Position numbers and translations under genes: made by a program
Part shown: in pieces, positions 1 through 64,000 of the stretch
Position numbering within the stretch: the first letter of the stretch is position 1
How the letters are laid out: each line of letters begins with the position of its first letter
The notes under the pieces: generated by a model
Databases searched by the model: none
What the model was told of the DNA's origin: nothing
The model's input: only the letters and a program-made list of their open reading frames with translations
DNA from: Halalkaliarchaeum sp. AArc-CO
Lineage (GTDB): Archaea > Halobacteriota > Halobacteria > Halobacteriales > Haloferacaceae
Assembly: GCF_024972735.1 (NCBI RefSeq)
Contig: NZ_CP087723.1
Coordinates: 1,984,001 to 2,048,000, forward strand
Length of the DNA stretch: 64,000 bases
Reading direction: 5' to 3'

Positions 1-2
1 AT

Positions 3-875
3 CGGGAGTACGGTGGCACTCCCGACGCGGCGCTGTCTCGGGACGTCGAAGAACGTATCGGGGAGGCGATCGACGCGTTCCGCGCTGGCGTCAACGACTA
101 CTCGATAAAGAAGGTCGGCGAGGCCGCCGTCGACCTCGCGCGGTTCGGCAACGAGTACATCCAGCGCAACGAGCCCTGGAAGCTGACCGACGACGACCCG
201 GAGGCGGCGGCGCAGGTAATTCGCGACTGCGTGCAGCTGTCGAAGGCGGTGGCGGTGCTGTTCGAGCCGATCGCCCCCCGGACGGCCGAACGGTTGTGGG
301 CCCAGATCGGCGAGGGAAGCGACGTCCACGACGTGACCGTCGAGACGGCGCTGGAGGACCCGCAGTCGACGTTCGACGAGCCCACGGAACTGTTCGAGAA
401 GATCCCCGAAGAGCGCGTCGAACAGCTCAACGAGAAGCTGGAGGTGCGCGTCGAGGCCGCGACCGAGAACGACGAGTCATCTCCAGACGATACCGAAAGC
501 GACGAGGTGACGGACGACGACGAGGGAGACATGGCAGAACTCGAGCCCGTTTCCGACGAGCGGATCAGTTTCGAGAAGTTCCAGGAACTCGACGTCCGTG
601 TCGGCGAAATCATCTCCGCGGAGGGGATCGAAGGCGCCGACAAACTCGCACGCCTGGAGGTCGACATCGGCGTCGAGACCAGACAGGTCGTCGCCGGGAT
701 CAAGCAGCTCCACGACCTCGACTCGCTTCCCGGCACGAAGGTGATTCTACTGGCCAACCTCGAGAAGGCGGAGCTGTTCGGGGTCGAGTCGAACGGGATG
801 GTCCTCGCCGCCGGCGAGGAAGCCGACCTGCTTACGACCCACGGCGACGCGGAACCGGGCGAGCGGATCCGATAG
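3..875 (+). CDS. metG: Methionyl-tRNA synthetase, C-terminal part (5' truncated by window)
   Basis: This is the last 290 residues of methionyl-tRNA synthetase, which charges tRNA-Met in the cytoplasm. The first part reads as the helical anticodon-binding domain (for example LARFGNEYIQRNEPWKL, then LFEPIAPRTAERLW). An acidic linker of about 25 residues follows. The last 110 residues form an EMAP II/Trbp111-type tRNA-binding OB fold (FEKFQELDVRVGEI, then VVAGIKQ and GMVLAAG). The catalytic Rossmann domain lies upstream of the window. The frame is open from base 3. The appended tRNA-binding domain is usual in bacterial and many archaeal MetRS. Confidence 0.93.
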   Translation, partial: REYGGTPDAALSRDVEERIGEAIDAFRAGVNDYSIKKVGEAAVDLARFGNEYIQRNEPWKLTDDDPEAAAQVIRDCVQLSKAVAVLFEPIAPRTAERLWAQIGEGSDVHDVTVETALEDPQSTFDEPTELFEKIPEERVEQLNEKLEVRVEAATENDESSPDDTESDEVTDDDEGDMAELEPVSDERISFEKFQELDVRVGEIISAEGIEGADKLARLEVDIGVETRQVVAGIKQLHDLDSLPGTKVILLANLEKAELFGVESNGMVLAAGEEADLLTTHGDAEPGERIR

Positions 876-953
876 CGGCGTCGGGGGAACCCCCATCTAC
901 CTCGCCGAGAGGGAAGGACAGCTTTTTCGCCGGGCGAACCCGACGATCCGGTG

Positions 954-2063
954 ATGGGACTGGAGGAGGAGATCGAGGAACTCCGCGAGGAGATCGCCGA
1001 GACCCCCTACAACAAGGCGACCGAAGAGCACATCGGCCGCCTGAAGGCCAAACTCGCGGAGAAAAAAGAGAAGCTGGAAAACCAGTCCTCCCCGGGCGGC
1101 GGCCAGGGGTACGCCGTCGAAAAACACGGCGACGCCACCGTCGCACTCGTAGGGTTTCCCAGCGTCGGCAAGTCGACGCTGATAAACGCCGTGACGAACG
1201 CAGAGAGCGAAACCGGCGCCTACGAGTTCACGACGCTGGACGTCAACCCCGGAATGCTGCAGTATCGGGGGGCAAACATCCAGATGCTCGACGTTCCCGG
1301 GCTCATCGAGGGCGCTGCAGGAGGTCGCGGCGACGGCAAGGCGGTTCTTTCGGTGGTCCGGACGGCCGACCTGGTCGTCTTCCTGCTTTCGGTGTTCGAG
1401 ATCGACCAGTACGACCGCCTCAAGCGGGAACTGTACGACAACAAGATCCGGCTGGACGCCGAACCGCCGAACATCTCCGTCCGGAAGACCCACAAGGACG
1501 GGATCCGCGTCACGATGGGCGATGGCGTGTCGCTGGACGAGGAGACGGTAAAAAGCGTCCTGCGGGAACACGGGTTCGTCAACGCGGAGGTGACGATCCC
1601 CCACGACCTCACCTTGGACGAACTGATCGACGGCGTGATGGACAACCGCGTGTACCTCCCGTCGATCGTGGCCGTGAACAAGGCGGACCTCATCGACCGA
1701 GAGTACCTCCCGACCGTGGAGTCGGAACTCGAGGAGCGCGGCCTCGATCCCGACGAGGTGACGTTCATCTCGGCAGAGCAGGAGCGCGGCCTGGGCGCCC
1801 TGAAAGAACGGATCTGGAAGCAGCTGGGATTGATCCGCATCTACATGGACAAGCCCGGACGCGGCGTCGACTACGAGGAGCCGCTGATCCTCCGGGAGGG
1901 GCAGACTGTCGGCGACGCCTGTCGGAAGATCGGCGGCAACTTCGAGGAGCGGTTCAAGTTCGCACGCGTCACCGGTCCGAGCGCGAAACACGACGAACAG
2001 CAGGTGGGGAAGGACCACCAGCTCGAAGACGAGGACGTTCTCCGGATCGTGGCCCGGAAGTGA
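954..2063 (+). CDS. DRG/Rbg-family GTP-binding protein with TGS domain
   Basis: Developmentally regulated GTP-binding protein (DRG) homologue of 369 aa, the usual length. DRG proteins are Obg-like GTPases linked to ribosomes and translation. An N-terminal helical segment (about 1-45) leads to the G domain, with G1 GFPSVGKST at 67-75, G3 DVPG at 113-116 and G4 NKAD at 242-245. A C-terminal TGS domain covers about 292-369. A GTG codon sits directly before the ATG at 954; I chose the ATG because it gives the family-typical MGLEEEIEEL start. It follows metG by about 78 bp on the same strand. Confidence 0.93.
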   Translation: MGLEEEIEELREEIAETPYNKATEEHIGRLKAKLAEKKEKLENQSSPGGGQGYAVEKHGDATVALVGFPSVGKSTLINAVTNAESETGAYEFTTLDVNPGMLQYRGANIQMLDVPGLIEGAAGGRGDGKAVLSVVRTADLVVFLLSVFEIDQYDRLKRELYDNKIRLDAEPPNISVRKTHKDGIRVTMGDGVSLDEETVKSVLREHGFVNAEVTIPHDLTLDELIDGVMDNRVYLPSIVAVNKADLIDREYLPTVESELEERGLDPDEVTFISAEQERGLGALKERIWKQLGLIRIYMDKPGRGVDYEEPLILREGQTVGDACRKIGGNFEERFKFARVTGPSAKHDEQQVGKDHQLEDEDVLRIVARK

Positions 2064-2077
2064 ACGAACTGCTACCA

Positions 2078-2087
2078 AACCTTTAGG
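2078..2087 (+). promoter_or_regulatory. TATA-like box for the Zn alcohol dehydrogenase gene
   Basis: The segment AAACCTTTAGG lies about 33 bp before the ATG at 2117. That distance suits a short-leader or leaderless haloarchaeal transcript. This is pattern matching only. Confidence 0.4.
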
Positions 2088-2116
2088 TCCGGCGTCGTCG
2101 TCGGTTCTCCCGACCC

Positions 2117-3175
2117 ATGCGTGCAGCGATCCTTCGCGAGTACGGCGAACCGCTCGAGATCGCGACGGTTCCCGATCCCGAACCGGACTCCGACGGCGCG
2201 GTCGTCGCAGTCGAGGCCTGCGGTCTCTGCCGGAGCGACTGGCACGCCTGGAAGGGACACGGCGAGTGGGCGGACGACAACGTTCCCCTCGGACAGGTGC
2301 TGGGACACGAGCCGGCGGGAGCGGTGATCGCGGTCGGCGAGGAAGTCGACCGGATCGAGGTGGGCGATCGTGTCGTTGTCCCGTTCTCGCTGGGTGAGGG
2401 AACCTGTCACAACTGCCGGTCCGGTCACGGGAACGTCTGTCGGGACGGCCTCGCGCTGGGGTTCCAGCCGGAGGCGCCCGGGGCGTTCGCCGAGGAAGTG
2501 GCGGTTCCCGCGGCCGACTACAACCTCGTTCGGCTTCCGGACGCCCTCGAACCCAGGGACGCTGCCGTGCTCGGTTGCCGGTACATGACTGCCTACCACG
2601 CGCTGGCCGACCGTGCTGATCTTTCCGGTGGCGACTGGCTCGCGGTGCACGGCTGCGGCGGGGTCGGCCTGTCGGCGATCCAGCTCGCGGACGCACTCGG
2701 TGCCCGCATCGTCGCCGTCGATCCAGACGACCGGGCCAGGGACCGGGCGGCGACTGTCGGCGCCGACGCGACGATCGATCCTGGGGCGAGCGATCCCGTC
2801 GAGGAGATCCGTTCGCTTACGGACGGCGGCGCCGACGCCTCTGTCGACGCCCTCGGCATCGCCGAAACCTGCCGCAACTCCGTTCGGTGTCTCCGCGAGC
2901 GGGGCACCCACGCGCAGGTCGGGCTAACCACGGACGCCGAACGCGGCGAGGTCTCGCTACCGACCGACTGGATGACCCGGTGGGAGATCACGTTCGTCGG
3001 CTCCCGGGGGATGCCACCGACGCAGTACCAGCAACTGTTCGATCTCGTAGCGGCCTCCGGGATCGACCTTGCGGATCTCGTCGCCCGCGAGATCTCCCTC
3101 GAGAACGTCTCCGACAGGCTGGCGGCGATGACCGACCACGAAACCGTCGGCGTAGAAGTGATCACCGAATTTTGA
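2117..3175 (+). CDS. Zinc-dependent alcohol dehydrogenase (MDR superfamily)
   Basis: Medium-chain dehydrogenase/reductase of 352 aa, expected to oxidise an alcohol or reduce an aldehyde with NAD(P). Catalytic-zinc ligands are visible as Cys38 (GLCRSD) and His64-Glu65 (GHE). The Rossmann loop GCGGVG starts near residue 179. The structural-zinc lobe reads C97-x2-C100-x7-C108, so one of the four usual cysteines is missing and His104 is the only obvious substitute. The substrate cannot be told from sequence. It appears to be monocistronic. Confidence 0.88.
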   Translation: MRAAILREYGEPLEIATVPDPEPDSDGAVVAVEACGLCRSDWHAWKGHGEWADDNVPLGQVLGHEPAGAVIAVGEEVDRIEVGDRVVVPFSLGEGTCHNCRSGHGNVCRDGLALGFQPEAPGAFAEEVAVPAADYNLVRLPDALEPRDAAVLGCRYMTAYHALADRADLSGGDWLAVHGCGGVGLSAIQLADALGARIVAVDPDDRARDRAATVGADATIDPGASDPVEEIRSLTDGGADASVDALGIAETCRNSVRCLRERGTHAQVGLTTDAERGEVSLPTDWMTRWEITFVGSRGMPPTQYQQLFDLVAASGIDLADLVAREISLENVSDRLAAMTDHETVGVEVITEF

Positions 3176-3247
3176 TCGCCGTCCGGTGAGATACGAGCGA
3201 CCACTCCTTCCCGTGAGGTTCAAGCGACTCGATCCCCTCGAACTTCC

Positions 3248-3718
3248 ATGGACGACGCCGTCTCTCGGCCGCCGGGTTCAACTGCTCGGGCGGCGATCGC
3301 CGTCCTTCTACTGGGGTTGCTCCCCTGGAGCGTGCTCTGGCAGGGAGACGACGTCGCGTTCGTCATGGTCTGGGGGCTGTTCCATCCGAGCGGTCTCCAC
3401 GTTCACTCGCTTTACGTGTTGCTCACGGAGTCGTGGCCGTCCTACTGGCTGCTCCCGCACTCGCTGCGCGTGTGGCCGGTCGGGACGCTCCTGTACGGGG
3501 CGGCGCTTGCGAGCGCAGGTGGAGGTGCCGTCTTTCGACGGGAGGATCCGCGAGTTACGGGCGGCTTACTCGTCCTCGCGGGGATCGCGGCGCTTTGGGT
3601 CTCGCTTGGACTTGCAACCCGAACCGTGGGGGACGTGATCGCGATTCCGGTCGGCACCGTCGGGCTCTGGCTAGTCGCGTGGTGGTGGTACGGTCCGGCG
3701 CTGCGAAACCTGGTGTAG
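3248..3718 (+). CDS. Haloarchaeal membrane protein of unknown function (resembles TIGR04206 family)
   Basis: Small integral membrane protein of 156 aa with about four hydrophobic segments (near 12-32, 76-96, 102-122 and 130-150). The PWSVLWQGDD stretch after the first segment resembles the haloarchaeal TIGR04206 family as I remember it. No catalytic motif is visible. The ATG at 3248 lies 72 bp after the alcohol dehydrogenase stop. The function is unknown. Confidence 0.72.
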   Translation: MDDAVSRPPGSTARAAIAVLLLGLLPWSVLWQGDDVAFVMVWGLFHPSGLHVHSLYVLLTESWPSYWLLPHSLRVWPVGTLLYGAALASAGGGAVFRREDPRVTGGLLVLAGIAALWVSLGLATRTVGDVIAIPVGTVGLWLVAWWWYGPALRNLV

Positions 3719-3741
3719 GAGAGTTCGCCGGCCGCGACCGA

Positions 3742-4095
3742 TCAGTCCTTCCAGTCTGGATCAGTCCGTGGCGGGGAGAAGACGTCGATGCCCACCGCCG
3801 GTTCGTCGCCGTGGTTGGACACCTCGTGGGGCTGGCCGCCCGGGAGCACGTAGCTGTCGCCCTCTTGGAGGACGAGCTCTTCTCTCTGGCCGCTGTCCTC
3901 GCCGACGACGAACGTGAGTTCCCCTCGAAGGAGATAGCCCGCCTGCTCGTGGGGGTGACTGTGCGTCGGGACTTCCTTGCCCGGTTCGATCCGGAACTTC
4001 TGGAGGCTCATCCGCTCGCCAGCCGCCAGCGCCGAGAGGTGAACGCCCTCGACAGCTTCGCTCGGGTCGGCCTCGTCGGCCGTGATCCGTTCCAT
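3742..4095 (-). CDS. Cupin-domain protein
   Basis: Single-domain cupin of 117 aa. Metal-site motif 1 is HSHPHEQAGYLLRGE and motif 2 ends in LPGGQPHEV, giving the usual His/Glu ligand set. Such small cupins can be isomerases, dioxygenases or ligand sensors, and the specific role is not visible. An in-frame ATG exists further upstream at 4119. I chose 4095 because a TATA-like CACTTAAAC at 4117-4125 lies about 26 bp ahead of it, which fits a leaderless start. The gene is divergent from the aminotransferase operon and shares its 140-bp promoter region. Confidence 0.85.
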   Translation of the reverse strand: MERITADEADPSEAVEGVHLSALAAGERMSLQKFRIEPGKEVPTHSHPHEQAGYLLRGELTFVVGEDSGQREELVLQEGDSYVLPGGQPHEVSNHGDEPAVGIDVFSPPRTDPDWKD

Positions 4096-4116
4096 ACCCC
4101 CTCTGCGGGCGTACAT

Positions 4117-4125
4117 CACTTAAAC
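4117..4125 (-). promoter_or_regulatory. TATA-like box for the cupin gene
   Basis: Read on the minus strand this is GTTTAAGTG. It is centred about 26 bp before the ATG at 4095, as expected for a leaderless haloarchaeal transcript. It also argues against the longer in-frame start. Confidence 0.5.
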
Positions 4126-4181
4126 ACCTGCAAATACGGAGGTCACTCTCCCCGGCTGTTCAATTTTGACCATTCGCGTCG

Positions 4182-4189
4182 CCTTTAAG
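4182..4189 (+). promoter_or_regulatory. TATA-like box for the aminotransferase operon
   Basis: CCTTTAAG sits about 50 bp before the ATG at 4236. Transcription would start near 4211, inside the inverted repeat that follows. Confidence 0.5.
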
Positions 4190-4201
4190 CAGCACTCGAA
4201 C

Positions 4202-4235
4202 GTGTACTTGTGTACTGCTACCGTACAACAGTACA
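4202..4235. promoter_or_regulatory. Candidate operator: direct and inverted repeats abutting the aminotransferase start
   Basis: Two 8-bp near-identical direct repeats (GTGTACTT at 4202-4209, GTGTACTG at 4210-4217) are followed by a perfect inverted repeat, TGTACTG (4211-4217) with CAGTACA (4229-4235). The last base of the repeat touches the ATG. The position over the predicted transcription start suits a repressor site. The binding protein is unknown. Confidence 0.5.
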
Positions 4236-5393
4236 ATGATCGATTTTTCCAACCGAGTCAACGCAGTCGAACCGGCCGCACCGTTCGTGATAACCAATCT
4301 CGTTTCCGAACTTCAAGAGCAGGGAGAAGACATCGTCGATCTCAGCGTCGGCCAGCCCGACTTCGAAACCCCAGAGGAGATCCTCGAGGCGACCCACGAG
4401 GCGCTGGATGCGGGACACACGACGTACACGCCCTCGGACGGGATCCCCAAGCTCCGGCGCGCTGCCGCAGGGTATCTCAACGAGCGCCACGGACTCGATT
4501 ACGCCCCGGAGAACATCATCGCGACGCCTGGTGGCAAGCAGGCGCTGTTCGAGACGGTCATGGCGATCGTCGATCCCGGCGACGAAGTGATCGTGTTCGA
4601 TCCGGTCTGGTCTTCCTACGAGCCGATGGTGAAACTCGCCGGCGGCGAGGCAGTTCACGTGGATCTCGCGCCGTACGACTTCCGGCTCGAGCCGGCCCTG
4701 GACGACCTCGCCGAGGCGATCACCGACGACACTGCCCTGATCATGCTCAACTCGCCGGTCAACCCCAGCGGGATGGTGTTCTCCCGCGCCGCCTTCGAGG
4801 GAGTTCGCGACCTCGCGGTGGATCACGATATTCCGGTCATCTCCGACGAGATCTACAAGGAACTGATCTTCGAGAAAGAACAACCGAGCCTGGCGGCGCT
4901 GGACGGGATGTTCGACCGGACGATCACCATCAACGGCGTCTCGAAGACCTACTCGATGACCGGCTACCGCCTGGGCTTTATGGCCGCACCCACCGACCAC
5001 ACGACCCAGGCCGGGAAGGTCCACAGCCACTCGGTGTCGTGTGCTTCGAACTTCGTCCAGCACGCCGCCGCCGAGGCGCTCGGCAACGCCGACACCGACG
5101 CGATCGCCGGGGAGATGAAAGAGACGTTCAGGCGCCGCAGCGAGACGCTCGTCGATCTGTTCGCCGAGCGCGGGGTCGATATCCCCGAGCCCGAGAGCGC
5201 TTTCTACGCGATGATCCCGATCGAGTCCGACGACGACATGCAGTGGTGCAAGGACGCGGTGCGGGAGGCCGGTGTCGGCCTGGTTCCCGGACAGGCGTTC
5301 GGGACGCCCGGCTACGTGCGTGCCTCCGTCGTCGACACGGAAGAGCGGATCCGTGAAGCCGTCGATCGGCTGGACGCCGAGGGATTCATATGA
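4236..5393 (+). CDS. Pyridoxal-phosphate aminotransferase, class I/II
   Basis: Fold-type I aminotransferase of 385 aa that moves an amino group between an amino acid and a 2-oxo acid. Visible marks are the N-terminal DLSVGQPDFETP, the NSPVNPSG motif holding the PLP-contacting Asn (about 175), SDEIY at 203-207, and the Schiff-base lysine Lys237 in NGVSKTYSMTG. The closest general class is aspartate/aromatic aminotransferase-like, and substrate choice is not decidable. Its stop overlaps the next start as ATGA, so it is translationally coupled to a 2-hydroxyacid dehydrogenase. The pair could interconvert an amino acid, its 2-oxo acid and its 2-hydroxy acid. Confidence 0.9.
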   Translation: MIDFSNRVNAVEPAAPFVITNLVSELQEQGEDIVDLSVGQPDFETPEEILEATHEALDAGHTTYTPSDGIPKLRRAAAGYLNERHGLDYAPENIIATPGGKQALFETVMAIVDPGDEVIVFDPVWSSYEPMVKLAGGEAVHVDLAPYDFRLEPALDDLAEAITDDTALIMLNSPVNPSGMVFSRAAFEGVRDLAVDHDIPVISDEIYKELIFEKEQPSLAALDGMFDRTITINGVSKTYSMTGYRLGFMAAPTDHTTQAGKVHSHSVSCASNFVQHAAAEALGNADTDAIAGEMKETFRRRSETLVDLFAERGVDIPEPESAFYAMIPIESDDDMQWCKDAVREAGVGLVPGQAFGTPGYVRASVVDTEERIREAVDRLDAEGFI

Positions 5394-6418
5394 GGGACGG
5401 AAGCGCAGGGGATCCGAACGGCAACCCGACGGTGTACGTCACCCGGCAGATCCCCGACGCCGGCCTGGAACTGCTCGAAGAGTCGTGTGACCTCCACGTC
5501 TGGGACGGCAAGCTCCCGCCGTCGAAGGATCACATCATCGAGCGACTCGCGGAGCTGGAGGCCGACGGCCTGTTGTGTCTCCTCTCCGACGACGTCGACG
5601 GCGAGGTCATGGACGCCTCGCCGAACCTGCAGGTCGTGAGCACCTTCTCCGTGGGGTACGACCACGTCGACCTCGACGACGCAGCAGACCGCGGGATCGC
5701 AGTCGGCCACACGCCGGGCGTCCTGTCGGAGACGACCGCCGACTTCGCGTGGTCGCTTTTGATGACTACCGCGAGACGGACCGTCGAGGGCCAGGAGTAC
5801 GTCCTTGACGGCGAGTGGGAGACGTGGGGACCGAAACTCCTGACCGGCCCGGACGTCCACCACGCAACGCTGGGCGTCATCGGCCTCGGAAACATCGGCG
5901 AGGCGGTCGCCCGTCGCGCGGCTGGCTTCGAGATGGAGGTGCTCTACTCCGACGTCGGACCGAACGAGGAGGCGGAAGCCGACCTGGAGGCCGCCGGCGT
6001 CGACGTCACCTACGTGGATCAGAACGAACTCCTCGATCGCAGCGACTTCGTCACCCTCCACGTCCCGCTGTTCGAGTCGACCCACCACCTGATCGGCGAG
6101 GCGGAACTCCGCCGGATGAAGGAGGGTGCAATTCTCATAAACACGAGCCGGGGTCCGATCGTCGACACCGAGGCGCTCGATACGGCCCTCGAGGAAGGGT
6201 GGATCGAGCGTGCGGGGCTGGACGTGACCGATCCCGAGCCGCTCCCGGCGGACCACGAGATCCTCCGGCACTGTCCCGAAAAGCTGGTCGTCACCCCGCA
6301 CATCGCGAGTGCGAGCATCGGAACCCGCAACCAGATGGCGACGATGGCCGCCGAGAACCTGCTTGCCGGCATGGCAGGCGAATCGCTCCCGAACTCGGCG
6401 CTCGAGGATCGTTCGTAA
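5390..6418 (+). CDS. D-2-hydroxyacid dehydrogenase (NAD-dependent, glyoxylate reductase-like)
   Basis: D-isomer-specific 2-hydroxyacid dehydrogenase of 342 aa. The NAD loop is GLGNIG at 165-170, the substrate-binding Arg is 254 in NTSRGPIVD, and the catalytic His is 304 in VTPHIASAS. FSVGYDHVDLD near 86-96 is typical of the glyoxylate/hydroxypyruvate reductase branch. The first 12 residues are extra relative to most homologues. The ATG overlaps the aminotransferase stop by 4 bp, so the two are likely made together and may act on the same 2-oxo acid. Confidence 0.9.
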   Translation: MRDGSAGDPNGNPTVYVTRQIPDAGLELLEESCDLHVWDGKLPPSKDHIIERLAELEADGLLCLLSDDVDGEVMDASPNLQVVSTFSVGYDHVDLDDAADRGIAVGHTPGVLSETTADFAWSLLMTTARRTVEGQEYVLDGEWETWGPKLLTGPDVHHATLGVIGLGNIGEAVARRAAGFEMEVLYSDVGPNEEAEADLEAAGVDVTYVDQNELLDRSDFVTLHVPLFESTHHLIGEAELRRMKEGAILINTSRGPIVDTEALDTALEEGWIERAGLDVTDPEPLPADHEILRHCPEKLVVTPHIASASIGTRNQMATMAAENLLAGMAGESLPNSALEDRS

Positions 6419-6556
6419 GCCGACCAAACGAATTCCCGTACCGGTATTCACCCTTCTGGAAGATCGCTTATTGCGGTTCGATAGCCTTTACTACTGCCCA
6501 TCGACAGATCAATCACCGTCAGCTATGTCTGATCCGAACCTCTCGGTGGGTTTTTG

Positions 6557-7234
6557 ATGACCGATATCGAGCGACGTCCGGAGGACGAAACGGAATATAA
6601 TGAGTACCTCCAGCGGAGTGAAACAGTCTGGAACCGATGGAGCGAGTGGTACCGGCTGAGTGAGCAAGATTTCGAGCCGATACGCGAGGCGTTGCTCGAC
6701 AGCCTCGACATCGAAGTGGGTGACCGTGTGCTGGAGATCGGCTGTGGCCCCGGTGTCAACTTCGGAATGATCCGAGATGCTATCGGCTCCTCCGGGCGCC
6801 TCGTTGCTGTGGATTACAGTCCAGAGATGATTGCCAAAGCCAACGCACGGATTGCCACCAACGGCTGGGAGAACGTCGACGTTGTCCGGGCGGATGCGAC
6901 GACGGCCGACCTGGGTGGCCCCTACGACGCAGCTATCGCCACCCTCGCATTGGGTGTGATGCCGGACATCGAACGCGCCGTCCAGAATATTCACTCGTCG
7001 CTCGAGCCGGGGGCTCCGCTGGGCGTCCTCGACATCCGCCCCTTCCAGTCGGGTTTGCGTAGAGTGGTTAATCCGCTACTCCGGTGGGTCCTGAGCTGGT
7101 ACGCCAACTGGAATCCGAATGAGGACGTTCCAACGGCTGTCGACGGTGTCTTCGGGGGATATGACCAGTTCCAGACGTATATGTTGGGGACGGTCTACAC
7201 CCTCGAAGCGACCCGACGTAACAGCAGGGACTGA
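6557..7234 (+). CDS. Class I SAM-dependent methyltransferase
   Basis: Methyltransferase of 225 aa. SAM motif I is VLEIGCGPG at 58-66, followed by the acidic VAVDYSPEM and the post-motif RADA. The C-terminal half carries a short hydrophobic amphipathic stretch (VNPLLRWVLSWYANW). Overall it looks like UbiE/COQ5-type small-molecule methyltransferases, with no specific substrate apparent. I chose the ATG at 6557 over an adjacent in-frame TTG at 6554. It opens the lower-GC accessory patch and has no obvious operon partner. Confidence 0.82.
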   Translation: MTDIERRPEDETEYNEYLQRSETVWNRWSEWYRLSEQDFEPIREALLDSLDIEVGDRVLEIGCGPGVNFGMIRDAIGSSGRLVAVDYSPEMIAKANARIATNGWENVDVVRADATTADLGGPYDAAIATLALGVMPDIERAVQNIHSSLEPGAPLGVLDIRPFQSGLRRVVNPLLRWVLSWYANWNPNEDVPTAVDGVFGGYDQFQTYMLGTVYTLEATRRNSRD

Positions 7235-7322
7235 TCCCCCGTCTTGCACGACCGTCTCTCCAATTCAACGATTATCTGAACATAAATGCAAGACATCGAG
7301 TATTAATACACGGCGACGAATG

Positions 7323-7380
7323 ACGGATCGAGACTGAGACTGTGATTGTAGTTTACAGAATTTTTATGCAATCGATCCGT
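7323..7380. promoter_or_regulatory. Inverted repeat flanking the promoter of the first CPBP gene
   Basis: ACGGATCGA (7323-7331) pairs exactly with TCGATCCGT (7372-7380). A TATA-like TTTTTATGC at 7361-7369 lies between the arms. The 40-bp spacing is long for one dimer site, so this may be a pair of half-sites or chance. Confidence 0.3.
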
Positions 7381-7438
7381 TTACTGGAAACCGAACCGCA
7401 CTGAACGAACTGATCAATCCACGAGAATACCCGAATCC

Positions 7439-8425
7439 ATGATGGGCCGAACAATTATCGAAAGAGTGATGGGAATCGCCCATTCGATATTCTCGACTAT
7501 CCTGTGGAACGACTCGCAGGATAGAGCCCGGGCACCATGGCGAATTGTTCTGCCCCTGGTTCCTGTTCTCCTCATAGCGGCCCTTGTTGCAACCGTAATC
7601 GTCGATACGGTTTCGATACCCGCACTCATTTTCATCACCCAATTGACCCTCGCCCTCTCGGCGTTCGTTGCATTCGCAGTGAGTACGCGGTACCTCGATC
7701 GAGGCCGATCGATCTGGGACTACGGGGTACGTACTGATCGTCGCTGGGGACTGAATCTCACCGCGGGGTTCGTGATCGGCATTCTGGCTGTGGTGTTCCC
7801 ATCTGTTGTGGGAATCGCGACGGGATGGTACGGGGTCTCAACCTTGTTTGCCACCCACTCGATGGCGCTTTGGGCCGGACTCGGGTTGATCTTCCTGGCG
7901 TACCTCTGTACGGGCTTCTGGGAGGAACTCGTCTTCCGGGGGGTCCTCATGTCGAACGCGGCAGACGGACTTCGGGGTTGGTTCGGGAGGAAGAACGTGA
8001 TCGTCGTCGTGCTGGTACTGCAGGCAATCATTTTCGGTCTCGTCCACGTCGATCAATGGATGGTTCAGGCACCGCATCCCGCGTTCGTTGCAACCTGGAT
8101 TCTCGGCGGGCTCATGTTTGGACTGCTCTATCTGTGGAGCAACGATCTGGCCCTTCCGATCGGCGTCCATGCGGCGATCAATACTGCAGAGGCCGGTCTG
8201 GTTTCCCAGACGGCGCCGGCTGACGGCGGTATCCCGGTACTCGTATTGGTCGAACCGATCAGTCAATCGATACTCGCGGGCCACGGTGGCATCTTGATGA
8301 TCAGTCGAACACTGATCGCCTTGCTCCTCGGCGTATTGTGGCTCCGTTACGTTCGAAAGGGTGATCTGGTGTTATGGACGCATCCCGCTATGGTCGTGGT
8401 TGAACAGCCCCACGAGGAAACGTGA
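7439..8425 (+). CDS. CPBP-family intramembrane metalloprotease (Rce1/Abi-like)
   Basis: Polytopic membrane protein of 328 aa with about eight hydrophobic segments. The CPBP catalytic motifs are intact: EE at 162-163 with Arg167 (WEELVFRG), His203 (FGLVHVDQW), and His244 with Asn248 (GVHAAIN). The family includes CAAX prenyl endopeptidases and bacteriocin self-immunity proteins, all glutamate-type intramembrane proteases. A second ATG lies directly after the first. It is a clear paralogue of the gene at 8464-9375, sharing RAPWRI near the N-terminus, STRYLD, WDYG and NDLALPIG/GDLALPIG. The two genes converge, ending 38 bp apart. Confidence 0.87.
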   Translation: MMGRTIIERVMGIAHSIFSTILWNDSQDRARAPWRIVLPLVPVLLIAALVATVIVDTVSIPALIFITQLTLALSAFVAFAVSTRYLDRGRSIWDYGVRTDRRWGLNLTAGFVIGILAVVFPSVVGIATGWYGVSTLFATHSMALWAGLGLIFLAYLCTGFWEELVFRGVLMSNAADGLRGWFGRKNVIVVVLVLQAIIFGLVHVDQWMVQAPHPAFVATWILGGLMFGLLYLWSNDLALPIGVHAAINTAEAGLVSQTAPADGGIPVLVLVEPISQSILAGHGGILMISRTLIALLLGVLWLRYVRKGDLVLWTHPAMVVVEQPHEET

Positions 8426-8463
8426 TTTCCTCGCCGATCTGGTAATTCTGGAACGGGTTTCGC

Positions 8464-9375
8464 TTATATACTGTGTAAAATTTCGACATCTCGGAAGTAC
8501 AATAACCACAGGATAGCGAGCAGTCCGACTATCAGGACTCCCCCGGCTTCAATCCCGCCACCGTACTCTACGATCGGTGATTGGATGGTCGGCTCTACAC
8601 GGGCGATCGCCGACAACTCCCCGGGAAGGGAGGTTCGCACCATGACTCCCGAGTGTACGATATTGAACGACGCGTGGATGCCGATCGGAAGCGCCAGATC
8701 ACCACTCAGGAGGTAGAGAACCCCGAACAGTACCCCGACACCGACCCACGTCAACAAATAAAACGGATGTTCGATCGGTTGAGGGCCGATATGGAGGCTC
8801 CCGAACACGACCGACATAACGAGTAATCCACCAACGATAGCCCATTGTGTCGGGAACCTATCGCGGAGGCCTTCAATACTGTTCGAAAGGAGGACGCCTC
8901 GAAAGAGCAATTCTTCCGAGAACCCGACACAGAGATTGGCGAGGACGAGTATCAGTAGTCCACTCCACAGCGCGACTGCGCCGCTGTCCAACACGTCCAC
9001 GACCTCGAACCACCCAGCATAAATCCCGAGCAGGAACGGGACTGTCGCTCCGGCAAGACCGATCACGAACCCCGCAAGGAGATCCGAAACCCAGCGGTGG
9101 TTGATCCGCAATCCGTAGTCCCAGATAACTCGATTGTGGTCGAGATAGCGGGTGCTGGCCGCAACAAATACGAGAGTCGCTACCGCTATCGAAAACTGTA
9201 ACAGGAGCATAGCTACCGGTACAGCAACCGCGTCGAAGAACACGGGACCGATGCTGAATCCGATAGCAATCACCGGGAGCAGTGGGACAAGAATTCGCCA
9301 GGGTGCCCGGACCCGCGTCCGATCGTAATTCCAGATAAACGAAGTCACCGTAGCGCGGATCGATCGAACGCTCAT
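8464..9375 (-). CDS. CPBP-family intramembrane metalloprotease, second paralogue
   Basis: 303-aa membrane protease with the full CPBP signature: Glu154-Glu155 and Arg159 (FSEELLFRG), His195 (FGSLHIG), His234 and Asn238 (GIHASFN). About eight membrane segments are expected. It is similar along its length to the CPBP gene at 7439-8425, so the pair probably arose by duplication. The ATG overlaps the stop of the upstream small membrane protein by 1 base (TGATG), so the two are co-translated. The substrate is unknown; the coupled membrane protein is a candidate partner. Confidence 0.87.
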   Translation of the reverse strand: MSVRSIRATVTSFIWNYDRTRVRAPWRILVPLLPVIAIGFSIGPVFFDAVAVPVAMLLLQFSIAVATLVFVAASTRYLDHNRVIWDYGLRINHRWVSDLLAGFVIGLAGATVPFLLGIYAGWFEVVDVLDSGAVALWSGLLILVLANLCVGFSEELLFRGVLLSNSIEGLRDRFPTQWAIVGGLLVMSVVFGSLHIGPQPIEHPFYLLTWVGVGVLFGVLYLLSGDLALPIGIHASFNIVHSGVMVRTSLPGELSAIARVEPTIQSPIVEYGGGIEAGGVLIVGLLAILWLLYFRDVEILHSI

Positions 9376-9755
9376 CAGTTGCTCACCCCCGGATACAGGT
9401 TCGCGCCGATGAGAATCGTTTGTACGGCAACGAGGAAGCCAAGGAGCGTGAAGACAGCGAATTCGTAGGAGCGTCGAACGTCTTCGAACTCATCGGTTCC
9501 TTCGAGATGGCGGGCGAGTCCCGTGGATCCGACGTAGAGTGCGGCAACGACGACGGGAAACCCACCGAGAACGATAGCCGTTGGTGCGTACTCGGGACCG
9601 TAATGGACGCCAACTGACCAGCGGATGCGAACGTACTCCCCGAGCACTCCGTATGCAGCGGTGCTCAAAACGGTACTTCCAAGGACGACCAGTAACCCGC
9701 CTACTCCGGTCGGACGGAGCCAGGTTCCCGGCCGTTCGAGATGGCTTGACATCAT
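9375..9755 (-). CDS. Small three-TM membrane protein coupled to CPBP protease
   Basis: 126-aa protein with three predicted membrane helices (about 17-37, 59-79, 99-119) and an acidic loop near 84-98. I do not recognise a family. Its stop shares a base with the ATG of the CPBP protease (TGATG), so it is the first gene of a two-gene operon. A TATA-like stretch at 9781-9790 on the minus strand lies about 26-30 bp upstream, which fits a leaderless start at 9755; an ATG three bases later is an alternative. A role as protease substrate or cofactor is inference from coupling only. Confidence 0.68.
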   Translation of the reverse strand: MMSSHLERPGTWLRPTGVGGLLVVLGSTVLSTAAYGVLGEYVRIRWSVGVHYGPEYAPTAIVLGGFPVVVAALYVGSTGLARHLEGTDEFEDVRRSYEFAVFTLLGFLVAVQTILIGANLYPGVSN

Positions 9756-9801
9756 TGCGGGTGGATCAACGGAGTGGTGTCAAAAAACAACGAGACCACC
9801 A

Positions 9802-9816
9802 CTTCAGCTTCTGAAG
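9802..9816. promoter_or_regulatory. Palindrome between two divergent leaderless promoters
   Basis: CTTCAG (9802-9807), a 3-bp spacer, then CTGAAG (9811-9816) form a perfect inverted repeat. It lies between the TATA-like box of the minus-strand membrane gene (9781-9790) and that of the plus-strand winged-helix regulator (9828-9839). The position suits an operator for that regulator. Confidence 0.45.
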
Positions 9817-9858
9817 CAGTGAAAACCCCTTTTAGTACCGGTTCGTCATATCACACGC

Positions 9859-10203
9859 GTGAATGAGGATTGTGATGTGGAAACGATCGGGTCGTTGTTA
9901 GCGGACACAACTGCCCGAACAATCATTCGGAAAACCAGTCACGAACCTATGTCAGCACGCACGTTGAGCGAACACTGTGACGCGTCGCAACCAACCGTCT
10001 ATCGTCGGTTGAACGATCTCCGCGAATGTGGGCTACTTGTCGAACGCACCGAACTCGATCCCGACGAGGGACACCATCGAACGGTGTACGCGACGAACCT
10101 TCACCGGATTGTCGTCCTTCTCGACGATGACACGATAGCCCTTCAGATCGACCGGCGGGAAGACATGGCGGATCGGTTCACTCGGCTCATCGAGGGGATG
10201 TAA
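9859..10203 (+). CDS. Winged helix-turn-helix transcriptional regulator
   Basis: 114-aa DNA-binding protein. Residues about 10-62 form an ArsR-like winged helix, with ARTLSEHCDASQPTVYRRLNDL as helix 2-turn-recognition helix and a wing near RTVYATN. The start is GTG at 9859, and a TATA-like CCTTTTAGTACC at 9828-9839 places it as leaderless. The stop is one base from the next ATG, so it is the first gene of a three-gene operon with a DUF7521-like membrane protein and a zinc-finger winged-helix protein. It is probably autoregulated through the palindrome at 9802-9816, which is inference. Confidence 0.85.
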   Translation: MNEDCDVETIGSLLADTTARTIIRKTSHEPMSARTLSEHCDASQPTVYRRLNDLRECGLLVERTELDPDEGHHRTVYATNLHRIVVLLDDDTIALQIDRREDMADRFTRLIEGM

Positions 10204-10204
10204 G

Positions 10205-10528
10205 ATGTGCGCTGTACCGCTCCAACTGTGGGAACCGGGGGCTCCCCCGGACTGGGCCGTCACGTACATACAAGCGACCGACGTTTTGAGCGCGCTGATC
10301 GGCATCTTCATCGCCTACCAGGCCTACCGCGGCTACCGTCGGAACGAAAGCCGACCGATGCTTTTTATCTCGATCGGATTCGTCCTCGTTCTCGCCGTCC
10401 CATTCGTGTTACTGTCGGCGTATCTGCTGATTCCGTTCCTGACCGAAACGGTCGTCGGTGTCGTCCAACAAACGAGTCAGATACTTGGCCTGCTGGCGAT
10501 CGTGTACGCACTCCGAATGCCAGGGTGA
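10205..10528 (+). CDS. Small three-TM membrane protein (DUF7521-like)
   Basis: 107-aa membrane protein with three hydrophobic segments (about 20-40, 52-74, 84-103) and a basic loop YRGYRRNESR between the first two. The size, topology and place right after a winged-helix gene match the haloarchaeal DUF7521 family as I remember it, whose role is unknown. It starts one base after the regulator stop and ends six bases before the next regulator. It may pass a membrane signal to one of the two DNA-binding proteins, which is inference. Confidence 0.75.
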   Translation: MCAVPLQLWEPGAPPDWAVTYIQATDVLSALIGIFIAYQAYRGYRRNESRPMLFISIGFVLVLAVPFVLLSAYLLIPFLTETVVGVVQQTSQILGLLAIVYALRMPG

Positions 10529-10534
10529 CTTCCA

Positions 10535-11494
10535 ATGACCGGTGGCGCTTCACGGAAAACGTACGGCTATATCCCCCCGCACGAGGCGCTCGCGCTCCTC
10601 GGTAGCGAGATCCGTGCCAAGATACTCCTGACACTCAGCGAGGCCCGGGGTGGAGCGGGACCGCCGCCAATACTGTCGTTTTCGGAACTCCGGTCGGCGA
10701 TCGATTCCGACGTCGACAGCGGCGGGTTCAACTACCACCTGCAACAACTGACAGGAACGTTCGTCGAACGTGTCGAACCGACCGACAGCCGTGATGACGC
10801 CCAAGTCGTCTCGGAGATGGCAGACGTCTCGAAGGAAGGATTTCGGCTTCGTCCCGAAGGAACCACCCTTATTCGGATCGTCAGGGCGTGGACGACCACG
10901 GGTGAAGAATCGATCGATCCGTTCGAAATCGGACTCGACTGTTATCACTGCGAAGCGCCGGTCACCGCAGAGTACCGTAACGCTCTCTTCGTGGTGCAGT
11001 GCGGGCACTGTGAGTATCTGTATGACTACAATCTCACACCTCCCGGAATTCTCGGTGGCGATTCAGAGGCCATCCTCGATCGGGTTGCGGAGTACAACCG
11101 CACCCACCGACTGGCGTTCGCTCGAGGGCACTGTCCACTTTGTGGCAGCAACGTGAACGTAGAGTTTCAGGATTCTTCGGAAACCGCCTACCCACGCCGG
11201 GACCTTCGTTCGGTTCTGATCCAGCGTGGCTGTCGTCACTGTGGGAACAAAGACACCCTCACAGTCGGCGAAACGATGCTCGGTGACGCTGAACTGATTG
11301 GGTTCTGCCATCGACACGGTCTCGAGGTAACGACGACGCCGATCTGGGAGCTCGAGTTCGCCGCAACCGACCGCGGCGTATCCGTTCGATCGAAAGATCC
11401 CTGGGAGGTACTTCTCTCGGTGAGCGTCGACGGCCACACACTGGAACTCGTCGTCGATAGTTCGCTCTCGGTGCTCGAACGAAACCGGAAGTGA
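10535..11494 (+). CDS. Winged-helix regulator with C-terminal zinc-finger region
   Basis: 319-aa protein. Residues about 15-110 form an ArsR-like winged helix (LLGSEIRAKILLTL, then a FNYHLQQL recognition region). The C-terminal part has four CxxC pairs (Cys136/139, 156/159, 200/203, 233/236), consistent with two zinc ribbons. A beta-rich end ELVVDSSLSVLER follows. This layout is common in haloarchaeal regulators annotated with DUF7351-like domains. It is the third gene of the 9859-11494 operon. The ligand or target genes are unknown. Confidence 0.83.
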   Translation: MTGGASRKTYGYIPPHEALALLGSEIRAKILLTLSEARGGAGPPPILSFSELRSAIDSDVDSGGFNYHLQQLTGTFVERVEPTDSRDDAQVVSEMADVSKEGFRLRPEGTTLIRIVRAWTTTGEESIDPFEIGLDCYHCEAPVTAEYRNALFVVQCGHCEYLYDYNLTPPGILGGDSEAILDRVAEYNRTHRLAFARGHCPLCGSNVNVEFQDSSETAYPRRDLRSVLIQRGCRHCGNKDTLTVGETMLGDAELIGFCHRHGLEVTTTPIWELEFAATDRGVSVRSKDPWEVLLSVSVDGHTLELVVDSSLSVLERNRK

Positions 11495-11541
11495 GCACGT
11501 ACCGAGAATAGACGCTGACACGCACCGCCGGAGAGCCGAAC

Positions 11542-11550
11542 GATAAAATA
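11542..11550 (+). promoter_or_regulatory. TATA-like box for the DUF5817-type gene
   Basis: GATAAAATA lies about 26 bp before the ATG at 11573, the classic haloarchaeal leaderless spacing. Confidence 0.55.
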
Positions 11551-11572
11551 CCCGACCGCACAACCCGGTACC

Positions 11573-12109
11573 ATGTACGCGGTCGTCGGCTGCAACGAGT
11601 GTGGAAACCTCTGGCTGCTCTCCGATCCCGACGGTCAGGAGTCGGCCACCTGCTCGCGGTGTGGCAAGCGCCACCGAGTGGCGAAGCTCAAGCGCTTTTA
11701 TACCGACGAGGACCGCGCGGCCGCACGGCAGGCTCGGGCGGCGCTTCTGGCGAACAAGCGGGACGAAAGCGAGTCGTTCGCCGAGGTGGCCCACGTCGCC
11801 GACCTCGAACGGCAACTCGAGGACGCGGGCGTCGACGACCGGGAGTACCTCGAGGAGTCGGGGCTGGACGTGGCCGAGATCGAATCCGCCGGCGAGAACG
11901 CGAGCGTCGGGGCAGGCCAGTCCTCCGCCCGATCACGCGAGGAGATCGTTCGCGACGCCGTCGACTGCGTCGAGGAACCCACTGAATCCGAAATCGTCGC
12001 GTACGCGACCGATCGCGGCGTCCCGGAAGACGCCGCCCGAACGATGCTGGAGCGGCTCGTCCGGAGCGGGGACGCATCCGAATCCGGCGGTCGATACCGG
12101 CTCTTGTGA
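11573..12109 (+). CDS. DUF5817-type zinc-ribbon / winged-helix protein
   Basis: 178-aa haloarchaeal protein. An N-terminal zinc ribbon is formed by Cys7/Cys10 and Cys27/Cys30. A helical, arginine-rich middle (DEDRAAARQARAALLANKR) and an acidic linker follow. The C-terminal 60 residues look like a winged helix (SEIVAYATDRGVPEDAARTML, then SGGRYRLL). This combination matches the family annotated as DUF5817 in haloarchaea. A nucleic-acid-binding role is likely but untested. It is leaderless by promoter spacing. Confidence 0.8.
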   Translation: MYAVVGCNECGNLWLLSDPDGQESATCSRCGKRHRVAKLKRFYTDEDRAAARQARAALLANKRDESESFAEVAHVADLERQLEDAGVDDREYLEESGLDVAEIESAGENASVGAGQSSARSREEIVRDAVDCVEEPTESEIVAYATDRGVPEDAARTMLERLVRSGDASESGGRYRLL

Positions 12110-12219
12110 AGTACCTCGGACGACCCCGAGGCACTCTGCTTGCTTTCTCTGTAGACCGCTATACCCCGCGTTAGGGAGGACCCGACAGCCTCATTTCCGT
12201 CCCGCCACAACCGACGGAC

Positions 12220-12777
12220 ATGCGCGTCAGGGACTGGCAGGACATTCTCGAGGACGTCGCCTCCGAGGACGCGGATCCCGACGGCTGGCGGGCCGTTGCG
12301 GGCCGCAGGAACGCTGGCGTCGGCGAAGACTTCTATCTCGGCCATCCCGCGATCGGCGTCTACCAGCTGAAAACGTACGCCAAGAATCCCCGTGATCTAC
12401 GGGGGGTGGGTACCCGTGTGGCTCGCCGGATCGACGAGGAACTGGATCCGCTGTTGCCAGGTCACGGGGAGGAAGACGGCGGTCGGTTCGCGGTACGACA
12501 ACCCCCGGAAGACGAAGACGAGGCCGAACGGATGGCCAGACAGCTCGAGGAGACCGTCAAGGTGCACGCGGAGGCCCCCACGACGCCCGAGGACTTCTTC
12601 GAAGACGTTATGGAGGCCGTCGACTCCCCCGCTTGGGGGCCGATGGAGTACGAGTTCGCCGGTCGACCGGACCGACTCGACGAGTTGTCGGGCACCTTCG
12701 AGGAGGCCGAGCAGCTGTTGAACAGCGAACTCGAGGACCTGATCCAGGAAGACGAGGTCGACCGCGGCTTCCATTGA
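12220..12777 (+). CDS. Conserved haloarchaeal protein of unknown function
   Basis: 185-aa soluble, acidic protein with no recognised domain. The N-terminal half reads like a compact fold (WRAVAGRRNAGVGEDFYLGHPAIGVYQLKTYAKNP). The middle is acidic and helical, and the end LNSELEDLIQEDEVDRGFH is conserved-looking. Codon use and acidity match neighbouring genes, which supports a real gene. The ATG at 12220 is the first in frame after a 110-bp spacer. Confidence 0.7.
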   Translation: MRVRDWQDILEDVASEDADPDGWRAVAGRRNAGVGEDFYLGHPAIGVYQLKTYAKNPRDLRGVGTRVARRIDEELDPLLPGHGEEDGGRFAVRQPPEDEDEAERMARQLEETVKVHAEAPTTPEDFFEDVMEAVDSPAWGPMEYEFAGRPDRLDELSGTFEEAEQLLNSELEDLIQEDEVDRGFH

Positions 12778-12832
12778 CTTCCTCTCCGCCCGGCGGCGAA
12801 GATTCCCCCGTGGGTAACGCGTCAGTCAGCGC

Positions 12833-13264
12833 TCACTCGCCGGTCGGGTCGGCCGAATCGCCCCCCGGCCTGATCGAGTCGACCCGGCGGAGCTGATAGG
12901 AGAGGCCGGCTGCCGCAAACAGGAGTACAGCCAGGTTGAATCCGGCTTTCACGATCGGTTCGTACGGCTCCGAGATCCACAGTTCGATCGCGGCGCCGAC
13001 CTGGAAGTAAAACTGGAGCGCGGCAACCGCTGCAAGCAGCAGGAACGCGACGAGTAACGCCCTGTCGAGGTAGCGCCTGAGCCGGTTGGTCGTCCCAACA
13101 AACTCCTCGTCGGGCTGTTCGTCGGTGGGTTGTGCTTCGGTGGATTGTGCTTCGGTGGACTGTTCGTCGGTGGACTGTTCGTCGGTGGACTGTTCGTCGG
13201 TGGACTGTTCGTCGGGAGACTGTCCGCCGTTCGGTTCGCCTGCGAGGGATTTTTGGTCGGTCAT
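12833..13264 (-). CDS. Two-TM membrane protein with STDEQ repeats
   Basis: 143-aa protein in two parts. Residues about 14-56 are a low-complexity acidic tract of five-residue repeats (STDEQ, with STEAQ, SPDEQ and PTDEQ variants). The rest holds two hydrophobic helices (about 74-95 and 108-128) joined by an acidic loop, and ends in an acidic tail. No family is recognised. The repeat is encoded by 15-bp tandem units, so its length may vary between strains. It lies downstream of the PGF-CTERM protein gene on the same strand with a 26-bp gap, so the two may be co-transcribed. Confidence 0.7.
   Translation of the reverse strand: MTDQKSLAGEPNGGQSPDEQSTDEQSTDEQSTDEQSTEAQSTEAQPTDEQPDEEFVGTTNRLRRYLDRALLVAFLLLAAVAALQFYFQVGAAIELWISEPYEPIVKAGFNLAVLLFAAAGLSYQLRRVDSIRPGGDSADPTGE
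13115..13219. repeat. 15-bp tandem repeats encoding STDEQ
   Basis: Seven consecutive 15-bp units are visible on the plus strand. Units of the form CTGTTCGTCGGTGGA are exact over 13160-13204 and are flanked by diverged copies (TTGTGCTTCGGTGGA twice, CTGTTCGTCGGTGGG, CTGTTCGTCGGGAGA). They are in frame with the minus-strand gene at 12833-13264. Replication slippage is the likely origin. Confidence 0.85.
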
Positions 13265-13290
13265 CGTTGGGAATTCCGTTTGGGTCGAGG

Positions 13291-14310
13291 TCAGTTACCT
13301 GGTGTCCGACGCGAGCGAGCCAACAACAGCGCAAGCGCGATCACGGCGACGCCCCCGACGAGGGGGCCGAATCCGGGCGTCTCTTCCTCGAGTTCCTCCG
13401 GCGCCGGCGTCGCCTCCGGCCGCGGTTCGGCCGTCTCCTCTGTGAACTCCTCGATCTCGAACGCGATCTCCTCGCGCGTCTCGTTCACGTCGAGTGTCTC
13501 CTGGGGATTCAGGTTGGCCGCCTCGCGCGTCTCGTCGAGGATGACGTCGTTGCGAACCAGCGCGGCATCGACGTAGTAGTTGTAGCCGTCGGGAACCTCG
13601 ACGGTCGCGTCGACGGAGTGGGTTCGGCCAGGACGCAGTTCGCCGACCGGTTCGACCCCCTCGTCGGCGACGACGTTCGAGTCGGCCTGCCGCAGCACGA
13701 TCCGGAGCTCGACGTCGTTGACGGGGTCGTCCCCGCCGTTGGCGACCAGCGCCGAGATCCGCAGGGTCGCCGTCCCGTCGCTCGCGTCCTCGACGCCGAC
13801 CGACAGCGACGGCAAGACCGGCCTGTCTGCAAAGGAGACGGTGGTTCGTTCGTAGGGCGGTTCCAGCGCTTCGACCCCGCGGACCGTCGTCGACGTGGTG
13901 TCGAGCCGTTCGGACCCACGGAAGACGGTCGTCTCGAGGCGGTAGCCACCGTCCCTGGGGACCGTAAGCGACGCCTCGACCGACTGTTCGCCGTCGACGT
14001 CGACCTCGCCTACGTCGACAGTCTCCTCGGCGGTGAGGAGCCCGGAGTCGGCGTCGTAGGCGCGGTGACGGACGGTCACGTTGTCCGCAGCGTTACCGCG
14101 GTGGGCGAGCGCAGTGGTGAGCTGGAGCTGGACGGTTTCGCCGGTCACCTCGGCCGGGGAGACGGCCACCTCGGCGATGCCGACGTGCCCGGGACGGACC
14201 GGCTCTTCGGGATCCGGATCCGCGAGCACGCCCGGACCGGCGAGGGCGGCGATCGCGACGACCGCGAGCAGTCCGACTGCGGTCGCCGCAAGGAGGGCTT
14301 CGCGGTTCAT
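13291..14310 (-). CDS. Secreted surface protein with PGF-CTERM sorting signal
   Basis: 339-aa exported protein. An N-terminal signal segment (about 4-25, LLAATAVGLLAVVAIAALAG) is followed by two repeated beta-rich domains (near 40-150 and 165-270; for example VEASLTVPRDGGYRLET and VDATVEVPDGYNYYVDA), a Pro/Glu-rich stalk, and a C-terminal tripartite signal: PGFGP, a hydrophobic helix and an RSRR-type basic tail. That end is the PGF-CTERM motif processed by archaeosortase A with lipid attachment. The layout resembles haloarchaeal proteins annotated DUF7490. The function is unknown; it should sit on the outer face of the membrane. Confidence 0.85.
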   Translation of the reverse strand: MNREALLAATAVGLLAVVAIAALAGPGVLADPDPEEPVRPGHVGIAEVAVSPAEVTGETVQLQLTTALAHRGNAADNVTVRHRAYDADSGLLTAEETVDVGEVDVDGEQSVEASLTVPRDGGYRLETTVFRGSERLDTTSTTVRGVEALEPPYERTTVSFADRPVLPSLSVGVEDASDGTATLRISALVANGGDDPVNDVELRIVLRQADSNVVADEGVEPVGELRPGRTHSVDATVEVPDGYNYYVDAALVRNDVILDETREAANLNPQETLDVNETREEIAFEIEEFTEETAEPRPEATPAPEELEEETPGFGPLVGGVAVIALALLLARSRRTPGN

Positions 14311-14393
14311 GCGATGGGACGTTTACGATCGGGGGATAAGTCTTTTGTGACGATCCACAGTGTCGGTACGCTACTCCCCCCGGCTCCCGGACC

Positions 14394-14402
14394 GATTATA
14401 TG
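14394..14402 (+). promoter_or_regulatory. TATA-like box for the universal stress protein gene
   Basis: GATTATATG is centred about 27 bp before the ATG at 14425, giving a leaderless transcript. Confidence 0.55.
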
Positions 14403-14424
14403 CTCCGGCCACACACCAACTCGT

Positions 14425-14820
14425 ATGACGACGTTCGTTCTGGCAACGAATGGGGTTCACGTGAGCTCGACGCTGTGTGATTATCTCGACGAGCGGATCG
14501 AGGCCGAAGACACCGTCCACGCGGTGAACTCACAGCGCGGCGGCGACGCCACAAGCGCCGAGGCCGTCCGAGACGGCGAGGAGGCGCTGAACGTCGTCTC
14601 CGCCCGACTGGGAACAGTCGCGACCGTCGATACCCACCAGTTCATCCGCGGCAATACCCCGGCGGCCGACGTCCTGCAGTTCGCCGAGGAGGTGGACGCC
14701 GACGAACTTGTCATCGGCGTTCGTGAACGGTCTCCGGCCGGAAAGGCGCTGTTCGGCAGCGTCGCACAGAAGCTCCTTTTGAATACGGACCGACCAGTCG
14801 TCGTCGTCCCGCGGGAGTGA
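14425..14820 (+). CDS. Universal stress protein (UspA family)
   Basis: 131-aa single-domain Usp. The C-terminal nucleotide-binding signature is present in the form LVIGVRERSPAGKALFGSVAQKL ending in RPVVVVP, that is, G-x2-...-G-x8/9-G-S. The N-terminal strand MTTFVLATNGVH replaces the more usual ILVPVDGS, so this is a divergent member. ATP binding is likely. I chose the ATG at 14425 because a TATA box sits 26 bp upstream. It is divergent from the PGF-CTERM gene. Confidence 0.85.
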   Translation: MTTFVLATNGVHVSSTLCDYLDERIEAEDTVHAVNSQRGGDATSAEAVRDGEEALNVVSARLGTVATVDTHQFIRGNTPAADVLQFAEEVDADELVIGVRERSPAGKALFGSVAQKLLLNTDRPVVVVPRE

Positions 14821-14850
14821 GCCGGCCGCCGTCGCCTCCGAACTTCGGCC

Positions 14851-16092
14851 TTACTCCTCGATGAGGTACTCCGCGAGCGTCGGCACGAACGTCCCGATGT
14901 CGGTGACCATCCCGATCGCCTGCGAGGACCCCCGATCGAGCAGCTGCGTCACCGTCGCGGGGTTGATGTCGACACAGACGGTTTTCGTCGTCGATGGGAG
15001 ACAGTTCCCGACGGCAACCGAGTGGAGAAGCGTCGACAGCATCAACACGAGGTCCGCCTCGTGAGCCTGGTCCCGGATGGCGTCCTGTGCTTCGACGGCG
15101 TCGGTGATCGTGTCGGGCAGGGGGCCGTCGTCCCGGATCGACCCTGCGAGAACGAACGGCACGTCGTTTTCGACGCACTCGTACATCACGCCGTCCGTTA
15201 TCACGCCCGCCTCGACTGCCTCGGCGATTCCGCCGTGCCTGATCACCTCGCTTATGGTGTAGATGTGGTGTTTGTGTCCCTTCCGGGGATGTTCGAGGGT
15301 GTCGACGTCGACTCCCAGCGACGTCCCGTACAGGTTGCGCTCGATGTCGTGGGTCGCGAAGCCGTTCCCGGCCGACAACGCGTCGACAAAACCGGCACGG
15401 ACGAGCCGCGCGAGGTCTCCGCCCGCGCCCGCGTGGATGACGGCCGGCCCCACGACGACGAGTACGTTTCCATCCGACTCGTGGGTGGCCTCGATCTCCT
15501 CTGCGACCTCCCGGATCGTCGATTCCGAGGGGCGTTCCGCCGAGACGCCCCCCTGCATGAAGCCGAACGGTCCCGACGCGTCGCGCGGACGTTCCGGCGG
15601 TCGAACGCGGATCCCCGACTCCCCGACGACGACCAGGTCGTCCTCCTCGATCGCGTTCAGGACCTTCGTGTACGCTCGCGGTTCGTCGGTCCCCTTTTCG
15701 CTACCGGGATCGACCACGATCGCACAGTCCATCTCCATCCGCTCGACGTCGAGCCACTCTCCGTCGTACCGCACTGCAGTCGGATGGTTTGTCGTAGAGT
15801 AGAAGCCGGGCGGAACGACCTGATCGGCCGGTGCCGCTTCGAGCGTCGCGTCCCGCGGGTTCGCAAGCGTCGCCCCGTTCTGGTGGAGTTCGTGGATGAT
15901 CGACTGCAGGGTCGACTCCTCTTCGGCGGTGACGACCATCCGACAATAGGAGGTCTCGTCTTTGTGCTTTCCGACGTCGAACTGCTCGACCTCGAACATC
16001 CCCCCGAGTTCCATGATCGCGCCGAAACACTGTTGCATTGTCCCGGAGTCAATGATGTGCCCCTCCAGTTCGACTGTCCGCGAGTGAGTCAT
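14851..16092 (-). CDS. TIGR00300-family protein (archaeal ornithine cyclodeaminase / LOR-SDH domain)
   Basis: 413-aa protein with an N-terminal LOR/SDH-type domain (VELEGHIIDSGTMQQCF, then CRMVVTAEE) and a C-terminal nucleotide-binding domain (NVLVVVGPAVIHAGAG, later VCVDINPATVTQL). The family is known as TIGR00300. A methanogen member acts as ornithine cyclodeaminase, turning ornithine into proline plus ammonia, and the same module forms the C-terminal part of cyanobacterial AgrE/ArgZ. So proline synthesis from ornithine is the best guess. The frame stays open to 16263, but that overlaps the divergent purC start; MTHSRTVELEG from 16092 is family-like. Confidence 0.83.
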   Translation of the reverse strand: MTHSRTVELEGHIIDSGTMQQCFGAIMELGGMFEVEQFDVGKHKDETSYCRMVVTAEEESTLQSIIHELHQNGATLANPRDATLEAAPADQVVPPGFYSTTNHPTAVRYDGEWLDVERMEMDCAIVVDPGSEKGTDEPRAYTKVLNAIEEDDLVVVGESGIRVRPPERPRDASGPFGFMQGGVSAERPSESTIREVAEEIEATHESDGNVLVVVGPAVIHAGAGGDLARLVRAGFVDALSAGNGFATHDIERNLYGTSLGVDVDTLEHPRKGHKHHIYTISEVIRHGGIAEAVEAGVITDGVMYECVENDVPFVLAGSIRDDGPLPDTITDAVEAQDAIRDQAHEADLVLMLSTLLHSVAVGNCLPSTTKTVCVDINPATVTQLLDRGSSQAIGMVTDIGTFVPTLAEYLIEE

Positions 16093-16261
16093 GGACGAGC
16101 GAACGGTGTCCGCCGGTATGTGGGTTGCGGCGAAAGCGATGTTTGCTCTGCCGGGGGATACGCATGATCGTGGGCAAGATTGCGGTGTAGCCGCCCCCGT
16201 AGCGGCATAGAGGTGGGAAGATTGAGACACATTGATACGGGTGGCCCTCGCGTACTCGCAC

Positions 16262-17329
16262 ATGACGAGCGTGAAGGAGTTCCGGATCGAAACCGAGCCG
16301 ACCGCGACAGAGACGGGACGCGGACGGTTTTACTTCACCGACGCGTACTCGGTGTTCGACTGGGGGCAGATGCCGGATCCGATTCCGAACAAGGGGGCGA
16401 GCCTCTGTGTGATGGGTGCCGACAACTTCGAGCGTCTCGACGCTGCGGGGATTCCGACCCACTACCGGGGAGTCGTGCCTGCCGGAACCGACGACGCGGC
16501 CGGGGATCGCGAGTCGACGTCGCTTTCGGCTGCCGCCGAGGCGGTCGAATCGGGCGAAGCAGAACCCCCACGCGAGATGGAGATCCAACTCACACAGGTT
16601 CCAGACCTCCCGTACGACGGTGAATCGTACGACTACGGTGCGTACCACGCCGAGGCGGGCGACAACTACCTCGTCCCCCTGGAGGTCGTGTTTCGCAACA
16701 CCGTTCCCGTCGGTTCCAGCCTGCGATCCCGAACCGACCCTGCCGATCTCGGACTCGATTTCGACACCTGGCCCGACGAGACCGTCGACCTCCCGAAGCC
16801 GGTGGTGGAGTTCTCCACGAAATACGAGGAACAGGACCGATATCTCGACCGGATCACAGCAGACGAGATCGCGGGGAAGGCCGACATTGACGACCTCGAG
16901 ACGCTCGCACGCGAGGTGAACGACGTCGTCACGGAACGGGCGACGGACGCGGGGTTCGTCCACGAGGACGGGAAAATAGAGGTCCTGTACCACGGCGGAG
17001 CGCTCCGCGTGGCCGATGTCGTGGGGACGTTCGACGAAAACAGGTTCTCCTACGGCGGGCAAGAAGTCTCGAAGGAGGTCGTGAGACAGTGGTACAAACG
17101 GGAACAGCCCGAATGGGTCGACGCCGTCGCCGCGGCAAAGCGGGACGTCACAGAACGGGAGATCGCCGACTGGCGGCGGCTCTGTTCGGCCGAACCGACG
17201 TCGCTTCCCCCCGACGTACTCGACGCGGTCTCGAAACTGTATGCCGCCGGCGCCAACGCGTACACCGGACGGGAGTGGTTCGACGCACCCCCGATCGGCG
17301 ACGCCGTCGAAAAGGTCCGGCGGCTGTAA
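16262..17329 (+). CDS. purC: Phosphoribosylaminoimidazole-succinocarboxamide synthase (SAICAR synthetase)
   Basis: 355-aa PurC, which joins CAIR and aspartate with ATP in purine synthesis. The N-terminal ATP-grasp-like lobe shows [29 protein letters not shown] and a later [17 protein letters not shown] that match SAICAR synthetase conserved blocks. The C-terminal half is longer than bacterial PurC (about 240 aa) but has the usual haloarchaeal length as I recall. In-frame upstream codons exist from 16232, but the ATG at 16262 gives the expected MTSVKEF start. It is divergent from the TIGR00300 gene. Confidence 0.88.
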
Positions 17330-17352
17330 CGTCCGGCGGCTGTAACGTCCGG
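17315..17352. repeat. 16-bp tandem duplication across the purC stop codon
   Basis: The unit GTCCGGCGGCTGTAAC, which encodes the last codons of purC and its stop, occurs at 17315-17330 and again at 17331-17346. A six-base partial third copy follows to 17352. It looks like recent slippage that left the first stop in place. Confidence 0.85.
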
Positions 17353-17408
17353 AAGCTGCAGCTCGACGACAGTAGCGCTCGACGGAAGAGACCTCCCGTC
17401 CTGGCCGA

Positions 17409-17675
17409 CTACACCGCCAGTTCGCCTTTCGCCTTGATGACCGTCAACTCCTCGGCCTCGATCGTGTCCACCTCGAGCCAGGTGGGGACGTACTCCCGCT
17501 TCTCGAAGGTTTCCCGCTCGTCCTCCGTTCCGATCGTACACCACAGCTGAACCTCGTCTGGACCGTGCCAGTCGCCCTGGCGTTTGACGGTGAAACAGAC
17601 GAGTTCCTCACCCTCGTACTCGATGATGGCGTCCTTGCGGATCCCCGGGTCCCCCCGAACGATGAGGTGTTGCAT
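17409..17675 (-). CDS. HAH_0734-family small protein
   Basis: 88-aa acidic haloarchaeal protein (MQHLIVRGDPGIRKDAIIEY, then VQLWCTIGTEDE and WLEVDTIEAEELTVIKAKG). The sequence matches my memory of the family named after HAH_0734, which has no known function. A longer in-frame start exists at 17834, but the ATG at 17675 avoids overlap with the neighbouring gene and gives the family N-terminus. It converges with purC. Confidence 0.8.
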   Translation of the reverse strand: MQHLIVRGDPGIRKDAIIEYEGEELVCFTVKRQGDWHGPDEVQLWCTIGTEDERETFEKREYVPTWLEVDTIEAEELTVIKAKGELAV

Positions 17676-17748
17676 ACTTCCTGGTTCTGTAGGCCCGGGC
17701 TTGAAGTCTTCGAAGATCAGTCCTCGGCCGCATTCTCCCCTCCCGAAA

Positions 17749-18273
17749 TCAGCCCCCGACCGAAAACGGCGATTCGGTCTCGCGCCACTTCCATCCGGGC
17801 AGCCGCGTCTGGAACCCCGCGGCGAGCGCCGCATCGAGGTCGTCCAGCCCGGCGGCGTCGTCCCCGGGGTCCAGGTCGGGGCGCCCGTCGTCTACGTCCG
17901 GCTCCGCGTAGTGAACGTGCGAGTCCGCGAAGTGAAACGTCGCCTCCGCCAGCAGCGCGAGGGGCTGACCGCCGGCGATCGTCGACGCCAGTTTCCGACC
18001 GAGTATCTCGTCGACGACGAACCCCGGATAGTCCCCTTCGATATCCAGGTCCCGGAGGAGGCCGACGTAGCCGGCGACGTTCACCGCACAGTCCCCGTCG
18101 GCAAACACCGTCGCGACCTCGCGGCGATACTGCTCGCGGTCTACCGTACCCACGTCAGTCTCGAACAGTTCCCCCAGCGCAGTCCGGGTGTCGTTTATAA
18201 GTGGAACGACGATCGGCGCGCGGTCGCGGACCCAGTCGCGCTCGCTTGCGACCGTCTCGGGCGTTATTCGCAT
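17749..18273 (-). CDS. Conserved haloarchaeal protein of unknown function
   Basis: 174-aa soluble acidic protein, mostly helical (RDWVRDRAPIVVPLINDTRTAL, REVATVFADGDCAVNVAGYVGLL), with an Asp/Pro-rich segment near 130-145 and a WKWRETESPF end. No catalytic motif is recognised. A TATA-like CAATTTAAG on the minus strand near 18297-18305 lies about 26 bp before the ATG at 18273, so it is probably leaderless. It is divergent from the aCPSF1 gene, and their starts are 260 bp apart. Confidence 0.72.
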   Translation of the reverse strand: MRITPETVASERDWVRDRAPIVVPLINDTRTALGELFETDVGTVDREQYRREVATVFADGDCAVNVAGYVGLLRDLDIEGDYPGFVVDEILGRKLASTIAGGQPLALLAEATFHFADSHVHYAEPDVDDGRPDLDPGDDAAGLDDLDAALAAGFQTRLPGWKWRETESPFSVGG

Positions 18274-18348
18274 ACGACCGGATCGACCGCTGTCCTCTTA
18301 AATTGCCGGCCGTCGAGGGATCGCCACGAACCGCGTCTTTGCGAAGGC

Positions 18349-18358
18349 TTTTATAATA
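18349..18358 (+). promoter_or_regulatory. TATA-like box for the aCPSF1 gene
   Basis: CTTTTATAATAAT around 18347-18359 is the best TATA-like element ahead of 18533, with a second possible one (GCGTTTAAGG) just after. Either would leave a 5' leader of about 140-155 nt, long for a haloarchaeon. Confidence 0.45.
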
Positions 18359-18443
18359 ATCGCGTTTAAGGTTCGTTCGAGCGGGTTTTCCTGCACTGTT
18401 CCCGCACTGCAGCCCCGGATACGAACCCGGACAGACTACCACT

Positions 18444-18536
18444 ATGTACCCTCGTGGCTCGACCGTCCCGGCGATACCGCTATCGAGCAGTGCCGTCCGG
18501 CGGTCGGTCGCGGCGGGGAACCTCTTTGAGCTATGA
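18444..18536 (+). CDS. Possible 30-aa upstream ORF overlapping the aCPSF1 start
   Basis: A short frame begins MYPRGSTVPAIPL and ends NLFEL. Its TGA overlaps the ATG of the aCPSF1 gene as ATGA. It lies in the unusually long leader of that gene. No Shine-Dalgarno sequence precedes either start, so terminating ribosomes could pass to the main start. The composition is not acidic, unlike most genes here, so it may be a leader peptide of no function of its own or chance. Confidence 0.3.
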   Translation: MYPRGSTVPAIPLSSSAVRRSVAAGNLFEL

Positions 18537-20458
18537 GCGCAGTCGACAAACAACTCGAGCAGATACGAGACGAGATCGAACAGGAAGTACCGCCGGACAT
18601 CCACGTTTCCGACGTCAAGTACGAAGGACCGGAGGTCGTCGTGTACACCCAGCATCCGAAGGAGTTCGCCCAGGACGGCGACCTCGTTCGCCGGCTCGCG
18701 TCGAAACTTCGAAAGCGGATCACCGTCCGCCCCGACCCCAACGTATTGACGCCGCCATCGGAGGCGGAAGCCGCGATCCAGAACGTCATCCCCGACGAGG
18801 CCGGCGTGACGGACCTCGATTTCCACGCCGACACTGGCGAGGTCGTGATCGAGGCCGAAAAGCCGGGGATGGTGATCGGTCGACACGGGTCGACGCTGCG
18901 GCAGATCACCCAGGAAGTCGGCTGGACCCCGGAGGTCGTCAGAACGCCGCCGATCGAGTCGGCGACCGTGTCGAACGTCCGGAACTTCCTGAAACAGGAA
19001 CGCGAGGAGCGACGCGACATTCTCGAGCGCGTCGGCAGGCAGATCCACCGCGAGGAGATGGCCGACGAACAGTGGGTGCGAATCACCACACTCGGCTGCT
19101 GTCGGGAGGTCGGTCGGGCCGCGTTCATCCTGTCGACGGCTGAGACGCGTATCCTCATCGACTGTGGGGACAAGCCCGGCGCCGAAGGGGAGGTCCCGTA
19201 CCTCCAGGTGCCCGAGGCGCTGGGGGCCGGCGCGACGAACATCGACGCGGTGGTGCTCACCCACGCCCACCTCGACCACTCCGCGCTGATCCCGTTGCTG
19301 TTCAAGTACGGCTACGACGGGCCGATCTACTGTACGGAGCCGACGCGGGACCTCATGGGGTTGTTGCAGCTCGACTACCTCGACGTCGCCACAAAGGAGG
19401 GTCGGACGCCGCCGTACCAGTCGGAGATGGTGCGGGAGGCGATCAAACACACGATCCCCCTCGAATACGGCGACGTCACCGACATCGCCCCCGACGTGAA
19501 GCTGACGCTCCACAACGCGGGCCACATCCTCGGCTCTGCAGTGTCTCACTTCCACATCGGGGACGGACTGTACAACGTCGCGTTCTCCGGTGACATTCAC
19601 TACGACGACACCCGCCTTTTCAACGGCGCGGTCAACGACTTCCCCCGCGTCGAGACGCTCGTCCTCGAGTCGACCTACGGCGGGCGAAACGACTACCAGA
19701 CCGACCAGGAGGACTCCGAGCGGAAACTGATCGATGTGATCAACCGGACAGCCGACGACGGCGGGAAAGTGCTGATCCCGGCGTTCGCGGTGGGGCGGTC
19801 ACAGGAGATCATGCTCGTGCTGGAGAAGGCGATGCGCAACGGGGAGATTCCGGAGATGCCGGTCCACCTCGACGGGATGATCTGGGAGGCGACGGCGATC
19901 CACACCACCTATCCGGAGTATCTGCGCGACGAACTCCAGAACCGGATCTTCCACGACGACGAGAACCCGTTCCTCGCCGACCAGTTCAACCACATCGACG
20001 GCGGGGAGGACGAACGACAGGAGGTCGCCGACGGCGGCCCCTGCATCGTTCTCTCGACGTCGGGGATGGTCACCGGCGGACCGATCATGTCCTGGCTCCG
20101 TCACGTCGGAACCGAACCGGAGTCGCGGCTCGTGTTCGTCGGCTACCAGGCCCAAGGGACCCTCGGCCGCCGGATCCAGAACGGCTGGGACGAGATCCCG
20201 ATCAACACCCGGGGCAACCACGGCCGCGGGGAGACGCTCAAGCTCGAAATGGACGTCGAGACGGTCGACGGCTTCTCCGGTCACGCAGACAGACAAGGCC
20301 TCGAGAACTTCGTCAAGACGATGAACCCCCGCCCCGAGAAAGTGCTTTGTGTCCACGGCGACGAGCGCTCCGTCCAGGACCTCTCCTCCGCGCTGTATCA
20401 CGAATACAACATGCGGACGTTCGCGCCGAAGAACCTCGAAACGTTCCGATTTAAATAG
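18533..20458 (+). CDS. Transcription termination ribonuclease aCPSF1 (FttA), KH plus beta-CASP metallo-beta-lactamase
   Basis: 641-aa archaeal CPSF73 homologue. aCPSF1/FttA cleaves nascent RNA after U-rich sites and terminates archaeal transcription. Residues 1-145 hold two KH domains (GMVIGRHG at 112-119). The metallo-beta-lactamase domain follows with HAHLDH at 244-249. The beta-CASP domain carries the motifs GRSQEIMLVLEKA and STSGMVTGGP, and the late FSGHADRQ holds another zinc ligand. Length and order match the archaeal family. It ends one base from the stop of the convergent thiamine-binding protein gene. Confidence 0.95.
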   Translation: MSAVDKQLEQIRDEIEQEVPPDIHVSDVKYEGPEVVVYTQHPKEFAQDGDLVRRLASKLRKRITVRPDPNVLTPPSEAEAAIQNVIPDEAGVTDLDFHADTGEVVIEAEKPGMVIGRHGSTLRQITQEVGWTPEVVRTPPIESATVSNVRNFLKQEREERRDILERVGRQIHREEMADEQWVRITTLGCCREVGRAAFILSTAETRILIDCGDKPGAEGEVPYLQVPEALGAGATNIDAVVLTHAHLDHSALIPLLFKYGYDGPIYCTEPTRDLMGLLQLDYLDVATKEGRTPPYQSEMVREAIKHTIPLEYGDVTDIAPDVKLTLHNAGHILGSAVSHFHIGDGLYNVAFSGDIHYDDTRLFNGAVNDFPRVETLVLESTYGGRNDYQTDQEDSERKLIDVINRTADDGGKVLIPAFAVGRSQEIMLVLEKAMRNGEIPEMPVHLDGMIWEATAIHTTYPEYLRDELQNRIFHDDENPFLADQFNHIDGGEDERQEVADGGPCIVLSTSGMVTGGPIMSWLRHVGTEPESRLVFVGYQAQGTLGRRIQNGWDEIPINTRGNHGRGETLKLEMDVETVDGFSGHADRQGLENFVKTMNPRPEKVLCVHGDERSVQDLSSALYHEYNMRTFAPKNLETFRFK

Positions 20459-20459
20459 C

Positions 20460-20768
20460 TCACTCCGATTTCGCGGGGCGACCGAGTTCGCGTTCGACTG
20501 CCTCGACTTTTTCGCTCGCGCGCTGGTCCCGCGTCCGTTTGTCGTCGATCTTGAGAAAGGTGCTCACCCGGTCCCCGTCGACCGCCTTGTGGGCTGCGGC
20601 AACCGCATCGAGCAGAGTGTCGACGTCGTCGGCCTCGACCACTGTGCCCATCGGATTCGTCTCGTAGCTCACGGCGAAGTCGTCGAGGGCGGCAACGGCC
20701 TTCGCTACCTCGCCAGACATGCTCTCTTCGGTCACCGGTGCGACGCTCAACAGGGCGATAACTGTCAT
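20460..20768 (-). CDS. MTH1187-family thiamine-binding protein
   Basis: 102-aa protein of the COG0011/MTH1187 family, small ferredoxin-fold proteins that bind thiamine or related molecules. It begins MTVIALLSVAPVTEESMSGE and carries VSYETNPMGTVVEAD, both family blocks. The C-terminal end is basic/acidic and partly helical. It converges on the aCPSF1 gene with one base between stops, so transcripts must overlap. Confidence 0.85.
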   Translation of the reverse strand: MTVIALLSVAPVTEESMSGEVAKAVAALDDFAVSYETNPMGTVVEADDVDTLLDAVAAAHKAVDGDRVSTFLKIDDKRTRDQRASEKVEAVERELGRPAKSE

Positions 20769-20854
20769 GTCGTCCCGTTCGGGCCTATCAATCGTAAACG
20801 TGCCGCCGACTGCGCGGACAACGGTTTTCAGCGTCGAGCGCCATCGGACGGACG

Positions 20855-21286
20855 ATGGGATACGCGTGTCCAGTCTGCGCGGTCACACAGCCCGGCGGCG
20901 AACACCTCGCACATCACCTGGCGTTTACGGCGATGCTTCACGGCGACGACCACGAGGCGTGGCTCGAGGAGCACGCGCCGGGGTGGGGCGACTGCGGCCC
21001 CGAGGAACTGGCCGAGGTGATCGTCGAGAAGGCGTCCGAGACCGAGGGCCCCGAAGTGGAGCAGACGCACTCCCACGGGGAGTCGGTTCCGACCCGCGAG
21101 CGGCGTCGCCCTGCTTCAAGGGGCGGCGGATTCGACGACGAGGCCGCAGCGATCCTGCAGGAGGCGCAGGCGCTCACCCGAGCGATGATGGACGACGAGG
21201 AAGAAAAAGTGGCGACGCAAGAGGATGAGAAAGCGGACGCTGATAGCGACGGCGACGAAAACGACAGCAATGACATCCAGGACTGA
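20855..21286 (+). CDS. DUF5810-type zinc-binding protein
   Basis: 143-aa haloarchaeal protein. The first 60 residues hold a likely zinc site (Cys5/Cys8 in MGYACPVC, then HLAHH and HGDDHEAWLEEHAPGW). The remainder is acidic and low-complexity. It matches the family annotated DUF5810, usually next to DUF5809 as here. The function is unknown. Confidence 0.8.
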   Translation: MGYACPVCAVTQPGGEHLAHHLAFTAMLHGDDHEAWLEEHAPGWGDCGPEELAEVIVEKASETEGPEVEQTHSHGESVPTRERRRPASRGGGFDDEAAAILQEAQALTRAMMDDEEEKVATQEDEKADADSDGDENDSNDIQD

Positions 21287-21324
21287 CCGACGGGCCTTTT
21301 GAATCCCCGTCCCGAGGAGAACCC

Positions 21325-21741
21325 ATGGAGACGACGGGAGTGTACGAACCCGAGACGATCGAGGAGGCGCAGGAAGCCTACAGGGAGGCCGGCCCCGCGG
21401 CGAAAGTTATCGTTCGCGAGACGGCCAGCGCGATGGAGTTCGACAGTGCCGAATACGAATCACGCGTGACGAGCGACGTCGTCGAGACCGCCCGGGACGC
21501 GCTGTTCGCGTCTCTGCTTTCGGTCCGGATCGGGAGCCGCGAGGAGTTCGAGGAGTGGTGTGGGGAGCGACCGTCGTACGACAGCCGGCTCGTCGGCGGG
21601 GAGAACGTCGACCGGGTCGTCTGGCACGCCGCACCGTTCGCAAAGCGGGTCGTTGCGGCGACCTTCCAGGACGCTCGGGAGGCTGCGATTGCGACGGTTC
21701 GACGGCAGGCGTTCGGCGAGATCTATCGGAATCGGTTGTAG
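21325..21741 (+). CDS. DUF5809-type protein
   Basis: 138-aa, mostly helical soluble protein (YEPETIEEAQEAYREAGPAAK, then SREEFEEWCGERP and VWHAAPFAKRVVAATFQDAR). It follows the DUF5810-type gene after 38 bp on the same strand, an arrangement I recall as common in haloarchaea. No function is known. Confidence 0.8.
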   Translation: METTGVYEPETIEEAQEAYREAGPAAKVIVRETASAMEFDSAEYESRVTSDVVETARDALFASLLSVRIGSREEFEEWCGERPSYDSRLVGGENVDRVVWHAAPFAKRVVAATFQDAREAAIATVRRQAFGEIYRNRL

Positions 21742-21857
21742 CCATATCGCTGGCCAACGCACACCCGACGCCAGGCCGGATTCCTGCTGATGGGATGTGT
21801 GAAATCGGCCTTTGTGCCTACAGAAGGGATTCAAGTAGACGGAGCGAACCTGTTACC

Positions 21858-23303
21858 ATGAACCGACGACGCCTGCTCGCCGTGTCTGCCGCCCTCGCCG
21901 TCGAGGGGATCGCCGGCTGTGTCGGCGACGGTCCCGGCGACAACGGTGGCTCGATGACCCCCGCCGGACCGCTCCCGGACGTGGACGACGAAACGCTCGC
22001 GACGACGATTCGGAACGCCAACGGGTTCACGTTCGACCTGTTCGACCGACTTTCCCACGCTGCCGACGAAGACGGAGCCCCCAACCTGTTTGCGTCCCCG
22101 CTGTCGGTGTCGACGGCCCTTGCGATGACGTACGCCGGGGCCAGGGGAGTGACGCGGGAAGAAATGCGTGCAGCGTTGCGATACGACCTGGGCGACGCCG
22201 ATACCGCCGGGGACGCTGGGAATGACGACACTGACGGAAACGACGGTGACGAAGACGCTGGAACCGACGTCCCGAACGAGGCGCTCCACGGGGCGATCGC
22301 CGAGCTGCTGTCCCGGCTGAACGAACGTGGTGAAGCGATCGACCCGGAGGACCTCCCGTCGGCGTACGACGAGGAAGACGATCCCGTCCCGTTCGAACTG
22401 TCGATCGTCAACGCGATCTGGGGGCAAGAGAGCTACCCGTTCCGCGAGGAGTATCTGGACCTGCTCGAGACCTTCTACGGCGCGGGGCTTCGCGAGGTGG
22501 ATTACGTGAGCGACGCGGACGGCGCCCGCGAGGACATAAACGAGTGGGTGGCCGGCCAGACCGAAGACCGGATCGACGAGCTACTCCCGCAGGGTGCGCT
22601 GGACGAACTCACCCGGCTGGTGTTGACAAACGCCATCTACTTCCAGGCCAACTGGGCCGAGCCGTTCGAAGAACAGGCGACCGAGATCGGGCCGTTCACT
22701 ACACTCGAGGACGAGTCGGTCGAGGTCCCGATGATGCGCCACACGGAGATCAGCGTCCCGTACGCGCAGACCGACCTGTCCGGCGGTGACGTAAAATCGG
22801 TCGAGCTTCCGTACGTGGGAGACGACGTCTCCATGCTGGTCGTCCTCCCCGAGGAGGGCGCATTCGAATCGGTCGCGGCCAGCTTCGACGGCGACGATCT
22901 CGCCGCCATCCTCGAGGACCTGGACCGACGGGAGGGACGGGTCGAACTCCCCCGATTCGAGTTCGAGTCCGGCTTCCAGCTGCGGCCCGCCCTCGAAGAA
23001 CTGGGGATGGTCGAAGCGTTCGACCCGGACGAGGCCGACCTCACGGGGATGTACGATCCCGACGACCCCGCCGCAGGCGGCGAGAACCTGTTCGTCGACG
23101 ACGTGTACCACGACAGCTACGTCGCAGTCGACGAAGAGGGAACCGAAGCAGCCGCTGCAACGGCGGTCGTCGTCTCCGCGGATTCGGCGCCGGCGGATCC
23201 CTTCGAATTCGTCGCCGACAGACCGTTCCTGTTCCTGATCCGCGACCGGCCCACAGACGCGCTGCTGTTTTACGGTCGGGTCGCCGATCCGACCGCGGAG
23301 TGA
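21858..23303 (+). CDS. Lipoprotein serpin (serine protease inhibitor fold)
   Basis: 481-aa serpin. The N-terminus is a Tat-like lipoprotein signal (RRRLLAVSAALAVEGIAGC), with the lipid-accepting Cys at 21, so the protein should be anchored outside the cell. Serpin blocks follow: NLFASPLSVSTALAMTYAGA (76-95), LTNAIYFQANWAEPF (256-270), LPRFEFES and the C-terminal DRPFLFLIRD. The hinge DEEGTEAAAATA (425-436) is the consensus of inhibitory serpins. Counting from it puts P1-P1' at Asp442-Ser443. An acidic 30-residue insert lies near 112-140. The ATG at 21858 gives the signal peptide; the frame upstream is open but unsuited. Confidence 0.93.
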   Translation: MNRRRLLAVSAALAVEGIAGCVGDGPGDNGGSMTPAGPLPDVDDETLATTIRNANGFTFDLFDRLSHAADEDGAPNLFASPLSVSTALAMTYAGARGVTREEMRAALRYDLGDADTAGDAGNDDTDGNDGDEDAGTDVPNEALHGAIAELLSRLNERGEAIDPEDLPSAYDEEDDPVPFELSIVNAIWGQESYPFREEYLDLLETFYGAGLREVDYVSDADGAREDINEWVAGQTEDRIDELLPQGALDELTRLVLTNAIYFQANWAEPFEEQATEIGPFTTLEDESVEVPMMRHTEISVPYAQTDLSGGDVKSVELPYVGDDVSMLVVLPEEGAFESVAASFDGDDLAAILEDLDRREGRVELPRFEFESGFQLRPALEELGMVEAFDPDEADLTGMYDPDDPAAGGENLFVDDVYHDSYVAVDEEGTEAAAATAVVVSADSAPADPFEFVADRPFLFLIRDRPTDALLFYGRVADPTAE

Positions 23304-23367
23304 CAGCCGGCGGATTTCGCCACCGGCCCGCCCGCGTCCAGTGCCCGACGGGAGATCCATAACAGCA

Positions 23368-23417
23368 ACTTTATCACTCGCAGAGAGCGAATCACGCACA
23401 AGATTACTCCAGGAGGT
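23368..23417 (+). promoter_or_regulatory. Promoter and Shine-Dalgarno for aIF2 gamma
   Basis: A TATA-like ACTTTATCAC lies at 23368-23377. A strong AGGAGGT at 23411-23417, five bases before the GTG at 23423, decides that start. A Shine-Dalgarno this clear is uncommon in the window. Confidence 0.6.
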
Positions 23418-23422
23418 ACACG

Positions 23423-24658
23423 GTGACACGAAACCACAAACAACCGGAGGTGAACATCGGACTGGTCGGCCACGTCGACCACGGCAAAACGACGCTCGTA
23501 CAGGCGCTGTCGGGGTCGTGGACCGACCAGCACTCCGAGGAGATGAAACGCGGTATCTCCATACGGCTCGGGTACGCGGACGCGACGTTCCGCGAGTGCC
23601 CGGGGATGGACGAACCGGAACGATACACAGTCGAAGAGGAGTGCCCCGACGGGGAGGAAAGCGAGCCCCTGCGTACGGTGTCGTTCGTCGACGCGCCGGG
23701 CCACGAGACCCTGATGGCGACGATGCTTTCGGGCGCCGCGATCATGGACGGCGCCGTGCTGGTGGTCAGCGCCACCGAAGACGTCCCCCAGGCGCAGACC
23801 GAAGAGCACCTGATGGCGCTGGACATCATCGGCATCGACAACATCGTCGTCGCCCAGAACAAGATCGACCTCGTCGATCGAGATCGGGCGGTCGATCACT
23901 ACGAACAGATCCAGGGGTTCATCGAGGGAACCGTCGCCGAGGGATCGCCGATCGTCCCGGTGAGCGCCCAGCAGAACGTGAACATGGACCTGCTCATCCA
24001 GGCGGTCGAAGAGGAGATTCCCACGCCGGACCGGGACCCCGATCTGTCCCCGCGGATGTTCGCGGCCCGCTCGTTCGACATCAACCGGCCGGGCGCGACC
24101 CACGAGGACCTGGTCGGCGGCGTCGTCGGCGGGTCGCTCGTGCGTGGCACCCTGTCGGTCGGCGACGAACTGGAGCTCCGACCCGGTCGACAGGTCGAGG
24201 AAGGGGGACAGTCCGAGTGGCGCTCCCTCGAGACGACCGTCCGGTCGCTGCAGGCCGGGGGATCCCCAGTCGAGGAAGCGTCGCCGGGTGGGCTGCTCGG
24301 CGTCGGCACCGGGCTGGATCCGAGCCTCACCAAAGGCGACGCCCTCGCCGGACAGGTCGCCGGCGAGCCCGGCACGCTCCCGCCGACCCGCGAGTCGTTC
24401 GAGATGGACGTCGAACTGCTCGATCGGGTCGTCGGCGAGGGCGACGGCGACGGTAACGTCGAGGAAATCTCCACCGGTGAACCGCTCATGCTCACCGTCG
24501 GCACCGCCACGACGGTCGGCGCGGTGACGAGCGCCCGTGGCGGGGAGTGTGAGGTAAACCTCAAGCGTCCCGTCTGTGCCGAAGACGGCGCCAAGATCGC
24601 GATCAACCGGCGCGTCGGTGCCCGGTGGCGGCTCATCGGCGTCGGGACGCTCAAGTGA
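23423..24658 (+). CDS. eif2g: Translation initiation factor aIF2 subunit gamma
   Basis: 411-aa GTPase subunit of archaeal IF2, which carries Met-tRNAi to the ribosome. G1 is GHVDHGKTT at 16-24, G3 DAPGHE, and G4 NKID. Domains II and III follow ([21 protein letters not shown], later [14 protein letters not shown], ending [15 protein letters not shown]). The start is GTG, fixed by a strong Shine-Dalgarno sequence. It heads a cluster with a PIN-domain gene and rpoE1, a conserved archaeal order. Confidence 0.96.
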
Positions 24659-24676
24659 ACGTGAGTGTGAGAACCC

Positions 24677-25054
24677 GTGGCCACCGTCGTGATGGACACG
24701 AGCTCCCTGATGATGCCCGTGGAGTGTGGCGTTCGCGTGTTCGAGGAACTCGATCGACTCCTCGGCGAGGTCGATCCGCTCGCGCCGCAGCCGGTGGTCG
24801 CGGAGCTGGAGTCGCTCGCCTCGGGCGCCGGCGAGGAGGCGACAGCCGCCAGTGTCGGACTGGACCTCTCGAAACGGTGCGACGTCCGGGAGACGGAGGC
24901 CCGCTACGCCGACGACGCCGTGTTAGAGCTGGCAGTCGCCGAGGGCGCGTACGCGGTGACCAACGATCTCCCCCTGCGGGACCGGCTCCTGGACGCGGGT
25001 GTTCCAGTAATCGGTTTAAGGGGTCGGAACACACTGGCAATAACGGAGCCGTGA
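24677..25054 (+). CDS. PIN-domain protein (Fcf1/UTP24-like)
   Basis: 125-aa PIN-fold protein, a likely Mg-dependent RNase. The acidic active site is visible as Asp7 (VVMDTSSLMMP), Glu43/Glu45 (PVVAELESLA), Asp79-Asp80 (RYADDAVLELA) and TNDLPLRDRL near 95-104. It lies 18 bp after aIF2 gamma, where archaea typically keep a PIN gene related to the rRNA nuclease Fcf1. The start is GTG at 24677; MATVVMD aligns better than the later ATG. Confidence 0.88.
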   Translation: MATVVMDTSSLMMPVECGVRVFEELDRLLGEVDPLAPQPVVAELESLASGAGEEATAASVGLDLSKRCDVRETEARYADDAVLELAVAEGAYAVTNDLPLRDRLLDAGVPVIGLRGRNTLAITEP

Positions 25055-25224
25055 ACCCGACGGCGTCGCTCCGGCGTCGCCAAACGCGGGACGGTACACT
25101 GCGATCCGCGGAAACCAGGGAGATTATACGGCGGCGACGAGACAGCAACCCTACAGGAAGACGGTCACGGGGAGACGAACGGTACGAGATGACGAACGTC
25201 ACAGGAATGCGAGGTATCTGATCA

Positions 25225-25809
25225 ATGTACAAACGCGTACGACTCAAGGACACGGTCGAAGTTCCGCCGAAACATCTGGCGGACGTCACCCCCCAGCGGG
25301 TGAAGGCCCTGTTGCAGGAGAAGCTCGAGGGACGAATGGACGAGGACGTCGGGAGCGTCGTGAGCGTCGTCGACGTGCACGACATCGGCGACGGCGCCGT
25401 GCTGCCGAACCGTCCGGGAGTGTACTACGAGGCGGAGTTCGACGCCATCACCTACGATCCGGAGATGCAGGAGGTCGTCGACGGCACCGTCGTCGAGGTG
25501 GTCGAGTTCGGCGCCTTCGTCGGTATCGGTCCGGTCGACGGGCTGTTGCACGTCTCGCAGATCTCCGACGAGTATCTCGCCTACGACGGAGCGAACCAGC
25601 AGCTCGCCTCCAGCGAGTCGGACCAGTCGCTCGGGGTCGACGATCCCGTCCGCGTCCGGATCGTCACCAAGAGTATCGACGAGCGGAACCCCCGAGACTC
25701 GAAGATCGGTCTGACGGCGAAACAGCCCGGACTGGGCAAACACGAGTGGCTCGAGAAGGCCCGCCGTCGCCGCGAGCAGGAGGGCGAAGCCTCGGCGGGG
25801 GACGAATAG
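25225..25809 (+). CDS. rpoE1: DNA-directed RNA polymerase subunit E' (Rpo7)
   Basis: 194-aa stalk subunit of archaeal RNA polymerase, homologue of eukaryotic Rpb7. The N-terminal tip domain (MYKRVRLKDTVEVPPKHLAD) and the C-terminal S1 RNA-binding domain (GTVVEVVEFGAFVGIGPVDG, LLHVSQISDEYLAYD) are both present. GAGGT at 25208-25212 may serve as ribosome-binding site. The spacer of 170 bp after the PIN gene contains a TATA-like GATTATACG at 25122-25130, so the rpoE1 group may have its own promoter. The stop abuts the Spt4 start. Confidence 0.96.
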   Translation: MYKRVRLKDTVEVPPKHLADVTPQRVKALLQEKLEGRMDEDVGSVVSVVDVHDIGDGAVLPNRPGVYYEAEFDAITYDPEMQEVVDGTVVEVVEFGAFVGIGPVDGLLHVSQISDEYLAYDGANQQLASSESDQSLGVDDPVRVRIVTKSIDERNPRDSKIGLTAKQPGLGKHEWLEKARRRREQEGEASAGDE

Positions 25810-26007
25810 ATGGCCTCCGATCGCCTCGCGTGTCGGGAGTGTCACTTCGTCAACCACGGCGACGCCCAGAGCTGCAAGCTGTGTGGCTCCTCGTCGCTGA
25901 CGGAAGACTGGGCCGGCTACGTCGTCATCACCCACCCCGAACAAAGCGAGATCGCCGACGAGATGAACGTCACCGAACCCGGAAGTTACGCCCTGAAAGT
26001 CCGGTAG
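25810..26007 (+). CDS. spt4: Transcription elongation factor Spt4 (RpoE'')
   Basis: 65-aa zinc protein that pairs with Spt5 to keep RNA polymerase elongating. The zinc ligands are Cys8, Cys11, Cys22 and Cys25 (LACRECHF, CKLCGS). The C-terminal part DWAGYVVITHPEQSEIADEM is the typical Spt5-facing strand. The ATG starts directly after the rpoE1 stop, and the next gene's GTG starts directly after its own stop. Confidence 0.95.
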   Translation: MASDRLACRECHFVNHGDAQSCKLCGSSSLTEDWAGYVVITHPEQSEIADEMNVTEPGSYALKVR

Positions 26008-26670
26008 GTGTCCGCCGTGGTCGACCTCCTGTCCGACGGCGGTACCGGCGCCCCCCTGTTGGGTCTTCCGGACGAACTTCGACCCGAGCTGAAGGACCCG
26101 CTCGGGCCGATTTACACCGACGCGAACGAGCTACTTGCTGCGATCGACGAGTTCGCCACCGAGCACGCCGACCGGGAGGGCGACGAGAGTGAGCCCGACG
26201 GCGCCACCGAGTCCGTCACTCGGACACCGAGGCTCGTCGCAGTCGGCGACGTCGTCACCGCCCACCTGCTGGACGCCGGCCGTCGTCCGGACCTCGCGGT
26301 GGTCGACGGGCGGACGGAACGGGAAACCGCACCCGAGCCCGTGCTCGAGGCGATCGAGGGGGCGAGCAACGACGCCGACAGCCGAACGGTCGAAAACCCC
26401 GCCGCAGTGTTGCGCCGCGAACTGCTCGAGGCGCTCCACGAGGGACTTTCCTCGCCGAACCCCACGATCCTTCGCGTCGACGGCGAGGAGGACCTCGCGG
26501 CGCTTCCCGCCGTGCTCGCGGTCCCCGTCGGATCGAGCGTGGTGTACGGACAGCCCGGTGAGGGGATGGTGCACGTCGCCGTCACCGAGACGGTGAAACG
26601 CGACGTCCGCAGGTTGCTCTCCCGGTTCGACGGCGACACCCGGACCGCGTTTCGCCTCCTCGAATCGTAG
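26008..26670 (+). CDS. GTP-dependent dephospho-CoA kinase (DUF359 family)
   Basis: 220-aa archaeal enzyme that makes CoA from dephospho-CoA with GTP, the last step of CoA synthesis. Family blocks seen are LVAVGDVVTAHLLDAG, PDLAVVDGRTER, VENPAAVLRREL and LRVDGEEDLAALPAV with YGQPGEGMV. The start is GTG, abutting the spt4 stop, so the three genes rpoE1, spt4 and this one form one unit. The N-terminus carries about 40 residues before the core, in keeping with the family. Confidence 0.9.
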   Translation: MSAVVDLLSDGGTGAPLLGLPDELRPELKDPLGPIYTDANELLAAIDEFATEHADREGDESEPDGATESVTRTPRLVAVGDVVTAHLLDAGRRPDLAVVDGRTERETAPEPVLEAIEGASNDADSRTVENPAAVLRRELLEALHEGLSSPNPTILRVDGEEDLAALPAVLAVPVGSSVVYGQPGEGMVHVAVTETVKRDVRRLLSRFDGDTRTAFRLLES

Positions 26671-26748
26671 TGGACGGTACACGCTCGAGCGACACGTTCT
26701 GTTTTCCCCGCCGACACGGCTTTGTCGGTGCCGGAACGCGAATCCCGT

Positions 26749-27852
26749 ATGGGCGATTCCGAACAACCGGGGCTGACGCTGGACGGAAGTGTCGGGGGCG
26801 GACAGTACTTCCGGTCCGCGCTGTCGTTTTCGGTGCTGACCGGCCGGCGCGTCGAGATACGGGACGTTCGCGGAGCACGCGAGAATCCGGGCCTGAAACC
26901 ACAGCACGTCGCCGCTGCCGAGGCGCTGTCGTCGATCGCAGGCGCGGAGATCGACGGTGTCGAACGTGGAAGTCGAACCGTCTCGTTCGTCCCGGGGGAA
27001 GTACGTCCGGGACGGTACACCGTCGAGATCGAAACCGCCGGCAGCGCGCCGCTGGTCGTCGACGCGGTGTTGCCCCTTTCACTCGTCGCTCGGGGACCAG
27101 TACGACTGCGGGTAACAGGCGGAACCGACGTGAAATGGTCACCGCCGCTTTCGTATCTCCGCCGGGTGAAGCTGCCGCTCCTCCGTGAGGCGGGACTGCT
27201 GGCGTCAGTTGACGTCGGGAGGCGCGGATTCTATCCGGTTGGCGGCGGGGACGTGACGCTGTCGATCGGCCCTTCGACCCCTGCACCGCTCGAATTGGAC
27301 GAATCTGGCGAACGCCGAGGGATCAGGGCGCTTTCGACTGTCTCCGAGGATCTTTCCGACGCTGACGTCGCAGAGCGCCTCGCCGACGCCGCACTCGAAC
27401 AGGTCGACGACGACTGGACCGTGCTCGAACGCACCGTGAGCTACGTCGACAGCGACGCCACAGGGGCGGTGATCGTGCTGGTCGCAGAACACGAAGCCGG
27501 GACCGACCCACCGGCATCGGAAGCGGCCGACGCCGGATTCGGGCCGACGTGTCGGTTCGGGACCAGCGCGCTCGGGGAACCCGGTGTTCCCGCAGAACGG
27601 GTCGGGCGCGACGCGGTCGACGCCCTCCAGGAACCGATCGACGCCGGAGCGACCGTCGACGTCCACCTCGCCGACCAGTTGCTCCCGTTTCTCGCCGTCG
27701 CCGGCGGAGCGTTCCGAGCACCGCGGCTCACCGAGCATCTCGAGACCCACCTGAAACTGCTCGAGACGTTCGGGGCTCCCGTCGAATGGAACAAACGGGA
27801 CAACGGGACGGTGGACGTTTCCGCACCCGGAAAGCTCCCCGATCAGTGGTGA
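26749..27852 (+). CDS. rtcA: RNA 3'-terminal phosphate cyclase
   Basis: 367-aa RtcA, which converts RNA 3'-phosphate ends to 2',3'-cyclic phosphates through an enzyme-AMP intermediate. Family blocks are DGSVGGGQYFRSAL near 14-27, GLKPQHVAAAEAL, GGTDVKWSPPLSY, and the catalytic histidine near 306 in VHLADQLLPFLAVAGG. There is an acidic segment near 235-245. I chose the ATG at 26749; an earlier in-frame codon adds nine residues without similarity. It follows the CoA kinase after 78 bp. Confidence 0.93.
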   Translation: MGDSEQPGLTLDGSVGGGQYFRSALSFSVLTGRRVEIRDVRGARENPGLKPQHVAAAEALSSIAGAEIDGVERGSRTVSFVPGEVRPGRYTVEIETAGSAPLVVDAVLPLSLVARGPVRLRVTGGTDVKWSPPLSYLRRVKLPLLREAGLLASVDVGRRGFYPVGGGDVTLSIGPSTPAPLELDESGERRGIRALSTVSEDLSDADVAERLADAALEQVDDDWTVLERTVSYVDSDATGAVIVLVAEHEAGTDPPASEAADAGFGPTCRFGTSALGEPGVPAERVGRDAVDALQEPIDAGATVDVHLADQLLPFLAVAGGAFRAPRLTEHLETHLKLLETFGAPVEWNKRDNGTVDVSAPGKLPDQW

Positions 27853-28098
27853 TCGCCGTCGTCGGGTATTTCGTGTTTATTGGTAGCGATACACAATAGT
27901 TGCCTCCACGCATACGTTGCGGTGTGTCGGAACGTACAACACTCGAGTTGGGGTTCAGGCTAGTGAGAGGAACAACCGGGACGAACGAACCGGACGGCTC
28001 CCCGGACGGACAAATCGGGTGGGACGACTGAGATTCATAGGTGACGCCGACAGGAACCAACTTTCAAGACCACACGCATCCAACCGCCGAATACCGCT

Positions 28099-29235
28099 AT
28101 GAATATCACTGATATTGCTGTCGAGGAGTACGTCGAGGTCGATGCCTCCACTCGCCTCGGGAAAATTCGGTCTATCTTCGAAGAAAAGAACCCCAAAGGG
28201 ATCGTCGTCACCGAGGACGGGGAGTACGCAGGAGTCATCGGGGAACGGGACCTCATCAAGTCGCGGATCGAGGACGACACGAAGGCGTCGGTCGTGATGA
28301 AAAACGCCCCGCGGGTGAAGCGAACCGAGCACGTTCGCGAGGTTGCGCGGATCCTCGTCGAGGGGAACGTCAAGATCGCGCCCGTCTACGAGGGGGAGAA
28401 GCTCTACGGGATCGTCACGGAAGACGGCATCCTCGAGGCCGTACTCGACAACCTGGATGCGATCACCGTCGAGCAGATCTACACGAAAGACGTCGTCACG
28501 ATCACCGAGGAAGGACACGTCGGGCAGGCGATCAATCGGCTACGCGAAAACGGCATCTCCAGGCTGCCCGTGCTCAACGAGAACGATCGGTTGACCGGGG
28601 TGATCACGACCCACGACATCGTCGAGTTCGTGATCCGGGGCGAGAACCGGCTCGGACGGCACGACCGGTCGGGCGACACCGACCGGATGCTCGACATCCC
28701 CGTCTACGATCTGATGTCCAACCCCGTCTTGACGGCCACGCCAGAGGAGACCGTGAAAGCCGCCGTCGAGCGGATGTTCGAAAACGACATCGCGGGCCTG
28801 ATCGTCAGCGACGACGGCGACGCCGTCGACGGCGTCGTGACGAAGACGGACGTCCTCAGGGCACTGACGTTCACGGAGGAGGAGTCGATGGACGTCCAGA
28901 TCACCAACATCGCACTTCTGGACACCATCTCCCGGGAACACATCGTCGAGTCGATCGAATCCGTCTCCGAGAAGTACCAGGAGATGGCCGTCCACCACGC
29001 CCACGTGCGGTTCCACGAGCACAAGGAGAAGCTTCGCGGCACCCCGTTGCTCCAGTGTCAGATCCGGCTCCGAACGAGCGAGGGACAGGTCGCCGGCTCG
29101 GGCGAGGGATACGGTTCCGAACACGCGTTCCACGTCGCACTCGACAAACTCGAACGCAACGTCCTCGAAATGAAGGGATTCAAAGCCGACGAGGAGTACC
29201 GCGGGCAGCTTCTCCGGAAGCTCGGCGAACTGTAG
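28099..29235 (+). CDS. Four-CBS-domain protein
   Basis: 378-aa protein with two Bateman modules. CBS repeats lie at about 1-55, 62-120, 125-185 and 202-260; marks include GIVVTEDGEYAGVIGERDL, GISRLPVLNENDRLTGVITTHDI and AGLIVSDDGDAVDGVVTKTDVL. The last 115 residues form an alpha/beta domain (HHAHVRFHEHKEKLRGTP, HAFHVALDKLERNVL) that resembles a ribosome-associated HPF-like fold, which is my inference. CBS pairs usually sense adenine nucleotides or SAM. The gene stands alone after a 246-bp spacer. Confidence 0.9.
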   Translation: MNITDIAVEEYVEVDASTRLGKIRSIFEEKNPKGIVVTEDGEYAGVIGERDLIKSRIEDDTKASVVMKNAPRVKRTEHVREVARILVEGNVKIAPVYEGEKLYGIVTEDGILEAVLDNLDAITVEQIYTKDVVTITEEGHVGQAINRLRENGISRLPVLNENDRLTGVITTHDIVEFVIRGENRLGRHDRSGDTDRMLDIPVYDLMSNPVLTATPEETVKAAVERMFENDIAGLIVSDDGDAVDGVVTKTDVLRALTFTEEESMDVQITNIALLDTISREHIVESIESVSEKYQEMAVHHAHVRFHEHKEKLRGTPLLQCQIRLRTSEGQVAGSGEGYGSEHAFHVALDKLERNVLEMKGFKADEEYRGQLLRKLGEL

Positions 29236-29279
29236 GTTTCTTCCCCGGTGCTTTCGTTCGGACGGAATCGGCGCAACGG

Positions 29280-29287
29280 TTTTTACG
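29280..29287 (+). promoter_or_regulatory. TATA-like box for the small gene at 29313
   Basis: GGTTTTTACG around 29278-29287 lies about 28 bp before the ATG at 29313, the spacing expected of a leaderless haloarchaeal gene. Confidence 0.45.
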
Positions 29288-29312
29288 ACTGACTGAATGG
29301 TTCAAAACGACC

Positions 29313-29510
29313 ATGAATCAGCGTTCGCGCCGGTTACGGCTCGCCGAATGGGCCGATCTCGTCGACGAGGAACTACCGGAACGGGCGCTCGAACGTCCCA
29401 CGCTGTCGGCGTTCCCGGACGGCCATTCGGACAGCGAGGACGACGGGGACGGCCGAGACACCCGAAACCCCCGGGGGGACGGACGTGGACTGCACCGACG
29501 TTCGAGGTAG
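29313..29510 (+). CDS. Possible 65-aa protein upstream of hef
   Basis: A 65-codon frame begins MNQRSRRLRLAEWADLVDEE and continues with an acidic/basic, probably disordered tail. The N-terminal 30 residues read like a helix with haloarchaeal acidity, and a TATA-like element lies at leaderless distance. No family is recognised. It ends 63 bp before hef on the same strand, so it may share its transcript. The short length keeps confidence moderate. Confidence 0.45.
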   Translation: MNQRSRRLRLAEWADLVDEELPERALERPTLSAFPDGHSDSEDDGDGRDTRNPRGDGRGLHRRSR

Positions 29511-29573
29511 CCGCCGGTTCACTTCCGCCGCGCTTGGGGAACCCTTTTCGAGGAAGCCGCCATAGACCCGACG

Positions 29574-32090
29574 ATGGCGGCCACCGAAGACGTCGCGTAC
29601 GTGGAGCATCCCCTTTTGCCCCCCGGGCTCGTCGAGCGCCGCCGCTACCAGCTCGAACTGGCCGGCCAGGCGCGGTCCGAACACACCCTTGTCTGTCTGC
29701 CGACCGGTCTGGGAAAGACGACGGTGAGTTTGCTCGTGACCGCCGAGCGGCTCCACGAGCGCGGCGGGACCGCGCTGTTTCTCGCGCCGACGAAGCCGCT
29801 CGTGACACAGCACGCCGAGTTCTACCGCCAGGCACTCGAGATCCCCGACGACGAGATCGTGGTGTTCACCGGCGAGGTCAGCCCCGACGACCGCGGCGAC
29901 CTGTTCGACCGGGCACAGGTCGTGATCGCGACGCCGCAGGTCATCGAAAACGACCTGGTCGGCAATCGGATCGACCTCGCGGACGTCACACACCTCACCT
30001 TCGACGAATGTCACCGGGCGACCGGCGACTACTCGTACGTGTACATCGCCGAGCGGTACCACGCCGACGCCGACGATCCCCTGGTCACGGCGATGTCGGC
30101 CTCCCCCGGCGGCGACGGCGAGGAGATTCGGACGGTCTGTGAGAACCTCGGCGTCGGGAACGTGGCGGTGATGACCGAGGAGGACGCGGACGTCGACGAG
30201 TACACACACGACACGGACGTCGAGTGGATCGAGGTGGAGCTCCCGGAGACGGTGATCGAGATCCGGGACGCGCTCAACGAGGTGATCGAAGACCGGCTGG
30301 AGAAGCTGAAGGCGCTCGGGGTGACGGAGTCGACCTCGCCGGACCTCTCACAGAAGCAGCTCAACCGGATGCGGGGGAAGCTCCAGAAGATGATGGACGC
30401 CGACCAGTCGGAAGGCTACAAGGGGATCTCCACGCACGCAGAGGTGATGAAACTCCGTCGGGCGGTCGAACTCGTCGAGACGCAAAGCGTCGACGCCTTA
30501 TGTCGGTACTTCGAGCGCCAGCGACAGGCCGCCCGTTCGTCGGGCGCCTCGAAGGCGAGCCAGCGTCTCGTCTCGGAGCCGAAAGTGAGGGAGGCGATGC
30601 GGAAGGCCGAGTCGTTCGACGGCACCCACCCGAAGTTCTCCCGGACGCGCATTCTGCTGGCCGAAACCCTGGGCATCGGCGGGGGGGAGCGCGTCATCGT
30701 GTTTACAGAGTCACGCGACACAGCGGAGGCGCTTACGGAGTTCCTCGGGGAACATTTCGACGTCCACCGGTTCGTCGGACAGGGCGACAAGGAGGGCTCG
30801 GACGGCATGACGCAGACCCAGCAGGCCGAGACGCTTTCGGCGTTCCGGAACGGGGAGTTCGAGGTTCTCGTCTCGACGTCGGTCGCCGAGGAAGGGCTGG
30901 ACGTCCCGGAGGTTGACCTCGTGTTGTTCTTCGAGCCAGTCCCGACGGCGATCCGGTCGATCCAGCGGAAGGGTCGCACTGGACGGCAGGCAGCCGGGCG
31001 CGTGGTCGTGTTGATGGCGAAGGACACCCGCGACGAGGCGTTCTTCTGGATCGCCCGGCGGCGGGAACAGCGGATGGAATCGGAACTCCGGGAGCTCAAG
31101 GAGTCGGCCAACGAGATTCAAAAGGAGCTTCCGGGCGAGGGCGGCAACGACGGCGATAATGGCGACGACGACGGCGGCAATGGCGACGACGACGGCGGCA
31201 ACGGCGACGAACACGTGGGCAAGGAAGCCGAGGGCGACTACGACGGGGACAGGCAGCCTGGACTCTCCGATTTCACAACCGGGTCGGGAACGCCAGCGGA
31301 CAGTAGCGACGGCGAAACACCCGAAGACGGAGCCACCGGAGACGACAACGACGAGGAACGCGGTAGCGCCAGTGCGGACAGCAGTGGCGGTGCGGGCGAG
31401 GAGGACGGAATCGTCGCGACCGCCGAGCGCGACGACGGGGTCGAAATCGTCATCGACCAGCGCGAACTCGACTCTCACATCGCCCGGGACCTCTCGACTC
31501 GCGAGGGGATCCACACCCGGCTGGAGACGCTGTCGGTGGGCGATTACGTGCTGTCGGACCGGGTCGCCGTCGAGCGGAAGTCAGTCGACGACTTCCTCGA
31601 TACGTTGACGGGCGGCGACCGGTCGCTGTTCGACCAGGCCGGCGACCTGGCTCGCAACTACTCGCGACCGGTGGTGATATTGGAGGGCGAGACCGACCTG
31701 TACGGAGCGCGCAACGTCCATCCGAACGCGATCCGGGGGGCGCTCGCGAGTCTGGCGATCGATTTCGACGTGAGCGTGCTCCGGACCGAGGACGCCGAGG
31801 GGACGGCAAACATGCTCGAGACGATCGCCAGGCGGGAACAGGAGGACCGCGACCGTGCTGTAAGCGTCCACGGGGAGAAGGGGAGCAAAACGCTTCCCGA
31901 ACAGCAGGAGTACGTCGTCTCCGCGATCGCCGACATCGGTCCGATCACGGCCAGGGGACTGCTGGAGGCGTTCGGCAGCGTCGAAGCCGTGATGACTGCA
32001 GAGAAAGACGACCTCCGTGAGGTCGACGGCGTCGGCGAGGTCACGGCAGACAGGATTCGGGAGGTCGTCGCGAGCGAGTACGTCCGGTGA
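29574..32090 (+). CDS. hef: Hef: FANCM-type helicase fused to XPF-type nuclease
   Basis: 838-aa Hef, which processes stalled replication forks and branched DNA. The superfamily 2 helicase covers about 20-510: Walker A PTGLGKTT (43-50), DECH box near 143-146, motif VSTSVAEEGLDVPEVDL, and QRKGRTGR. An acidic Gly/Asp linker of about 95 residues follows (about 520-615). The XPF/ERCC4 nuclease domain has the catalytic AVERKSVDDFL near 664-674. Tandem helix-hairpin-helix motifs end the protein (GPITARGLLEAFGS, VDGVGEVTADRI). All parts are intact. Confidence 0.95.
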   Translation: MAATEDVAYVEHPLLPPGLVERRRYQLELAGQARSEHTLVCLPTGLGKTTVSLLVTAERLHERGGTALFLAPTKPLVTQHAEFYRQALEIPDDEIVVFTGEVSPDDRGDLFDRAQVVIATPQVIENDLVGNRIDLADVTHLTFDECHRATGDYSYVYIAERYHADADDPLVTAMSASPGGDGEEIRTVCENLGVGNVAVMTEEDADVDEYTHDTDVEWIEVELPETVIEIRDALNEVIEDRLEKLKALGVTESTSPDLSQKQLNRMRGKLQKMMDADQSEGYKGISTHAEVMKLRRAVELVETQSVDALCRYFERQRQAARSSGASKASQRLVSEPKVREAMRKAESFDGTHPKFSRTRILLAETLGIGGGERVIVFTESRDTAEALTEFLGEHFDVHRFVGQGDKEGSDGMTQTQQAETLSAFRNGEFEVLVSTSVAEEGLDVPEVDLVLFFEPVPTAIRSIQRKGRTGRQAAGRVVVLMAKDTRDEAFFWIARRREQRMESELRELKESANEIQKELPGEGGNDGDNGDDDGGNGDDDGGNGDEHVGKEAEGDYDGDRQPGLSDFTTGSGTPADSSDGETPEDGATGDDNDEERGSASADSSGGAGEEDGIVATAERDDGVEIVIDQRELDSHIARDLSTREGIHTRLETLSVGDYVLSDRVAVERKSVDDFLDTLTGGDRSLFDQAGDLARNYSRPVVILEGETDLYGARNVHPNAIRGALASLAIDFDVSVLRTEDAEGTANMLETIARREQEDRDRAVSVHGEKGSKTLPEQQEYVVSAIADIGPITARGLLEAFGSVEAVMTAEKDDLREVDGVGEVTADRIREVVASEYVR
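31161..31202. repeat. 21-bp tandem repeat in the Hef linker
   Basis: Two units encoding GDDDGGN, at 31161-31181 and 31182-31202, differ only in the last base. Related Gly/Asp/Asn codons flank them. They fall in the unstructured linker between helicase and nuclease. Confidence 0.8.
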
Positions 32091-32149
32091 GCTGTGTCGG
32101 ACCGTCGAAGAAACCTACTCGATCGGTTCGTCGGGTTCGTCGAACCGGA

Positions 32150-32482
32150 CTACTCCACCGGATCGTTGGTCTCGTCGAGCCTGACGACCGTCGGGTCAGG
32201 AATCTCGTCGTCGTACAGGCCGTACGCCATTATGATGACCCGATCGCCGACCGCAGCCAGCCGGGCGGCCGCGCCGTTGAGACAGACCTCGCCGGCGTCG
32301 CCGGGGATCGTGTACGTCTCGAACCGCTCGCCGTTGTCGACGTTCACGACCTGCACCTTCTCGTGTACCGCGATGTCGGCCGCCTCCAGCAGCGACCGAT
32401 CGATCGTGATACTCCCCTCGTACTCCTTTTCAGTCTGTGTCACCCGAGCGTGGTGGAGTTTCGCCCGCAGTCCCTGGCGCAT
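32150..32482 (-). CDS. panD: Aspartate 1-decarboxylase, bacterial pyruvoyl type (PanD)
   Basis: 110-aa protein that aligns with bacterial PanD, which makes beta-alanine from aspartate for pantothenate and CoA. The self-cleavage site is Gly23-Ser24 in YEGSITID, whose Ser becomes the pyruvoyl group. Other PanD marks are Lys8 (LRAKLHHARVT), NGERFETYTI with the catalytic Arg/Tyr region, VCLNGAAARL, and VGDRVIIMAYG. Bacterial PanD has about 126 aa; this one lacks part of the C-terminal tail only. Archaea mostly make beta-alanine with a PLP enzyme (MfnA type), so the gene probably came by transfer. It sits between hef and a potassium channel gene. Confidence 0.88.
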   Translation of the reverse strand: MRQGLRAKLHHARVTQTEKEYEGSITIDRSLLEAADIAVHEKVQVVNVDNGERFETYTIPGDAGEVCLNGAAARLAAVGDRVIIMAYGLYDDEIPDPTVVRLDETNDPVE

Positions 32483-32517
32483 TGTCGGCGCAACGCTGGA
32501 CGGGGGGATAATTCCTG

Positions 32518-34143
32518 TTATTCGTCGGTTACCACGTGGGGTTCGATTTCGTCGATCATCGGATCCGTCCCGGCGACCAGCAGGTGATCCCCCTCCTCGA
32601 GTTCGAAGTGGGGGGAAACGTCGGGGTCAAGTTCCCCGTTGCGCTCCACCGCGATCACCAGCCGACCCGAGTCGCCGATTTCCGTTTCAGCGATTGTGCG
32701 TCCGACGAACTCGTCTGCCTCGATCCTGACGACCTTCATCTGTCTGTCGTAGGAAAGTATCTGCTCCCTGAGAACCTCGAGTGCGAGTATCCGCCCGCTT
32801 ATTTCCGGAAGGCTCAAAACGTAATCTGCGCCGGCGCGGCGGACCTTGGTCGCGTTCGCCGGATCTGCGATACGCACGAGCGTGTCCAGGTCCGAGGATA
32901 GCTCCGTAGCCAAAAGCGTCGCGAGAATCGTCTCGTCGTCGTCAGCAATTGCCAGGACCAGCACGGTCGACTCTTCGATTCCGGCGCGTCGAAGCGTCTC
33001 CTCGTCGGTGACGTCACCGATAACGTCGACTCCCTCGAGATCCGCTCGGTCGATAACCGTACACTCGATCCTGAACTCGTCGAGTTCCTCGACGATGGTA
33101 GCGCCAACTTCTCCATACCCTGCGACGATGGCCTTCGCGTCCATCGGACGGCCCCGGTAGGTCTCCTCTTCAATCTCCCGGAGCGCGTCGGTGGGACCGG
33201 CGACGAGCAGGACGGTGTCCTCGTCGACGACGGTATCGGGAGCCGGTTCGTCGAGGAACTCACCCTCCGTCCAGAGCCCGAGGATCCTGACGTCGGCATC
33301 GAGATCAGTGTCGATCGACTCGATCGATTCCCCACAGATCGGGCTGTCCTCGAACACGGACAGTTCGAGCAGACACAGGTCCTCCCCCAGTGAGATTCTG
33401 TCGCTGGCGCCCGACCGCGTTTCCGCCCGGATCCGTTCTGCGATCCGCTTGCCGAGGAGGTGCCGCGGCGTCATGACTGTGTCAGCTCCGGCGTACCGGA
33501 GGTACTGTTCGTACCCGATGTCGCTCACGAGAACGATCGTTCGCACGTCCTCGTTGACTTCCCTGACGGCGAGTACTGCGCTTGCTGTCCGTTCGTCAAC
33601 GGTGTCGACGACGACTGACCGCGCCCTGTTGACGCCCGCGCGCTCCAGCGACTCTGCGGAGGTCGGGTCGCCGTGAACAACGGTGATCCCTCGACCGTGG
33701 AGTTCGAGCGCACGCTCTTCGTCGGGTTCGAGGAGCACGTAGTCGGTACCGCGCGCTTCGAGTTCGTCCACCAACCGTTCGCCCTGCTGCACTGCACCGG
33801 AGATTACCACGTGCCCCGAGAGAGCAGTCTCCGCGGGAACCTCCGGCGACAGCGCCTCCTCGAGCACCGGGCGAAAGACGTACGGGACGACGATGAACAA
33901 GATGAGGAACGTCGATAGATCCATCAGCGAGACGAAGACGTTCGCCACGGGGGAGTCCCACGGGGAGTCCGAACCGTAGCCAGTCCCGGTGTAGGTCTCG
34001 ATGACCACCTGCAGCGAGTGGAGATACGTCGGTGATTCGCCCTCGAACGAGACCATGATGTAGTGGTATAGCACCGACGTAACGAGGATCAGCACGATGA
34101 CGGCGACGATCGTTTTCGCCGCTCGGCGCTTCCAGAGCTCCAT
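32518..34143 (-). CDS. Potassium channel with two RCK (TrkA) modules
   Basis: 541-aa ion channel. Two membrane helices (about 10-31 and 67-91) flank a pore helix and the selectivity filter TGTGYG at 52-57. Two cytoplasmic TrkA-N/TrkA-C units follow: RCK1 from about 109 (HVVISGAVQQG) and RCK2 from about 322 (AIVAGYGEVGATIVEE), each with an NAD-type Rossmann and a TrkA-C domain near 236-318 and 455-535. Tandem RCKs suggest gating by a nucleotide or ion. I chose the ATG at 34143, since MELWKRR precedes TM1 directly; an upstream in-frame start adds nine residues. Confidence 0.9.
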   Translation of the reverse strand: MELWKRRAAKTIVAVIVLILVTSVLYHYIMVSFEGESPTYLHSLQVVIETYTGTGYGSDSPWDSPVANVFVSLMDLSTFLILFIVVPYVFRPVLEEALSPEVPAETALSGHVVISGAVQQGERLVDELEARGTDYVLLEPDEERALELHGRGITVVHGDPTSAESLERAGVNRARSVVVDTVDERTASAVLAVREVNEDVRTIVLVSDIGYEQYLRYAGADTVMTPRHLLGKRIAERIRAETRSGASDRISLGEDLCLLELSVFEDSPICGESIESIDTDLDADVRILGLWTEGEFLDEPAPDTVVDEDTVLLVAGPTDALREIEEETYRGRPMDAKAIVAGYGEVGATIVEELDEFRIECTVIDRADLEGVDVIGDVTDEETLRRAGIEESTVLVLAIADDDETILATLLATELSSDLDTLVRIADPANATKVRRAGADYVLSLPEISGRILALEVLREQILSYDRQMKVVRIEADEFVGRTIAETEIGDSGRLVIAVERNGELDPDVSPHFELEEGDHLLVAGTDPMIDEIEPHVVTDE

Positions 34144-34280
34144 AGCTGGACGGTCACACGCCCGGGGCAAGAAACTATCCGGGGGTTTTGGGCGAGTTCA
34201 ATCCCGCTTAATTCGGTCAAATCCGCCTTGAGGGCCTCGACTACCTATAAGCTACCAGGCCTTCCGAACAGACTGCGATC

Positions 34281-34835
34281 ATGAACCTAGATTCGACGAC
34301 CCTCCGAAAGGCGATCGGCCGCACCGAAGTCAGATCTGCGAGCAAGCTCCTGCTTTCGGCTGCGGCACTGTTGTTCGTCCTGTATCTGGTGACGCTTCTG
34401 CCCGGAGTCGACCGACTCGTGCCACAGACGCCCGTGACGTTCGCGGCAGTCGTAACCGCGATCGCGACCGTCGCCGTCGTCGGGCTGCTCGTGTACTCCG
34501 CCCCGAAGCTCGCCTCGCTCGTTCGGTTGGCTTTCGATGGCCCGCGCGAGGTAGTCGAGAACGTCGCGTCCGTCGTCCACTGGGTCGTGGTGTTGGCCGC
34601 CATCCTCGTGGCACACAGCGGGCTGGCCGGGATCGCGACTCCACTGTTCGACGGCTTCGAGTGGGTGTACGACGCGATGTTCCTACTCGTCGCGCTCCCG
34701 GTGCTCGTCGTCATCGTCGGGCGGCTCTACGTCGGACTCGATCCGAGTGCCGATCTCATCGCCGACAAGATCGTCGGCGAGGGGAACGATTCGACCGACG
34801 GCAGCGGACACGAACCGACCGACCAAACGAAGTGA
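34281..34835 (+). CDS. Four-TM membrane protein of unknown function
   Basis: 184-aa protein with four hydrophobic helices (about 22-42, 52-72, 97-115, 130-150) and a charged C-terminal tail (DPSADLIADKIVGEGNDS). The arrangement recalls the membrane part of mechanosensitive-channel-like proteins, but no pore or cytoplasmic domain is present. It is divergent from the potassium channel, starting 137 bp away, and is followed 43 bp later by another membrane protein. Confidence 0.72.
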   Translation: MNLDSTTLRKAIGRTEVRSASKLLLSAAALLFVLYLVTLLPGVDRLVPQTPVTFAAVVTAIATVAVVGLLVYSAPKLASLVRLAFDGPREVVENVASVVHWVVVLAAILVAHSGLAGIATPLFDGFEWVYDAMFLLVALPVLVVIVGRLYVGLDPSADLIADKIVGEGNDSTDGSGHEPTDQTK

Positions 34836-34878
34836 GCCGAGATCGAACGATACGAACGACCCCGCCATATCCGATACC

Positions 34879-35529
34879 ATGAGTCAAAACAGATCCTCCG
34901 ACGACAACGCGGAAGAACATACTCGAACAGAAACTCACGAGAGGGGCCCGGCTACCGGTTCCGACTCCGGAGTCGGGAGCGTTCCGATCGTCGAGGGGGC
35001 CGCGGCTGGCCTCCTCGCGTGGCTGCTCGGCTATCTCGCCACGTATCTCGTGGTTTCACCGGGCGTACGGGATTCGCCGTTGAACCAGATTATCGAGGCG
35101 CTCGACGGCGAACCCGCGACCTACGAGATGGTCGGGTGGGTGTTTTACAACGCCCACTTCGTGAACACCGTCTTCAGTGATCTGCCCTTCGTCGGTAGCC
35201 ACACCACCTCCTACATCGGCGGCGAGGAGGGCTTTGCTGTCCTGCTGTACGTGGTCCCGATCGTCCTGCTGTTGCTTGCAGGGTTGGCCGTCGGCTACTA
35301 TCGGGGCGCGTCGGATCCGACCGACGGGGCGATCGCCGGAGTGACCGTCCTGATCGGCTACCTGGTGCTGTCGGTTGCCGGACTGTTCCTCTTTGAGATC
35401 ACCGTCGGCGGCGCCAGCGCTGCACCCGATCGGCTGGCGGGCGTCGTCCTCGCGGGGATCGTCTATCCACTGGTGTTCGCGGGGGCCGGCGGGGCAGCGT
35501 CGACGCTGTTTGAACGCGACGGTTCGTGA
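34879..35529 (+). CDS. Haloarchaeal four-TM membrane protein (DUF7978-like)
   Basis: 216-aa protein. A disordered acidic N-terminus (1-38) precedes helices at about 41-62, 118-140, 150-172 and 185-206. The loop after the first helix has an aromatic, conserved-looking stretch (ATYEMVGWVFYNAHFVNT). It resembles haloarchaeal proteins annotated DUF7978, as far as I remember. The function is unknown. It probably shares a transcript with the membrane gene at 34281. Confidence 0.72.
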   Translation: MSQNRSSDDNAEEHTRTETHERGPATGSDSGVGSVPIVEGAAAGLLAWLLGYLATYLVVSPGVRDSPLNQIIEALDGEPATYEMVGWVFYNAHFVNTVFSDLPFVGSHTTSYIGGEEGFAVLLYVVPIVLLLLAGLAVGYYRGASDPTDGAIAGVTVLIGYLVLSVAGLFLFEITVGGASAAPDRLAGVVLAGIVYPLVFAGAGGAASTLFERDGS

Positions 35530-35647
35530 TCGAGACGACCATCCGACGACTCTCTCTTGCTCCGTCGTTGTCGAAGCGACGCTATTCCGGCAGCGCGAGA
35601 ATTGACAGCAGTTTGTTACCGTTCGGCACCGTCTCTCCAGACGGGGA

Positions 35648-35893
35648 ATGGTCGACTACTACGACAAACTCCTCGCGGCCGTTCCGGCCGTACTGGCCCT
35701 CGGTGCCCTCGCGGGTCTCCTCGGGCCCCTGGCGTTCCATCAGGGGCTCGCACTCGGAAGTCTCGCATCGTCGATTTTACTGTACGAAGCGATCCTTCGC
35801 AATCCGCCGATCGAGCCGACGGCGGCCGACGTCACGGCGTCGACGATAACTGGACTGGGCTGGGTACTTTCGCTCCTGCTGTATCTCTTTTGA
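35648..35893 (+). CDS. Small membrane protein, 81 aa
   Basis: 81-aa protein with about three hydrophobic segments: MVDYYDKLLAAVPAVLALGA, LGPLAFHQGLALGSLASSIL, and TGLGWVLSLLLYLF at the very end. The second segment is followed by YEAILRNPP. No known family is recognised. It lies between the DUF7978-like gene and a convergent phosphoribosyltransferase gene. Confidence 0.6.
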   Translation: MVDYYDKLLAAVPAVLALGALAGLLGPLAFHQGLALGSLASSILLYEAILRNPPIEPTAADVTASTITGLGWVLSLLLYLF

Positions 35894-35943
35894 GTCACCC
35901 GCTCTCCGTCCGAATCGACGGCGATGAGGGGAGTGTCCGAAAG

Positions 35944-36579
35944 CTACTCGAGGTACGCCATCGCTTCCTCGTCGGACACCTGATCGAACCGTCGGTAGAA
36001 CCCGCCGACACCCATAAAATATTCCGGGCTCTCCAGACAGACCACCTCGTCGGTAATCCGCACGAGTTCCTCGATCGTCTCGGGTGGCCCGACCGGTACG
36101 GCGAGGACGATCCGTTCGGCTTGAGCGTTTCGCAGTTGTTCGATACACGCACGGGCGGTCGAGCCCGTTGCTACCCCGTCGTCTACCAGGACGACCCGCT
36201 TTCCGGCAACCGCCGGTTCGGGTCCCCCCTCGCGGTATCGCTCGGCTTTTCGCCGCGCGTTTTCCGCTTCCTCCTCCCGCTTCCGCTGGAAGTACTCCTC
36301 GTCGATCTCGCGTCCCCGGAACGCTTCCTCGTTGCGCCAGACGCTCCCGTCACTCGCGACCGCGCCGATGGCATACTCCGGGTTCCCGGGTGCGCCGATC
36401 TTCTTGGCGACGACGACGTCGAGTGGCACTCCCAGTTCGTCGGCGACCGCCCGCCCCAGCGGCAAGCCTCCCCGCGGGATTGCGAGGACAAGGTCGGCCT
36501 CGACCTCGCGCTCGCGGAGTTTCGCCGCGAGACGCTCGCCCGCATCCGTTCGATCCTGGAATGGAGTCTGCCCGGACAT
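35944..36579 (-). CDS. Phosphoribosyltransferase-domain protein
   Basis: 211-aa type I phosphoribosyltransferase. The PRPP loop is VVLVDDGVATGSTARA near 129-144, and the N-terminal part has the LAIPRGGLPLGRAVADELG and VVAKKIGAPGNPEYAIGAV blocks of the predicted PRTase family (COG1926). A charged helical insert (EEYFQRKREEEAENARRKAE) precedes the loop. The acceptor base is unknown; similar proteins may salvage bases or act as regulators. It is convergent with the 81-aa membrane gene. Confidence 0.85.
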   Translation of the reverse strand: MSGQTPFQDRTDAGERLAAKLREREVEADLVLAIPRGGLPLGRAVADELGVPLDVVVAKKIGAPGNPEYAIGAVASDGSVWRNEEAFRGREIDEEYFQRKREEEAENARRKAERYREGGPEPAVAGKRVVLVDDGVATGSTARACIEQLRNAQAERIVLAVPVGPPETIEELVRITDEVVCLESPEYFMGVGGFYRRFDQVSDEEAMAYLE

Positions 36580-36894
36580 ATCTAATGGTTAGTCCCGTGA
36601 CACCATGTACCGATCGAAGGTTCCCGACAAACGGGAATACGGAGAGTCGCAAGCGACGTCGAAGTTTCCGAATCGACGTGACGGCAGGTTTTCATCGGCA
36701 ACTCGTTCGAGATGAGTTGACAACCGACCCCGGACGGCATAACTTAAGGGTGGATGACATGGAGTACATAGGGACGATGGACGAGATGGTGGTGCGTGCG
36801 TAGCCGGCTCAGAATTCGGCGGTAGTGACCCCGTTCCCAACCTGCAAGAACCCACACCTAAATTAATGATAGTTCCGGGATTTCTATCAATTGT
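36580..36894. other. Gene-free 315-bp interval with promoter-like elements
   Basis: No convincing gene is seen. It contains a 6-bp perfect hairpin (TTCCCG at 36621-36626, CGGGAA at 36632-36637) near the phosphoribosyltransferase start. A TATA-like CATAACTTAAG at 36738-36748 has no gene at a suitable distance; the only frame after it is 8-14 codons long. A second TATA-like CCTAAATTAATG near 36857-36868 fits the DUF2267-like gene at 36895. A small RNA from the middle promoter is possible but unsupported. Confidence 0.4.
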
Positions 36895-37362
36895 ATGAAC
36901 TTCGATGAATTCACCGGGACAGTACAACACAGGCTCGAACTCCCGGACACGGGACGTGCAGTGCGCGCGATCCGGGCGACGCTGATGACGCTGGGTTCTC
37001 GGATCCCGGAGGAGAACGCCGAGGACCTGGCAGCTTCGCTGCCGATGGAGATCAAGTGGTACCTGACCGGTGCTGTAGAGGAACACGGCCAGCGGTTCGA
37101 CTGGCGGGAGTTCATCGACCGGGTAAGCGAGATCGAAAACGTCGACCCGCCCGAAGCCGCCCACCACGCGAGAATCGTCGTCGACCTCGTCCACTCGGAG
37201 ATACCGACATCCGACTTTCGGCAGCTCCGGGACATGCTGCCGGAAAGCGAGGACGACGAAAACTGGCGGAAGCTGTTCGAGATAGTCGACGCTGGCGGGT
37301 GGAGCAACGCCCACGAGGTCCAGACCGGCGGCGGGCCGCAGCCCGAGACCGATTCCGAGTGA
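36895..37362 (+). CDS. DUF2267-like protein
   Basis: 155-aa soluble helical protein. The first 125 residues match the DUF2267 pattern as I know it (FDEFTGTVQHRL, RAVRAIRATLMTLGSRIPEE, LAASLPMEIKWYL, FREFIDRVSE-like FDWREFIDRVSEIE). DUF2267 proteins are small helical domains of unknown role, often stress-linked. A TATA-like element lies about 30 bp upstream. It converges with the MFS gene that follows. Confidence 0.8.
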   Translation: MNFDEFTGTVQHRLELPDTGRAVRAIRATLMTLGSRIPEENAEDLAASLPMEIKWYLTGAVEEHGQRFDWREFIDRVSEIENVDPPEAAHHARIVVDLVHSEIPTSDFRQLRDMLPESEDDENWRKLFEIVDAGGWSNAHEVQTGGGPQPETDSE

Positions 37363-37398
37363 TTCGGTGTCCACTCGGTTTGGCCACTGGAGGAACGT

Positions 37399-38643
37399 TC
37401 ACCGGTCGATGCGTCGGACGGCGAACGCGAGAGCCGACCCGCTTCCCGCGATCACTGCGAGCACCACGAACAGAACGCCGACGTCGGCGTACGTCAGTAC
37501 AGTTCCGGCCAGTCCGGCCCCGAGAGCGCCGACACCGAAGATGGCCAGGAACGTGTAGCCGAAGGAAAGCCCCCGCGTTTCCTGTGAGGAGTAGCTCGCG
37601 ACTGTGGCCTGCTGGAGCGGCTGGATCGTAAACAGTGCGATCCCGAGAAACAGTGCGACCGCAAGGAACGGCAGCAATCCGACGGCGACTGCGGGGACGA
37701 AAAGCACCGCCAGGACGGCAAGCACCCCCAGTGCAGTCGAGAGAGCCCGGACGGGGTCGAACCGATCGGCGAGCCGTCCCCCGAGATACTGCCCGACGAC
37801 GCCGACCATCAGGATCGCCACGTAGAGATACCTCGAGACGTCGAACTCCTCGGCATACTGGCTCCCCTCCGAGAACAGCTGGATATCGACTAGTCCGCCG
37901 AGCAGATCCGAGAGGAGATCCGGCAGGAACGTGAGAAATGCCCGGTAGTAGAGACCGCTCAACAGGACGACCACGAAGACAAGCGAGAACGCGACTGTGA
38001 AAAGCGCCCGCGTGTTGGTCGTAATCGCGGTCACGGTGAGTTGCCCCTTCGTTTCACCGTCGTCTACCGTCTTTGTATGGTCGATGCCGGCAGTCTCGTC
38101 CAGATCGACGGCAAGGCCGTAGGTGACGACCAGGACGGTCGGCACAGCAAGTGCCAAAGCGACCGTCCGCCAGCCGAACTGTAAGAGCAACAGCACGGTG
38201 ACCAGCGGACCGAGGCCGATACCCAGATTGCCACCGATCCCGTGGTAGCCGTACGCCACTCCCGGACTCGAAACACCCTTCGAGATGAGCGAGAGACCTG
38301 CCGGATGGTAGACGGAGGCCGCCACCCCCCACAGGGCGATCGCCACCGCGAGCGTGAGAAACGTCGGAGACGCGCTCGCGAGGACGAACGACGCCGCCAT
38401 CCCGAGAAGCGAGGCGACGATCAACGGCTTCGATCCGAACTGGTCTACGAGGATACCTCCCGGTAACGCACCGACGCCGAACAGCCCGTATCCGAGCGTG
38501 ACGACCACCCCCAGAACGGCCGCAGTCACGGAAAACTCGACGAGCCAGATCGTCATCAGGATCGGAATCGACAGCTCGTAGGTGTGAACGAGGCCGTGTG
38601 ATCCGGCAGTGAACAAAACGATTCGGCGGTCGTTCTGGTTCAT
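37399..38643 (-). CDS. MFS transporter
   Basis: 414-aa major facilitator with about 12 helices. The intracellular loop after helix 2 reads GILVDQFGSKPLIV, a form of the MFS signature, and the central loop (GIDHTKTVDDGETKG) splits two six-helix halves. Two glycine-rich stretches (YGYHGIGGNLGIGLGP) resemble the sugar/organic-anion antiporter branch. The substrate is unknown. It is the last gene of the 48.4-37.4 kb minus-strand run, 56 bp after the TRAP permease. Confidence 0.85.
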   Translation of the reverse strand: MNQNDRRIVLFTAGSHGLVHTYELSIPILMTIWLVEFSVTAAVLGVVVTLGYGLFGVGALPGGILVDQFGSKPLIVASLLGMAASFVLASASPTFLTLAVAIALWGVAASVYHPAGLSLISKGVSSPGVAYGYHGIGGNLGIGLGPLVTVLLLLQFGWRTVALALAVPTVLVVTYGLAVDLDETAGIDHTKTVDDGETKGQLTVTAITTNTRALFTVAFSLVFVVVLLSGLYYRAFLTFLPDLLSDLLGGLVDIQLFSEGSQYAEEFDVSRYLYVAILMVGVVGQYLGGRLADRFDPVRALSTALGVLAVLAVLFVPAVAVGLLPFLAVALFLGIALFTIQPLQQATVASYSSQETRGLSFGYTFLAIFGVGALGAGLAGTVLTYADVGVLFVVLAVIAGSGSALAFAVRRIDR

Positions 38644-38699
38644 TCAGTGAGATACCTGGAGGACAGCCACGGAGAGTGATCGAAATCCGGGCGAGTCAG

Positions 38700-40715
38700 C
38701 TACTGTTCCTCCGGAACCGTTCGACGGCCGTTGATGTATCCGAGGAGGTTCCTGAAGAAAGATCGGAACGCGCCGACGGGATCGGGCTTGCCTTTGAACG
38801 CCTGGAGCAGGTAAAGCAGAGCGATCGCTGCAACTGCACCGAGCTGTACGACGAGATTCGGGAACACCATCGCCACGATGCCCAGTGCGAAAAACACCGC
38901 GCGGGCGGCGTAAGTCACCGTGCGGTCGAACGAAAACCGGTAGTTGATCCCGTGAATGATCGACAGCGCGCCGATCAGGGCGAGCACGCCGATGCTGTAC
39001 GTCGTCGCGTCGAAGGTCCCGGAGACGATCTCGGGGTGGTAGACGAACGTGAACGGGAGGATGTACAGCGGCGCAGAGATCTTGAGCCCCTCCCAGATCG
39101 TCTCCCAGAAGTCAGCGCCAGCAATTCCACACGCCACCGCAGCACACGTCGCAATCGGCGGAGTAAGCCCCGCGAGGATCGCCGCGTAGAACACGAAGTA
39201 ATGGGAAGCCAGGTGAGGGATGTCGAACTGGTTGATCAGCGTCGGCGCTACGAGCAACGCGACCACGGTGTACGCCGCCGTGGTCGGCATGCCCAACCCG
39301 AGCAGGATACAGATCGCCATCGAGAGGATTACCGCGACGATCATGATCCCACCAGAGAGATCCAAAAGCGCAAGCGACACGGCGGTCGGCACGCCGGTAG
39401 CCATCAGGATGTCGACGACGCCGTTGATCGCCGCGAGGATGATCGCGACCGGAGCGAGCACGACGACGCCTTCGCGGGACCCTTCGATCGTCTGGTCGAT
39501 GACGGTTCTGATCTCCCCGGAGATACTTCGTCGATCGTAGGCTGCCTTCGCAACGGGAATCGTTGTGCCAGTGATGATCATCGACACCGACGTCCACAGC
39601 GCGCCGGTCATCACCGTGTACTGCAGGACGCCGAGGACGTAGATGAGAACGACGAGTGGAATACCGTACTTGAGCGTCTCCAGAACGATCTCTACGGCAG
39701 TCTTCTTGTCCTCGAAGAAGTCGTCCATCGACGGGTCCTCGATCTGTGGGGCAGCGATGTAGTGGACCGCGACCACGACGGAGACGACGAGGATCGCAGC
39801 CGGGATCAGGCCGGCGATGACGACGTCGATGTACGTGATGCCCGTGATCAACGACGCCATAATGAACGCGCCAGCGCCCATGACGGGCGGCAGGACCTGT
39901 CCCGACGTCGAGGCAACCGATTCGATTCCGCCGGCAGTTTTCGGTTCGACGCCGTTCTCTATCATCATCGGGATCGTGAACGAGCCGGTCATTCCGGCGT
40001 TTGCGGTCTGGCTCCCGTTGACCGAGCCAATGACCGCACTCGCGATCACTGCCGTCTGGGCGACGCCGGAAGAGACGTACTTCGCCGACCTGACTGCGAG
40101 TCTGAGGATCAGGTCGAACGCCCCGTACGCCTTGAGCAGGCCGGCGTACAACAGGAACAGCGCGATCCACGCGGCAACCAGCCGGTTCAAGAACCCGTAA
40201 AACCCCTCGACCTCGAGGACGAGAAGCCGGAGCATCCGACCCCAGGAGATCCCCCCGTGACCGAGAACGCCGGGGATGTACTGGCCGAACAGCCCGTAGC
40301 CGATCCCGGCGAGCAGGACGACGAGAAACGTCATTCCGAACGACCGCCAGGTGAGGTAGATCATCGCGAGGGTGAACGCGACCGCGAGTGCGAGTTGGAG
40401 ATCGGTTGCCGTCCCCCGCTGTTCGACGAACAGCATCTGGAAGTTCTGGACAATGTAGACCGTGGTGACCAGAACGATTATCGCAGAAATGCCGAGCAGG
40501 ACCGCAGACAGGTAGTCGTCCTCCTCGAAGACGTCCATGTACTCGTGGACGATGTACAAAAGGAGGATTCCGCCCAGGAACATGACGCCGTACAGCGCGC
40601 GTTCGATGAGCTGTGTGTACGCGTAAAATATGACGACGGCCCACAGCAGGATCGAACCGTACGTCAGTATGAACTCGAGTACGTTTTGATTGCGATCGGT
40701 GTTGAGAGTTTTCAT
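38700..40715 (-). CDS. TRAP transporter permease, fused DctQM type (TAXI)
   Basis: 671-aa membrane protein combining the four-helix DctQ-like and twelve-helix DctM-like parts, as in TAXI-type TRAP transporters. Marks include SANAG-like NGSQTANAGMTGSFTIPMM, VASTSGQVLPPVMGAGAFIM, LGLGMPTTAAYTV and LTPPIATCAAVACGIAG. TRAP systems import organic acids or amino acids using the Na+ gradient with a binding protein. The partner is the next gene upstream (40801-41850). The gap of 85 bp between them suggests one operon. Confidence 0.93.
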   Translation of the reverse strand: MKTLNTDRNQNVLEFILTYGSILLWAVVIFYAYTQLIERALYGVMFLGGILLLYIVHEYMDVFEEDDYLSAVLLGISAIIVLVTTVYIVQNFQMLFVEQRGTATDLQLALAVAFTLAMIYLTWRSFGMTFLVVLLAGIGYGLFGQYIPGVLGHGGISWGRMLRLLVLEVEGFYGFLNRLVAAWIALFLLYAGLLKAYGAFDLILRLAVRSAKYVSSGVAQTAVIASAVIGSVNGSQTANAGMTGSFTIPMMIENGVEPKTAGGIESVASTSGQVLPPVMGAGAFIMASLITGITYIDVVIAGLIPAAILVVSVVVAVHYIAAPQIEDPSMDDFFEDKKTAVEIVLETLKYGIPLVVLIYVLGVLQYTVMTGALWTSVSMIITGTTIPVAKAAYDRRSISGEIRTVIDQTIEGSREGVVVLAPVAIILAAINGVVDILMATGVPTAVSLALLDLSGGIMIVAVILSMAICILLGLGMPTTAAYTVVALLVAPTLINQFDIPHLASHYFVFYAAILAGLTPPIATCAAVACGIAGADFWETIWEGLKISAPLYILPFTFVYHPEIVSGTFDATTYSIGVLALIGALSIIHGINYRFSFDRTVTYAARAVFFALGIVAMVFPNLVVQLGAVAAIALLYLLQAFKGKPDPVGAFRSFFRNLLGYINGRRTVPEEQ

Positions 40716-40800
40716 TCGAACTTATTTGGAAGCGGCGTGTCCGCCGATGTGTCATCGAGCGAACGATACTGACGTTCGACGCCCTTCGACGCGACGCTGT

Positions 40801-41850
40801 CTAGACTTCACCACGGATCCACGAGTCGTCCCAGACGCCGTGCTCCTCGAAGAAGTCTGCCACACCCGGATGAATTTCGAGGTCCTCGATGACGGCGTCG
40901 GTCATACTCTCGGGAGTGTGATCGAGCGTCGTCGGGTCGGACTCCCGGATCGTGTCGTCGTGTTCGACCGCGAGTCGGCAGAGCTCGTAGGTCGCATCCG
41001 CCGAGATATCCGGTCCGAACGCCCACTGACCCGCCAGTGCCCAGCTCGTCACGGTGTCCGTTCGGCTCGTGACCGCCTCCTGGTTGAGCCAGCCGTACGG
41101 TTCGAACTCCGTCTTCAGCGCGCCCGGGGTGTTGTCGATCGCCTCCTCGAACGTGTCGTGGATCGGAATCGCGTACAGTTCGCCCTCCGCCCTGGCGTCG
41201 ACCTCCTGGGCCCAGCCCGTGAGGTCGACCCCGTTGGCGCCGTAGACGACCATCGCGTCGATCCGCCCCTCTTCGACCGCGCCGGCGATGTCGCCCGTGT
41301 CCAGGTTGTTGATGTCGTTTTGCTCCCACAATCCCGCGCGTTCGATGACCTCCTGTGTCAACAGCCGTGTCCCGAACCCGGGCTGAATCGGATAGATCGT
41401 GTACCCGCCATCCTCGATGTCCTGTGTGGACTCGATGCCGGACCCCTCGATGGCCATCCAGTACATCTCCAGGCTCGTGAAAATGAACCCCTGCATCGGA
41501 AGCGTGTCTACCGGTTCGTCTTCGAATGGCCCTTCACCCGCCATGGCCTTTGCAAGCGAGTTGTTGTCGACTCCCATCGCGGGAATGTCTCCACCTTCGA
41601 ACTCGTAGAGGTTCGCCGTCCATCCCCCCGTCTCCTGCGGGTCGACGCGGACAGTTTCGCTGTGCTGGTTTGCGGCCCTCGCGAGCGCCTGTGCGGCCGC
41701 TTGCGTCGAGCTTCCGGTCGACGTAGCACCGATCGTGACGACTTCCTCACCGTCCCCGAGGCAACCCGCGAGACCTGTGGCCCCAACTGCACTAGCTGCT
41801 CCAATCGTTTTTAAAACCTCACGCCGCGACTGGTTGTTATTCACTACCAT
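40801..41850 (-). CDS. TAXI-family TRAP solute-binding lipoprotein
   Basis: 349-aa binding protein that delivers substrate to the fused TRAP permease. The N-terminus is a Tat lipoprotein signal (SRREVLKTIGAAS, lipobox GLAGC with Cys30). TAXI features follow: VTIGATSTGSSTQAAAQALAR, GYTIYPIQPGFGTRLLTQEV and GRIDAMVVYGANG. A TATA-like AATATTTAAAT at 41872-41882 is 26 bp from the ATG at 41850, so the transcript is leaderless and this is the first gene of the TRAP operon. Family substrates include glutamate and other dicarboxylates; the ligand here is unknown. Confidence 0.92.
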   Translation of the reverse strand: MVVNNNQSRREVLKTIGAASAVGATGLAGCLGDGEEVVTIGATSTGSSTQAAAQALARAANQHSETVRVDPQETGGWTANLYEFEGGDIPAMGVDNNSLAKAMAGEGPFEDEPVDTLPMQGFIFTSLEMYWMAIEGSGIESTQDIEDGGYTIYPIQPGFGTRLLTQEVIERAGLWEQNDINNLDTGDIAGAVEEGRIDAMVVYGANGVDLTGWAQEVDARAEGELYAIPIHDTFEEAIDNTPGALKTEFEPYGWLNQEAVTSRTDTVTSWALAGQWAFGPDISADATYELCRLAVEHDDTIRESDPTTLDHTPESMTDAVIEDLEIHPGVADFFEEHGVWDDSWIRGEV

Positions 41851-41871
41851 TACCTAATAGCTAACTCACCA

Positions 41872-41935
41872 ATATTTAAATCTATTTATCGCATGGTTAC
41901 ATTCGTGTACAATTATTTTCGTTGTGAGCGAATGT
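41872..41935. promoter_or_regulatory. Promoter and inverted repeat of the TRAP operon
   Basis: The TATA-like box is at 41872-41882. Upstream on the minus strand a perfect 7-bp inverted repeat, ACATTCG (41899-41905) with CGAATGT (41929-41935) spaced by 23 bp, may bind a regulator. The whole interval to 41960 is much more AT-rich than its surroundings. Confidence 0.45.
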
Positions 41936-42033
41936 TCTTGAAAAAGTAAATATTGCGTAATGGTTGGCGAAAGGCGTTTGATAGTTTAGATGAAGTAACC
42001 ACCGTCGGTTTCTTTCAGAGGCGCCTCGAGAGC

Positions 42034-43218
42034 TCAGTAGCGTCGCAACAGCGCAAACAGCAGGAGAAAGGAGGCGAACGTCGCCAGCGCGAGCATCGTC
42101 CACGCCTCGCTGTAACCGCGGACGTCGACGAGAAATCCGAACGTCGTCGGGGCGACGAGCGCCCCGGAGTTGAGCGCGATCTGCCCGCCTGCAGTCGCAC
42201 TCCCCATCTGCTCGGTCGGAACGAGCGATCCGATACACGAGTAGTAGATGCCGGTGAATCCCAGCACGAACGTTCCGAGCAACGAGAAGGCAAACAGTGT
42301 GACGAGCGGCGACTCGACACGTGTTACGGCGAGGAAAAGCAGGGTCGAAGCTCCCGCCTGCACCACGAGGATCCGCAGCGTCGACGTCGTAAGCGGGGCC
42401 GAAAGTCGATCGGCAAGCCAGCCGAATCCGACCCGGCCGACGCTGCCGAACACCTGAGCGAACGCGAGCGTGACTCCGGCGAACACCACGCTTGCGCCGA
42501 CGGACTCGTCGACGTAGAGGATCGTGTACCCGACTGTCGTAAAAAGCGCGGCGCCGAGGAAAAAGCCCGCACCGGTCACCACGAGATACGAGGGATTGCT
42601 AAAGTGTGTTCGGATCCCGTGTCGACTGCCGCCGTCCCCGCCACCGCCCTCCTCGTACGTCCAGTAAAAAAGGACGCCGACCACTGCGGCGGCCACTGAC
42701 GCGAGCAAAAATCCGACTTCCCATCCGAAGCGGGTCGCTCCGAACCACGGGATAAGGATCGCGCTGATCCCACTTCCTGCGGTTACGCCGACCTGTTTTA
42801 TCCCCATCGCGAGGTTGAGTCGCTCCGTCGGGATGGCATTGAACACCGCCTTGTTCGTCCCTGGCATCGCTGTCGCGTAAAACGCTCCGAGGACAAACAC
42901 GACGAAAAGCAACCCGAGGTACGTCGGGGCAACCGTCACGGCGGCCGCCGCGAGACCGAGTCCGAAGAGTCCGACGACGAGCATCAATCCCTCCCCGTAC
43001 TCGTCGACCAGCGAACCCACCGGGAACAAAAACACTGTGTAGCCGAGAGTCAACGTCGTCAACATCACTCCGACCAGGGTCGCGGACACGAGAAACTCGT
43101 CCCTGACGAACGGAGTCACCGCGTAAATAGTGTAAAAACACACGCTGGCCGTGACCTGCCACAGCAGAATGAGGACGGTGTTTACTTTCCACCCGCGAGA
43201 GGTCGATTCACTGGTCAT
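42034..43218 (-). CDS. MFS transporter
   Basis: 394-aa MFS protein with about 12 helices. The loop after helix 2 is GSLVDEYGEGLMLVVG, and helix 5 has the motif AMGIKQVGVTAGSGISAILIP typical of the oxalate/formate or cyanate-type branch. The central loop EEGGGGDGGSRHG marks the midpoint. The substrate is unknown. It lies between the universal stress protein gene and the TRAP operon on the same strand, with separate AT-rich promoters on both sides. Confidence 0.86.
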   Translation of the reverse strand: MTSESTSRGWKVNTVLILLWQVTASVCFYTIYAVTPFVRDEFLVSATLVGVMLTTLTLGYTVFLFPVGSLVDEYGEGLMLVVGLFGLGLAAAAVTVAPTYLGLLFVVFVLGAFYATAMPGTNKAVFNAIPTERLNLAMGIKQVGVTAGSGISAILIPWFGATRFGWEVGFLLASVAAAVVGVLFYWTYEEGGGGDGGSRHGIRTHFSNPSYLVVTGAGFFLGAALFTTVGYTILYVDESVGASVVFAGVTLAFAQVFGSVGRVGFGWLADRLSAPLTTSTLRILVVQAGASTLLFLAVTRVESPLVTLFAFSLLGTFVLGFTGIYYSCIGSLVPTEQMGSATAGGQIALNSGALVAPTTFGFLVDVRGYSEAWTMLALATFASFLLLFALLRRY

Positions 43219-43293
43219 TTGTTGGCTACGGCTCCGGAACCGCGCTGTGGCGAGTGCGGAGGAAACGAGGTTCCGCCTCCATCGAAGCCGCGG

Positions 43294-43749
43294 TCACTGC
43301 TCGGTTCTCGGCTCCGGCGCGACTGTCACCGGGCAGTCGCTATCGAGGATGACCGACTGGGTGACGCTCCCGAACAGGACTTTTCCGACCGGCGACCGCC
43401 GACGAGCACCGAGAACGATCGTGTCGACCTGGAATTCGTCTGCGAGTTCGAGGATTGCTGTGGCCGGATCACCGGTGACGCTGTGGACGTCCGCGTCGAC
43501 GCCAGCCTCCCGTAGTCGATCGACGAAAGTTGCTGTCGAGTCCGGGAGCCCCTGCAGGTTCTGGAGGTTTTCGTTTATGGCGTCGATGTACGCCGTTCCC
43601 GCCTCGTCTGCAGGGGCGTCGATCTCCTCGTGAACGTACAGAACCTCTACCTGTAGGTCGTCCATCTCCGCTGCGAGGTCGAGAACCGCCTCGGCCTGTG
43701 CTCCGGCACGGGTCTCGTCTACGTCTACCGGCACGAGCATTCGATACAT
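43294..43749 (-). CDS. Universal stress protein (UspA family)
   Basis: 151-aa Usp with the classic N-terminus MYRMLVPVDVDET and the ATP signature VLGARRRSPVGKVLFGSVTQSVI (G-x2-...-G-x8-G-S/T), then CPVTVAP. I chose the ATG at 43749 because a TATA-like TGATATATCAAA at 43769-43780 lies 26 bp away; an ATG two codons earlier is possible. Its place beside MFS and TRAP genes recalls UspA proteins that regulate TRAP uptake, such as Halomonas TeaD. Such a role is inference here. Confidence 0.9.
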   Translation of the reverse strand: MYRMLVPVDVDETRAGAQAEAVLDLAAEMDDLQVEVLYVHEEIDAPADEAGTAYIDAINENLQNLQGLPDSTATFVDRLREAGVDADVHSVTGDPATAILELADEFQVDTIVLGARRRSPVGKVLFGSVTQSVILDSDCPVTVAPEPRTEQ

Positions 43750-43768
43750 GCTCATTTCTCTACTGTCA

Positions 43769-43780
43769 TGATATATCAAA
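43769..43780 (-). promoter_or_regulatory. TATA-like box for the second universal stress protein gene
   Basis: On the minus strand this reads TTTGATATATCA. It is centred about 26 bp before the ATG at 43749 and decides that start. Confidence 0.55.
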
Positions 43781-43846
43781 CCACTCGTTCCGGACATCCG
43801 ACACAGGATTCACCGCGAACCGGGTTCCCTGACCACGACCCGACAG

Positions 43847-45325
43847 TCAATCCCGACTGTTCTGCCATTCAAAAACGGTCTCGAGGTCGTGTGGCGTGTT
43901 TCCTCCCCCTTCTTTGGCACGCCGTAGATATGCGCGGAGGTCCCTCCTGAACGACGGGTCGGCGATATCGACGAGCGCCCGGGCGCGTTCCCTCGGAGTC
44001 GCCCCGCGCAGGTCGGCAATCCCGTGTTCGGTGACCACGACCGAGAAGTCGTGTTCGGTGTGGTCGACGTGGGGACACATGGGGACGATCCGCGAGATGT
44101 CTCCGTCCCCGGCCGTCGAGGGGAGTGCGAGAACGCTCAACCGGCAGTTGCGGTTGAAGTCCCCGCCGCCGCCGATCCCGTTTACGAGGTGGGTTCCGCC
44201 GATGTGAGTCGCGTTGGCGTTACCGTACAGGTCCACCTCGATTGCGCTGTTCACTCCGACAACGCCGAAGCGTTCGACGAGTGCTGGGTTGTTCGACACG
44301 CTTGCCGGGCGCAGCGTGACGTCTGCGGCGTAGCGGTCGATGTCGGCAAATAGCCGGCGTTGCCCGGTTTCCGACAGCGCGAGAGACGTGGCACTGGCTC
44401 CCGAGAGGAGCCCGCTATCGATGCTGTCGAGGAGACCGTCCTGGAACACCTCCCCGAAGTAGACGACGTCCCTATCCCCGAAGTCGACTGCTCCGAGCGT
44501 CCCCATCAGCGCATTTCCCATGCTCCCGACGCCGAACTGCAGGTGAACTGTCTCCGCGAGCATCGGGTTCCCATCGAGTTCCGCCTCCAGAAAGGTGCCG
44601 AGCCCCTCGGCGATTTGTCGGTCGGTGTCGTCTGGATCCCGAAACTCGTAGGGATCGTCGGCGCGGTCCGTCTCGACGACCGCGACCAGCGTTGCTGGAT
44701 CGAACGAGATCGCCGGGCCGCCGATCCGGTCGGTCGGCCCCTCGAGCGGTATCGCCTCCCTGTTCGGCGGAAGCTCTCGGAGATACACGTCGTGGACTCG
44801 TGCCAGTTCCAGCGGCTGGGTTCGGTTCACCTCGACGATCAACCGGTCGGCGGCCGCGACGAACGAGGGCGTGTGTCCGATCGACGTCGACGGAACGAGC
44901 CAGCCGTCTCCGACCGCCACGGCCTCGACGATCGCGAGGTCGGGCGTTCCATACTCGCCGAACCGAACTTCGTCGCCGAATCTCGAGATGTGCCTGTCGT
45001 GGAACCCGACCCTGCCGTCGTTGATGGCGTTTCGAGAGGTTCGCCTCGTTTGAAACGGATACCGACGGGCGATATTCCCGGATTCGACGAGCCGGTCGTC
45101 GATCTCCGCACCGACGCCGCCGCCGCTCACGACAGTGAGGCCCAGGCCACTGTAGCCTGATGCCAGCGCTTCCGGAACCCGCTTTGGATAGCCAACTCCT
45201 CCGAAACCGCTGACGAGGACGACGTCATCTGGATCGATCGCTGACGCGGCGGTCTGAGCGTCTACGACGGACGAGACACCCTGCAGGCGCCCGGCCTCCG
45301 GATCGAACCCTGTCGTTCGCGTCAT
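43847..45325 (-). CDS. Acetyl-CoA hydrolase/transferase-family CoA-transferase (Cat1/AarC type)
   Basis: 492-aa class I CoA-transferase. N-terminal VSGFGGVGYPKRVPEAL matches the SGFxxAGYPKxVP block of succinyl-CoA:acetate CoA-transferases. The catalytic glutamate is Glu292 in YFGEVFQDGLLDSID. Later blocks are LQFGVGSMGNAL, NSAIEVDLYGN, GGGGDFNRN, PHVDHTEHDFSV and the C-terminal NTPHDLETVFEW. It moves CoA between acetyl-, succinyl- or other acyl groups and an acid; the acceptor cannot be read from sequence. Its ATG shares a base with the MaoC hydratase stop (TAATG), so the two are made together. Confidence 0.9.
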   Translation of the reverse strand: MTRTTGFDPEAGRLQGVSSVVDAQTAASAIDPDDVVLVSGFGGVGYPKRVPEALASGYSGLGLTVVSGGGVGAEIDDRLVESGNIARRYPFQTRRTSRNAINDGRVGFHDRHISRFGDEVRFGEYGTPDLAIVEAVAVGDGWLVPSTSIGHTPSFVAAADRLIVEVNRTQPLELARVHDVYLRELPPNREAIPLEGPTDRIGGPAISFDPATLVAVVETDRADDPYEFRDPDDTDRQIAEGLGTFLEAELDGNPMLAETVHLQFGVGSMGNALMGTLGAVDFGDRDVVYFGEVFQDGLLDSIDSGLLSGASATSLALSETGQRRLFADIDRYAADVTLRPASVSNNPALVERFGVVGVNSAIEVDLYGNANATHIGGTHLVNGIGGGGDFNRNCRLSVLALPSTAGDGDISRIVPMCPHVDHTEHDFSVVVTEHGIADLRGATPRERARALVDIADPSFRRDLRAYLRRAKEGGGNTPHDLETVFEWQNSRD

Positions 45326-45981
45326 TATGGGCCGTCCTCGCCGTCCGTCTCTTCCCCGTCGACCGTCGTTCCCGTGTCATTGGAGAGTGAGTCGTCGCCG
45401 AAGAGGTCGTCCGGCTGCGTTCCGACATCCGGCGGCCATCCCGGCGGACGCGCCGCAGTCGGCTTCGCGTGTTCGCGTTTGAGCACCATCGGTGTCCGTT
45501 TCAGGGAAAGCACTTTGGTGTCCTCCTGGTTGTACGCACGCAGCTCGGTCGTAACGATACCGACGTGCTCGCGGGAGCTGCTCTCGCGTTTCGACAGCAC
45601 CTGGCTTTCGGCAAAGATCGTGTCCCCGTGATACACCGGGGCGTGGTGCCGCACGTCGTCGTATCCCAGGTTCGCTGTCGCATTGACAGAGACGTCGATG
45701 ACGCTCATCCCGACCGCCAGGGCGATGACGAACGTTCCGTCGACGAGACGCTCGCCGAACTCGGTTTCGGCGGCGTACGCCTCATTGAAGTGCATCGGAT
45801 TCAGGTTCATCGTCAGGTTCGTCAACCAGACGTTGTCGGTCTCGGTAACCGTGCGACCGAACGGGTGTTTGTAGACGTCGCCGACGGTGAAGTCCTCGTA
45901 GTAGCGCCCGTGCCAGCCGGCGACGAGTCGTTTCGGTGTCGATTCGGTGTCTGTCGTGTGGTCGTCGGATTCGTCGGTCAT
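45325..45981 (-). CDS. MaoC-family acyl-CoA hydratase (itaconyl/mesaconyl-CoA hydratase-like)
   Basis: 218-aa hot-dog-fold hydratase. The core reads GRYYEDFTVGDVYKHPFGRTV, then TNLTMNLNPMHFNEAYA with His64, and YDDVRHHAPVYHGDTI. The Asp of the usual MaoC Asp-x4-His pair is Asn59 here, as I recall for the branch that includes itaconyl-CoA and related C5-dicarboxyl-CoA hydratases. A disordered acidic tail covers the last 40 residues. The ATG at 45981 avoids a weak earlier start at 45993. It overlaps the CoA-transferase gene by one base, which suggests activation of an acid to its CoA ester and then hydration. Confidence 0.85.
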   Translation of the reverse strand: MTDESDDHTTDTESTPKRLVAGWHGRYYEDFTVGDVYKHPFGRTVTETDNVWLTNLTMNLNPMHFNEAYAAETEFGERLVDGTFVIALAVGMSVIDVSVNATANLGYDDVRHHAPVYHGDTIFAESQVLSKRESSSREHVGIVTTELRAYNQEDTKVLSLKRTPMVLKREHAKPTAARPPGWPPDVGTQPDDLFGDDSLSNDTGTTVDGEETDGEDGP

Positions 45982-46079
45982 GCTCCGAGACACGCCGCAA
46001 CTCGACGTAAGTGTATGGTCGACAGAACACTCTGTCTCGCTGGAACGATCATTCGACTACCCCGCTCGACGGTTCCTCG

Positions 46080-47231
46080 TCAGTCGATCACAGTTCCCTC
46101 GCGTAACCCCGCGTCCCGTTCGAACCGATCGGCAGAAAGCGGCGAGACGTCGACTGTTTCCGATGTTCCATCGACGATCAGTTCCGCGACCACCTGTCCG
46201 GTCGCCGGAGCGTGCATGAACCCGTGTCCCGAGAATCCCACGGCGTTTACGAAGCCGGGTATCGTCTCCTCGACGATCGGGTGGTGATCCGGCGTCACCG
46301 TGTACAGCCCCGCCCAGCCGCGGACGACCGCTGTCTCCGGACCGAAATAGGTAGCGACGTCGGCAGCGCGGTCCAGCGTGTCGACGATCCAGTCGGGATC
46401 GTTCGAGGTTCGGTACCGGTCGGGATCGCGCTCGGGATCCCCGTCGGCGTCCCGGCCGCCGACGATCGCTGCGCCGTCGGACTCCGGTCGGAAGTGAACG
46501 CTTGCGTCCACGTCGACGGTCATCGGGGCGTCCGACGGCAGCGCCGGCGCCGGTTCCGCGACGAGCAACTGTCGACGACGGGGTGAAACCGGGAGTTCGA
46601 GGCCGACCATAGCCGCGACGTTTCCCGCCCACGGTCCAGCAGCGTTGACCACGAAGTCGACGTCCGAGACGCCGTCCTCGGTCTCGATCCGGTCGACCCG
46701 TCCGTCCCGCGTGTGGACGTCGATCACCTCGACGCCGGTGGTAATCTCGGCGCCCGCCTCCCCGGCACCCCGCAGGAACCCCTGGAGAGCGAGATGCGGA
46801 TCCGCGAAGCCGTCCGTCGGGCTGTAGGCGGCACCGACGTACCGATCGGCGTCGAGGCCGGGACAGTACTCGGTAGCCTCTGCCGGGGAGAGACAGTCGC
46901 TGGGGACGCCGTGGTCGTTCTGTCTGGCGACGTTCTCCCGGAGCTGTTCGGCGGTGTCGGCCGTTCTCGCGAGGAAGAGATAGCCCGTCCGGCGGTAGCC
47001 GATATTCACGCCGAACGTCCCCTCGAACGACTCCCAGACCCGCATGCTCTCGCGGGAAAACCGCACGTGCACCGGCGAGGTGAACTGTGCCCGGATCCCC
47101 CCGTTCGCCCGTCCGGTAGTCTCGCCACCGACCGACTCCTTCTCGAAGACGGTGACCGAGACGTCCCGGTCGGCCAGGTAGTACGCGCTCGCCAGCCCGA
47201 CGATCCCGCCGCCGACGATCGCGACGCGCAT
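46080..47231 (-). CDS. FAD-dependent amine oxidoreductase (DAO/sarcosine oxidase-like)
   Basis: 383-aa flavoprotein. The N-terminal FAD motif is VAIVGGGIVGLASAYYLA with the adenosine-binding Glu near 30 (VFEKESVGGETTGRANGGIR). Later blocks are VVNAAGPWAG and the C-terminal GWAGLYTVTPDHHPIVEE with NAVGFSGHGFMHAPATG, as in sarcosine oxidase beta, D-hydroxyproline dehydrogenase and related DAO enzymes. It probably oxidises a secondary or D-amino acid. The gene stands between the leucine-dehydrogenase-like gene and the hydratase, all on the minus strand. Confidence 0.88.
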   Translation of the reverse strand: MRVAIVGGGIVGLASAYYLADRDVSVTVFEKESVGGETTGRANGGIRAQFTSPVHVRFSRESMRVWESFEGTFGVNIGYRRTGYLFLARTADTAEQLRENVARQNDHGVPSDCLSPAEATEYCPGLDADRYVGAAYSPTDGFADPHLALQGFLRGAGEAGAEITTGVEVIDVHTRDGRVDRIETEDGVSDVDFVVNAAGPWAGNVAAMVGLELPVSPRRRQLLVAEPAPALPSDAPMTVDVDASVHFRPESDGAAIVGGRDADGDPERDPDRYRTSNDPDWIVDTLDRAADVATYFGPETAVVRGWAGLYTVTPDHHPIVEETIPGFVNAVGFSGHGFMHAPATGQVVAELIVDGTSETVDVSPLSADRFERDAGLREGTVID

Positions 47232-47253
47232 GTCTCTTACAAGGTCACGGCAT

Positions 47254-47270
47254 CAGTTAACAGTTAACAG
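47254..47270. promoter_or_regulatory. CAGTTAA tandem repeat in the promoter of the FAD oxidoreductase gene
   Basis: CAGTTAA occurs at 47254-47260 and 47261-47267, followed by CAG. The overlap creates the palindrome TTAACAGTTAA. It lies 23-39 bp before the ATG at 47231, where the TATA box is expected, and could be both core promoter and regulator site. Confidence 0.35.
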
Positions 47271-47314
47271 TCACGTCGTCGGGAAGAAGAACGCCCCAGA
47301 GCGGAAGAGAGATC

Positions 47315-48361
47315 TCAGGCCGGCGTCGCGAGCGGGTCGCGTTCGCGTTCGAGCCGTTCCTCGGCGTACTCCCGGGCGGCCTGGAGGGGCGTCACGTCGC
47401 GGTCGTCGGCGCGCTCGTACAGTTCGACCAGGCGTTCACCGATTCGGTCGGCCTTCTCGAAGGCGTCCTCGATCGTTCCGCCGACGTACTCGGTGTGGAC
47501 GGTGATCAGTCCGCCGGCGTTGATGACGTAATCCGGCGCGTATCTGATCCCGCGATCGCGGAGCATCTCCGCGTGTTCGGGGCGTTCGAGTACGTTGTTC
47601 GCCCCACCGGCCACGACGTCGCAGTTCAGTTGTGGGATCGTGTCGTCGTTCAACACGCCGCCGATCGCACACGGTGCGAACACGTCACACGACTTCGCGT
47701 ACGCGTCCTCGGGCCCGACCGTGTCGACGCCGTGTTCCTCCGCGAACGCCTCCACTGCGTCGCTGTCGACGTCCGACACCGTCACGTCTGCCCCCCGTTC
47801 GAGCAAACGCTCGGCCAACCCCGTTCCGACCTTCCCGATCCCCTGAATCGTCACCGAAAGCTCCGAGACCGGTCGGTCGAGTTCGTCTCTCGCAGTCTCC
47901 TCGAGTCCACGGAAGACCCCGTAAGCCGTCACCGGTGAGGGGTCGCCCAGTCCGTCGCTTACGCCCACCACGTGGTCGGTCTGTTCAGCGATGACGTCCA
48001 GGTCTTCGACGCCGGTGTTGATATCGACCGAGGTGATGTACCGCCCGCCGAGCGCGTCGACCGCCCGACCGTAGGCGGCCATCATCTCCTCGGTCTTTTG
48101 TTCCGGATCGCCCAGGATGACGGCTTTCCCACCACCGAGATCGAGGTCGGCAGCCGCAGCCTTGTAGGTCATCGCTTCCGACAGGCGCAACACGTCACGG
48201 AGGGCGTCCGCCTCGGTGTCGTATGGGAGCATTCGCGTTCCGCCCAGCGACGGACCGAGTGTCGTGTCGTGTACGGCGACGATCGCCTGGAGACCCGTCT
48301 CCGGATCCGTATGGTACGTTACCGTCTCGTGGCCGTACTCGGTCATCCGATCGAGAACCAT
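47315..48361 (-). CDS. Leucine dehydrogenase-like amino-acid dehydrogenase
   Basis: 348-aa Glu/Leu/Phe/Val dehydrogenase, the length of leucine dehydrogenase rather than the 420-aa glutamate enzyme. Catalytic lysines are Lys67 and Lys79 (AMTYKAAAADLDLGGGKAV), matching Lys68 and Lys80 of Bacillus LeuDH. The substrate loop is LGPSLGGTRM, and the NAD domain starts TIQGIGKVGTGLAERL. It would deaminate a branched-chain or related amino acid to its 2-oxo acid with NAD. It is the first gene of the minus-strand catabolic run, with a palindromic promoter. Confidence 0.9.
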   Translation of the reverse strand: MVLDRMTEYGHETVTYHTDPETGLQAIVAVHDTTLGPSLGGTRMLPYDTEADALRDVLRLSEAMTYKAAAADLDLGGGKAVILGDPEQKTEEMMAAYGRAVDALGGRYITSVDINTGVEDLDVIAEQTDHVVGVSDGLGDPSPVTAYGVFRGLEETARDELDRPVSELSVTIQGIGKVGTGLAERLLERGADVTVSDVDSDAVEAFAEEHGVDTVGPEDAYAKSCDVFAPCAIGGVLNDDTIPQLNCDVVAGGANNVLERPEHAEMLRDRGIRYAPDYVINAGGLITVHTEYVGGTIEDAFEKADRIGERLVELYERADDRDVTPLQAAREYAEERLERERDPLATPA

Positions 48362-48372
48362 GCCCTTATATT

Positions 48373-48388
48373 ATGAATATTCATTAAA
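48373..48388. promoter_or_regulatory. Palindrome and TATA-like box of the leucine-dehydrogenase-like gene
   Basis: ATGAATATTCAT at 48373-48384 is a perfect 12-bp palindrome, 11 bp before the ATG at 48361. On the minus strand a TATA-like CTTTAATGA (about 48380-48388) overlaps it and gives a leaderless start. A protein bound here would block initiation. AT-rich palindromes of this kind suit Lrp/AsnC-type regulators, which is inference. Confidence 0.5.
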
Positions 48389-48476
48389 GAATACTCCGGT
48401 TTCGCCGGCAGGGGATCCTGGTTTCGCCGACGGTCGACAACCAACACAGGAAACCGGAGCTGTCGGAGAAACAGCC

Positions 48477-48596
48477 CTACACTGGAACTGCCGAAAGCGC
48501 ATCCATAAAGGCGGGAAACCAGAGACTGAGAAACCAGATCAGCACGATCGCCGCGAACAACTTTATCAGGAGCGTCTGTGGATCGGATGGAATCAT
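48477..48596 (-). CDS. Possible 39-aa single-TM peptide
   Basis: The frame starts MIPSDPQTLLIKLFAAIVL and ends in FMDALSAVPV. One hydrophobic helix spans about residues 9-29 (LLIKLFAAIVLIWFLSLWF). No clear TATA box lies at leaderless distance, so support is only the membrane-like composition and its place in an otherwise empty interval. It could be a small membrane protein or chance. Confidence 0.33.
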   Translation of the reverse strand: MIPSDPQTLLIKLFAAIVLIWFLSLWFPAFMDALSAVPV

Positions 48597-48703
48597 CGTG
48601 GCTGGTAGTTTGACCTCTCGAGTCGACTCTACTCGGGTGTCTCGTAAAGAACTCCCGATCGTTTTCGGTAGCGCAACTAGTTACTTCCCTTCAGTGTCGC
48701 GTT

Positions 48704-49270
48704 TCACTCGCTGATGAACTTGTTGTCCCGCCAGTTCACGCCGCCCTCCCCGTCGCCGCTGCGGGGGCTTTCGACGACTTCGACGCTCGCGGGGCGTTCC
48801 TCGCCCTCGACAATCCGGGTCGCCTGGAGCTCGCCGTCGGATTCGGTGATCGCTGTGAGCGTCCCCTTCTCGGACAGCAGCGCGATCTCCCGAAGCACCA
48901 GGAACATCGGATACTGGAGGGCAGTGTTCTGCAACACCGTCTCTCGGTCACCTTTGAAACAGGCGAACTCGACGAGCTCGGAGGGGATCTCCTCTTCCTC
49001 CTCGCGGGCCCACTGCGGGCCGCCCGCCCGGGGCGGTTCCTCTTCGTACACTCGCGTCTCGGTGACGCTCGCTTTCAACTGTGCCGTCGGCGTGTACTTG
49101 CTGATGCTGTCGTCCGCCGAGACGGCTTTCAAGATCAGCGTGTTGTTCCGCCGAGTGATATCGACGTCCTCGACCTCCGGCGGTAGTTCTGGGTCGTCGT
49201 CGAAGAACGATTCGACGTCTTCGAGGGGCAGTTCCAGCGTCGAGTGCAGTCTGAATACGCGGCCTGACAT
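48704..49270 (-). CDS. Conserved haloarchaeal protein (DUF7110-like)
   Basis: 188-aa acidic soluble protein that begins MSGRVFRLHSTLELPLEDVESFF and carries DVDITRRNNTLILKAVSADD, EFACFKGDRETVLQNTALQYPMFLVLREIALL and a disordered tail. I recall similar haloarchaeal proteins as DUF7110, with no known function. The frame is open to 49318, but the ATG at 49270 gives the conserved-looking start. A TATA-like CATATAACCCC on the minus strand near 49364-49374 is about 100 bp away. Confidence 0.75.
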   Translation of the reverse strand: MSGRVFRLHSTLELPLEDVESFFDDDPELPPEVEDVDITRRNNTLILKAVSADDSISKYTPTAQLKASVTETRVYEEEPPRAGGPQWAREEEEEIPSELVEFACFKGDRETVLQNTALQYPMFLVLREIALLSEKGTLTAITESDGELQATRIVEGEERPASVEVVESPRSGDGEGGVNWRDNKFISE

Positions 49271-49426
49271 GGATTGAAGCGGTCGTTGGTCGATCGAATT
49301 CCGGCGTGTCGGGGGCAACGGAACCCCGCACGGCGACGGTATCTACTGCCTAATACGCACCCAGGGGTTATATGACCTATCCTTCACGGCGTCGCGAGCC
49401 TCCCGGTCCCCCGAGCGTCCGGGACG

Positions 49427-49771
49427 TCACGCGTCCGGAAGCGTCGACTCGAGTTCCCCTCGCTCGTCGAGTTCCGCGAGCACGTCGCTCCCGCCGACGA
49501 ACTCGCCGCCGACGAACGTCTGCGGGATCGTCTCCCACCCGCTGTGCGATTCGAGCGCGTTCCGGTACTCGGGGAGTGCCGGTAACACGTCGACCGTCTC
49601 GAACTCTTCGGTGTACTGTCCGACGAGTTCGAGCGCCCGCTTCGAGTAGCCGCACTGTGGCATCAACCGGTTCCCTTTGATAAACAGCACGACGTCGTTC
49701 TCCTCGATGGCTCGGTCGACCCGCTCGTCGACCTCCTCTTGAGACAGATTTCCGCCTGGCTGGAACGTCAT
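49427..49771 (-). CDS. Monothiol glutaredoxin-like protein
   Basis: 114-aa thioredoxin-fold protein. The active site is Cys40-Gly-Tyr-Ser (MPQCGYSKRALEL), a variant of the CGFS motif of Grx4/Grx5 proteins, which carry iron-sulfur clusters. The motif WETIPQTFVGGEFVGGSDVLAELDERGEL matches the GSH-binding and C-terminal blocks. It may work in Fe-S handling or redox control, together with the SufU-like protein encoded at 52318-52740. Confidence 0.88.
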   Translation of the reverse strand: MTFQPGGNLSQEEVDERVDRAIEENDVVLFIKGNRLMPQCGYSKRALELVGQYTEEFETVDVLPALPEYRNALESHSGWETIPQTFVGGEFVGGSDVLAELDERGELESTLPDA

Positions 49772-49871
49772 CGGCTTCCGTTAGGAGTTGATAGGGAAAT
49801 GCGTTCCGCCGCCGAACGTGCACAAACGTTCACGTCCTCGATCCCTTCCTCCTCGATCCCTTCCTCCTCGA

Positions 49872-50519
49872 TTACTCCTCGTCGCCCTCGCGGGCGACCT
49901 GGACGACGTTCACGAGCGAGTAGACGGGCACGTCGTCGATCTCCTCGACGCCCTGTTTGTCGACGAGGACACAGCAGGCGACCGGGGTCCCACCCTGCGC
50001 GCGAACCGCCTCGATCGTCTCGGTGAGCGTCGTCCCGGAGGTGATGGTGTCGTCGACGACGTAACACTCCCGGTCGCGGATCGTCGCGAAGTTCTGTGAG
50101 AACCCGCCACCCTTGTCGGCGATGTCCCCCTCGTCCCACAGGTGTTTCGCCGGCGCGTACGTTCCCAGGTCGGTGTCGAGTTCGCGCGCGACGGTCGTCG
50201 CGATCGGCGCGCCGGCCTTCTCGATCCCGATCGTGAGGTCGACCTCCTCGCCCCGTTTCGAGAGCAGGTCCGCCATCGCCCGTCCGACGTGGGTGAGCCG
50301 GGCGGAGTCCCGCCCGATCGCGCTCCAGTCGACGTGGATGTCGGCCGGGTGAGCGGTAGCGGGCTCGGGCGTGGGTTCTATCTGGTTCGCGCCGCTGCGT
50401 TCCACCAGCCAGCTCGCGGTCTCCCGGGAGACGTTCAGCTCGTCCGCGATCTCCCCTTTCGAGAGCCCGCGTTCTGCGAGTTCGGCTGCGCTTTCGATCA
50501 GGTCGTCAACGTTCTTCAT
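49872..50519 (-). CDS. gfcR: GfcR-type transcriptional regulator (PyrE-like domain)
   Basis: 215-aa regulator. Residues 1-42 are a helix-turn-helix (SAAELAERGLSKGEIADELN, then VSRETASWLVE). The rest is an orotate phosphoribosyltransferase-like domain with PRPP loop CYVVDDTITSGTTL. In Haloferax volcanii GfcR activates sugar-catabolic genes of the semiphosphorylative Entner-Doudoroff route, and its gene neighbours glucose dehydrogenase as here. The start chosen (ATG 50519) overlaps the end of the upstream glucose dehydrogenase gene by 14 bp. Confidence 0.9.
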   Translation of the reverse strand: MKNVDDLIESAAELAERGLSKGEIADELNVSRETASWLVERSGANQIEPTPEPATAHPADIHVDWSAIGRDSARLTHVGRAMADLLSKRGEEVDLTIGIEKAGAPIATTVARELDTDLGTYAPAKHLWDEGDIADKGGGFSQNFATIRDRECYVVDDTITSGTTLTETIEAVRAQGGTPVACCVLVDKQGVEEIDDVPVYSLVNVVQVAREGDEE

Positions 50520-51582
50520 AGGAGGCAAATTCGACGGCTGTTTTTATAGTCGTGTCGTCATCCGCGAACGCCGACTCGTACTTGTCGAGCCCGTAGACAC
50601 CGGTGACCAGTCGGTCGAGGAACGCCTCCTCCAGCCCGGCCAGCGTGTCGATCGCCGCCTCGAAGTGGCCGGCGTGGGAGTTCACGCTCCCCACGAGCGC
50701 CTTGTTGTGGAGCACGAACTCCCGGTGGAGCTTCCCGCCGTCGATCTCGAACGACCAGTCCTCGGGAACGCCGACCAGCGCCCCGACACCGTTGGGTGCA
50801 AGCGCCTCGATTGTCTCGAACGCGTGCGGGGCGTAGCCGGTCGCCTCGTAGATCAGATCCATCGGCTCGTACGCCGCCGGGATCTCCGACACCGGCGTCT
50901 CGGTGGAGTTGACGTACGTCGAGCCGAGCCACTCGATGATATCGATCGTCGGATCCGGACGCTCGCGCCGGCCCAGGCAGTACGTCCGCTCGTACTCCCG
51001 TTCGAACGCCGCAAGCGTGATCAGTCCCAGACTGCCATTGCCGAGCACGAGCGCGGATTCGGGCTGCCAGTCGAATGCCGACCGCGCGGCCTCGGCGTGT
51101 TCGACCGCCTTCTCGGTGATCGAGAGGGGCTCGACTAGAAACCCCCACTCCGCGAGTTCCGGCGGCAGCGTCACCAGATACTCCACAGGGGAGGTAAAAT
51201 ACTCGGCCATGAACCCGTGGGCGCCGACGATCCCCCGTTCGACGTACTGCCCTTCCGGGGCCATGTCGGGTTCCCCGCGTTCGAAGTAGTCGTTCGTCCC
51301 GTTCGGCGGGCGTCTGACTGTCGGAACCACCAGGTCGCCCTCCTCGAGGTCGGTCCCGTTCGCGTCCGCGACCACTCCGACGGCTTCGTGACCGAGCACG
51401 AGGTGGTCCTCCCCCTCGGGAAGCTCCCCGTGAACCCCCTCGATGACCTCGTGGTCGGTGCCGTCGACGCCGACGCGGAGCGTCCGGACCAGCGCCTCCC
51501 CTGTCGACGGCTCCGGACGGGGCTTTTCGATGCGCTCTACGGTCGCGTTCCCGCCCTCGCGCCGAACCGCTATGGCTTCCAT
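50506..51582 (-). CDS. gdh: Glucose 1-dehydrogenase (zinc MDR type)
   Basis: 358-aa enzyme that oxidises glucose to gluconolactone, the first step of the semiphosphorylative Entner-Doudoroff pathway. The zinc region has Asp40 (GVDGTD) where most MDR enzymes have Cys, as in the Haloferax mediterranei enzyme, plus His65-Glu66 (LGHEAVGV). The VEPLSITEKA block and the NADP loop LGNGSLGLITL follow. The ATG at 51582 gives MEAIAVRR. A TATA-like TAAATCTTTT near 51608-51617 on the minus strand is suitably placed. Its 3' end overlaps gfcR, so enzyme and regulator share an mRNA. Confidence 0.92.
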   Translation of the reverse strand: MEAIAVRREGGNATVERIEKPRPEPSTGEALVRTLRVGVDGTDHEVIEGVHGELPEGEDHLVLGHEAVGVVADANGTDLEEGDLVVPTVRRPPNGTNDYFERGEPDMAPEGQYVERGIVGAHGFMAEYFTSPVEYLVTLPPELAEWGFLVEPLSITEKAVEHAEAARSAFDWQPESALVLGNGSLGLITLAAFEREYERTYCLGRRERPDPTIDIIEWLGSTYVNSTETPVSEIPAAYEPMDLIYEATGYAPHAFETIEALAPNGVGALVGVPEDWSFEIDGGKLHREFVLHNKALVGSVNSHAGHFEAAIDTLAGLEEAFLDRLVTGVYGLDKYESAFADDDTTIKTAVEFASYEER

Positions 51583-51671
51583 GTATACACTCAAGTGGAG
51601 CACCGACAAAAGATTTATTCTATGGCGAGTAAAGATCGCAGTCCGGTGGAGCGACCGCGTCCCGAGAACAA

Positions 51672-52226
51672 TTATCGTCGCAGCGCTTCGAGGGTCTCGG
51701 CAGCCTCCCGCGCCGCCGACAGCGCCTCCCGGGCACGCCGCGGGTCGTCGGTAGACTCGGCGGCTCGCGAGAACTTCACGACCGTCCGGACGAGCGAATC
51801 GTGGGCCTCCGAGAGCCCCCCATCGACGGGTGAGGGGTCGACGGAATCTGAAGGATAGCCTCGACCGGGATCGTTCGTCGGTCCGGACGCTCCCGGCGAG
51901 GGCTTCCGCTGATCGACGCCGTCAGCGCCGACCCCTCCACTCGCGGTCGACTGGTGGTCTGTGGCAGTCTCGTCCACTTCATCCCCGTCTCCAGGGGAGG
52001 GTTCGGAGGCGCCCTCGTCAGCCTCCGAACGCTGGCAGGTCGGACAGAACTCCTGGCCGTCGTATCGGAAGATCGGATCGCCGCAGGAGTCACAGTGGCG
52101 GTTGGTCATCGTCGCCCCCTTCAAGAGGAGATCGCTCATCACCTGGGTCGACTGACGCTTCTCTCGGTCGCGTTCGTACTTCTCGCGGAGTTTCTCCCGC
52201 TCTGCTTCCTTGTCGAAATCGCTCAT
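51672..52226 (-). CDS. Sjogren's syndrome/scleroderma autoantigen 1-family zinc protein
   Basis: 184-aa protein. The N-terminal 60 residues match the archaeal autoantigen p27 family: KLREKYERDREKRQSTQVMS, LLLKGATMTNRHCDSCGDPI, then EFCPTCQR, forming a zinc ribbon from two CxxC pairs. The middle is acidic and disordered, and the end is a helical hairpin (AREALSAAREAAETLEALR). The molecular role is not known. I chose the ATG at 52226; the frame upstream runs into the next gene. Confidence 0.87.
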   Translation of the reverse strand: MSDFDKEAEREKLREKYERDREKRQSTQVMSDLLLKGATMTNRHCDSCGDPIFRYDGQEFCPTCQRSEADEGASEPSPGDGDEVDETATDHQSTASGGVGADGVDQRKPSPGASGPTNDPGRGYPSDSVDPSPVDGGLSEAHDSLVRTVVKFSRAAESTDDPRRAREALSAAREAAETLEALRR

Positions 52227-52317
52227 AGGGGAACGAACGAGCCTAAAAAGGAAAAAGACGACGGAAACCGGGACGCCGACGGAAACAGTAGCCAGCAGGA
52301 CGCAGAGATCTGGGCGT

Positions 52318-52740
52318 TCAGTCTTCGGTTCTGGTCGGCCCCAGGTCGTCGACCTCGCCGCGGTGGAGTTTGGCGCCGTCCTGGGCGACCTGCCTCGCGA
52401 GGACGGCACACTTGATCCGCATCGGGGAGATATCGACGCCCAGCATGTCGGTGACGGCGTCCGTGTCGAGCTCCTCGAGCTCCTCGAGAGTCATCCCCTG
52501 GAGGCGCTCGGAGAGCATGCTCGCGCTCGCCATCGAGATCGCACAGCCGTCACCCGTAAACGCCACGTAGTCGATCGTCTCGCCGTCGTCATCGAGTCGC
52601 ACGTCGATCCGGATCGTGTCGCCACACGAGGGGTTCTCCCCGACGTGGCTGAAATCGGAATCTTCCAGCTCCCCGTAGTTACGGGGGTTCTTGTAGTGAT
52701 CCAGGATCTGCTGGCGATACATGTCCGAGCCCAGTCCCAT
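52318..52740 (-). CDS. sufU: SufU/IscU-type Fe-S cluster scaffold
   Basis: 140-aa scaffold-like protein. The three cluster/zinc cysteines are Cys39 (NPSCGDTI), Cys66 (GDGCAISMAS) and Cys111 (RIKCAVLA), with Asp41 after the first. The start MYRQQILDHYKNPRNYG matches SufU. The 18-residue insertion after the second Cys region (LQGMTLEELEELDTDAVTDM) is the mark of SufU rather than IscU. SufU proteins pass sulfur from SufS. No suf genes are next to it. The start is ATG 52740. Confidence 0.92.
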   Translation of the reverse strand: MGLGSDMYRQQILDHYKNPRNYGELEDSDFSHVGENPSCGDTIRIDVRLDDDGETIDYVAFTGDGCAISMASASMLSERLQGMTLEELEELDTDAVTDMLGVDISPMRIKCAVLARQVAQDGAKLHRGEVDDLGPTRTED

Positions 52741-52812
52741 TGTGAGTCGAGATAGACGAGTCCCGCTCAAAAGGGTTCCGGGGTCGAACAACCGTACGAC
52801 GGGAAAAACGGA

Positions 52813-53946
52813 TCAGCCGTCTTCGAGCCGCGCTAATACGGCGTCGGCGTCGTACTGGAGTTCAAGGGAGCGCGAGCGACCCCGCCCGTCGACCTCGGTG
52901 TACTCGGCCTCGATGAGGTTGAGCCGGTCGAGCTTGTTGACGATCTCCGAATACCGGGTGTAGCCGAGATCGGTTCGGTCGTGGAACGCCTCGTACACCT
53001 CGCCTGCCTGTTCGCCGTCGTGGTCGGCGACGACAGCCAGAAGCGTCCGTTCGGAGTCGGCCAACCCGCGAAGCGACCGAGAGAGATGGACGTACTTCGA
53101 TTTGTCGTACGCCTCTTCGATGTCCGCTTTTGAGACGGTCCGGGAGGCGCGCATCTCCGCGTTGAGTCCCGCGCGTCTGAGCAGGTCGATCCCGACCCGG
53201 AGGTCGCCGCTCTCGGCGGTCAACTCGGCGACCCGCTCCAGCTCCGGGCGGCCGGCGACGCCCTCGTGGAACCCCCGCTTTGCCCGCTCCCGAAGGATGT
53301 CGTAGATCTCGTCGACATCGTACACCGGAAAGTACACCTCCTCGGGGCGGAAGACGCTCTGGACCCGGGAATCGAGCGAATCGACGACGTCCAGGTCCAG
53401 GTCCGAAGAGATCAATATCACGCCGATCTTCGCGCCGGAGTGGGCCTCGTGGGCGCGCAGCAGCGAGTACAGCGTGTCGGACGCTTCGTTTTCATAAAAG
53501 AGGTAGTTCACGTCGTCGAGCGCGACCACGAGGACGTCGTCCTCCTCGACGAGCTGCTCTGCGACCTGTCGGAACAGCTTCTTGAAGGAGACACCCGAGG
53601 AGGGCGGTTCGTAATCGAAGATCGCCTCGAACAGCCGGGAGAAGACGGCGTACCTGGTCGAATCCACCTGGCAGTTGACGTGGACGGTTCTGACGTCCGT
53701 CTGGGCGTGAAGCTCCCCGAATAGCTTCTGGACGGCGGTCGTCTTCCCGGTCCCCGGTGGGCCGCGAACCATCGTGTTGAGCGGACGCGAGCCACGGACG
53801 GCCGGTCTGAGCGCGTACTTCAGGCTCTCGAGTTGACTCTCGCGGTGTTTGAACGTCTCGGGAACGTAGTCGATCTCGAAGACGTGCTCGTCGCGAAACA
53901 CCGATTCGTCCCACGAGAGCATCCCGTCGTCGTGGCCGTCTCCCAT
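52813..53946 (-). CDS. Orc1/Cdc6-family AAA+ replication protein
   Basis: 377-aa AAA+ ATPase. Walker A is GPPGTGKT at 62-69. The Walker B strand reads VLVVALDDVNYL (138-149), with Asp-Asp where most Orc1/Cdc6 proteins have Asp-Glu. The sensor region and lid follow (GDLRVGIDLLRRAGLNAEMRA), and a C-terminal winged helix (GYTRYSEIVNKLDRLNLIEAE). Haloarchaea have several Orc paralogues, only some tied to an origin. The ATG at 53946 removes an upstream extension without similarity. The 198-bp spacer to the MFS gene holds no convincing origin box. Confidence 0.9.
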   Translation of the reverse strand: MGDGHDDGMLSWDESVFRDEHVFEIDYVPETFKHRESQLESLKYALRPAVRGSRPLNTMVRGPPGTGKTTAVQKLFGELHAQTDVRTVHVNCQVDSTRYAVFSRLFEAIFDYEPPSSGVSFKKLFRQVAEQLVEEDDVLVVALDDVNYLFYENEASDTLYSLLRAHEAHSGAKIGVILISSDLDLDVVDSLDSRVQSVFRPEEVYFPVYDVDEIYDILRERAKRGFHEGVAGRPELERVAELTAESGDLRVGIDLLRRAGLNAEMRASRTVSKADIEEAYDKSKYVHLSRSLRGLADSERTLLAVVADHDGEQAGEVYEAFHDRTDLGYTRYSEIVNKLDRLNLIEAEYTEVDGRGRSRSLELQYDADAVLARLEDG

Positions 53947-54143
53947 CGGCTGTATCACTGATCGCCGGTCACTTAACCGTTCCCCGACCTCGCAGTGGAA
54001 GTGAAATACCCGTTCATAAGCCCGCACACAGCCATCGACGAGCAGATCACGTTCAGTTCCAGGGCGCTTTCGGAGCCGGATCGATTCGTCACCCTCGTTG
54101 CCGGAGGGACCGTTTTATACTGGTTTGCTCGCAACTGAGAGCT

Positions 54144-55475
54144 ATGGCGAAAGAGACGGCCGAAGCGGCGGGCCCGATCGACGCGTTCCGGCAGTTCTTC
54201 GCCCTTCAGCGCGACGTGCTGGTGCTCTCGCTTGCGATGTTCGCGTTCAGCCTCGGGTTCCAGATGACGAACCGGTTCCTCCCGGAGTACATGGTCGCGC
54301 TCGGGGCGACCGGGTTCGTGGTCGGGCTGTTCGGCACGTTCGGCAACGTCATCTCCGCCCTCTACCCGTATCCCGGTGGCGCTATCTCCGATCGCATCGG
54401 CTCCCGATACGCGCTTACAGTCTTCGGAGTCGTTTCGACGATCGGGTTCGCAGTCTGGCTGTTCGCGCCGACCATCGGGGCGTTCAGCGTCGCGGGGATC
54501 ACGATCGAACCGTGGATCTGGATCTTCGTCGGCCTGCTTTTCGCCCAGGCGTGGAAGTCGTTCGGGCTCGGCGCCACGTTCGCGGTCGTAAAGCAGGCGA
54601 CCGACCCCTCGCGGCTGGCGGCCGGCTTCGCCAGCACCGAAACGTTCCGGCGGACGGCGTTTCTGGTCGGTCCGGTGCTCGCGGCGATCCTCATCGACCT
54701 GCACCCCGACTTCACGGTGAGCTTTCGATACGTGCTCGCAGTGGCGGTGGTCTTCGGCGTCGTCGGCACCGTCGCCCAGCATCTCCTGTACGACGCCACC
54801 GCGGACACGATCGGGAGTTCCTTCGAAGGGATCGCCCGAATCCGGCGGGACCTGCGGGAGATGCCCGACGAGCTGCGTCCCTTGCTCGTCGGCGACACCC
54901 TCGTCAGGTTCGCCAACGGCATGGTGTACGTCTTCTTCGTGCTCGTGGTCACGCAGATCCTCCAGGTGGGCCTGGAGACGACGATTGCCGTCGGCGGATT
55001 CAGCTACGACGTCAGTCTCTCGCCGGCGGCTTTCTTCGGGTACCTGCTCGGCGTGGAGATGCTGATCGCGCTTCTGGTGATGGCGCCGGCCGCGAAACTC
55101 GCCGAGTCTGTCGGTCTCAAACCCGTCGTCGCCGCAGGGTTCGCCGTCTACGCGATCTTCCCCGTCGTGCTTATAAATACTCCCGCGAGCGCCGCCGCGT
55201 TGATCCTGGTGTTTGCGTTCTCGGGCGTGCGCTTTGCTGGACTCCCGTCACACAAGGCGCTCATCGTCGGCCCCGCCGAGAGCGGCGCCGGGGGGCGGGT
55301 GACCGGGACCTACTACCTGCTGCGGAACGCGATCGTGATCCCGAGCGCGGCGATCGGTGGGGCCCTCTGGGAGTTCGTGAGCCCGGAGGTCGCGTTCACG
55401 ATCGCTGCCGTAATCGGTGTCGTCGGTACGGGCTACTTCCTGGTGTACGGAAAAGAGTTCGAAGCGTACGCCTGA
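54144..55475 (+). CDS. MFS transporter
   Basis: 443-aa transporter with about 12 helices. The signature loop is GGAISDRIGSRYALTVFG after helix 2. The loop between halves is long and charged (EGIARIRRDLREMPDELRP). Late helices show GVRFAGLPSHKALIVGPAE. The substrate is unknown; it resembles drug/sugar efflux types. It is divergent from the Orc/Cdc6 gene. Confidence 0.87.
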   Translation: MAKETAEAAGPIDAFRQFFALQRDVLVLSLAMFAFSLGFQMTNRFLPEYMVALGATGFVVGLFGTFGNVISALYPYPGGAISDRIGSRYALTVFGVVSTIGFAVWLFAPTIGAFSVAGITIEPWIWIFVGLLFAQAWKSFGLGATFAVVKQATDPSRLAAGFASTETFRRTAFLVGPVLAAILIDLHPDFTVSFRYVLAVAVVFGVVGTVAQHLLYDATADTIGSSFEGIARIRRDLREMPDELRPLLVGDTLVRFANGMVYVFFVLVVTQILQVGLETTIAVGGFSYDVSLSPAAFFGYLLGVEMLIALLVMAPAAKLAESVGLKPVVAAGFAVYAIFPVVLINTPASAAALILVFAFSGVRFAGLPSHKALIVGPAESGAGGRVTGTYYLLRNAIVIPSAAIGGALWEFVSPEVAFTIAAVIGVVGTGYFLVYGKEFEAYA

Positions 55476-55527
55476 GGCGAGACGAACGCCCGACGGTCGT
55501 CGACTCACCCCGCCGTCCGGACGCCGG

Positions 55528-56043
55528 TCACAGGCCGTCCTGACAGTCCGGACAGACGAGTTGACCGTTCACCGACGTGAGCTCCGGGGAGAGCGATCCA
55601 CACACCTCACAGATGCTGTTTTCCACGGCGGGATCCGTCCCCTCGTGGAGATGTGTCGGTCCCCGAACCGTCGTCGTCGCTGCAAGCAGGTCCCGCTCGG
55701 TGATCACGCCGATTGCCTCACCCTCTTCGGTGACGATCAGGTGTCCCGCGTCCTCCCCGAGCAGCCGTTCCTCGACGTCGGCGAGGCGCTGTTCGGCGGA
55801 CACGGTCGGGACGGGGGGCTCCATGACCGTGGCGACGTCGGTCTCCAGCGACTGGTCGGCGAGCACCGCATCGAGCACGTGTCGCGCCGAAAGCGAGCCG
55901 ACCGGCTCGTGTCCCCGCAGGACCACGAGATACTCCGCGTTCTCTTCGACCAGTAGTTCGGCGGCGTCCCCGAGCGCGTCCGACTCGCTCACCCCCAGGA
56001 ACTCCCGATGCATCACGTCCCTGACGGTCGGTTCGTCTCTCAT
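55528..56043 (-). CDS. CBS-pair protein with C-terminal zinc ribbon
   Basis: 171-aa protein. Two CBS domains fill about 1-125 (VRDVMHREFLGVSESDALGD, EAIGVITERDLLAAT). A zinc ribbon ends the protein, with CxxC pairs in ICEVCGS and VCPDCQDG. The pairing of a nucleotide-sensing Bateman module with a ribbon suggests regulation of a nucleic-acid or protein partner, which is inference. It converges with the MFS gene. Confidence 0.85.
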   Translation of the reverse strand: MRDEPTVRDVMHREFLGVSESDALGDAAELLVEENAEYLVVLRGHEPVGSLSARHVLDAVLADQSLETDVATVMEPPVPTVSAEQRLADVEERLLGEDAGHLIVTEEGEAIGVITERDLLAATTTVRGPTHLHEGTDPAVENSICEVCGSLSPELTSVNGQLVCPDCQDGL

Positions 56044-56185
56044 ATCCGTACCTTACCGTCCATCCTGTAAAAACTGCCCCCGGTACGGTTATATCAGTCC
56101 TTGACCTAGTTTCTTGGTCTGAGTCGATCGAGATCACTCGCCCCAACCCGTCGCCCTTTTGCTTGCGGCAGTCGCTCGTACGATC

Positions 56186-56875
56186 ATGACAATTCCGTCG
56201 TTCGTGATCGGCATCGCCGGAGGGACCGGAGCTGGCAAGACGACGGTCGCACAGCTCGTCACCGAAAACGTCGAGGACGCCGTCACTCGGATCCCGCTGG
56301 ACAACTACTACGAGGACCTTTCACATCTCGAGATGGAGGAACGCGAGACGGTGAACTACGACCACCCGTCGGCGTTCGAGTGGGAACTCCTCCGGGAGCA
56401 GTTGAGCAACCTGCTCGAGGGGCGAACAGTCCAGATGCCCCAGTACGACTTCGAGATCCACAACCGCAAGGACGAGCGCGTCACCGTCGAACCGACCGAC
56501 GTCATCGTGCTCGAGGGGATCCTCGCCCTGTACGACGAACGGATAAACGAGATGCTCGACCTCCGGCTGTACGTCGAAACCGACGCGGACGTTCGCATCC
56601 TCCGGCGGATCCAGCGAGACGTCATCGAACGCGGACGAGATCTCGAGGGCGTGATGCGACAGTATCTCTCGACGGTGAAGCCGATGCACGAGCAGTTCGT
56701 CGAACCGACGAAGAAACACGCCGACCTCGTCGTCCCCGAGGGAGCAAACAGCGTCGCCGTGAACCTGCTCGAAGAGAAGATCCAGGCGGAAGTCGAAGGG
56801 GAGGCAGTCCGATCGTGGGATCGAGAGACGATCGAAGACCGGGTTTCGGAAGGGTTCGATCTAGATTCGGAGTAG
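56186..56875 (+). CDS. udk: Uridine kinase
   Basis: 229-aa P-loop kinase that phosphorylates uridine or cytidine in pyrimidine salvage. Walker A is GGTGAGKTT (11-19). Other blocks are [49 protein letters not shown] and [17 protein letters not shown], all standard for Udk. A phosphoribulokinase is excluded by the NYDHPSAF block. The ATG at 56186 gives the usual short N-terminus. Confidence 0.93.
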
Positions 56876-56894
56876 TGGGACCGTCACCGTCGCT

Positions 56895-57365
56895 TCACCG
56901 CTCGATTGCACGCAGCGTTTCGGCGACGTCTTCGGGCGTCGCCGTGCTCGCCTCGACCCGGTGATCCGGGACGAAAAGCGGCGTCGGGTTTTCTTCGAGT
57001 GCGTCTTTCACCAGCTCGACGTCCTCCGGATCGTCGGAATCGAGTCCGGAGAGTTGGACGACCTGGCTCACGGTCGACGTCTCGCCGTACGGGATCTTCC
57101 GGGTCGCCTCGAGGATCCGGCGTCGATCGGTCGCCAGCGTCAGCGCCACCTGGACATCCGTAAAGTCGTCCGGTTCGCCCTCGAGATACGCGCCGATCCG
57201 ATCGAGAAGCGGATGGTCCGCGTCGGCGTCCGCCGCCGGCGACTCGGGAAACGAGACGCTGATGACGCGCCCGCTGGCGAGGCCGAGCTCGACCGTGCGG
57301 CCGATGCGTTCGAACTGCCGGGCGAACACACCGGTCGATCCGTTCAAACTCCCGTCAAATTCCAC
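56895..57365 (-). CDS. MGMT-family alkyltransferase-like protein lacking the catalytic cysteine
   Basis: 156-aa protein of the O6-alkylguanine-DNA alkyltransferase family. The DNA-binding helix-turn-helix region [18 protein letters not shown] matches the family block, and the active-site loop aligns as [15 protein letters not shown]. Where active enzymes have Pro-Cys-His-Arg this has Pro-Asp134-His-Arg, so methyl transfer is not possible. It thus resembles ATL proteins, which bind O6-alkylguanine and hand it to other repair. The start is GTG at 57365. It is divergent from mutS, with 102 bp between starts. Confidence 0.88.
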
Positions 57366-57430
57366 GTTCGATCACCTGTGGAATCCTCGGTTGTCCCCTG
57401 CCTTAAACGCTCGTCGTATCCGACGGCGTG

Positions 57431-57440
57431 GCGTTTATCT
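57431..57440 (+). promoter_or_regulatory. TATA-like box for the mutS-mutL operon
   Basis: GCGTTTATCT is about 32 bp before the ATG at 57468, giving a near-leaderless transcript. On the other strand a second TATA-like GCGTTTAAGG (about 57399-57408) serves the alkyltransferase-like gene. Confidence 0.45.
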
Positions 57441-57467
57441 CCCTGCCGCACACGTGATCGAACAACG

Positions 57468-60176
57468 ATGGCGAAAGCGGGGATCGACGAGGAGCGCGTG
57501 ACCGGGGTGCCGCCGTCGATGGCGCCCGTCGACGACGAGCTGACGCCGATGCTCACCCAGTACGTCGAACTGTGTACAGCCCACGAGGACGCGCTCGTGT
57601 TGTTCCAGGTCGGCGACTTCTACGAGGCGTTCTGCGAGGCGGCCGAGGCGGTCGCGCGGATCTGTGAGGTGACCCTGACCCAACGCGAGGATTCGACCGG
57701 CGAATACCCGATGGCCGGGATCCCGATCGACAACGCCGCCTCCTACCTCGAAGCGCTGCTGAATGCGGGCTACCGGGTCGCGATCGCCGACCAGGTGGAG
57801 GACGCCGAGGAGGCGACCGGGCTGGTCGACCGTGCGGTCACGCAGGTGATCACCCCCGGAACGATCGTCGACGACGAGCTGCTCGAAAGCGCCACGGCGA
57901 ACTACGTCGCCGCGGTTGCCGGAGAGACGACGGCCGACGGGGGCCCGGACGGTAGATCCGCCGACCTCGTCGGGCTCGCCGCCGTCGACGTCTCCACCGG
58001 CGAGTGTCTGGTCACCGACGGCGACCGCGAGACGATCGCCGAAGAACTCCAGCGGATCGCCCCCGCCGAGCTCCTCGGATCACCCGACGGACCCGAGTTC
58101 CCGCCCGACACGGTCGGCGCCGACTGGGAGGAAAACGAGTACGATCCGGCGGCGTTCGAACTCGACCGCGCGAGCGAGCGTCTCGGCGAGTACGTCGCCG
58201 CGCCGGAACGCCGTTTTTCGCGGGTCCAGCGCCGCGCCGCCGGTGCGGTGCTCGCGTACGCCGAGTACACTCAGGGGGACGACGGGCCGTTGGAGTACGT
58301 CTCCCGGATCCGGCGGTACGACACGCGGGACCACCTCCGGCTGGACTCGGCTGCACTCAGGTCGCTGGAACTGTTCGAAAACCGCAACAGCGGGGACGGG
58401 ACCACGCTGTTCGACAGCCTCGATCGAACCGTCTCGGCGCTCGGGCGGCGGCGGCTCGAACGCTGGCTCAGACGGCCCCTCCTGGACCGGGACCGGATCG
58501 AGGCCCGCCACGAGGCGGTCGCAGAGCTCGCCGATCGCCCGATCGTCCGCGAGGAGATACGTGACCACCTCGCAGCGGCGTACGACCTCGAGCGTCTCGT
58601 CGGCCGGATCTCCCGGGGACGGGCGGACGCACGCGACCTCCGGTCGCTGCACGCGACCCTCGAGATCGTTCCGGAACTCCGGGCGGCGCTCTCGGACGAC
58701 GGCGGGTCGGACGCGGAACGCGAAAGTGATCCCCTCGAAGCTCTCCGGGACCGGCTGGATCCGCTCTCGGACGTCCGGGAACTGATCGACGAGGCGATCG
58801 CCACCGATCCACCGACGGAAATTACGGAAGGTGGTATCGTCTGTGAAGGATTCGACGAACGGCTCGACGACCTGCGGGCGACCGAACGCGACGGCCGGGC
58901 CTGGGTCGCGGATCTCGAAGCCAGCGAACGGGAACGGACCGGCATCGACTCGCTGAAAGTCGGTCACAATCAGGTCCACGGCTACTACATCGAGGTGACA
59001 GATCCGAACCTGGACCGGGTGCCGGACGACTACCGCCGGCGACAGACGCTGAAGAACGCCGAGCGCTTTTATACCCCGGAGCTGAAGCGGCGCGAAGACG
59101 AGATCCTCGGGGCCGCCGAGCGCGCCGACACCCTCGAATACGAACTGTTCACCGGCGTTCGATCGCAGGTGGCCGCCGAGGCGGACCGGATCCAGGCGCT
59201 CGCGTCGGCGATCGCCGAACTCGACGCGCTCGCCTCGCTTTCGACCGTCGCAGTCGAGCGGGAATACGTCCGGCCGTCGGTTCGATCCGACGGGGAGATC
59301 GAGATCGAGGGTGGACGACACCCAGTCGTCGAGCGGACCCAATCGGAGTTCGTTCCGAACGACGCCACGCTTCCCCGGGGGAGCATCGCCGTCATCACCG
59401 GCCCCAACATGAGCGGGAAGTCGACGTACATGCGTCAGATCGCGCTGTGTGTAGTGCTCGCGCAGTCGGGGAGCTTCGTTCCCGCCCAGCGAGCACGGCT
59501 TCCGGTCGTCGACCGGGTTTTCACGAGGGTCGGCGCGAGCGACGACATCGCGGGCGGGGAGTCGACGTTCATGCGGGAGATGGCCGAGTTGACGGAGGTA
59601 CTTCACGACGCAACCCCCGACTCGCTCGTTCTGCTGGACGAGGTCGGACGCGGCACCGCGACCACCGACGGGCAGGCGATCGCCCGGGCCGCCGTCGAAT
59701 TCGTCCACGAGGAGCTGGAAGCGACCACGCTGTTTGCGACCCATTATCACGACCTGACGACGCTCGCCGACGAGTACGAGCGCGTGTTCAACCTCCACTT
59801 CACGGCGACCCGAGAGGACGGCGACGTGACGTTCCTCCACCGGGTGGCCCGCGGTCCGTCCTCGTCCTCCTACGGCGTCGAGGTCGCCGAGATGGCCGGC
59901 GTCCCCGAGCCGGTCGTCCGGCGTGCGCGGGAGTTCCTCGAGGCGGTGGACCGAACGGAGCGCTCGCCGGCCGGAGCCGACGAAGGGAGTTCGGACAGCA
60001 CCGTGGACGACGACGGTGACACCGACCCCCGCGACGGAACCGGCCAGGAAGGTGACGTCCCCGCAGGTCGACACGGGGTGCTCTCGGCGCTCCGGGAGGT
60101 CGACCTGGCCCGGACGACTCCGATGGAGGCGCTGCTCACGCTCCAGGAGCTCCAGGAACGGCTCGACGATGAGTGA
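57468..60176 (+). CDS. mutS: DNA mismatch repair protein MutS
   Basis: 902-aa MutS1 that recognises mismatched bases. The N-terminal mismatch-binding domain has the essential Phe-x-Glu as QVGDFYEAF near 47-55 (FYE). The core and clamp domains follow. The ATPase has Walker [14 protein letters not shown] near 645-657 and Walker [12 protein letters not shown], and [11 protein letters not shown]. An acidic disordered stretch near 840-870 precedes the C-terminal helix-turn-helix region. Its stop lies 8 bp inside mutL. The ATG at 57468 is the only one that fits, as the open frame upstream overlaps the divergent gene. Confidence 0.96.
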
Positions 60177-61983
60177 CGGAGATACCGGTGCCGACGGCGA
60201 GGCAGCCAGTGTCCGCGAGCTGGACACCGAGACGATCGAACGGATCGCCGCCGGCGAGGTGACCACCCGGCCGGCGCGGGTCGTCGCCGAACTCGTCGAA
60301 AATGCCCTCGACGCCGGAGCCTCCAGAGTCGAAGTCACGGTCGACGGCGACGGGACGGATCGGGAGAACCGGGAGTCAGCGGAACCCACCGGCCGTTCCG
60401 GACGGATCCGCGTCGCCGACGACGGCTGTGGAATGAGTCGACGGGACGCCGAACTCGCGGTCGAACCGCACACGACGAGCAAGATCGAGACGGCGGACGA
60501 TCTCCGGCGGATCGACACCCTCGGTTTCCGGGGCGAGGCGCTCGCGGCGATCGCGGAGGCGGCGACGCTCGACGTCCTCACTAACGACGGCGGCGACCGG
60601 GGGACTCGCGTACTCGTCGAACGCGGCGAAAAGACGGTCGCCGACGCCGGCCGGGGCCGGGGTACCACCGTCGAGGTAACCGACCTGTTCGCCGACCGAC
60701 CAGCCCGGCTGGCGTCGCTTTCGGATCCGGACACGGAGTTTTCACGGATCTCGACGCTCGTCGCGGACTACGCGCTCGCGCGCCCCGACGTGGCGTTCGT
60801 GCTGGTTCACGACGGTCGGGAGACGCTCTCGACGAACGGCGACGGTGTCCGTGGGGCGCTGTTGTCGGTGTACGGCAGGGAGGTGGCCCGCCGGGCGATC
60901 GGACTGGATCGGACCGTCGAGATCGGCGCCGGTGAGATCGACGCGAGCGAGGAGCCCCCGAACGGTCCCTTCACCCCGAACGACCCCCTCACCCCGGACG
61001 ATCCCTTCGAGTGTCGGATCCAGGGGGCGATCGTCTCGCCGGCCGAGACCAGGGCCACGGGGGAGGCCACCCGGGTCGCGATCGGGGGTCGCCCCGTGTC
61101 GAACGCCGGGCTCGCCCGGGCGGTCGAATCCGGGTTCGGGACGCTGCTTCCCGAGGGACGCCACCCGATCGTCGCGATCGACGTCCGGCTGCCACCCAGG
61201 CTCGTCGACGCGAACGTCCATCCGGCGAAACGGACGGTCGCCCTGTCCGTCTCCGAGACGGTGAAGACAGCAATCGAGGCCGTCGTCTCCGACGGACTCG
61301 AGACCGCAGACGTCGAGCGTGCCGCCGCCGCGCCGACGGACTTCGCGACCCCGCTCGAATCCGGAGACGTCGCGGACGCGACCGGGCCCGCCGCATCGAT
61401 CGCCAGCGCGGACGTCATCGGCCAGTATCGGGAGCTGTATCTGCTGTGTGAACTCGACGGCGACCTGCTCGTCGTCGACGGCCACGCGGCCCACGAACGG
61501 GTGAACTACGAGCGACTCAGGGCGGCTCTCTCCGGTGAACCGATCCCGAACCGGGAGCTGGAGCCGCCGGCGACCGTATCACTCGATCCGGGACACCTCC
61601 CAGTGTTCGAGGCCAACGAGGGGACGATCCGGGAACTCGGCTTCGACGCCGACCCGTTCGGCGGCGACCTGGTCCGGGTGCGGGCGGTGCCAGCCCCGCT
61701 GGGACGGGGGACGGACCCCGAACTGCTCCGTGACGTGCTGGATCGACTGGCCGACGGCGGCACACCGGATCGGCGACGAGACCGGCTGCTCCGGGACCTG
61801 GCGTGCCATCCGTCGCTATCGGCGGGAGAGACGCTGACCGACTCGGAAGCGAACGCGCTGCTGGACCGGCTCGCGGAGTGTGATGAACCGTACGCCTGTC
61901 CCCACGGACGGCCCACGCTGGTGCGAATCGAGGAGGCGACGCTCGCCCGGGAGTTCGGCCGCGAGCAGACCCGGTTCCGGTGA
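60169..61983 (+). CDS. mutL: DNA mismatch repair protein MutL
   Basis: 604-aa MutL with the N-terminal GHKL ATPase ([33 protein letters not shown]) and a C-terminal dimerisation/endonuclease domain. The nuclease motif reads [13 protein letters not shown], keeping Asp, His and both Glu of DQHA-x2-E-x4-E but with Gly for Gln. CPHGRPT is present near the end, so a nicking function is likely. The ATG at 60169 overlaps mutS by 8 bp, so MutS and MutL are co-translated. Confidence 0.95.
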
Positions 61984-62068
61984 GGTGAGCCCTCACCCCG
62001 CCCCACGGCCGGAGTCCGGGTTCGATCCCACTCGAAAGGCTTAGTGACGCGCCCGCTCCAGGACGGAT

Positions 62069-63565
62069 ATGCGCGACTGCTTCGAGCTGCGGGACGCCGA
62101 CTGTCTCGGCCGGATCGGGGAGCTGTCCGTCCCCAGGGCCGACGCAGTCGTCGAGACGCCGGCGCTGATGCCGGTGATCAACCCGAACCTGGAGACGATC
62201 GCTCCGTCCCGTCTGCGTGGGGAGTTCGGCGCCGAGATACTGATCACCAACTCCTACATCATCCACTCGAACGACGACCTCCGGGAACAGGCCCGGTCGG
62301 TAGGGCTCCACGAAATGCTCGGATTCGACGGCGTCATCGCCACGGACTCGGGGTCGTTCCAGCTCGCCGAGTACGGCGACATCGACGTGACGACCGAGGA
62401 GATCCTCGCGTTCCAGCGGGAGATCGGCTCCGACGTCGCCACCCCTGTCGACATTCCGACGCCGCCGGACGTGGACCGCGAGCAGGCCGAACGGGACCTC
62501 GAGACGACCGCGATGGCGCTGTCGGACGCCGAGGCCGCAAACACCGGAGAGATGCTCGTCAACGCACCGATCCAGGGATCGACGTATCCGGATCTCCGAG
62601 AGCAGGCCGCCGAACGCGCCGGCGAAACCGACCTCGACGTGTTCCCCGTCGGCGCCGTCGTCCCCCTGATGAACAGCTACCGCTACGGCGAGATGATCGA
62701 GGCCGTCCTCGCCGCAAAGCGGGGGCTCGGTCCGGCCGCCCCCGTCCACCTGTTCGGAGCGGGCCACCCGATGACGTTCGCGCTGGCGGTCGCGGCGGGG
62801 TGTGACCTGTTCGATTCCGCGGCGTATGCGATCTACGCCCGCGACGGACGATATCTCACCGCGTCCGGAACGGAGCACCTTTCGGAGCTGTCGTATCTCC
62901 CGTGCTCGTGTCCAGTCTGCGTCGAACACACCCCCGACGAACTGCGAGACGCCGACGAAGCGGAGACCGAGCGGCTGCTCGCCGAGCACAACCTCCACGT
63001 CAGCTTCGGGGAGCTCCGCCGGATCAAGGAGGCGATCCGGCAGGGGCGCCTGCTCGAACTCGTCGAGCGTCGGGCCCGGGGACATCCCGCACTCCTGGAT
63101 GGCTACCGAGCGTTGCTCGACGGCGCAACACAGCTGGAACGAGAGGATCCCACCTCGAAGGGGACGTTCTTCGCCGTCTCCCCCGAAAGCGCTCGCCGAC
63201 CCGAGGTCCGCCGGCACCACGAGCGGCTCGATCGGCTCGAGGTTCCCGACAGCGTACTGGTCACCGAAGGTGGGGTCCCGAGAACACACGAGTACGACGC
63301 CGTCTGGCGTATCAAGCCGCCGTTCGGGCCGTATCCCCGTGAACTCGCAGAGACGTATCCGCTCACCGTACAGACGCCCGATCGATCCGAGGAAACCGCC
63401 CAGCGTGCCGCCGCCGACGGCGTCGCCCGGCTGGCCGAGGTGGCGCCGGAGAGCCGGATCCGTCTTGCACACGACGACTGGGTCGACTCGGCGATCGATC
63501 GACTTCCCGACCGGGTCGAACTCGAAAGCCTCGCGGCGATCGAGCGCCGAAACGACGACGGGTGA
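62069..63565 (+). CDS. tgtA: Archaeal tRNA-guanine transglycosylase
   Basis: 498-aa enzyme that exchanges guanine 15 of tRNAs for preQ0, the first tRNA step of archaeosine. The substrate Asp is in [13 protein letters not shown], and QGSTYPDLR and [16 protein letters not shown] are family blocks. The zinc site is formed by PCSCPVC with a later His. The C-terminal extension carries the archaeal C1 domain only; the PUA-type part is in the neighbour arcS. It is followed 108 bp later by arcS, so the two archaeosine genes act together. Confidence 0.95.
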
Positions 63566-63673
63566 TCGGCCGCAAGGAGAGGGAGCGATCGGTCGGTTGT
63601 CCCGGCCTGCGCCGGTGTAAGATCCCGGCGACGGAACGCAAAAGCTTCCCGCCTCCGGGTGCGATCCGTTTTC

Positions 63674-64000
63674 ATGACCGACTACTTCGAAGTCCTCGAG
63701 CGGGACGCCGCCGCCCGGCTCGGGGAGCTCCGGCTCGATCCGCCGGTCGTGACGCCGGCGACGATCGACGGCCGGCTCCGGGACGCCGGCTCGCTGTGGG
63801 CCGCCGATCGGGAGATACCCGAGCCGGACGACTCGGTGTTGACAGTGCTTCCCCACCGGGCGTTTCCGTCCGGAACGCCGCCGGACGTTCGAGAGGCGTT
63901 CGCGGTCGATCCGACCGACGTCGACGCGCCGACCGCTGCAGTCGTCTCCAGTGAAGCTGTCGAGTTGTCGGGCGAGGCGGAGCTCGACATCGCTCCCGGC
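63674..64000 (+). CDS. arcS: Archaeosine synthase, N-terminal part (3' truncated by window)
   Basis: The first 109 codons of a protein beginning MTDYFEVLERDAAARLGELR, the start of archaeosine synthase (ArcS/TgtA2), which with its partner converts preQ0-tRNA to archaeosine. The residues LRLDPPVVTPATID and LTVLPHRAFPSGTP fit the N-terminal TGT-like domain. The rest lies beyond base 64000. The neighbour tgtA supports the call. Confidence 0.85.
   Translation, partial: MTDYFEVLERDAAARLGELRLDPPVVTPATIDGRLRDAGSLWAADREIPEPDDSVLTVLPHRAFPSGTPPDVREAFAVDPTDVDAPTAAVVSSEAVELSGEAELDIAPG

Follow-up and report, generated by a model that had tools for sequence, protein, structure and literature searches.

Halobacteria carry a protein of the O6-alkylguanine-DNA alkyltransferase (AGT) fold in which the catalytic Cys is nearly always replaced by Asp. 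It is the only AGT-fold protein of about two thirds of the genomes sampled, that of Halalkaliarchaeum sp. AArc-CO among them. Judged from its sequence, the Asp-type protein cannot carry out the suicidal alkyl transfer that AGTs perform through their Cys, because that residue has given way to Asp (rarely to Ser or Thr). We lean, with roughly even confidence, to a pseudo-enzyme that has given up AGT-style DNA reading and may have retained its pocket to bind a ligand or a partner protein, Asp occupying the position of the thiolate.

Results

An AGT-fold protein with Asp at the catalytic position

The window, that is, the whole analysed stretch of 64,000 nucleotides, contains an intact 156-codon ORF that runs from 57365 to 56895 on the minus strand and starts with GTG. 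Its features are as follows:

56895-57365, minus strand: Asp-type AGT-fold protein (putative pseudo-alkyltransferase), 156 aa, GTG start (ORF, PF01035, AlphaFold2 model)
57141-57365, minus strand: N-terminal domain (residues 1-75) of the two-domain AGT fold (model secondary structure; full-length AGT alignment)
56994-57029, minus strand: recognition helix (residues 113-124) with SsOGT-H5-like changes (DSSP on the model)
56964-56966, minus strand: codon of Asp134, at the position of the catalytic Cys (human C145) (sequence and alignment column)

The protein reads FVPDHRV where AGTs show [VI]PCHRV, and the change from PCHR to PDHR described in an earlier note on this DNA was confirmed, with Asp encoded at codon 134 (bases 56964-56966). 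In profile searches it matched PF01035 at 39.2 bits (cut-off 27), as the sole match above cut-off in its genome, and scored 29.4 bits against the NCBIfam ogt model TIGR00589, below the threshold of 46.4. An AlphaFold2 model based on the family alignment (pLDDT 95.4, pTM 0.87) aligned over residues 11-156 with two-domain AGTs, SsOGT (4zyd) giving a Z of 17.6 and an rmsd of 1.9. Human AGT aligned with the model at a Z of about 14, and ATLs through the C-terminal domain only (Z 8.3-9.3 over 72-73 residues). Among the features of AGTs, the 156-aa protein thus shows the PF01035 domain, the two-domain fold and the Asn hinge; the nucleophilic Cys in PCHR, the base-flipping Tyr with the Arg finger, the Tyr158/Lys165 loop and a score above the TIGR00589 cut-off are absent.

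The family occurs in all sampled Halobacteria and is under purifying selection

A homologue of the family was found in all 145 Halobacteria genomes, which represent 59 genera. PF01035 matches occurred in 390 of 391 genomes, the lone exception being 88% complete. Canonical haloarchaeal AGTs were patchy and confined to about one third of the genomes: as counted from the search table, 48 of the 145 had a strong canonical PF01035 match in addition and 97 had none. The family sample comprised 63 loci, nearly all from different genera, plus Salinigranum, Halogranum, Halogeometricum, Actinarchaeum and other named ones. In the resulting clade of 64, the alignment column of C145 held Asp in 60 sequences, Ser in three and Thr in one, compared with Cys in all 52 other AGTs (30 canonical haloarchaeal proteins and 22 others, the latter archaeal plus one bacterial). 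The distinct non-Cys haloarchaeal group that the earlier note had envisaged is therefore real, with the family in 145/145 genomes and Asp in 60/64 sequences. No viral copy of the family was found in viral_contigs, and the papers searched included no study of the haloarchaeal Asp-type family, an absence that is no proof of novelty.

The comparison with the congener gave a pairwise dN/dS of 0.22, and close pairs within two other genera gave 0.11-0.28; PDHR was present in all 18 sequences used. These sequence comparisons indicate that the Asp-type gene is under purifying selection. The earlier note had also allowed for a decaying gene whose close homologues would all have Cys. The missing catalytic Cys would fit such decay; the homologues, however, carry Asp, the gene is universal and intact, several of its columns are near-invariant, and its dN/dS lies at 0.11-0.28. 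Decay was ruled out on universal occurrence and dN/dS, and we regard it as virtually impossible.

The pocket core is retained and its surroundings are rebuilt

Four residues, Asn137, His146, Arg147 and Glu172 (human numbering), were invariant in 64/64 clade members. The base-flipping Tyr is gone, the Tyr114 column of the clade consisting mainly of Val (46), Leu (9) and Ile (3). At Arg128, the Arg finger, only 13 of 64 sequences have Arg, and the AArc-CO protein has Glu. At this position all 30 canonical haloarchaeal AGTs show Val (22) or Ile (8), and Arg is found in 21 of the 22 other AGTs. Tyr158 and Lys165 are likewise lost in the Asp clade. The stretch from His146 to Glu172 spans 19-20 residues in the clade versus 24-29 in other AGTs, and in most lineages outside family f1 it reads RDGPSAAPPxVEQKLRSLE.

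The recognition helix resembles that of a DNA-binding-deficient SsOGT

In a profile search of solved sequences, SsOGT-H5 (6ga0) ranked above wild-type SsOGT and was the best of the SsOGT entries. SsOGT-H5 has five mutations in its HTH, described as 'abolishing any DNA-binding activity' (Mattossovich et al. 2020, PMC7216122). The variant reads APAAVKTALSENP at the place where the wild type has SPRAVGMALSKNP. Relative to SsOGT, the AArc-CO protein has R102 changed to Glu, G105 to Lys, M106 to Asp and K110 to Glu, the K110 equivalent being residue 125, just beyond the recognition helix (113-124). The helix consensus of the Asp clade is xxxVRTALxENP. Three or four H5-like states at these four positions were present in 50 of 64 Asp-clade proteins and in all four basal relatives (see below), and zero or one in all 52 other AGTs (30 canonical haloarchaeal, 22 others), a descriptive contrast, as the state classes were picked after the sequences had been viewed. 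Mean net charge of the HTH was -5.5 in the clade, -1.3 in haloarchaeal AGTs and +2.9 in other AGTs. The earlier note had stated that both the fold and the DNA-binding helix are kept. The fold is (pLDDT 95.4, Z 17.6); the helix is present, but its DNA-contact residues are gone and the HTH is acidic.

Salt adaptation was considered as the cause of the acidic helix and is weakened by the 30 canonical haloarchaeal AGTs, which serve as a control. Loss of residues alone is no proof of lost DNA binding, because proteins of high-salt organisms are acidic and canonical haloarchaeal AGTs also do without the Arg finger.

The Asp clade descends from Cys-bearing AGTs

In a maximum-likelihood tree of 102 proteins, the 64 Asp-clade sequences formed one side of a branch with support of 100, and the canonical haloarchaeal AGTs stood on a separate branch. 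Four proteins of deep-branching Halobacteria (f5, f11) adjoined the Asp clade. Two of them (L121, L133) have PCHR and two (L132, L134) have PSHR, and all four retain the AGT tail G-[YF]...K-R-x-L-L-x-x-E. The tree required five changes of the catalytic-position state, three changes between Asp and not-Asp, and a single loss of Tyr114. PCHR was found in all 20 proteins examined from non-haloarchaeal genomes of the phylum. Because the deep-branching relatives still carry Cys or Ser, sequence comparison indicates that the Asp clade is descended from true Cys-bearing AGTs. Remodelling of the helix probably preceded the loss of Cys, since those basal proteins that still have Cys already show the remodelled helix.

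These four Cys or Ser forms with a remodelled helix come from genomes near 2 Mb. The basal Cys forms are candidates for natural alkyl-accepting proteins that might lack DNA binding. Elsewhere in the sample, the AGT gene of Methanohalophilus profundi (L041:3974-4237) has apparently lost its frame before PCHR, by decay or sequencing error.

The mutS-mutL neighbourhood is lineage-specific

The neighbouring features in the window are as follows:

57366-57467, no strand: divergent intergenic region between the gene and mutS, with inverted arms at 57366-57380 and 57449-57463 (sequence, congener G359)
57468-60176, plus strand: mutS, 902 aa, a neighbour in the AArc-CO genus, outside the conserved context (ORF, locus comparison)
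60169-61983, plus strand: mutL, a neighbour in the AArc-CO genus (ORF, locus comparison)

The Asp-type gene and mutS-mutL are divergently transcribed from either side of a 102-bp gap, and the congener G359 has the same arrangement. The context was surveyed in 69 loci, some of them ending at contig edges or with 4-kb flanks. trpC lay at most 5 kb away in 52 loci and was divergent within 1 kb in 49, typically at 55-312 bp; it was followed by trpB, trpA and usually an ADTH synthase-like gene. A CPBP-protease gene was found downstream (convergent) in 38 loci. Only two of the 69 loci, from two genera (that of AArc-CO and that of L088), had mutS-mutL adjoining the gene. In the latter, genus g18 (L088:5014-10501), the gene follows downstream of mutS-mutL in the same direction, in contrast to the divergent order of the AArc-CO genus. 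In the AArc-CO genome trpC is about 248 kb from the Asp-type gene. The mutS-mutL neighbourhood is lineage-specific and probably incidental. The link to mismatch repair that the earlier note drew from a promoter common to mutSL thus fell away, with adjacency in 2/69 loci against 52/69 for trpCBA; mutS is not always nearby, and the mutSL link was rejected as a general context.

The inverted arms, 15 nt long and 93% complementary, stand immediately upstream of both start codons, and both are present in G359; the gap (57366-57467) also has mirrored TATA-like TTTAA/TTTAT. The arm cores GGTGATC/GTGATC look like Shine-Dalgarno sites. Because these cores match the anti-Shine-Dalgarno complement (16S 3' end), two ribosome-binding sites explain much of the inverted arms. 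The CACA and GAAC flanks of the arms lie beyond the Shine-Dalgarno explanation. A genome-wide search for the inverted-arm element revealed no evident regulon, the two closest other matches being intragenic or near a start by a weaker match. An operator common to mutS and the Asp-type gene was rejected, as there was no regulon and ribosome-binding sites account for much of the element.

Discussion

The earlier note had taken the protein for a haloarchaeal ATL. According to Tessmer and Margison 2023 (PMC10779285), ATLs have no N-terminal domain and have lost the Asn hinge, conserve an HTH with Tyr and the Arg finger, and in most cases carry Trp in place of Cys. The Asp-type protein has no active-site Cys either; yet it has Asp rather than Trp, its residues 11-156 match two-domain AGTs, Tyr and the Arg finger are not kept, and the Asn hinge is present (64/64). 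Since the absence of Cys is the only ATL feature found, we do not file it as an ATL, and the assignment fails on four defining features (N-terminal domain, Arg finger with Tyr, Asn hinge and Trp). It might still act like one, recruiting UvrABC to O6-alkylguanine or other alkylated bases that it binds but does not repair, with no part for mutSL. The missing Cys, the HTH fold kept in the model, a strong UvrA match in the genome and the lack of another AGT in about two thirds of genomes (97/145 without a strong canonical PF01035 match, AArc-CO included) are consistent with this function. We nevertheless think it unlikely, given that Tyr114, the Arg128 finger, Tyr158 and Lys165 are lost, that the Asn hinge and N-terminal domain are kept, the opposite of ATLs (PMC10779285), that the recognition helix is H5-like and that the usual neighbours are trpCBA.

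Those neighbours raise the question of a transcription regulator that acts through the HTH, ancestrally on the divergent trpCBA operon, as the upstream trpC within 1 kb in 49/69 loci (typically 55-312 bp) would suggest. However, the gene persists where trpCBA lies elsewhere, namely in the AArc-CO genus (about 248 kb), several f3 genera and 4/4 basal genomes; the convergent CPBP-protease gene is conserved as well (38/69), which may mean that the pairing reflects nothing more than synteny; and the recognition helix is acidic and H5-like. A regulator is accordingly quite unlikely. We also find improbable an enzyme with new chemistry, in which Asp (or Ser/Thr) would serve as nucleophile or in acid-base catalysis with His and Glu. 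Its appeal is that the Cys position holds only Asp, Ser, Thr or Cys, never Ala or Trp, beside invariant His, Arg, Glu and Asn. But the model puts this residue at the N-terminus of a helix, a place that also favours Asp, Ser and Thr, and non-catalytic ATLs retain His and Arg too (PWHRV).

In the pseudo-enzyme reading that we prefer, a Cys-bearing O6-alkylguanine-DNA alkyltransferase has exchanged its Cys for Asp, rarely Ser or Thr. It has lost the Arg finger, the base-flipping Tyr and the active-site loop, and its recognition helix has become acidic and remodelled, so that DNA reading of the AGT or ATL type would have ceased; the pocket core (Asn137/His146/Arg147/Glu172) and the two-domain fold are retained. 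As assessed from the alignment rather than from coordinates, Asp would replace the thiolate beside His and Glu, and the new short loop (RDGPSAAPP in most lineages) would close the pocket, which could then serve a housekeeping sensing or adaptor role by binding a partner protein or a small ligand, perhaps one resembling a nucleobase. On a speculative note, Asp, being acceptor-only, would be expected near the purine 6-position to prefer an amino group to O6-alkylguanine. Besides the caution on residue loss given above, it counts against the pseudo-enzyme that Arg at position 131, conserved in 53/64, could be a new DNA contact, and that the conservation of His and Arg may be only structural. A particular course of events is tentatively suggested by the sequences, in which the AGT fold turned from DNA by dismantling its helix first, then changing Cys to Ser or Asp and rebuilding the pocket for non-DNA ligand binding or chemistry, as a natural counterpart of SsOGT-H5.

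Going by the PF01035 match, one would take this protein for a DNA methyltransferase in most haloarchaea. If it neither repairs nor binds alkylated DNA, about two thirds of the sampled genomes lack any recognised enzyme of this type for reversing O6-methylguanine, and a universal haloarchaeal protein would have a role other than DNA alkyl repair. The series from Cys through Ser to Asp, with living intermediates, offers a way to test, in the genetic model Haloferax volcanii, how a suicide enzyme was repurposed.

Compared with known systems, the Asp family has in common with AGT/MGMT/Ogt (SsOGT 4zyd, human 1t38) the two-domain fold, HTH, Asn hinge, P-x-H-R and the Glu172 equivalent. It differs from them by the lack of Cys, Tyr114, a conserved Arg finger, Lys165 and Tyr158, by an acidic recognition helix and by a loop 4-9 residues shorter. 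Canonical haloarchaeal AGTs (PCHR, L004-L033) occur in the same organisms and belong to the same fold family; unlike the Asp family, they retain the Cys, Tyr, loop and Lys, form a separate branch and are patchy. With ATLs (S. pombe Atl1 3gva/3gx4, Vibrio 2kif, E. coli ATL) the family shares a Cys-less AGT C-terminal fold, whereas it keeps the N-terminal domain and Asn hinge, has Asp instead of Trp and has lost the ATL-type Tyr and Arg finger. SsOGT-H5 shows the same kind of changes as the Asp family (loss of R102, G105K, M106T, K110E), but is an engineered self-labelling tag with Cys and alkyl-transfer activity (PMC7216122).
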